Source: a virus. From it: a stretch of 21,111 bases of DNA. The notes under the pieces are model-generated. The model ran no database searches and was not told the origin of the DNA. It was given only the letters and a program-made list of their open reading frames with translations. The position numbers and the translations under genes were made by a program. Shown here in pieces: positions 1 through 21,111 of this stretch (positions are counted from its first letter, which is position 1; every line of letters begins with the position of its first letter). The stretch lies in IMG/VR virus record IMGVR_UViG_3300045970_000318, positions 1-21,111 of that record. One strand, written 5' to 3'.

Positions 1-89
1 ACTTGCTCCTCAATTTTTGCAATATCGAATCCACATTTTTCTAACGAAGGACTAAAACTCTTTCTGCCCCCGATTATAACTGTTTTCAT
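1..89 (-). CDS. N-terminal fragment of a small protein, possibly DUF2325-like (cut by window edge)
   Basis: Only the first 29 codons are inside the window; the frame is open to base 1. The visible protein begins MKTVIIGGRKSFSPSLEKCG and continues with a short helical stretch. A beta strand followed by a GGR turn and then a helix resembles the start of the small Rossmann-like DUF2325 family, but this is a weak recollection-based match and the function is unknown. The start is supported by a weak purine-rich ribosome site (ACAGG) about 9 bases upstream and by a late-type promoter 18 bases upstream. It is the last visible gene of the late block, downstream of the 1565-aa protein. Confidence 0.5.
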   Translation of the reverse strand, partial: MKTVIIGGRKSFSPSLEKCGFDIAKIEEQ

Positions 90-107
90 TATATTTGCCT
101 GTTACTG

Positions 108-115
108 TATTTATG
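108..115 (-). promoter_or_regulatory. T4-type late promoter octamer (CATAAATA)
   Basis: On the minus strand the octamer reads CATAAATA, one base from the T4 late consensus TATAAATA, and lies 18 bases upstream of the gene starting at 89. The TAA inside the octamer is also the stop codon of the 1565-aa gene, so the promoter is embedded in the end of the upstream coding region. The same octamer precedes the genes at 5403 and 8496. Confidence 0.6.
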
Positions 116-3100
116 CGTTCGACTTTCCCATCGGATCATACAACCAACCTAACTTCTCATCGGTCGAATATGAACCAATAATTGTATCATTTGTTTTAGC
201 TATGTAATTGGCTGAATCTTCCTGTTCGATAGTTGCCCCAAGTTTTTCGGCCGCGGCTTTCCATGCCTTTCCTGATCTAAATTTTACTTCACCATTTTGA
301 CTGTCTTCTTCAATGCCTTGCTCCTCATACATACCGTTTCCTAATTGTTTTTGTAATTTAGGAAGCATGATTTTACTTGTTATTTCACGCCATTTGTTTA
401 TAATTTCTTCACCAACATTTAAGTAGGGGGAACAAACTATAAAGTTTGATTTAATAACATTTGAATCTGTAGATAGGTATTTCGGATCAACTTTATACTT
501 TTTACCTATATAGTCTAGTGCAGTTCTTCCTGCTTGATTGGCAATATCCCTTACTTGACTAATTTCTGCATCTGACAGCCCATAGGTCTTCAAATACTTT
601 ATAATAGTTTTTGCATTCTTTGGAGACGAAGTGTCGTAGATCAATAAGTTTTCGATTTTATCTAAAATCGTCTGACCAGCATGACCTTTTTTGTTAGTCA
701 CAATACCATGTATATCGCTAAATTTGTCCTCTTCGATACCTTGCTCTTCTTTTGGATAATGATATCCTCTAAACTCATAGAAGTTACCCAATGCTTCAAT
801 CTTAGCACAACCGCGTTCCATTGCGTCTGCCGATTTAAACCATGCTTCCTTGGTTACTGCACGTTGTTCTTTTCCTGCAAACACGATGTATCGCACACCG
901 TATGGCTTACCATCGTAGTCATCTTCTGCTACATATGAACTATTCTCTTGACGAGATGTAATTTTGTCAATATACGATTTAGCATCAGCAGGACTACGAT
1001 GTGCAAAACCCCTAATACTGTTTGGCTGATCTTTATCTTGATGCACTACATACTTATTTGCATAAGCATTATCTTTGCTAATATGATATCCATTGTGTGG
1101 CCCAACATAAGAATAGTTACTTTCGTCTTCGGTTACTATTGATTCGTTGCAGTAAAAACCCATCATATCACATGCTGCTTTGCATAACTCATAATACTTA
1201 TGACCTTTTTTAAAAGTATCGCCGCCGGCAATTAAATAACTCACCATATTTGCTACCGTATCTTTATCAAATTTACCTGCAAATTGGTCAGTTAGTTTAT
1301 CGGCAATGTCATCTTGGTACGATTCTGTTACTTGCTCTGCTACATCGGTAGTGATTTTTGTGTCTGCTGAATTTAGTTGTGTTGCATAATCTGAGGCTTC
1401 TTCTTGTGTCCTAAAGATATCACCTTTAGTAGGGTGACTCACAGCTACCCAACCGTTACCTTCACGCTTGGCCACAATGTACTGGTATTGATCATTTTTG
1501 AATTGGTGATCAATCCTATAATTATCGCCAATGAACTCAACTCCAGTACCTCGAGGTTGTTTCATCTCTGTTACGTGTTCTGCTTTATCTTCATTAGATA
1601 CCAAAGAATACTCGATTCCTGCATAACCATTCGCTGCCGAATTATTCACAGCATTATTTAAGTTTTTAATCAACGATGCGATATTTGTCGGCTTACGGTT
1701 GATTTTTGCATTACCTTTCTCATGTTGGTAAGATGCACCAGTTTCTAACGTATATGCAACTTTGTCAATCAACTCGGGCAATGTTCCGACCATAGTAATA
1801 TTACTTCCGGTTCTATGTTTTTCTTTTTTGATGGTATAGATTGCATTTGGCTTTGCTTCTGTTACTTGTGCATCACTTTCTTTAAACTGTGCCAAGCGTG
1901 TTTGTGCTTGCATGGACAATTTAGATTTAACTTGTTTAAATTTATCCCCAGCTTCTTGGAACGAGCCAGTAAATACCGGTGAATCCCCATTGTAAATAGT
2001 TGCTTCAGCACCCATTCTATACAAAGTAAATTTCCCGACTCTATCCATTAATGTTCCTGAAGCGCCTTCATCTACTTCATCTTCTGCTATTTCCATATTG
2101 CTAGATAAATCATACGGATCTTGATTATTAAATTCAGTATGGTCTTTTTCTTCCGAATCTTGGTTATATATTACACCACCTTCAGAATCCATACCCCAAG
2201 TACCAACACATTTTCCATCAATATATGCGGTGCGGAATTCGTGATCGTCATCCCATGGTGCTGATGCTTTACCACCAATTCCGGCAGCTAAGTTCTTAAC
2301 TGCTTTAATCCAGGCACCCATTGTTTGATACTCTTTTTCGCCCAAGTGGTTTACACTCTCAGTTGTAGAACAAGTTTCTTTAGCTACCTCACGCGGCAAA
2401 TAAGTGGTTGGATCTACTATACCCTTTACAAATTCTTTAGTATATCTCCCTGCATTTTTAAAATCATTTTCGTTCGGATTAAATTTAGCATTTTTTGCGG
2501 CATGGATAGAACCTTTTTCCGCAAGAGCCATACCAACTAATCCACCAATTATTGGATCTTCCTCTAAATTTCCTTTATTTTTTGCTTTAATTTTAGCGAG
2601 GATATGTTCTGGCGAGAAGTTAGCAACACTTTCCGAAAATACTTCATCTGCAGAATTGCCCCATTTCATACTAGGATCAATTGCACCTTCTGGACTACCA
2701 TGATTGTCTTTGTCGAAGGCAGCAAAAATATTTCCTTTATTAAATGCAACTGTTCCTCCCGCTGAGTGACGTTTGAAATTACACGCTGGATAAATCTTAC
2801 GACATTTATCATACCATTGATCAAAATCTTTTATACCCATCTCTGAGCCCATGATCGATTGTGAAGCAGGTCTAGTTTTTTGATATGGAGTTTGTTGAAC
2901 TTGTGGGCGCGGATTTAATTCGTCGTTGAATGTGTCGGTTAGATCCTCATCTATATCACCTGTACGGGCGCGGTGTGCGGCTAAATCTGCTGGGCTTACT
3001 ACCACGTCTTCATCATCGTTGTAATTATTAGAACGGTTAGCATCACCATCACCAAAAAGTTCGTCATACTCGTCGCCAAATTCTTCTGTTATTGGACCAA

Positions 3101-4808
3101 AATTATGTGTTGCCCATGTTATGGCAGAAGACTTATCTGCAAACGGACCTTTAACTTCGTAATTTTTGTAATCGCCGTAAATATACCCCATAATGTCATC
3201 GGGAGTAAGATAACTCATATAAGTTGAACTTCCCCAATTGGTTGGTTCCGGTCCAGCAACCGTACTTTCGTGCCATTTGCTACCATTTTTACTAACACAA
3301 CCAATAAAAGTTGTATTTTCTTCTTCGTCGTATAGTGCAACATAGAATTCATCGTTGTTATCTTCGCTATCATAATCTTCTGTAACTTTTTCAACTAATC
3401 CTAAATATTCGGTATCAATTACCTTATAACCGCGTTTTTTGTAATATTGAACTGCACGGTTAGTAGCATCAACTTCATTACCACCTTTAACTTTTATAAT
3501 CTTTTGTATTTCTTCTTTACGCATTGTTACCGCAGTGGCATTTGGATCAGTTACAATTACTGTAATACGGTGCGTTACAGGTTCGTCCTCTTGTTCTACA
3601 TCGTCTACACCGGTAGCACCACTTTCAGCACCTTGGTCGGCAAACATTTCGGTAACCTCGGACGATTTGTTGACGCTTTCATCCCATTGTTTTCCGCCAT
3701 ATCGACCTTCATCATTATCTGCATATGACTTTTTATATTCTGCTATCTCTTTTGGGTCAGTCAACGCGATCCTTTTGCCATCTACCGATTTATTCGGGAT
3801 GCATCCACGATGATAGTGGGCATCTGCACTACCGGCTTCGGCTGCATTACGATTTCTCGAGTCGCCCTCAACCATTTTATTTTTCGTTGAAGATTGTTTA
3901 GATAAAAAATGTTTTAATTTTAATACTGCATTTTTAAATGCAGGATCTGACTTTCTACCCCACGACTCGGTATCTAACGCACCAACTGCATTGATCATAG
4001 ACCGATCATGGGTGTTTGATCGAACATACGAGTCAAGCTTTTTCCATAAGTCAGCATAAAATGGTGTAAACCCGTTATCTTCATACGAGTCATCGCCACC
4101 GTGGCTATCGTAATCCTCTTCTTCGTCACCAGAATAAATTTGATCACGGGCATTACCATATCCATTGTTGTAATAGTCATATTCCAATCTACCCAATGCG
4201 CGAATAGCTTCTCCATACGGAGTTTCTGCTTCTCCCGACAATGGAACATGTTCTTTCCATTTTTTGTCAAACTCTGGATGTTCTACCCATTCAGTTATTT
4301 TTTCTCCCCCAATATCATTAGAATCATTTTTAATTTTTTTATTTTTACGGTTGGCAAAATCCTCATTGACTTTTTTATCTATCTCATCGGCCCAAGATTT
4401 CGAAGATTTCTTACCTTTTTCGACATATTTAGAGTGGTAATCTTTAAGTTCTTTTGCACCAGCTGCTGAAATTTCGCCAGAACTTTTTGTTTCTCGACTA
4501 ACTGTCGGGCAATTTCCATTAGTTTGAATCTTTTTGGCGCCACTACCATTATGACTCACCCATACACAGTGATTACCATTAGCATCATTGCCGTGTCTAT
4601 GTGCTTTATAACCATCTCCTAGATCTAGTGTTTTTCCACCGCTAGATCTAGCGACTTTACCGATTGTACTTTCTTTCAACAATTTCTTACCATTGGCTAT
4701 TGTTTTTGAAGCATTCAAGGTTTTAGATTTTGCTGGTGCTAATCCGTTATTGAGTACTGGCTTACTTTCAATTTTGGAAAGTTTGTCTAAAAGTTTTCTT
4801 AATGGCAT
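111..4808 (-). CDS. Giant multi-module acidic protein; candidate internal-head polyprotein with prohead-protease-type sites
   Basis: This 1565-aa protein is not one I can name. No signal peptide or membrane segment is visible. The N-terminus (MPLRKLLDKL) is a basic amphipathic helix. Residues about 220-245 are a very acidic Asp/Glu/Tyr stretch. From about residue 380 the protein alternates small alpha/beta-looking modules with acidic linkers carrying V/I-x-E: VTE at 385-387, 475-477, 982-984, 1079-1081, 1160-1162 and 1225-1227; ITE at 573-575; IAE at 907-909; VAE at 1293-1295; IEE at 1358-1360 and 1499-1501; LEE at 748-750. T4 gp21 protease cuts after I/L-x-E, for example at IAE or ITE in internal proteins. 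The start is fixed by AAGGA, which overlaps the stop of the preceding gene, 4 bases away. The head-protein role is inferred; a large structural protein with linker repeats is the alternative. Confidence 0.85.
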   Translation of the reverse strand: MPLRKLLDKLSKIESKPVLNNGLAPAKSKTLNASKTIANGKKLLKESTIGKVARSSGGKTLDLGDGYKAHRHGNDANGNHCVWVSHNGSGAKKIQTNGNCPTVSRETKSSGEISAAGAKELKDYHSKYVEKGKKSSKSWADEIDKKVNEDFANRKNKKIKNDSNDIGGEKITEWVEHPEFDKKWKEHVPLSGEAETPYGEAIRALGRLEYDYYNNGYGNARDQIYSGDEEEDYDSHGGDDSYEDNGFTPFYADLWKKLDSYVRSNTHDRSMINAVGALDTESWGRKSDPAFKNAVLKLKHFLSKQSSTKNKMVEGDSRNRNAAEAGSADAHYHRGCIPNKSVDGKRIALTDPKEIAEYKKSYADNDEGRYGGKQWDESVNKSSEVTEMFADQGAESGATGVDDVEQEDEPVTHRITVIVTDPNATAVTMRKEEIQKIIKVKGGNEVDATNRAVQYYKKRGYKVIDTEYLGLVEKVTEDYDSEDNNDEFYVALYDEEENTTFIGCVSKNGSKWHESTVAGPEPTNWGSSTYMSYLTPDDIMGYIYGDYKNYEVKGPFADKSSAITWATHNFGPITEEFGDEYDELFGDGDANRSNNYNDDEDVVVSPADLAAHRARTGDIDEDLTDTFNDELNPRPQVQQTPYQKTRPASQSIMGSEMGIKDFDQWYDKCRKIYPACNFKRHSAGGTVAFNKGNIFAAFDKDNHGSPEGAIDPSMKWGNSADEVFSESVANFSPEHILAKIKAKNKGNLEEDPIIGGLVGMALAEKGSIHAAKNAKFNPNENDFKNAGRYTKEFVKGIVDPTTYLPREVAKETCSTTESVNHLGEKEYQTMGAWIKAVKNLAAGIGGKASAPWDDDHEFRTAYIDGKCVGTWGMDSEGGVIYNQDSEEKDHTEFNNQDPYDLSSNMEIAEDEVDEGASGTLMDRVGKFTLYRMGAEATIYNGDSPVFTGSFQEAGDKFKQVKSKLSMQAQTRLAQFKESDAQVTEAKPNAIYTIKKEKHRTGSNITMVGTLPELIDKVAYTLETGASYQHEKGNAKINRKPTNIASLIKNLNNAVNNSAANGYAGIEYSLVSNEDKAEHVTEMKQPRGTGVEFIGDNYRIDHQFKNDQYQYIVAKREGNGWVAVSHPTKGDIFRTQEEASDYATQLNSADTKITTDVAEQVTESYQDDIADKLTDQFAGKFDKDTVANMVSYLIAGGDTFKKGHKYYELCKAACDMMGFYCNESIVTEDESNYSYVGPHNGYHISKDNAYANKYVVHQDKDQPNSIRGFAHRSPADAKSYIDKITSRQENSSYVAEDDYDGKPYGVRYIVFAGKEQRAVTKEAWFKSADAMERGCAKIEALGNFYEFRGYHYPKEEQGIEEDKFSDIHGIVTNKKGHAGQTILDKIENLLIYDTSSPKNAKTIIKYLKTYGLSDAEISQVRDIANQAGRTALDYIGKKYKVDPKYLSTDSNVIKSNFIVCSPYLNVGEEIINKWREITSKIMLPKLQKQLGNGMYEEQGIEEDSQNGEVKFRSGKAWKAAAEKLGATIEQEDSANYIAKTNDTIIGSYSTDEKLGWLYDPMGKSNA

Positions 4809-4812
4809 ATCA

Positions 4813-5403
4813 TTATTCCTTAATTTTTACTACTTTGGTTTTGTATGGGGATGTGGTGGATTGCTTAATATCGTTAGTAGTTTCTGCTTTTTTAGCAATA
4901 TCTTTAGATGCAAATTCTGTCTTTCTTGATTCTAATTCCTTCAGCAAACTATCTACTCTTTGTTGACCTACTTTGGGCTGACCACCAGATATTGATTCAA
5001 TGTCCTTAGTGAGTAAGGGCTCGTATTTTTTATTAGATTCTTCGTCTTGTGCGCTTTCTTCACGCATAAGTTCCTCTGGCTGGTCTTTTGGAGTGACTAC
5101 AATGTTTGCTGCTGGAATTCTACCATGAGTCGATAATGCTTGTCTAACTTGCTCATCTGTACATGGATAATTTAACGATGCCATAATTAACGATATCTCA
5201 CAAGCACCAAAGCTCGGAAAATCTAAACTGTTATTTTGAATAGGTAATGACTTTGCTTTGCTAATACTTGCTACATCAAAACTCTCAAGGCTATGCTCGA
5301 TTTTATCCATCACATCTGGTGTGATTTCTATACATGCGATTTTTATCCTAAAGTCGTAAGTTTCTTTATTTTCTCTCATGTAATGCGTTAAAGATTTTAT
5401 CAT
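4813..5403 (-). CDS. Conserved hypothetical, candidate head-associated protein
   Basis: This 196-aa protein has an ordered N-terminal domain of about 95 residues, with alternating strands and helices: TYDFRIKIACIEIT, then a helix, then a strand ending in LPIQNNSLDFPSFGACEISL. A low-complexity, charged C-terminal half rich in Glu, Lys and Ser follows. The first residues (MIKSLTHYMREN) loosely resemble the capsid-targeting leader of T4 internal proteins (MKTYQEFIAE). That resemblance, and its position between the probable small terminase and the 1565-aa polyprotein candidate, suggests a head protein, but no function is established. AAAGGA upstream of ATG supports the start, and a late-type promoter lies 27 bases upstream. 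The stop codon is part of the ribosome site of the next gene, suggesting translational coupling. Confidence 0.8.
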   Translation of the reverse strand: MIKSLTHYMRENKETYDFRIKIACIEITPDVMDKIEHSLESFDVASISKAKSLPIQNNSLDFPSFGACEISLIMASLNYPCTDEQVRQALSTHGRIPAANIVVTPKDQPEELMREESAQDEESNKKYEPLLTKDIESISGGQPKVGQQRVDSLLKELESRKTEFASKDIAKKAETTNDIKQSTTSPYKTKVVKIKE

Positions 5404-5429
5404 TTCTATTTTCCTTTGTTCATATTTAC

Positions 5430-5437
5430 TATTTATG
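5430..5437 (-). promoter_or_regulatory. T4-type late promoter octamer (CATAAATA)
   Basis: The minus strand reads CATAAATA 27 bases upstream of the 196-aa gene. A small inverted repeat (CTTTTC, four-base loop, GAAAAG; 5438-5453) lies immediately upstream of the octamer, in the gap after the probable small terminase. It has no U-tract on the minus strand, so I do not call it a terminator. Confidence 0.6.
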
Positions 5438-5457
5438 CTTTTCGCAAGAAAAGGTGA

Positions 5458-6000
5458 TTATTGGTTTGCTTTTTGATTAGCTTCGGCATTAGCTGCCAGT
5501 ACCTCTTTTAATAGGGTATTCCTGTCAAGTATCATCCCTTCTCCGGAAATTGTTTCTTTTTCTGGGTCTTTTGCTTCTTTATTCTTTGTCGCCACATCTA
5601 ATCTAGCTTTCTGCAACTGTAAGCTAATCATCTTCAATTTTTTGTCCATTTTAGCCGTTTTGGCTGTGATGGCATGCCCAAGCAATGCGGTAGCTGATTG
5701 TAATATCGGACCACTGAATCTTGGATCTACATTCATACTAAGCTCCATCATATTTTTAAAGCTATCTTCTGCTAATTTTGCCAAACTGTCCATTTCTGCA
5801 TCGCTGGCTTCTAAATCGCTTACTGTGGGTAGAGCAAAATCTATTTTGTCCATAACGGTATCGGTAGCTTGTAGCATATCTTTTGATTCTTCAATTGTTG
5901 AATTATACTCGGCTATTTCTTCGGTTGAAATTTCTGGTTCAGGATCGAACATGCTTGGGCCTGGTGGTAGCTGAAATAAATCTTCTAATTTTTTAGACAT
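5458..6000 (-). CDS. gp16: Probable small terminase subunit (T4 gp16-like)
   Basis: The 180-aa, largely helical, acidic protein fits the layout of T4 gp16 (164 aa): a disordered acidic N-terminus, a central helical hairpin (about residues 68-135, with a DPRF turn between helices and a long Lys-rich second helix), and a C-terminal segment ending in a leucine-rich helix (TLLKEVLAAN). gp16 forms rings that recognise the DNA and stimulate the large terminase gp17 during packaging. Unlike in T4, gp17 is not adjacent; the neighbours are gp4 and a head-associated candidate. The start has AAAGGAAG upstream and a perfect late promoter 16 bases ahead. Identification is by pattern, not by search; another coiled-coil head or scaffold protein is the alternative. 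Confidence 0.65.
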   Translation of the reverse strand: MSKKLEDLFQLPPGPSMFDPEPEISTEEIAEYNSTIEESKDMLQATDTVMDKIDFALPTVSDLEASDAEMDSLAKLAEDSFKNMMELSMNVDPRFSGPILQSATALLGHAITAKTAKMDKKLKMISLQLQKARLDVATKNKEAKDPEKETISGEGMILDRNTLLKEVLAANAEANQKANQ

Positions 6001-6016
6001 GGTGCTTCCTTTTAGG

Positions 6017-6024
6017 TATTTATA
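6017..6024 (-). promoter_or_regulatory. T4-type late promoter octamer (TATAAATA, perfect)
   Basis: The minus strand reads GTATAAATAC, identical to the T4 late consensus octamer, 16 bases upstream of the ATG at 6000. The AAAGGAAG ribosome site lies between the octamer and the start codon. Confidence 0.75.
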
Positions 6025-6043
6025 CTTTTTGAAAAGGAAAGAA

Positions 6044-6472
6044 TTATTTTGAACCAGCGAAGAGCTGATGCTCAGTTAGAACGCGAAAGGTAAGCCCTTT
6101 ATCTGCACAAAAAATACGAGCAGATGCCCATTTAGCCATATTGACTACAGCCGCGGCTTGATTTCTCATACCTTTGGCATTTTCTAATACTGCTTGCCCT
6201 GCAGGTTTGATTTCAATAATCTCTGCATGAGTAACTCCATCTTTGTCTTGGTATATGATTAGAAAATCTGGAACATAGGTTGTTTTTTTCCCTGTTAGCG
6301 GATTGTGATAGGGGATACGGATTGACTCGCTGGACCATTGCAGAATAGAAGGATGATTATCTAAGAACGTCATAAACGCGGTTTCCCAGGAACTTCTGGC
6401 ATATGGTAATCCTTTGCCAATATATTTTTCTGGGTGACGAGGGGTAAATATCGCTTGGTGGTATTTTGCCAT
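6044..6472 (-). CDS. gp4: Head completion protein gp4 (TnsA-like nuclease fold)
   Basis: This 142-aa protein matches T4-type gp4 (also called gp50/gp65) along its length: RHPEKY near residue 14, the RSSWE helix at about 27-31, LQWSSESIRIPY at about 43-54, PDF at about 67-69, the EIKPAGQ strand, a helix with MAKW, and the C-terminal TFRVLTEHQLF. The spacing of E31, D68 and the EIKP segment follows the TnsA/PD-(D/E)xK-like nuclease arrangement. In T4 the protein acts after DNA packaging to make full heads competent for tail joining. The start overlaps the upstream gene's stop as TAATG, and AGGAG lies 12 bases upstream, so it is probably translated by coupling. Confidence in the family is high; whether it cleaves DNA here is not shown. 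Confidence 0.9.
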   Translation of the reverse strand: MAKYHQAIFTPRHPEKYIGKGLPYARSSWETAFMTFLDNHPSILQWSSESIRIPYHNPLTGKKTTYVPDFLIIYQDKDGVTHAEIIEIKPAGQAVLENAKGMRNQAAAVVNMAKWASARIFCADKGLTFRVLTEHQLFAGSK

Positions 6473-6837
6473 TATGGTAGAATGCTCCTAACGATATATT
6501 TATTTGGTGGTGGACTATTGCTTAATCCTAAATAACTAGTGCCGACACGATTTAGATTTAGGAACATCACTAAGTAGGAATTAATTTGCCCTGGTGGTAA
6601 TTCAACAAATTGCTGGAATACCGTCATTACGTCTAAACTTTGCGCTTTTGCGGTGTATATAAATGCTCGTGCCATCGCAATACCATTAGTTTTATCACCA
6701 GATAATTTCTCAAAAAACGATGTGATTGCATTATCCTCGTTTAGCGAAACATCAAATGATGGATTATTTACACTTATATTATTGAAATAAGATGCAGTTG
6801 AGTTTTGCTGAACAGAGTTTAGGTTATTTGGTATCAT
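6472..6837 (-). CDS. Conserved small structural protein of marine T4-like phages, beside gp4
   Basis: The 121-aa protein has a Ser/Asn-rich N-terminus. It then has a helical core (about residues 38-95) with FFEKLSGDK, a helix, and the distinctive QFVELPPGQINSYLVMFLNLNRVGTSYLG, and it ends NKYIVRSILP. I recognise this NRVGTSxLG...NKYxxRxIxP pattern as a conserved hypothetical commonly found near gp4 in marine T4-like phages. I do not know a function; a baseplate or head-tail role would fit the context. The start is 3 bases after the stop of the 551-aa gene, with GAAGGA inside that gene's end serving as ribosome site. The end overlaps the gp4 start by one base. Confidence 0.8.
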   Translation of the reverse strand: MIPNNLNSVQQNSTASYFNNISVNNPSFDVSLNEDNAITSFFEKLSGDKTNGIAMARAFIYTAKAQSLDVMTVFQQFVELPPGQINSYLVMFLNLNRVGTSYLGLSNSPPPNKYIVRSILP

Positions 6838-6840
6838 TAC

Positions 6841-8496
6841 TTAGGTTCCTTCACCCCATGCCCCAGATTTTGCTAATTCTTCCGTAACAGACTGCTCAGT
6901 TTGGCCGTTTGGAAATTGATTAACAAAATCGGATGCTTTGGCATTTGCAGAAGCTACCGATCCACCAGAAGATAATGGTATACCTTGGCCAGTAGCCAAT
7001 GTCCCAACTTGCGGTACTGATACCGAGGCAAACGGATTTGCTCCCCCACTTAATATCGATTTGGCTATATTTGTGGCTTCGGTTTTTGCCATATTCCCTA
7101 AATTGGCGCCTTTTAAATTATTTGCGACCTTAGCCAACCCTAATACTCCGGCTGTACCACTAGTTGATAATCCACCGATTGCGGCACCTAATCCGCCAGT
7201 CCCAAATAGTGTTCCCCCACCGCCACCAGCAACCGTCAATGGACTCGGAGTTTTATCATAATTCGGACCTTGAGCAAAACCATCGATAACTGATTTTCCA
7301 TTCACGTCCGATACTGTGCCCATACCATACGATATCGATTCATATTCTATCGTCATAGTATGCGATAATGTACCAGAACCTTCCGATGCATTATGCTCTC
7401 CGTGACCAAATGAGGAAATGATTGGATTTATAATAGCATACTCACTGAACTGTTTATTATGCAAACTGTAGATATAGATATTATTTATATATGGTGGTGG
7501 ATTTGGCATGATGGTATTTGTTGGTATACCATTTACCGAATTACGTATGGTATAACCCCAATCTGCATATTTAGAATCTCTAGGCCTAAACATTTCAGTA
7601 TGCATTGAGTTCATCGCAGTTTTATCTATTGATGTGCTATTCCCACCAGCATTAGTAGTAGCATAGTCGCTAGATCTATAATAATAGGTATAGTAATCAT
7701 ACCAAAAATTGCGGATTATATTTGCCGAATCATCGTGAAACGTAATTGTAATTGGATCATAATCTATCTTAGATTGAATTATATGCGGTCTATTATATGC
7801 ATTATATTTTTTAGTTTCGATTTTAAATTTCGGCAAACCCACTTGTTTAACTAACATCCCTATTTCTTTTTGATTTTGATACATGCCATTAAACATATTA
7901 TTTTGTATGACTAACGGATTAAAATCAAATAATACATAAAATAGATATGAACTTTTTGGTGCTCTAGCATAATTATTTGAGCCAAATATTTTTGAAGCGT
8001 GATTCCAACTTACTAGATTATTATGAGAAATTAACGAATTCAATGCTTGTTGCCAAAATCCATTGTTTGCTGGTCCAGATGTTGGTTGCGGCGCAGATGC
8101 TTTTGCCAACGGAATTTGTTCTCTGACTGCCGCCTGGGCTGCTTGAATTTCTTTAATTGTTGATACTGCGGCCGGTGTCGAAGTAGTACTTGCCGAATTG
8201 GATTGAAATGCTTTTATTGTTTCTATCTCTACTACTAGAGCAGACAAATTCTCGGCTGCATTAGTTTGCATTGCGGATTTTAGATCCGCCTTCGATTTAA
8301 CTAATTTTGCATTTGCTACCTGTACTGTTGCAGCAACCGCATTTAGATTATCTTGGGCTATCTGAATTGTTGCTGCATTTCCTGATGACTTAGCCGAAGA
8401 TAATGCCGCATAAGCAGATGCTAAATTTATATTAGCCTGTTGTTGCTCCGCTAACGCTATTTCTTCATTTTTTTGTGCTTGTAGAATAGTTGTCAT
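6841..8496 (-). CDS. Tail-tube-fold structural protein (gp19/gp54-like), candidate tube initiator or baseplate protein
   Basis: The 551-aa protein has three parts. Residues 1-130 are Ala/Gln-rich and strongly predicted by eye as long helices or coiled coil. Residues about 180-392 look like a gp19-type tube domain: YLFYVLFDFNP, VKQVGLPKFKIETKKYN, a strand pair with DPITITFHDD, a WYDYYTYYY helix, and IINPIISSFGHGEHNASEG. Residues 405-551 are Gly/Ala/Ser-rich. In T4, gp48 and gp54 cap the baseplate and start the tube, and gp54 shares this fold, so I infer a related role; similar proteins are common in marine T4-like phages. It follows gp19 after a terminator. No Shine-Dalgarno precedes the ATG, which lies 6 bases after a late octamer. 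An in-frame TAA just upstream rules out an earlier ATG. Confidence 0.75.
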   Translation of the reverse strand: MTTILQAQKNEEIALAEQQQANINLASAYAALSSAKSSGNAATIQIAQDNLNAVAATVQVANAKLVKSKADLKSAMQTNAAENLSALVVEIETIKAFQSNSASTTSTPAAVSTIKEIQAAQAAVREQIPLAKASAPQPTSGPANNGFWQQALNSLISHNNLVSWNHASKIFGSNNYARAPKSSYLFYVLFDFNPLVIQNNMFNGMYQNQKEIGMLVKQVGLPKFKIETKKYNAYNRPHIIQSKIDYDPITITFHDDSANIIRNFWYDYYTYYYRSSDYATTNAGGNSTSIDKTAMNSMHTEMFRPRDSKYADWGYTIRNSVNGIPTNTIMPNPPPYINNIYIYSLHNKQFSEYAIINPIISSFGHGEHNASEGSGTLSHTMTIEYESISYGMGTVSDVNGKSVIDGFAQGPNYDKTPSPLTVAGGGGGTLFGTGGLGAAIGGLSTSGTAGVLGLAKVANNLKGANLGNMAKTEATNIAKSILSGGANPFASVSVPQVGTLATGQGIPLSSGGSVASANAKASDFVNQFPNGQTEQSVTEELAKSGAWGEGT

Positions 8497-8502
8497 ATAC
8501 GG

Positions 8503-8510
8503 TATTTATG
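8503..8510 (-). promoter_or_regulatory. T4-type late promoter octamer (CATAAATA), abutting a start codon
   Basis: CATAAATA on the minus strand is followed by CCGTAT and then the ATG of the 551-aa gene, so only 6 bases separate octamer and start codon. T4 late transcripts start about this far from the octamer, which predicts an mRNA with little or no leader. Confidence 0.65.
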
Positions 8511-8516
8511 CCGGAG

Positions 8517-8540
8517 AAAAAGGAGACATTTTAAGTCTCC
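8517..8540 (-). terminator. Rho-independent terminator after the tail tube gene
   Basis: The minus-strand RNA contains GGAGAC, a 7-base loop (TTAAAAT) and GTCTCC, followed at once by five U residues. It lies 22 bases past the gp19 stop and just before the late promoter of the 551-aa gene, so it cleanly separates two late units. Confidence 0.8.
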
Positions 8541-8562
8541 CATCTCTAAATGCTATAAAACC

Positions 8563-9168
8563 TTATATTGCGCTTGAACCTAATGTTCTACCAACACTAG
8601 TACCAATACCAACACCTGGTGCCACTTGCATTGCGTTATCGAACTTGATGTCTATGCCAATTTCGACGATACTATTTTCTTTGTAACTCATTTCACCATA
8701 TGTAACGCCAGTTAATAAACACCCATACATTTCCCATTGATCTAATGTTGTGGCAGCATTCGCTCCATTACCACCGTCTAGAATCTCAAGAATTGTGGTG
8801 AACTTATAATCGCCACCAGAAGCTGCCGACGATTGTTCCGCAAAGTCGAATTGCTTCTGTATTTGCTGACCAACCAGTTTAGATACGTTGCCCTGTGCAT
8901 CATCACGTAGTGTACATTTTACATCCTCCCACGTCGGTTTTCCAATTAAATTGATTTTGCTATTATACACATCAATAGTAACTGGATCAAATTTTGGGTT
9001 TGGTCGAGAAAATGTACTTACTTGTTTTGTTAATTCGGTTGTTGTTGCATCAATTCCAAATCCAACAAACGTAACGCGAAAGCGATACGCCATCTTTGGC
9101 ATTAACATACCTTGGGTTGCACCATCTGCTGTTGGAACTGTGAACTTAGTCAATGAGCTTATCGCCAT
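8563..9168 (-). CDS. gp19: Tail tube protein gp19
   Basis: The 201-aa protein is a close match in length and layout to T4-type gp19: MAISSLTKFTVP at the start, the YRFRVTFVGFG strand near residues 27-37, KQVSTFSRPNPKFDPVTIDVYNSKI (about 48-72), the W-containing loop KPTWEDVKCTLRDD, and the LDQWEMYGCLLTGVTYGEMSY strand-turn-strand. gp19 hexamers stack to form the inner tube through which DNA passes, inside the sheath (gp18), whose gene is directly upstream. An AAAGGAG ribosome site sits 8 bases before the ATG, and a perfect late promoter precedes it. A terminator follows. The gene has its own promoter and terminator, as expected for a high-copy product. Confidence 0.93.
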   Translation of the reverse strand: MAISSLTKFTVPTADGATQGMLMPKMAYRFRVTFVGFGIDATTTELTKQVSTFSRPNPKFDPVTIDVYNSKINLIGKPTWEDVKCTLRDDAQGNVSKLVGQQIQKQFDFAEQSSAASGGDYKFTTILEILDGGNGANAATTLDQWEMYGCLLTGVTYGEMSYKENSIVEIGIDIKFDNAMQVAPGVGIGTSVGRTLGSSAI

Positions 9169-9203
9169 TTTTATTACTCCTTTATTTATTACCTCTATAT
9201 CAA

Positions 9204-9211
9204 TATTTATA
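9204..9211 (-). promoter_or_regulatory. T4-type late promoter octamer (TATAAATA, perfect) for gp19
   Basis: The minus strand reads GTATAAATATTG, identical to the consensus octamer, 35 bases upstream of the gp19 ATG in the 125-base gap after the sheath gene. The surrounding DNA is almost pure A/T. Confidence 0.8.
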
Positions 9212-9263
9212 CAAAATTTTTAAATTCTAAAATATTAACAGTATTTAATTATATACGTATATA

Positions 9264-9286
9264 ATAGGGGCGTTTTAAGCCCCTAT
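9264..9286 (-). terminator. GC-stem hairpin after the sheath gene, probable terminator
   Basis: A perfect 8-bp inverted repeat (ATAGGGGC and GCCCCTAT) with a 7-base loop stands 8 bases past the sheath stop codon. On the minus strand it is followed by an A/U-rich run (TATATACG) rather than a pure U-tract, so termination may be partial. The loop (TTAAAAC) nearly repeats that of the terminator at 8517-8540. Confidence 0.6.
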
Positions 9287-9293
9287 ATATTTC

Positions 9294-12200
9294 TTATTGC
9301 GATCCGCTTGCTTTGATTGCTCCCGGATTCATTAAACGAATCGGAATGTAGATATACTCAACATCGCGGGCAGGTTCAATCGCAACGTCTACATACAACT
9401 CATTAGCCGCAATGACTGCTGGTGTGTTATTTCCACCATCGCATTGGACAGAGTAATCGTAAATTCCGCGTTTAACTACCAAGTCATTCAATACACTCGA
9501 AATAACTTGAGAAATTTGCTTACGTGTGATTGCATCATTTGGTTCAAACAAGAATGCATCGGTAACTTGAGCAAATACAGCACGAATATAGTTAACTAAA
9601 CGCGCCACGTTAACACGATCCATTGAAGTAGTTGTACCACTACGAGTTAAGTTACCCCATAATGTAATCCCAACGCCCGGCAATATTGTTAATGGATTGA
9701 TATTATTTGTATATAACGAGTCACGCATACCTTGATGGATACCATTACGCACAAATGAACCTGTTCCTGCATCAACATAACCAATATCAGACATGTTATC
9801 AATCAAACCACGACGTGTACCAGCATAAGCAAACCAAGGATACGATACATTGTCACTCTTAATTGCAGCACGTAATACCGCATGACTTGCTGGAACCACT
9901 ACTGTATTTCCGGATAAGTCTGTGGTTAACCCACTTGGGTAATAAACAGCCATATATGGGTCAGCGGTCGATAAACCAGTACCTGTTGCGTTATTTGACC
10001 AATTAGTTGTGTCCATAGCATTAACTGGTAATGTCATTGGAGTATCACCAATTGTAAATGCAGTGTTAGCACGGTCGTTATTTAATGCAACCATTTGAGT
10101 AATCAACTCTGGGTAACCTGGACAAGCAATTAAGTTAAAGCGGAACGACTCTTCACGCAATGTCTCGTTAGTTTCAATAGCTGCATTCAATGCTTTTACT
10201 ACCATTTGACGTTGGGCACCTGCACCAGAATATGGAGCACCGGAATTTTTCAATCCACTTGAAGTTACCCATGTTGCCGATTGTGCTGGCAATGTTACAT
10301 TTGGGAATGAAGTTGAATTAAAATATTCTGACTCATAACGTTTTACATTGTATCCAGAACGTCTAGTATTGAACAATAATGCACCACGAGGATACAACCT
10401 GTGATCCGGACAATCCAAATCTACATAATTGCTTGTTAATAGTGTAGTGATAGATGGGAATGTACCGGCTGCTGGATCTGCTGTACCAGTAGCATCCCAA
10501 CGTGCATCAGCAAATACGATACCGTTTTGATCTACTGAATCTGTGTTATCAATCTTAACCCACGATGCACCGTTAAATCTAGAAATTACTGGGAAATTTA
10601 CTAAGTCTACTGACGAAGTGCTAATCCACAAATCACCCTGCACTAATGAAGTGCTATCCGATTGTGTAGTAGGAGCAATAGGCGCTAAAATAACACCAGC
10701 TGGGTCCGTGTTCACTAAGTTATAACCACGAGCATCTCTCGATACGGTTTGGTATCCTTTCCACCCAGTTGTATCGTTAATCATAATATCAACGTCCAAT
10801 GGTCTATTGTAGAACCAATATGTACCATCTGCTGGAGCAGTATATGGGGTAGTCGATGCATAGGTGTAAATTAGCGGAGTAAAGTTGCTCAATAGTAAAC
10901 CTGTTGGAATAACTTGTACGCCAGTAGTTGCTGATGTAAATCCAGCAGTAGTTAACGGAGTTCCGACTACGTTTGCTAATAACAACGACCCACCTTGAGT
11001 ATGACTAAATGTAATTGCGCCATTTGCGCCAACCGAAGCAGTCACGTTAGGGATATTTGCTGCCAAAACTGCCGAAACTAGATCAGTCGATTCTACACCG
11101 CCCAATGTAATGGTAGCAGACACCGTCGTTGCTTGTCCTGGTAATGTAGCAGTAATAGTGAATGAGTCATTTAAAGTAAAGACTAATGGTACCGTTGGCG
11201 TTACTCCCGCAATATTTAATGGTCCTTGTGTAGAACGGATTAAAGGACGGAATGAAACTGTGCCATTTCTCAATGCATCTTGCTGTATATAAATTGTTCC
11301 AGACTGGATTTGGTTTCCGCCAGCACCAGAATCCATCGCATAAATTGCAGCGGTATCATCCGAATAAATCGGAGTAGAGATTGGTGTCCACGATGCTGTT
11401 GAAGAATTGTATTCTGTTATTACTAAATTTGCACCAGTGCCGAGCAATGAAGTCTTAACCCAAACGCTACCCGATGGTCTTGGTGTCGTATCGGTTGTTC
11501 TCCAATTTGGAACAGAAACATAACCACCAAACGAAATAGTTGGGCTTGCATAAGTTCCAGCCGTAATACCCAACGCAACCAACGATGGTGTTGTTCCGTC
11601 AGTAATTGAAATTAATCCATCAGCTACAGAACCATTGCTCTTTGCTTGCGCAGTAGCATATAATACTAACGATCCATTAACTACCGAAGCAGTTACTCCA
11701 GGAATCACAGCACTATTGATTGTCGAAGCAGCTAGAGAAGCAGATGTTCCGGCTACTGTAATAGCTACAGTATTGATTGTAAAGTTTGGGGCTAACGAAG
11801 TACCCGGAGTAATTGTAGGATTAACTACTGTTCCAGATACCGTTGACCAATTATTTTGCCACTCAGCAGATCCAACCTGTACCCAAGCGTTATTTGAACC
11901 TTTGTAAAAAGTAACATTGTATGGGCTTGCTACTACGGTTGCATAAGATCCTACTGTACCAACGGTAGCATTTGGTGTTGGAACTCCACCAATAAGAGTA
12001 AATTGCGATGCATCCGAAATCAATAGAGGCATACGATTTACATAAGATTGCGTTACGGCATTCCATTCGTAAATACCAAATAATGACTTAGATAAATTCA
12101 TCCAATATGTGCCATTTGCCGGAGCACCAATAGGGCGAACTGCGGTTCCTGCTAATTGATTTAAATCGATATCTGCACGTAACACATACATTAGGTTACA

Positions 12201-12506
12201 AACACCCAATGCCGAGTATGCTGTCATCAAACCATATTCGTTTGTTTCTGCGGCATTTAATGGAGTGCCTGCCGAACTTGTTTGGAATATTGGGTTACCA
12301 AAGTTAGTAACTAAATCGCGTTGACTTGTTACTGCTACAAGTTTACTTGCATAAGTTGATGTTGTGTACGGAGCAATAGTTCCGTTAAAAGTTTTGTTTT
12401 CTGCGGTTGCTAATAACACAAACGGTACCGAACCAATATTTGCCGAAGCGTAATTTGATTCGTCGATTATAGTTATCGATGTTCCTGGGCTGACTAGAAT
12501 TGCCAT
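9294..12506 (-). CDS. gp18: Tail sheath protein gp18 with a large central insertion
   Basis: At 1070 aa this is far longer than T4 gp18 (659 aa). The N-terminal domain (MAILVSPGTSITIIDES, then DLVTNFGNP and AYSALGVCNLMYVLRADIDL) and the C-terminal core (about 690-1060, with TAFTIGDTPM, the WFAYAGTRRG region, LTILPGVGITLWGNLT, LVNYIRAVFAQVTDAFLFEPND and NELYVDVAIEPARDVEYIYIPIR) are typical. Sheath subunits surround the tube and contract to drive it into the cell. Residues about 130-655 are an insertion of beta-rich decoration modules: two similar domains at 242-319 and 443-529, and repeated GxxW...YN...W units at 132-159, 346-377, 561-585 and 624-653. AGGAG before the ATG and a perfect late promoter support the start. 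Confidence 0.95.
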   Translation of the reverse strand: MAILVSPGTSITIIDESNYASANIGSVPFVLLATAENKTFNGTIAPYTTSTYASKLVAVTSQRDLVTNFGNPIFQTSSAGTPLNAAETNEYGLMTAYSALGVCNLMYVLRADIDLNQLAGTAVRPIGAPANGTYWMNLSKSLFGIYEWNAVTQSYVNRMPLLISDASQFTLIGGVPTPNATVGTVGSYATVVASPYNVTFYKGSNNAWVQVGSAEWQNNWSTVSGTVVNPTITPGTSLAPNFTINTVAITVAGTSASLAASTINSAVIPGVTASVVNGSLVLYATAQAKSNGSVADGLISITDGTTPSLVALGITAGTYASPTISFGGYVSVPNWRTTDTTPRPSGSVWVKTSLLGTGANLVITEYNSSTASWTPISTPIYSDDTAAIYAMDSGAGGNQIQSGTIYIQQDALRNGTVSFRPLIRSTQGPLNIAGVTPTVPLVFTLNDSFTITATLPGQATTVSATITLGGVESTDLVSAVLAANIPNVTASVGANGAITFSHTQGGSLLLANVVGTPLTTAGFTSATTGVQVIPTGLLLSNFTPLIYTYASTTPYTAPADGTYWFYNRPLDVDIMINDTTGWKGYQTVSRDARGYNLVNTDPAGVILAPIAPTTQSDSTSLVQGDLWISTSSVDLVNFPVISRFNGASWVKIDNTDSVDQNGIVFADARWDATGTADPAAGTFPSITTLLTSNYVDLDCPDHRLYPRGALLFNTRRSGYNVKRYESEYFNSTSFPNVTLPAQSATWVTSSGLKNSGAPYSGAGAQRQMVVKALNAAIETNETLREESFRFNLIACPGYPELITQMVALNNDRANTAFTIGDTPMTLPVNAMDTTNWSNNATGTGLSTADPYMAVYYPSGLTTDLSGNTVVVPASHAVLRAAIKSDNVSYPWFAYAGTRRGLIDNMSDIGYVDAGTGSFVRNGIHQGMRDSLYTNNINPLTILPGVGITLWGNLTRSGTTTSMDRVNVARLVNYIRAVFAQVTDAFLFEPNDAITRKQISQVISSVLNDLVVKRGIYDYSVQCDGGNNTPAVIAANELYVDVAIEPARDVEYIYIPIRLMNPGAIKASGSQ

Positions 12507-12552
12507 TTTGTTCTCCTAAAATATTTGAAATACTTGTATTGCACGTTTACAG

Positions 12553-12560
12553 TATTTATA
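12553..12560 (-). promoter_or_regulatory. T4-type late promoter octamer (TATAAATA, perfect) for gp18
   Basis: The minus strand reads AGTATAAATACTGTA, extending the consensus on both sides, 46 bases upstream of the sheath ATG. The leader also contains AGGAG at a normal distance from the ATG. Confidence 0.8.
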
Positions 12561-12568
12561 CTTCTGGC

Positions 12569-12606
12569 AAAAAAAGTGACGTTTGGCATGCACTTTATCA
12601 AGTGCA
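12569..12606 (-). terminator. Candidate minus-strand terminator with two alternative hairpins
   Basis: On the minus strand AAAGTG (12578-12573 region complement CACTTT) can pair across a 12-base loop to give a stem running directly into a stretch of U residues (the seven A bases at 12569-12575). The same middle segment can instead pair upstream in a perfect 7-bp hairpin with a 4-base loop (12589-12606). Either would sit between minus-strand transcripts arriving from the kinase/gp13 unit and the gp18 promoter. The plus-strand version lies just upstream of the zinc-ribbon gene. The function is inferred from shape only. Confidence 0.4.
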
Positions 12607-12608
12607 AT

Positions 12609-12616
12609 GCTAAATA
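12609..12616 (+). promoter_or_regulatory. Candidate plus-strand late promoter octamer (GCTAAATA)
   Basis: GCTAAATA is the same octamer found ahead of gp14 at 17140-17147. It is separated from the ATG at 12622 by 5 bases, so the message would start at or next to the start codon. It differs from the T4 consensus TATAAATA at the first two bases. Confidence 0.45.
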
Positions 12617-12621
12617 ACAGT

Positions 12622-12966
12622 ATGCTAGAACGAATAATTTGCCCATGCTGTGAGATCAAACTGGTTGCCATAAATTACTATAAGAATGGTAAGGTATATT
12701 ACCGAAAGAGATGCGATCAATGCACCAGAAAGAAAAAATCACCAAAACCACCTGCTTGGGTTAGGTCCGGTTATAAGAAGAAGGAAAAATGCGAACGATG
12801 CGGAAAATTGATAAAATTTGAAGAGGCTGCGGTAGTATATCACATTGACGGAAATATAAAGAATGCCGACAAATTTAATTTGAAGACGATTTGCTTGGTG
12901 TGCGAGGTTGAGTTAAATCATAGTAATACCGGGTGGAAACCAGGAAGATTGGCTCCGGATATTTAG
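12622..12966 (+). CDS. Small zinc-ribbon / HNH-like protein
   Basis: With the ATG at 12622 the protein is 114 aa. It has CPCC at 7-10 and CDQC at 31-34, a Lys-rich linker, then CERC at 57-60, YHIDGN at 73-78 and ICLVC at 90-94. The order CxxC, HxDxN, NL, CxxC is that of HNH/zinc-ribbon proteins, although the usual tandem His is Tyr-His. I recognise similar conserved small proteins in marine T4-like phages, but whether they cut DNA is unknown to me. A TTG (12583) and an ATG (12607) lie upstream in frame. I prefer 12622 because family members begin just before the first CxxC and because it follows a late-type octamer. No Shine-Dalgarno is visible. It is the only plus-strand gene in this block and its stop overlaps the convergent kinase gene by 4 bases. 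Confidence 0.75.
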   Translation: MLERIICPCCEIKLVAINYYKNGKVYYRKRCDQCTRKKKSPKPPAWVRSGYKKKEKCERCGKLIKFEEAAVVYHIDGNIKNADKFNLKTICLVCEVELNHSNTGWKPGRLAPDI

Positions 12967-13577
12967 ATCAATTGGTTGACCTGTATGGATAAGTCTAAAA
13001 GAGATCCGTTATTATCAATAATCTTATCAAAATCGTAACTCGCCCACTCCCATTCGCTTGAGTGAATATCGTGTCTTTTCATTTGTAGTACTTTTTCCGG
13101 AGTTGCTATTGATACATCAGAGGCCATAGCCCACCAATCTGGATCTGGACCACGTTTCACCCGTATCGTTACTGCACCCGAGTTTTTGAGAAGTTTAAGT
13201 TCGTTTAAAAATCTGGCATCAGAAATAACTATATTTTGACCTTCTGCTCTTCTGAGTTTGTTTTCCAAACTAGCAACCCATATATCTTCGTGGAAGAACG
13301 GGCGTAATACATCGGTACCAATATATTGCAATACCCATCTTGGAGTTAGTTTGGGGATATTAAGGCGTTTTGCCCACCATTCATCTACTTCTTCTCGAGC
13401 TAGTCTTGCTTCGGGAGTTTTTCCTTCTAAAATTTCCCTATCCCAACCGAAAATACTTGCGGTCGCATCCTTTAACGAAGATGCGAACGATTCGCGTTTA
13501 AACCCGTGTTGGTTAACTAATATATCGGCTACAGTGTCCTTGCCGGACCCAATCAATCCACTCAAACTTACTATCAT
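12963..13577 (-). CDS. gp1: Deoxynucleoside monophosphate kinase (T4 gp1-like)
   Basis: The 204-aa protein is a P-loop kinase. Walker A is GLIGSGKDT at residues 7-15. SFASSLKDATASIFGW (about 30-45) and LTPRWVLQYIGTDVLRPFF (about 77-95) form the substrate-binding helices. NIVISDARFLNEL (about 115-127) is the Walker-B/base-sensing segment with the D-x-R-F-x-N-E signature, and a lid with RVKRG follows. The T4 enzyme phosphorylates dGMP, dTMP and hydroxymethyl-dCMP to diphosphates for phage DNA synthesis. It is cotranscribed with or downstream of gp13, with GGGAG 5 bases before the ATG and a late-type octamer (TCTAAATA) in the 63-base gap. A metabolic gene inside a structural block is unusual but T4 also keeps gene 1 near gene 3. 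The substrate specificity is not visible. Confidence 0.85.
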   Translation of the reverse strand: MIVSLSGLIGSGKDTVADILVNQHGFKRESFASSLKDATASIFGWDREILEGKTPEARLAREEVDEWWAKRLNIPKLTPRWVLQYIGTDVLRPFFHEDIWVASLENKLRRAEGQNIVISDARFLNELKLLKNSGAVTIRVKRGPDPDWWAMASDVSIATPEKVLQMKRHDIHSSEWEWASYDFDKIIDNNGSLLDLSIQVNQLI

Positions 13578-13592
13578 CTTATTCTCCCAATA

Positions 13593-13600
13593 TATTTAGA
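13593..13600 (-). promoter_or_regulatory. Weak candidate late promoter octamer (TCTAAATA) for the kinase
   Basis: The minus strand reads ATCTAAATATATT 15 bases upstream of the kinase ATG. The last six bases match the late consensus, as in the GCTAAATA sites. The region is A/T-rich, so chance is possible. Confidence 0.35.
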
Positions 13601-13640
13601 TTAGCAAAATATATCAGAAGATTCAAATATTTTGAGCAAA

Positions 13641-14432
13641 TTACCCAATGATAAATGACAACGGAGTTTCTCCGGCAGTAAATTGCGTCAATTCAATCAT
13701 CAATTTATCTAATCCGGCTTGTGCTTCGGCCTTCATAGCTGCCCCGTTTAATGCGGCTCCTCCTGCAGGACCATTAATTTGCGCAAATAACTCACGTGCT
13801 TCACCAACTGTGTGCTTGCATAGCTCATACGAGTAATCTTGAATCCACGCGAATGCTCTATTATCATTCAAAATTGCTTGATCTGGGCGAAAATTAGATA
13901 CTTCCAATAATACCGATTCAGAACCAAATTCTCCTGGAAATTTACGATGAATAACTAATTTTCGAGTTCCTGGATCATAGTTAAATGTGACATACCCACC
14001 AAACATAGTCATAGTTAGTTTTTGATAATCGACGAATAGTTCGTAACTCAATAAGCCACCAACTCGTCCAGAAACCAGCATATAGGTGTTTAGAAATCCA
14101 GAGCTAAATGGCTCAAATTGCGTCGAATTTTGCAACCCACCTAAACCACGGCGATTGATTCGTTTTACTGCGACGATTTCTTTTGGTAAAATGTATTCTT
14201 GTGTATCCGGCAATATGTCTAAAAACGCATACGATTCCTCAACTGAGTTAGATGAACGTTGACGGTATCTAACTAAGGATTGTCGGATTGCGGCAGCATA
14301 ATCTGATGGATTAAGCTCAACATCTATCATCGAGTTACCAAGACGAAAGTTGACGTATTCTATAATTTCTTGATGCTTTGCACTCAACGATGTAATCGAT
14401 AGTGGATCTGGTTGTATATGTCCCGGTCCCAT
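13641..14432 (-). CDS. gp13: Neck protein gp13
   Basis: The 263-aa protein matches the gp13 neck family of T4-like phages (T4 gp13 is 309 aa). The N-terminal helix has EIIEYVNFRLGNSMIDVELN (about 23-42) and continues IRQSLVRYRQR. A beta barrel follows with TQEYILPKEIVAVKRINRR, a DYQKLTMTMFGG loop and YDPGTRKLVIHRKF. The C-terminal helix pair has WIQDYSYELCKHTVGEAR, then GAALNGAAMKAEAQ, and it ends ETPLSFIIG. gp13 and gp14 form the neck ring that closes the packaged head and receives the tail. Here gp13 lies on the opposite strand from gp14 and gp15, whereas in T4 the three are contiguous. Expression appears tightly controlled: a perfect late promoter overlaps a 12-bp hairpin enclosing the ribosome site. 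Confidence 0.88.
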   Translation of the reverse strand: MGPGHIQPDPLSITSLSAKHQEIIEYVNFRLGNSMIDVELNPSDYAAAIRQSLVRYRQRSSNSVEESYAFLDILPDTQEYILPKEIVAVKRINRRGLGGLQNSTQFEPFSSGFLNTYMLVSGRVGGLLSYELFVDYQKLTMTMFGGYVTFNYDPGTRKLVIHRKFPGEFGSESVLLEVSNFRPDQAILNDNRAFAWIQDYSYELCKHTVGEARELFAQINGPAGGAALNGAAMKAEAQAGLDKLMIELTQFTAGETPLSFIIG

Positions 14433-14433
14433 A

Positions 14434-14465
14434 ATAGTAGTAACTCCTTTTCTAGTTACTACTAT
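14434..14465 (-). promoter_or_regulatory. RNA hairpin enclosing the gp13 ribosome-binding site
   Basis: ATAGTAGTAACT and its exact complement AGTTACTACTAT flank an 8-base loop, giving a perfect 12-bp stem. In the minus-strand RNA the AAGG of the AAGGAG Shine-Dalgarno is in the loop and its last AG is in the stem; the ATG begins 2 bases after the stem. The 5' arm overlaps the late promoter octamer, so RNA started at that promoter would lack most of the arm, while longer read-through RNA would fold it. Confidence 0.7.
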
Positions 14466-14470
14466 TTATA
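14463..14470 (-). promoter_or_regulatory. T4-type late promoter octamer (TATAAATA, perfect) for gp13
   Basis: The minus strand reads GGTATAAATAGTAG, 31 bases upstream of the gp13 ATG. Its last three bases belong to the 5' arm of the hairpin at 14434-14465. Confidence 0.8.
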
Positions 14471-14482
14471 CCTGGTATCGGG

Positions 14483-15685
14483 TTATTCGACTTTTAGCAC
14501 TAGAATGTCTTCACTCAAGCGCCCGTTTAGTTTAGTTTCGGTTGCCCTAATATCTTTCAAAAATGTGCGCAATTGTACTTTTCCAGATTTCATAAAGTCC
14601 TTCAATTGAATTTCTGGCTTCCGTAATGTCTTTTGTACGCTTTGCATCTCACTATGTCCAATAATAGAAGTACCCTTTATACTCAACGATCCTGGTGTTT
14701 CGGATACATATTTGCCCAATTTTCTATATTTGGTTTGATAAACCCACACTACACTGGCACCAAGCACATCTGTAATCGGCACACTAACTAATTTCAGTTC
14801 TTTACTTTCCTTCATATATTTCACTTTAGCTACAAGTTTTTCCTTAGAAGGGGCTTTCTTTACTCTTACCGCACGGGTAGTTTTCTTTACTGCGGCATAT
14901 GAGTCGAGATCGGCCATCAATTTCACATAAAACGCGCCGATACGTTTGATATCTTTGTTCTTCAAAAACGCATACGCCTCATTTAGTTGGTCATCTTGCC
15001 CAGTCATATATTCTGACATTGCATCGATTTGCTTTTGAAAATGCGCCCTAACTTTGCTTACGTGGGCTTGCACCAAATTTTTGGATGTTAGAAATTCATA
15101 AATATTTAATACTTCTTTGTCGTTATAAGCATTATCCACTTGACCTTCAATTTCGCCGATAATTTCTGCGGTCTTTTCATTTAGCCGATCTTGAATGGTT
15201 GGCGGTTTGTAAGTTGATTTCTTCTCGTCTTTTGGCTCATCTTCACCTCGAGTAAGATCTATTGCCCGTTTAATTTTTTCAAGTATATAAATCTTATGAT
15301 TTTCTTTGAGTGGCATACCTGCTTCAACGGCTTTGATCAAACTGCACACTGTCATCGGAGTCAAACTATCCGACGATCTAATATACAACGATAAGTCAGT
15401 TTTGGATAACTTAGCATTTTCATTGACCCAAGCATCCACATGTTTCTTGGTATCCTTTTGAGTATAGAAATAGTTGTAATAGGTCAAACTTTGACGCAAA
15501 TGGTGATCAAAAACCTCATCTTCAAAGGTTAGTGCGCGATCATAATCCCAAATTGGCTCTGTTCCCATGTGTTTAATTTCATAGGCTGTGCCATTATGTG
15601 TTGATTTATGGACTTTCTTTTTTGCCGGCGCATTGACTGTTACTTTAATCGATACCGGTTTGCTTACTACTTTTGCTTTTGCCAT
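14483..15685 (-). CDS. Conserved hypothetical protein of marine T4-like phages (400 aa)
   Basis: I recognise this protein type as a widespread T4-like conserved hypothetical but know no function. It has a Lys/Val-rich N-terminus (1-30), a helical domain (about 45-140), a charged linker (145-165), a second helical domain (about 165-265, with HFQKQIDAMSEYMTGQDDQLNEAY), a basic segment (TTRAVRVKKAPSKEKLVAKV, about 267-286), and a beta-rich C-terminal domain. That last domain contains KELKLVSVPITDVLGASVVW, TKYRKLGKYV, IKGTSIIGHSE, SVQKTLRKPE and RTFLKDIRATETKLNGRL. The basic region suggests nucleic-acid or ribonucleoprotein contact, which is only inference. The start has AGGAG 6 bases upstream. 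A near-perfect sigma70 promoter about 165 bases upstream indicates early expression, unlike the surrounding virion genes. Confidence 0.85.
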   Translation of the reverse strand: MAKAKVVSKPVSIKVTVNAPAKKKVHKSTHNGTAYEIKHMGTEPIWDYDRALTFEDEVFDHHLRQSLTYYNYFYTQKDTKKHVDAWVNENAKLSKTDLSLYIRSSDSLTPMTVCSLIKAVEAGMPLKENHKIYILEKIKRAIDLTRGEDEPKDEKKSTYKPPTIQDRLNEKTAEIIGEIEGQVDNAYNDKEVLNIYEFLTSKNLVQAHVSKVRAHFQKQIDAMSEYMTGQDDQLNEAYAFLKNKDIKRIGAFYVKLMADLDSYAAVKKTTRAVRVKKAPSKEKLVAKVKYMKESKELKLVSVPITDVLGASVVWVYQTKYRKLGKYVSETPGSLSIKGTSIIGHSEMQSVQKTLRKPEIQLKDFMKSGKVQLRTFLKDIRATETKLNGRLSEDILVLKVE

Positions 15686-15843
15686 GTCATACTCCTAATA
15701 TATTGTCTAAAAGTTTTGCCATCTTGCCAAATTTTGTCTTGCATTATCCAAGCAACTAATCGCCAATAGAACCAATGCCCTAGCAATTTTCGGGTTAAAT
15801 GTGATAGTCTGTACTGTATTAATGGCTTGAATATTTGATACAT
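15667..15843 (-). CDS. Candidate 58-aa Trp-rich basic peptide
   Basis: An open frame starts at an ATG placed 5 bases after the -10 box of the sigma70 promoter and ends 19 bases inside the 400-aa gene. The product starts MYQIFKPLIQYRLSHL and is basic and aromatic, with five Trp residues and WFYWRLVAWIM in the middle, like many small early phage proteins. No Shine-Dalgarno is present, so it would need leaderless translation. A competing frame (15707-15925) overlaps it but begins upstream of the promoter. Nothing identifies a function, and the frame could be fortuitous. Confidence 0.35.
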   Translation of the reverse strand: MYQIFKPLIQYRLSHLTRKLLGHWFYWRLVAWIMQDKIWQDGKTFRQYIRSMTWQKQK

Positions 15844-15848
15844 AATCT

Positions 15849-15877
15849 ATTATACATTTAATTTTGACCTTTGTCAA
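15849..15877 (-). promoter_or_regulatory. Near-perfect sigma70 promoter (TTGACA, 17 bp, TATAAT)
   Basis: The minus strand carries both consensus hexamers, TTGACA (15877-15872) and TATAAT (15854-15849), at the optimal 17-bp spacing. It overlaps the end of the upstream small gene by 4 bases and points at the 400-aa gene. This is a host-type early promoter in a region otherwise carrying late octamers. Confidence 0.88.
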
Positions 15878-16065
15878 GCCCAACGTAATGTGAAAAATAC
15901 CGCATCTTGTTCTTCTACAAACCAAAACTGCCCATCATCATAGCTATTCAGAAATTTATCGCCAAACTGCTCCCGGCACCATCCATCTGCGTCGAACCAG
16001 TGTTGCCTCGCAATAGTGACCGGATAGCCGTATGTTATTCCGTTTTCGATAGTTCGCGTTATCAT
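15874..16065 (-). CDS. Small hypothetical protein, paralogue B of a tandem pair
   Basis: The 63-aa protein starts MITRTIENG and continues with VTIARQHWF, WCREQFG and a final DAVFFTLRWA. It is related to the next gene upstream (16062-16259): both have an I/V-x-R-Q strand near the start, WC followed by a helix and FG, a Trp/Phe-rich strand, then DA-x-x-F-x-L-R-W at the C-terminus. The start is set by GAGGTGG and by an ATGA overlap with that gene's stop; a longer frame to 16116 exists but lacks a ribosome site. Small proteins of this form are common hypotheticals in marine phages; the function is unknown. Confidence 0.75.
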   Translation of the reverse strand: MITRTIENGITYGYPVTIARQHWFDADGWCREQFGDKFLNSYDDGQFWFVEEQDAVFFTLRWA

Positions 16066-16259
16066 AACCACCTCAATGCGAATAATGTTGCATCTGCATC
16101 GTTGGCAAAGCGACAATCTATCACTTCACCATTATCGGTATCTCTGTAATATGGTTCCCAATACCACCTCGCACCCGACTCCCCAAAATTATCAATACAC
16201 CAATCACGCATTGCAGCAAAGTTGATTATAGACTGGCGAGGAATAGAGACCCTAGTCAT
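16062..16259 (-). CDS. Small hypothetical protein, paralogue A of a tandem pair
   Basis: The 65-aa protein starts MTRVSIPRQSI and has RDWCIDNFGESG in the middle and DADATLFALRWL at the end, aligning with its 63-aa neighbour throughout. The start chosen overlaps the upstream gene's stop as ATGA; a longer start at 16286 would put most of its extension inside the 91-aa gene and has no ribosome site. Both ends of this gene use ATGA, so the three genes are probably translated in sequence by re-initiating ribosomes. No function is known to me. Confidence 0.72.
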   Translation of the reverse strand: MTRVSIPRQSIINFAAMRDWCIDNFGESGARWYWEPYYRDTDNGEVIDCRFANDADATLFALRWL

Positions 16260-16531
16260 GCCGATAATACCGCGATCAATACCCATTGTTCGAATTGGGA
16301 TATTTGATCGTTGACTTCGATCAATTGTTCTTTGACGTTATTTCCAGAACTACCTTGAGTTCTACGTTGCACTAATTCTAATTGCGACAATTTTGTTATA
16401 GCTTGATTGATATTTTGCAGCATTTTCCTAGCATCGCCCGCAGTTCGCGGATTTTTGATTGATGAAATCTCCGACTTTAATGCTAGTTCTACATTATACC
16501 AGTCTAGCGAATTTGTAATTTCGGCAGTCAT
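16256..16531 (-). CDS. Small helical hypothetical protein (91 aa)
   Basis: The protein is almost entirely helical, with a heptad-like pattern: a first helix with WYNVELALKSEISSI, a second with ARKMLQNINQAITKLSQLELVQRR, and a third with VKEQLIEVNDQISQFEQWVL, suggesting a helical bundle or coiled-coil dimer. A GGGTGA ribosome site formed by the preceding gene's end lies just before the start. It is the third gene of the operon read from the sigma70 promoter at 17092-17120. No family is recognised with certainty. Confidence 0.7.
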   Translation of the reverse strand: MTAEITNSLDWYNVELALKSEISSIKNPRTAGDARKMLQNINQAITKLSQLELVQRRTQGSSGNNVKEQLIEVNDQISQFEQWVLIAVLSA

Positions 16532-16534
16532 ATT

Positions 16535-16888
16535 TCACCCAATTTTAATTTTGCTAATCTTTTTCTTAATATTAGATACTTGTTCTTTCATGCGTACCAA
16601 TTTCTTAATTCTTCTATTTAGGTCTGGATCAATATCTCGAGTATGCAAACTACGCAAATCGTGTAAATAGAGTTCAACATTACCGGCGAACTTGTTAATC
16701 GAAAATAGCAAATTAGGCACAATGTAACTTCTAGGATAATTTGTAATTTGACTATTATATTTCAAAATATCATTACTGTTGTTGATTATCTTCTTATATG
16801 TGGATCCAAACTGCCAAAACAGGTTGAGATCAATATTAAGCAGCCCAGCCATTGTTTCTGTTTGACCTACTATCTCACTTATTAGCAT
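16535..16888 (-). CDS. Small helical basic hypothetical protein (117 aa)
   Basis: The protein (MLISEIVGQTETM...) is helical with a very basic C-terminus (about residues 93-117: RRIKKLVRMKEQ, then a Lys/Ile-rich tail). I chose the ATG at 16888 because GAGAG lies 5 bases upstream; a start at 16909 would have no ribosome site and a longer overlap. The start lies 14 bases inside the preceding gene, implying coupling. No known family is evident; the basic tail could bind nucleic acid, which is inference. Confidence 0.68.
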   Translation of the reverse strand: MLISEIVGQTETMAGLLNIDLNLFWQFGSTYKKIINNSNDILKYNSQITNYPRSYIVPNLLFSINKFAGNVELYLHDLRSLHTRDIDPDLNRRIKKLVRMKEQVSNIKKKISKIKIG

Positions 16889-17066
16889 TGATTCTCTCAA
16901 TTTCCGCATCTAATATTCTTCTTATATGGTCTAATCGCAAATCTTCGATAACTAATTCCTCGCGCATTTTCTTCCATCGTTCAAGCATATCTAGGGGAAT
17001 CGCAGTTCCCGATTTAGTGCGTACTTCGGTATTTCCAAATTCATCTTTGTACTCGTATAGTTGCAT
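16875..17066 (-). CDS. Small hypothetical protein (63 aa), first gene of the early operon
   Basis: The product begins MQLYEYKDEFGNTEVRTKSG, a predicted beta hairpin, followed by a charged helix (LERWKKMREELVIEDLRLDH and on to the end). The start has a strong AAGGAG 5 bases upstream and lies just 26 bases from the -10 box of a sigma70 promoter, so it is probably the first gene of a five-gene early operon. The function is unknown. Confidence 0.78.
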   Translation of the reverse strand: MQLYEYKDEFGNTEVRTKSGTAIPLDMLERWKKMREELVIEDLRLDHIRRILDAEIERINANK

Positions 17067-17091
17067 ATCGACTCCTTACTGTATATTGGCT

Positions 17092-17120
17092 ATTATACAT
17101 GTATTTACACCAAAAGTCAA
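17092..17120 (-). promoter_or_regulatory. Near-perfect sigma70 promoter (TTGACT, 17 bp, TATAAT)
   Basis: TTGACT (17120-17115) and TATAAT (17097-17092) are spaced by exactly 17 bp on the minus strand, ahead of the five-gene small-protein operon. The spacer also contains TGTAAATA, similar to the late octamers, so the site might be read at both early and late times. Confidence 0.85.
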
Positions 17121-17139
17121 GACCTATTCTAAAATCTAC

Positions 17140-17147
17140 GCTAAATA
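17140..17147 (+). promoter_or_regulatory. Late-type promoter octamer (GCTAAATA) for gp14-gp15
   Basis: GCTAAATACATG on the plus strand lies 23 bases upstream of the gp14 ATG, with GGAG between. The octamer is identical to that at 12609-12616. Together with the sigma70 promoter facing the other way 20 bases to the left, the 104-base gap is a compact divergent early/late control region. Confidence 0.55.
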
Positions 17148-17170
17148 CATGATAGTAATGGAGAATCGCA

Positions 17171-18367
17171 ATGGGCAAACTGTCAATGTACAAACCAAAT
17201 AGGGGCAAAAACTTCAAATTTATTGATGATAAAATCCGACAACTTTTTCGCATACAAAGCGCCGAGTTTGCCATTCATAAATATCTTGGCCCAATAGATC
17301 AAGGAATCACTGGTGACCCAACACAACCCGGCAACCCAACACAATCAGTAACCAGCATTCAAGATATTTTATTTCTCGAGAATAGAGATCGTAAATATGA
17401 TACCAGCGTTTATATTATGCGAGGACATTATACTAGATCCGATAACGATTTCGACCTAACACAATTTGGTATCTTCCTGCAAACCGGCACGGTAGTTATG
17501 AATTTTCTAGAGTCCGATATGATCGATATCCTAGGGCGACGTTTGATGAGCGGAGATGTTATCGAATTTTTACATTTGAAAGATAATCATGTATTAGATT
17601 CGACCACTGCATTGAAACGTTTCTATGTATGTGGCGATTGCTCGTGGGCAACAGAGGGATTTGATATTACTTGGATGCCGCATTTATGGCGTGCAAAAAT
17701 GAATCCATTGGTAGATAGCCAAGAGTATAAAGATTTACTCAGCAATATCAAAGTATCAAATACATTAGGACCAATGGGTACGTCACTGCCTGCGGGTGGC
17801 TCATCTTTAGCCGATATAATGAGCAATTATAACAAGTATATCAATATTAATGAAGCTGTGGTAGCAGAGGCCGAACTTAATGTACCAAAAAGCGGATATG
17901 ATGTTACTTCAATTTATACACCACCAGTAGATGCCAACGGAGCAGTTGCATTATCGCAAACCAGCGCAGATGCGGTTCAAAATACCGCAGATAGACCACT
18001 TACTGCTGATTCTGGATCATATAGCCCGACACCCGAATTTAATCCTACTGGCTATTTAACAGGAGATGGTATCCCGCCAGATGGGTATACCGTAGCTGCC
18101 GGAGTAGAATTTCCGGGCAACTCAAGTAAAGGCGATTATTATTTACGTATGGATTATTTGCCAAATCGGTTATTTAGATATGACGGTAAAAGATGGCTTA
18201 AAATGGAAGACTCGGTTCGCACAAATCTAACGAACGGTGACCCAAATAACCAAACATGGAGAAATAGTTTCATCAATAATACCGATACGTTGCGATTAAG
18301 CAATGGCGATACAGTTCCGGTATTACAGCCGTTGAATCAAATATTACGACCAAAAGCGAATTATTAA
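17171..18367 (+). CDS. gp14: Neck protein gp14
   Basis: The 398-aa protein is longer than T4 gp14 (256 aa) but fits the marine T4-like gp14 layout. The N-terminal region has FAIHKYLGPID and IQDILFLENRDRKYD. A core follows with VYIMRGHYTRSDNDFDLTQFG, LMSGDVIEFLHLKDN, RFYVCGDCSWATEGFD and PHLWRAKMNPLVDSQEYKDLL (about 80-190). The C-terminus is beta-rich, with GDYYLRMDYLPNRLFRYDG and KRWLKMED at 321-347, ending LNQILRPKANY. gp14 forms the neck with gp13 between head and tail. The C-terminal GDYY...YDGxxW unit resembles the decoration modules in gp18. GGAG precedes the ATG, and gp15 follows after 11 bases with its own AAAGGAG. Confidence 0.85.
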   Translation: MGKLSMYKPNRGKNFKFIDDKIRQLFRIQSAEFAIHKYLGPIDQGITGDPTQPGNPTQSVTSIQDILFLENRDRKYDTSVYIMRGHYTRSDNDFDLTQFGIFLQTGTVVMNFLESDMIDILGRRLMSGDVIEFLHLKDNHVLDSTTALKRFYVCGDCSWATEGFDITWMPHLWRAKMNPLVDSQEYKDLLSNIKVSNTLGPMGTSLPAGGSSLADIMSNYNKYININEAVVAEAELNVPKSGYDVTSIYTPPVDANGAVALSQTSADAVQNTADRPLTADSGSYSPTPEFNPTGYLTGDGIPPDGYTVAAGVEFPGNSSKGDYYLRMDYLPNRLFRYDGKRWLKMEDSVRTNLTNGDPNNQTWRNSFINNTDTLRLSNGDTVPVLQPLNQILRPKANY

Positions 18368-18378
18368 AGGAGCAAATA

Positions 18379-19758
18379 ATGGCATTAAATCAATTTCAAT
18401 ATTCCGGACAAGTAAGAACTTACTTGGTTCAATTTATCAGCATGTTCTCACATTTTACTGTAGAATTCGGAAAAGATAAAAACGGATTCGTCGCTTATCA
18501 ACAAGTCCCTGTTATCTACGGTGACTCAAGTAGGCAAGCCGCGACGATCATTTTTGGTAATTCTGAGAACTCATTACCCACCGTGCCAGCAATGTCGGTT
18601 TATATCACTGGTCTAGAGTACGATCGACCAAGGATTATGAACCCAAGTTTCGTCGGAAAAGTTTCATTGCGTGAGCGGGCATTCGACTCTGCTTCAAATA
18701 CCTGGCTCAATAATCAAGGTAATACGTTTTCTGTCGAACGACCAATGCCAGTACCATATAAATTATCGATTAAGGTAGACGTGTGGGCAAGTAACACGGT
18801 ACAAAAATTACAAATATTAGAGCAAATTTTACCACTATTTAACCCAGATTTTGAAATACAAAGCACCGATAATTATCTAGATTGGGGTAGTTTAACTATG
18901 GCCATTCTACAAAGCGTCACTTGGTCTAATAAACAAGTACCAAATAATGACAATACTATTGATGTGGCCACCCTAACATTTGAGGTTCCAATCTGGATTT
19001 CATTACCAGCAAGGGTATCGAAGATGGGTGTTATACAGAAAATGATTGCTTCGGTATTTGATGCTTCTGGTCAACTATCAATAGAATTGACCGATATGGC
19101 ATCAAATGCTATATTAGCTAGACGCGCATTTAGTCCGATGAATTATGGTTTGGTATATTTAGGTAATGCAGTTCAGCTATTTCGGCAAAATAATATAGTA
19201 AATGATGGGTTTGAGGGTGCATCCATTGACCAAGATAATGCTATAATAAATGACTGGAAACCATTAATTGACTTACTTGGATCTACATTAGTAAATGGTA
19301 CAACTGAATTGAGACTAACACAACCAAATGGTAATTCTGTGGTGGGTACTGTAGCGTATCATCCCACGGATAGTTCATTATTGCTGTTTATGCCATTCTC
19401 TAATTCGTTACCAACTAATACTATTGCGCCAATCAGCGCAGTTATTGATCCGTATAACGTACCAGTAGATGCTATGATTTTGAATCAACCAATCGGTACT
19501 AGATATTTGATTTTAGATAATATTGGTAGTGTTGGGAATTCTTCAGAAGCATGGGGAGCATTAGTTGCACAGGCAAACGATATTATCGAATATAACGGAT
19601 CTAGTTGGTTTGTATCGTTATCTGCTTCGACTCAAACTGCGGCACAATATACCACAAATTTGAAGACTAATTTGCAATACGTATTGAGTGATGGTATATG
19701 GAATAAATCTATAGAAGGTGCGTATTCTTCTAGTGATTGGACTATTGTATTCTCTTAG
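18379..19758 (+). CDS. gp15: Tail sheath stabiliser / tail completion protein gp15, with C-terminal extension
   Basis: The first 225 residues match T4 gp15 (272 aa): FQYSGQVRTYLVQFISMFSHF, VPVIYGDSSRQAA, a strand with ITGLEYDRPR, PYKLSIKVDVWASNTVQKLQ, LEQILPLFNPDF and TFEVPIWISLPARV. In T4 a gp15 hexamer caps the finished tail and joins it to the neck. About 230 additional residues follow, beta-rich, with IGTRYLILDNIG (372-383), DIIEYNGSSWFVSL (401-414) and a similar last unit ending DWTIVFS. This extension is also seen in other marine T4-like gp15 proteins. AAAGGAG lies 6 bases upstream of the ATG. The stop is part of the ribosome site of the next small gene. Confidence 0.88.
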   Translation: MALNQFQYSGQVRTYLVQFISMFSHFTVEFGKDKNGFVAYQQVPVIYGDSSRQAATIIFGNSENSLPTVPAMSVYITGLEYDRPRIMNPSFVGKVSLRERAFDSASNTWLNNQGNTFSVERPMPVPYKLSIKVDVWASNTVQKLQILEQILPLFNPDFEIQSTDNYLDWGSLTMAILQSVTWSNKQVPNNDNTIDVATLTFEVPIWISLPARVSKMGVIQKMIASVFDASGQLSIELTDMASNAILARRAFSPMNYGLVYLGNAVQLFRQNNIVNDGFEGASIDQDNAIINDWKPLIDLLGSTLVNGTTELRLTQPNGNSVVGTVAYHPTDSSLLLFMPFSNSLPTNTIAPISAVIDPYNVPVDAMILNQPIGTRYLILDNIGSVGNSSEAWGALVAQANDIIEYNGSSWFVSLSASTQTAAQYTTNLKTNLQYVLSDGIWNKSIEGAYSSSDWTIVFS

Positions 19759-19765
19759 GAGTTAT

Positions 19766-19864
19766 ATGACGAACGAAGAATTAAAAGAAGAAGTCGATAA
19801 ATTGATTGCGATGCTAGATCGGATGATCTTAGAATTAGAATTGAAAAATGCAACAAAACATTAG
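19766..19864 (+). CDS. 32-aa acidic helical micro-protein
   Basis: An ATG 4 bases after AGGAG (which overlaps the gp15 stop) opens a 32-codon frame beginning MTNEELKEEVDKLIAMLDRM and ending NATKH. The sequence is one amphipathic helix with Leu/Ile/Met at heptad positions, suitable for a coiled coil. The tight packing between gp15 and the Nudix gene, with a good ribosome site at each end, is the main evidence that it is translated. The function is unknown. Confidence 0.6.
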   Translation: MTNEELKEEVDKLIAMLDRMILELELKNATKH

Positions 19865-19872
19865 AAGGTGGT

Positions 19873-20310
19873 ATGGGAAAATCTAAAACCGAGTTGAAGG
19901 AAGCCGCCGGAGCACTAATATATTCACGCAAAACCAAACGCTATCTATTTCTATTACGCGATGGCGCTAAGTATTCTGGTACATGGGGGTTAGTTGGTGG
20001 TAAATCTGATCCTGGAGAACGAGTAGTAGAAGCGTTATATCGAGAAATTATCGAAGAGATTGGTATTGATTTATCGCAGTTTAAAACCATACCGTTAGAG
20101 ACATTTACCTCAGAAAATTCAAAATTTGTTTATTACACCTTTGTTATTTCAGTAGAGGATGAGTTTGTTCCTATGTTAAATCATGAGCATCGAGGATTTG
20201 CCTGGACTCACCTTAATGATCATCCTCGACCCTTGATTCCGGGAGTTTGGCGGACTTTTTCGTTTCAGGTTATTATCAACAAGATTAAAACGTTGGAACT
20301 GGTTTTATAG
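19873..20310 (+). CDS. Nudix hydrolase (MutT-like)
   Basis: The 145-aa protein has a complete Nudix box at residues 43-65: G43, E49, R57-E58, E61-E62 and G64, matching Gx5Ex7REUxEExGU, preceded by TWGLVGGK. These residues bind Mg2+ and catalyse hydrolysis of a nucleoside diphosphate linked to another group. The substrate cannot be told; candidates in phages include damaged or non-canonical dNTPs, ADP-ribose or NAD-type molecules. AGAAGG precedes the ATG. The gene is the last of the gp14-gp15 unit and runs into the convergent tail-fibre gene with a 6-base overlap, leaving no room for a terminator between them. Confidence 0.92.
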   Translation: MGKSKTELKEAAGALIYSRKTKRYLFLLRDGAKYSGTWGLVGGKSDPGERVVEALYREIIEEIGIDLSQFKTIPLETFTSENSKFVYYTFVISVEDEFVPMLNHEHRGFAWTHLNDHPRPLIPGVWRTFSFQVIINKIKTLELVL

Positions 20311-21111
20311 TTCTGCTGAACAGATAATAACGCCGTACCCTATGAACCCCATTGCTCCATTGGTAGCCGCTACCGTAGTTACGCCTATCTCACCTCCTCC
20401 GACACTAACCCCGGTTGCTGGTACAGCACTAATTAATCTAAGCGCAACCCCCGGCTCGTTCACTGTTGATCCGGCAGCAAGAGAAAGTGTTGGTGTAGCT
20501 CTCATAGGTGGTGAAATAACTAAGTTCATTTCTATGTTGGTAGTGGAAATCCATTTTCCGACCATCGGGGAGGCTATTTGGTAATACCTCTGACATAATG
20601 CTAACTCCATACCGTAAGGACGTTGTTCGAAAGGTGTTGCCAGTGAGCCGGCTTCTAATTGAACTTGGGATATTTCAAAATAATCTGACGTAGTGGCCGA
20701 CGCTGAAAAGGCGGTTGATTGGAATATAACAGCAATCTGATTAGCTCCGACTGGGACTGTTCCGGTGATAGAATAAGTAACAAAACTTGTTGTTAGTGTT
20801 GGTGTAACCTTAGCGATAGAAGTTTGTCCAGTCCAACCAGTATACGTAACTAGCCCTTGATCTGTACCTGTACCGTAAACTATTGAAACATCCACACTTG
20901 CGCTAAAAGTTGCACTCTTTCTAATTCTAAATGAGAGAGTAACTTGCTTGGTTCTAAGAGGAATACTATCTGCCGTTTCCATTTGATAGGCGACCCCGAT
21001 AGCATTCACATTCGTTGCACTATTTGTTCTCCCAATACGCATACAATATTGTGAATTATCGGATGCAATATCCTGTCTACTTATAAGCATATTAGAAGCT
21101 ACAGTACCAAA
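20305..21111 (-). CDS. C-terminal part of a tail-fibre/tip protein (cut by window edge)
   Basis: The frame is open to the right window edge, reading FGTVASN before the first in-frame ATG at 21090, so that ATG is almost certainly internal. The visible 268 residues contain a beta-sandwich of the carbohydrate-binding type (about 40-150 after the ATG, with QVTLSFRIRKSATF and IFQSTAFSAS), then FEISQVQLEAGSLATPFEQR and MELALCQRYYQ. That junction is very common before the C-terminal tip of phage tail fibres. A final beta-rich tip domain follows with GVSVGGGEIGVTTVAA and ends GYGVIICSAEL. Fibre tips bind the host surface and vary quickly. The receptor is unknown. Confidence 0.8.
   Translation of the reverse strand, partial: FGTVASNMLISRQDIASDNSQYCMRIGRTNSATNVNAIGVAYQMETADSIPLRTKQVTLSFRIRKSATFSASVDVSIVYGTGTDQGLVTYTGWTGQTSIAKVTPTLTTSFVTYSITGTVPVGANQIAVIFQSTAFSASATTSDYFEISQVQLEAGSLATPFEQRPYGMELALCQRYYQIASPMVGKWISTTNIEMNLVISPPMRATPTLSLAAGSTVNEPGVALRLISAVPATGVSVGGGEIGVTTVAATNGAMGFIGYGVIICSAEL

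Follow-up and report, generated by a model that had tools for sequence, protein, structure and literature searches.

A modular 1565-residue protein beside the head genes of a giant T4-like phage as a candidate substrate of the prohead protease

The closest described counterparts of the protein considered here are the internal head proteins of phage T4. IPI, IPII, IPIII and Alt share with it, as we propose, N-terminal targeting to the head, cutting by the prohead protease gp21 and packaging in the core (PMC9026906). In T4, gp21 cuts the internal head proteins after L/I-x-E, and the IPs vary strongly between phages (PMC9026906). They are, however, made from separate small genes and carry an N-terminal propeptide (Alt also a C-terminal one), whereas many modules stand in one chain here. 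A second group of T4 substrates, the core proteins gp22, gp67 and gp68, undergo many [LI]xE cuts and are destroyed, and their fragments are expelled from the head (PMC9026906).

Two further systems are comparable in part. The inner-body and ejection proteins of phiKZ and SPN3US likewise belong to giant phages with much internal protein and undergo multiple cleavages at Glu sites, and multiple proteolysis of some virion proteins has been described in SPN3US and PaBG. In the phiKZ and SPN3US proteins, however, the multiple cuts remove one long propeptide from one mature protein, and both the motif (A-x-E in SPN3US) and the phage lineage differ (PMC10052503). Polyvalent proteins (Iyer et al. 2017) are large multidomain phage proteins, predicted to pass into the host together with the DNA and likened to polyproteins (PMC5512222). 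They contain recognisable enzymatic domains, often with an embedded metallopeptidase, whereas the 1565-aa protein gave zero domains above cut-off against Pfam and PHROGs, effector and peptidase domains included, and its processing would take place in trans by the prohead protease. We do not regard it as polyvalent in the sense of PMC5512222, the searches having revealed neither an enzymatic nor a peptidase domain. In the literature searched, which covers the field in part, we found no polyprotein described as processed by the prohead protease of a T4-like phage, and we treat novelty as provisional.

The window, by which we mean the whole stretch of DNA analysed, is a complete IMG/VR record of 21,111 bp and a piece of a larger virus. 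It encodes a sheath, two tube-like proteins, a head-closure nuclease, the neck protein Ad2 and a sheath stabilizer, a gene set that identifies it as part of a giant T4-like myophage; the nearest relatives of its sheath are those of PA5oct, Atu_ph07 and Phosso. The phage's own protease and capsid genes fall outside the 21-kb fragment. The genes that define the locus are the following.

111–4808, minus strand: 1565-aa modular protein, proposed head-targeted polyprotein, placed by synteny of its slot with PA5oct gp281 and IMG/VR loci
4813–5403, minus strand: 196-aa protein, phrog_14802 'virion structural protein', adjoining the slot upstream and conserved
5458–6000, minus strand: 180-aa conserved neighbour, phrog_16202
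6044–6472, minus strand: head-closure/head-completion nuclease, T4 gp4-like (phrog_218, E 2e-37; TnsA-like N)

The 180-aa protein presumably resembles a terminase small subunit. The 1565-aa gene is a single open frame of 1565 codons with an ATG start and an AAGGA Shine-Dalgarno sequence 8 nt upstream, and its product has a mass of 174.2 kDa and a pI of 5.3. An IMG/VR scan with the whole protein found no direct relatives, nor did IMG/VR scans with the 196-aa neighbour alone or with one of the modules described below (m4), and searches of phage records with residues 905–1162 and 1163–1564 gave no convincing match.

The genomic position of the gene is more informative. PA5oct has, in this order, two tube genes and genes for a structural protein, head closure, a hypothetical protein, structural gp282, structural gp281 and TerL. 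The window 196-aa protein is homologous to gp282, and the series tube, second tube, 121 aa, gp4, 180 aa, 196 aa and slot matches PA5oct gene for gene up to gp281. The occupant of the PA5oct slot, gp281 (YP_010678933.1, 498 aa), is annotated ESI-MS/MS, i.e. it was found in virions. It resembles the 1565-aa protein in its position, its acidity and its [VI]xE linkers, but it is 498 aa long and the two have no significant sequence match. Paralogy of modules m6, m8 and m16 with gp281 was also considered and failed on unbiased comparison.

An IMG/VR scan with the head-closure protein as query yielded 80 loci. The order of genes around the slot is kept in tens of IMG/VR loci, and of the 80 loci most that are long enough have at least one protein between the 196-aa homologue and TerL. 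These slot proteins are very variable in length, up to 1059 aa, and are made of recurring short modules. We conclude that the slot is the home of highly variable, fast-evolving modular proteins in giant T4-like phages, a family defined here. The 1565-aa gene lies directly downstream of the 196-aa phrog_14802 gene (4813–5403, then 111–4808), and its protein has one module, m3, in common with the slot proteins of L080 and L084. The window ORF that follows it (1–89, minus strand; gene start MKTVIIGGRKSFSPSLEKCGFDIAKIEEQ, cut by the contig end) reads MKTVIIGGRKSFSPSLEKCG... and is DprA/SLOG-like by eye; TerL is therefore not adjacent to the 1565-aa gene. It may sit past the end of the contig; in relatives TerL is often preceded by at least one additional ORF.

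The content of the slot is exchangeable: giant phages of rhizobia carry there an unrelated beta-repeat protein annotated 'autotransporter' (Atu_ph07 gp112, L002 32995–35229; L007 32635–34752).

The relatives carry the machinery for cleavage. An S77/gp21 prohead protease and gp23 were present in 6/6 isolate genomes checked, and the protease was found in 9 of 14 contigs, many of them incomplete. In 15/15 relatives LxE closes the gp23 propeptide just before the conserved mature start, the cut itself being placed by comparison with T4. The gp22 scaffolds of these phages served as an internal positive control, because gp22 is cut repeatedly in T4 (PMC9026906): they contain [VILM]xE[ASG] 176 times against 32.5 expected (5.4x, z=24), with no Asp excess. 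The same motif occurs 324 times against 120.5 expected in 86 deduplicated slot proteins (2.7-fold, z=18). Control motifs in the slot proteins stayed near or below expectation, both at P1 (D 0.78x, K 1.21x, Q 1.17x) and at P3 (A 0.68x); an aromatic residue at P3 or an altered spacing removed most or all of the enrichment, and neighbouring head genes reached 1.36x. When each flank context was counted once, 248 motifs remained against 120, with controls below 1.

Position and conservation point in the same direction. Across homology-defined modules, site density per residue was 0.047 at module starts and 0.040 at module ends, compared with ~0.02 inside. The motif is kept at 53% of aligned positions in related slot proteins versus 30–42% for comparable motifs whose flanks are similarly identical (D variant 30%, K variant 38%), and where the flanks are at most one-third identical it is retained at 44% versus 17% (D) and 19% (K). 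Such a pattern is what protease sites in linkers would be expected to look like. QGVAE, considered as a family-wide linker, showed no enrichment among slot proteins (3 vs 1.3).

The preliminary description of this DNA had placed folded-looking modules between the sites of the 1565-aa protein. Independent homology bears out such boundaries for residues 171–533 only, where four modules alternate with sites as follows.

3897–4298, minus strand: module m2, residues 171–304, predicted helical domain (homology and AF2)
3867–3875, minus strand: MVE314, candidate site between m2 and m3, unlisted before
3660–3839, minus strand: module m3, residues 324–383, GSADAHY...QWDE
3648–3656, minus strand: VTE387 site, 4 residues past m3 and before m4
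3390–3593, minus strand: module m4, residues 406–473
3378–3386, minus strand: VTE477 site, between m4 and m5
3210–3347, minus strand: module m5, residues 488–533

Module m2 is 51% identical to L128 and 40% to L129; m3 matches the slot proteins of L080 (phmmer E 9e-9) and L084 (3e-5); m4 matches Synechococcus phage BUCT-ZZ01 UTS51990.1 (phmmer E 3.5e-16); and m5 matches L203 (tblastn E 2e-6), where it comes immediately after a GVAEGG linker. All four turn up in unrelated contexts, and MVE314, VTE387 and VTE477 lie between them. Except at their borders, m2, m4 and m5 have no internal sites; the placement of sites outside m2–m5 has p=0.06 with strict borders and p=0.004 with borders trimmed by 3 residues.

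The most telling of the four is m2. In some 45 other phages it is an ordinary small gene, and in L128 it is found within a modular protein of 797 aa whose gene lies downstream of TerL. In L129 and L130 it is a separate small gene between the prohead protease (gp21) and scaffold/capsid (gp22/gp23) genes; a short hydrophobic segment precedes m2 at the N-terminus, and a 107-aa gene beginning MKLIQELLGLNQPVQVTEG adjoins this gene. The AlphaFold check proposed earlier for the intervals gave, for m2, a confident helical domain (AF2 with 36 sequences, pLDDT 82). Foldseek of this model against the PDB gave no convincing match (best E 1.9); two viral models were found at E 0.03–0.08. With VIA-align the top Z was 7.1, to a chain of influenza nucleoprotein, a value that would be expected between unrelated helical folds. 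AF2 of residues 905–1565 from the single sequence reached pLDDT 39, too poor for motif placement.

Two small genes located between the prohead protease and scaffold/capsid genes (L129 2407–3236, L130 1434–2260) resemble T4 internal-protein genes, in that a hydrophobic N-terminus precedes VTEG or DES, and are good candidates for new internal head proteins. In another lineage, L203 (1–7374) carries an operon of modular proteins whose recurring linkers are different ones ([ND]DD[DE]MFA and QGVAE) and whose N-termini resemble MRAKEFLLEY; the slot-protein design seems to exist here in a parallel version.

The 1565-aa protein begins with the following segment.

4749–4808, minus strand: N-terminal amphipathic helix MPLRKLLDKLSKIES, residues 1–20, proposed head-targeting segment

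A pattern for such a helix occurs in 37/54 first slot ORFs, compared with 3/243 controls and 0/43 other slot ORFs; since it was written after reading the slot N-termini, that of the 1565-aa protein included, the rate in slot proteins is inflated while the control rate is unaffected. The 1565-aa protein fits the pattern (LLDKLSKI); its helix is followed by KIES, and its first LxE is LKE46. A second motif, L..LAG[IL], ends the gp22 scaffolds of giant T4-like phages (e.g. PA5oct gp22, L019 1–1049) and is found inside slot proteins 42 times against 0.7 expected. Its presence in both suggests a shared core-binding or targeting peptide. It is absent from the 1565-aa protein.

This likeness to gp22 bears on the strongest alternative, in which the protein would be an accessory scaffold of the prohead core that helps to build or size the core before being shredded by the prohead protease, so that the fragments exit the head and the sites serve removal. 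Slot proteins carry both the C-terminal L..LAG[IL] of gp22 and its type of site signature, many of them appear disordered and acidic, and in T4 the core proteins are broken into several pieces, most of which leave the head (PMC9026906). However, gp22, gp67 and gp68 are destroyed, whereas the slot proteins are modular and their sites gather at module edges and not throughout. Within the 1565-aa protein, m2 is a confidently predicted domain free of internal sites, m2–m5 are found in other proteins too, m2 in the form of separate phage genes, and the dense sites of T4-type core proteins are absent, site numbers being at chance level versus 5.4x in the gp22s. The protein also lacks the LAG motif, and the PA5oct slot protein is still seen in virions. 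We consider the scaffold explanation unlikely for the 1565-aa protein.

The sites of the 1565-aa protein itself require a separate assessment. The preliminary description had listed eleven V/I-x-E motifs, and every one lies at the residue given, on the minus strand. Besides VTE387 and VTE477 they are the following.

3084–3092, minus strand: ITE575 site
2082–2090, minus strand: IAE909 site
1857–1865, minus strand: VTE984 site
1566–1574, minus strand: VTE1081 site
1323–1331, minus strand: VTE1162 site
1128–1136, minus strand: VTE1227 site
924–932, minus strand: VAE1295 site
729–737, minus strand: IEE1360 site, in the linker EEQGIEED
306–314, minus strand: IEE1501 site, in the same linker, EEQGIEED, as at IEE1360

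The spacings reported from residue 1162 onwards (65, 68, 65, 141 and 64) are correct. The near-regularity read into them stands in part: the ~65-residue step is partly a product of selection, because further motifs had been omitted, some of them inside modules (IAE357). These comprise VNE149, ITE173, IAE357, IDE621, VDE914, VAE1158 and VGE1467 of the [VI]xE class, LxE at 46, 473, 750, 764, 824 and 1012, and MVE314. The intervals have no significant similarity to one another, so the spacing does not reflect a tandem repeat, and internal tandem repeats in the 1565-aa protein are ruled out.

An excess of the motifs over chance holds for VTE and not for the [VI]xE class as a whole. The protein contains 18 [VI]xE against 13.4 in shuffles (p=0.10, chance level) and 24 [VIL]xE against 19.0; the [VILM]xE total is near chance, at ~1 site per 60 residues. 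No tripeptide is more over-represented in it than VTE (6 copies, 0.37 expected; p=0.002 after a look-elsewhere correction over all tripeptides), and [VI][TAE]E occurs 14 times against 3.0 in shuffles, a class picked after the data were seen. Acidic linkers had been claimed for the eleven sites, and their 21-residue surroundings exceed those of other Glu in acidity (-4.3 against -2.4, p=0.014); by the TOP-IDP disorder proxy the eleven sites are no more disordered than other Glu (p=0.16). A, S or G stands at P1' in 5 of the 26 [VILM]xE, and the residue there is mostly D, M or E. The [VILM]xE[ASG] enrichment of the family is thus missing from the 1565-aa protein, whose own enrichment is in VTE. 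As the A/S/G enrichment is a family average that this protein does not follow, we infer that it is a diverged member of the slot family at best; the protease of this phage may have its own P1' preference.

The chance-level [VI]xE count, together with a P1' unlike that of the family, would fit a multidomain virion protein that stays uncut and is packaged or assembled whole, its V/I-x-E motifs being incidental or simply part of acidic linkers. A large protein packaged unprocessed does exist in the N4 virion RNA polymerase (PMC5512222). Against this stand the rank of VTE as top tripeptide (p=0.002) and, at the level of the family, the enrichment, boundary placement and conservation of the sites, and we judge an uncut protein to be improbable. 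Least credible, and in our view very improbable, is a modular protein with an early or cytoplasmic role whose gene lies in the head cluster by chance: most m2 relatives are indeed small genes that stand in non-T4 contexts and lack a head-targeting N-terminus, but the 1565-aa gene is located among head and tail genes, the N-terminal helix is common to slot proteins, the PA5oct slot occupant was detected by MS, and m2 lies in the prohead operon of L129/L130.

The polyprotein reading of the preliminary description is sustained in several of its parts, namely a head-associated family, a protease in the relatives, sites enriched at module edges and a module that exists as a separate gene. We therefore favour, with some confidence, a modular prohead-core or internal head protein that is cut in its acidic linkers and releases small modules. 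Cleavage of the 1565-aa protein at several sites by a gp21-type protease is likely; the protein is probably cut in the virus particle because the linkers of its relatives are loaded with prohead-protease sites. Delivery of many modules is a possibility that we put forward tentatively. On the fate of the pieces the evidence is divided: edge-placed sites, the site-free m2, m4 and m5, the reuse of modules and the PA5oct MS identification favour retention and injection of modules, whereas the LAG motif in common with gp22 favours pieces leaving the head, for some family members.

From sequence we infer cleavage of the 1565-aa protein, retention of pieces and delivery, which could proceed as follows. 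The N-terminal amphipathic helix would probably bring the protein to the prohead core, where an active gp21-type protease would cut after Glu in exposed acidic linkers at [V/I/L/M]-x-E, the sites in the 1565-aa protein being chiefly V/I-[T/A/E]-E. Several small modules of roughly 7–16 kDa would be freed. Those modules that are compact and free of internal sites would remain with the DNA and could go on into the host, and linkers and unfolded parts would be lost from the head. By analogy, the protein would work most like fused T4 internal proteins with several gp21 sites. Under the polyprotein reading, a hypervariable cassette beside the terminase genes would collect modules, some of which are otherwise separate phage proteins, and one N-terminal helix would target the whole chain to the prohead. 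True head polyproteins, with ~ten mature internal proteins in equal numbers injected together against host defences, are conceivable, though we hold this doubtful.

Were this so, many host-takeover or anti-defence proteins would be delivered from one gene at a fixed ratio; they would share a single head-targeting signal, the capsid protease would release them, and packing as a polyprotein would replace what T4 makes from separate genes. This would explain why such giant proteins resist annotation, would make the hypervariable giant-phage locus worth screening for anti-defence functions, and would suggest a way of loading T4-type heads with several cargos. The site signature offers a means of predicting prohead-protease substrates from sequence.

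Two other genes of the window deserve mention. The second tail-tube-like protein (6841–8496, minus strand; 551 aa) is coiled over a long N-terminal stretch and has a VTE at residue 539, 12 residues from its C-terminus. Between the sheath and dNMP kinase genes, on the opposite strand (12583–12966, plus), a 127-aa zinc-binding ORF with an HNH-like look may encode a homing endonuclease; in PA5oct such an enzyme is encoded on the other side of the sheath gene.
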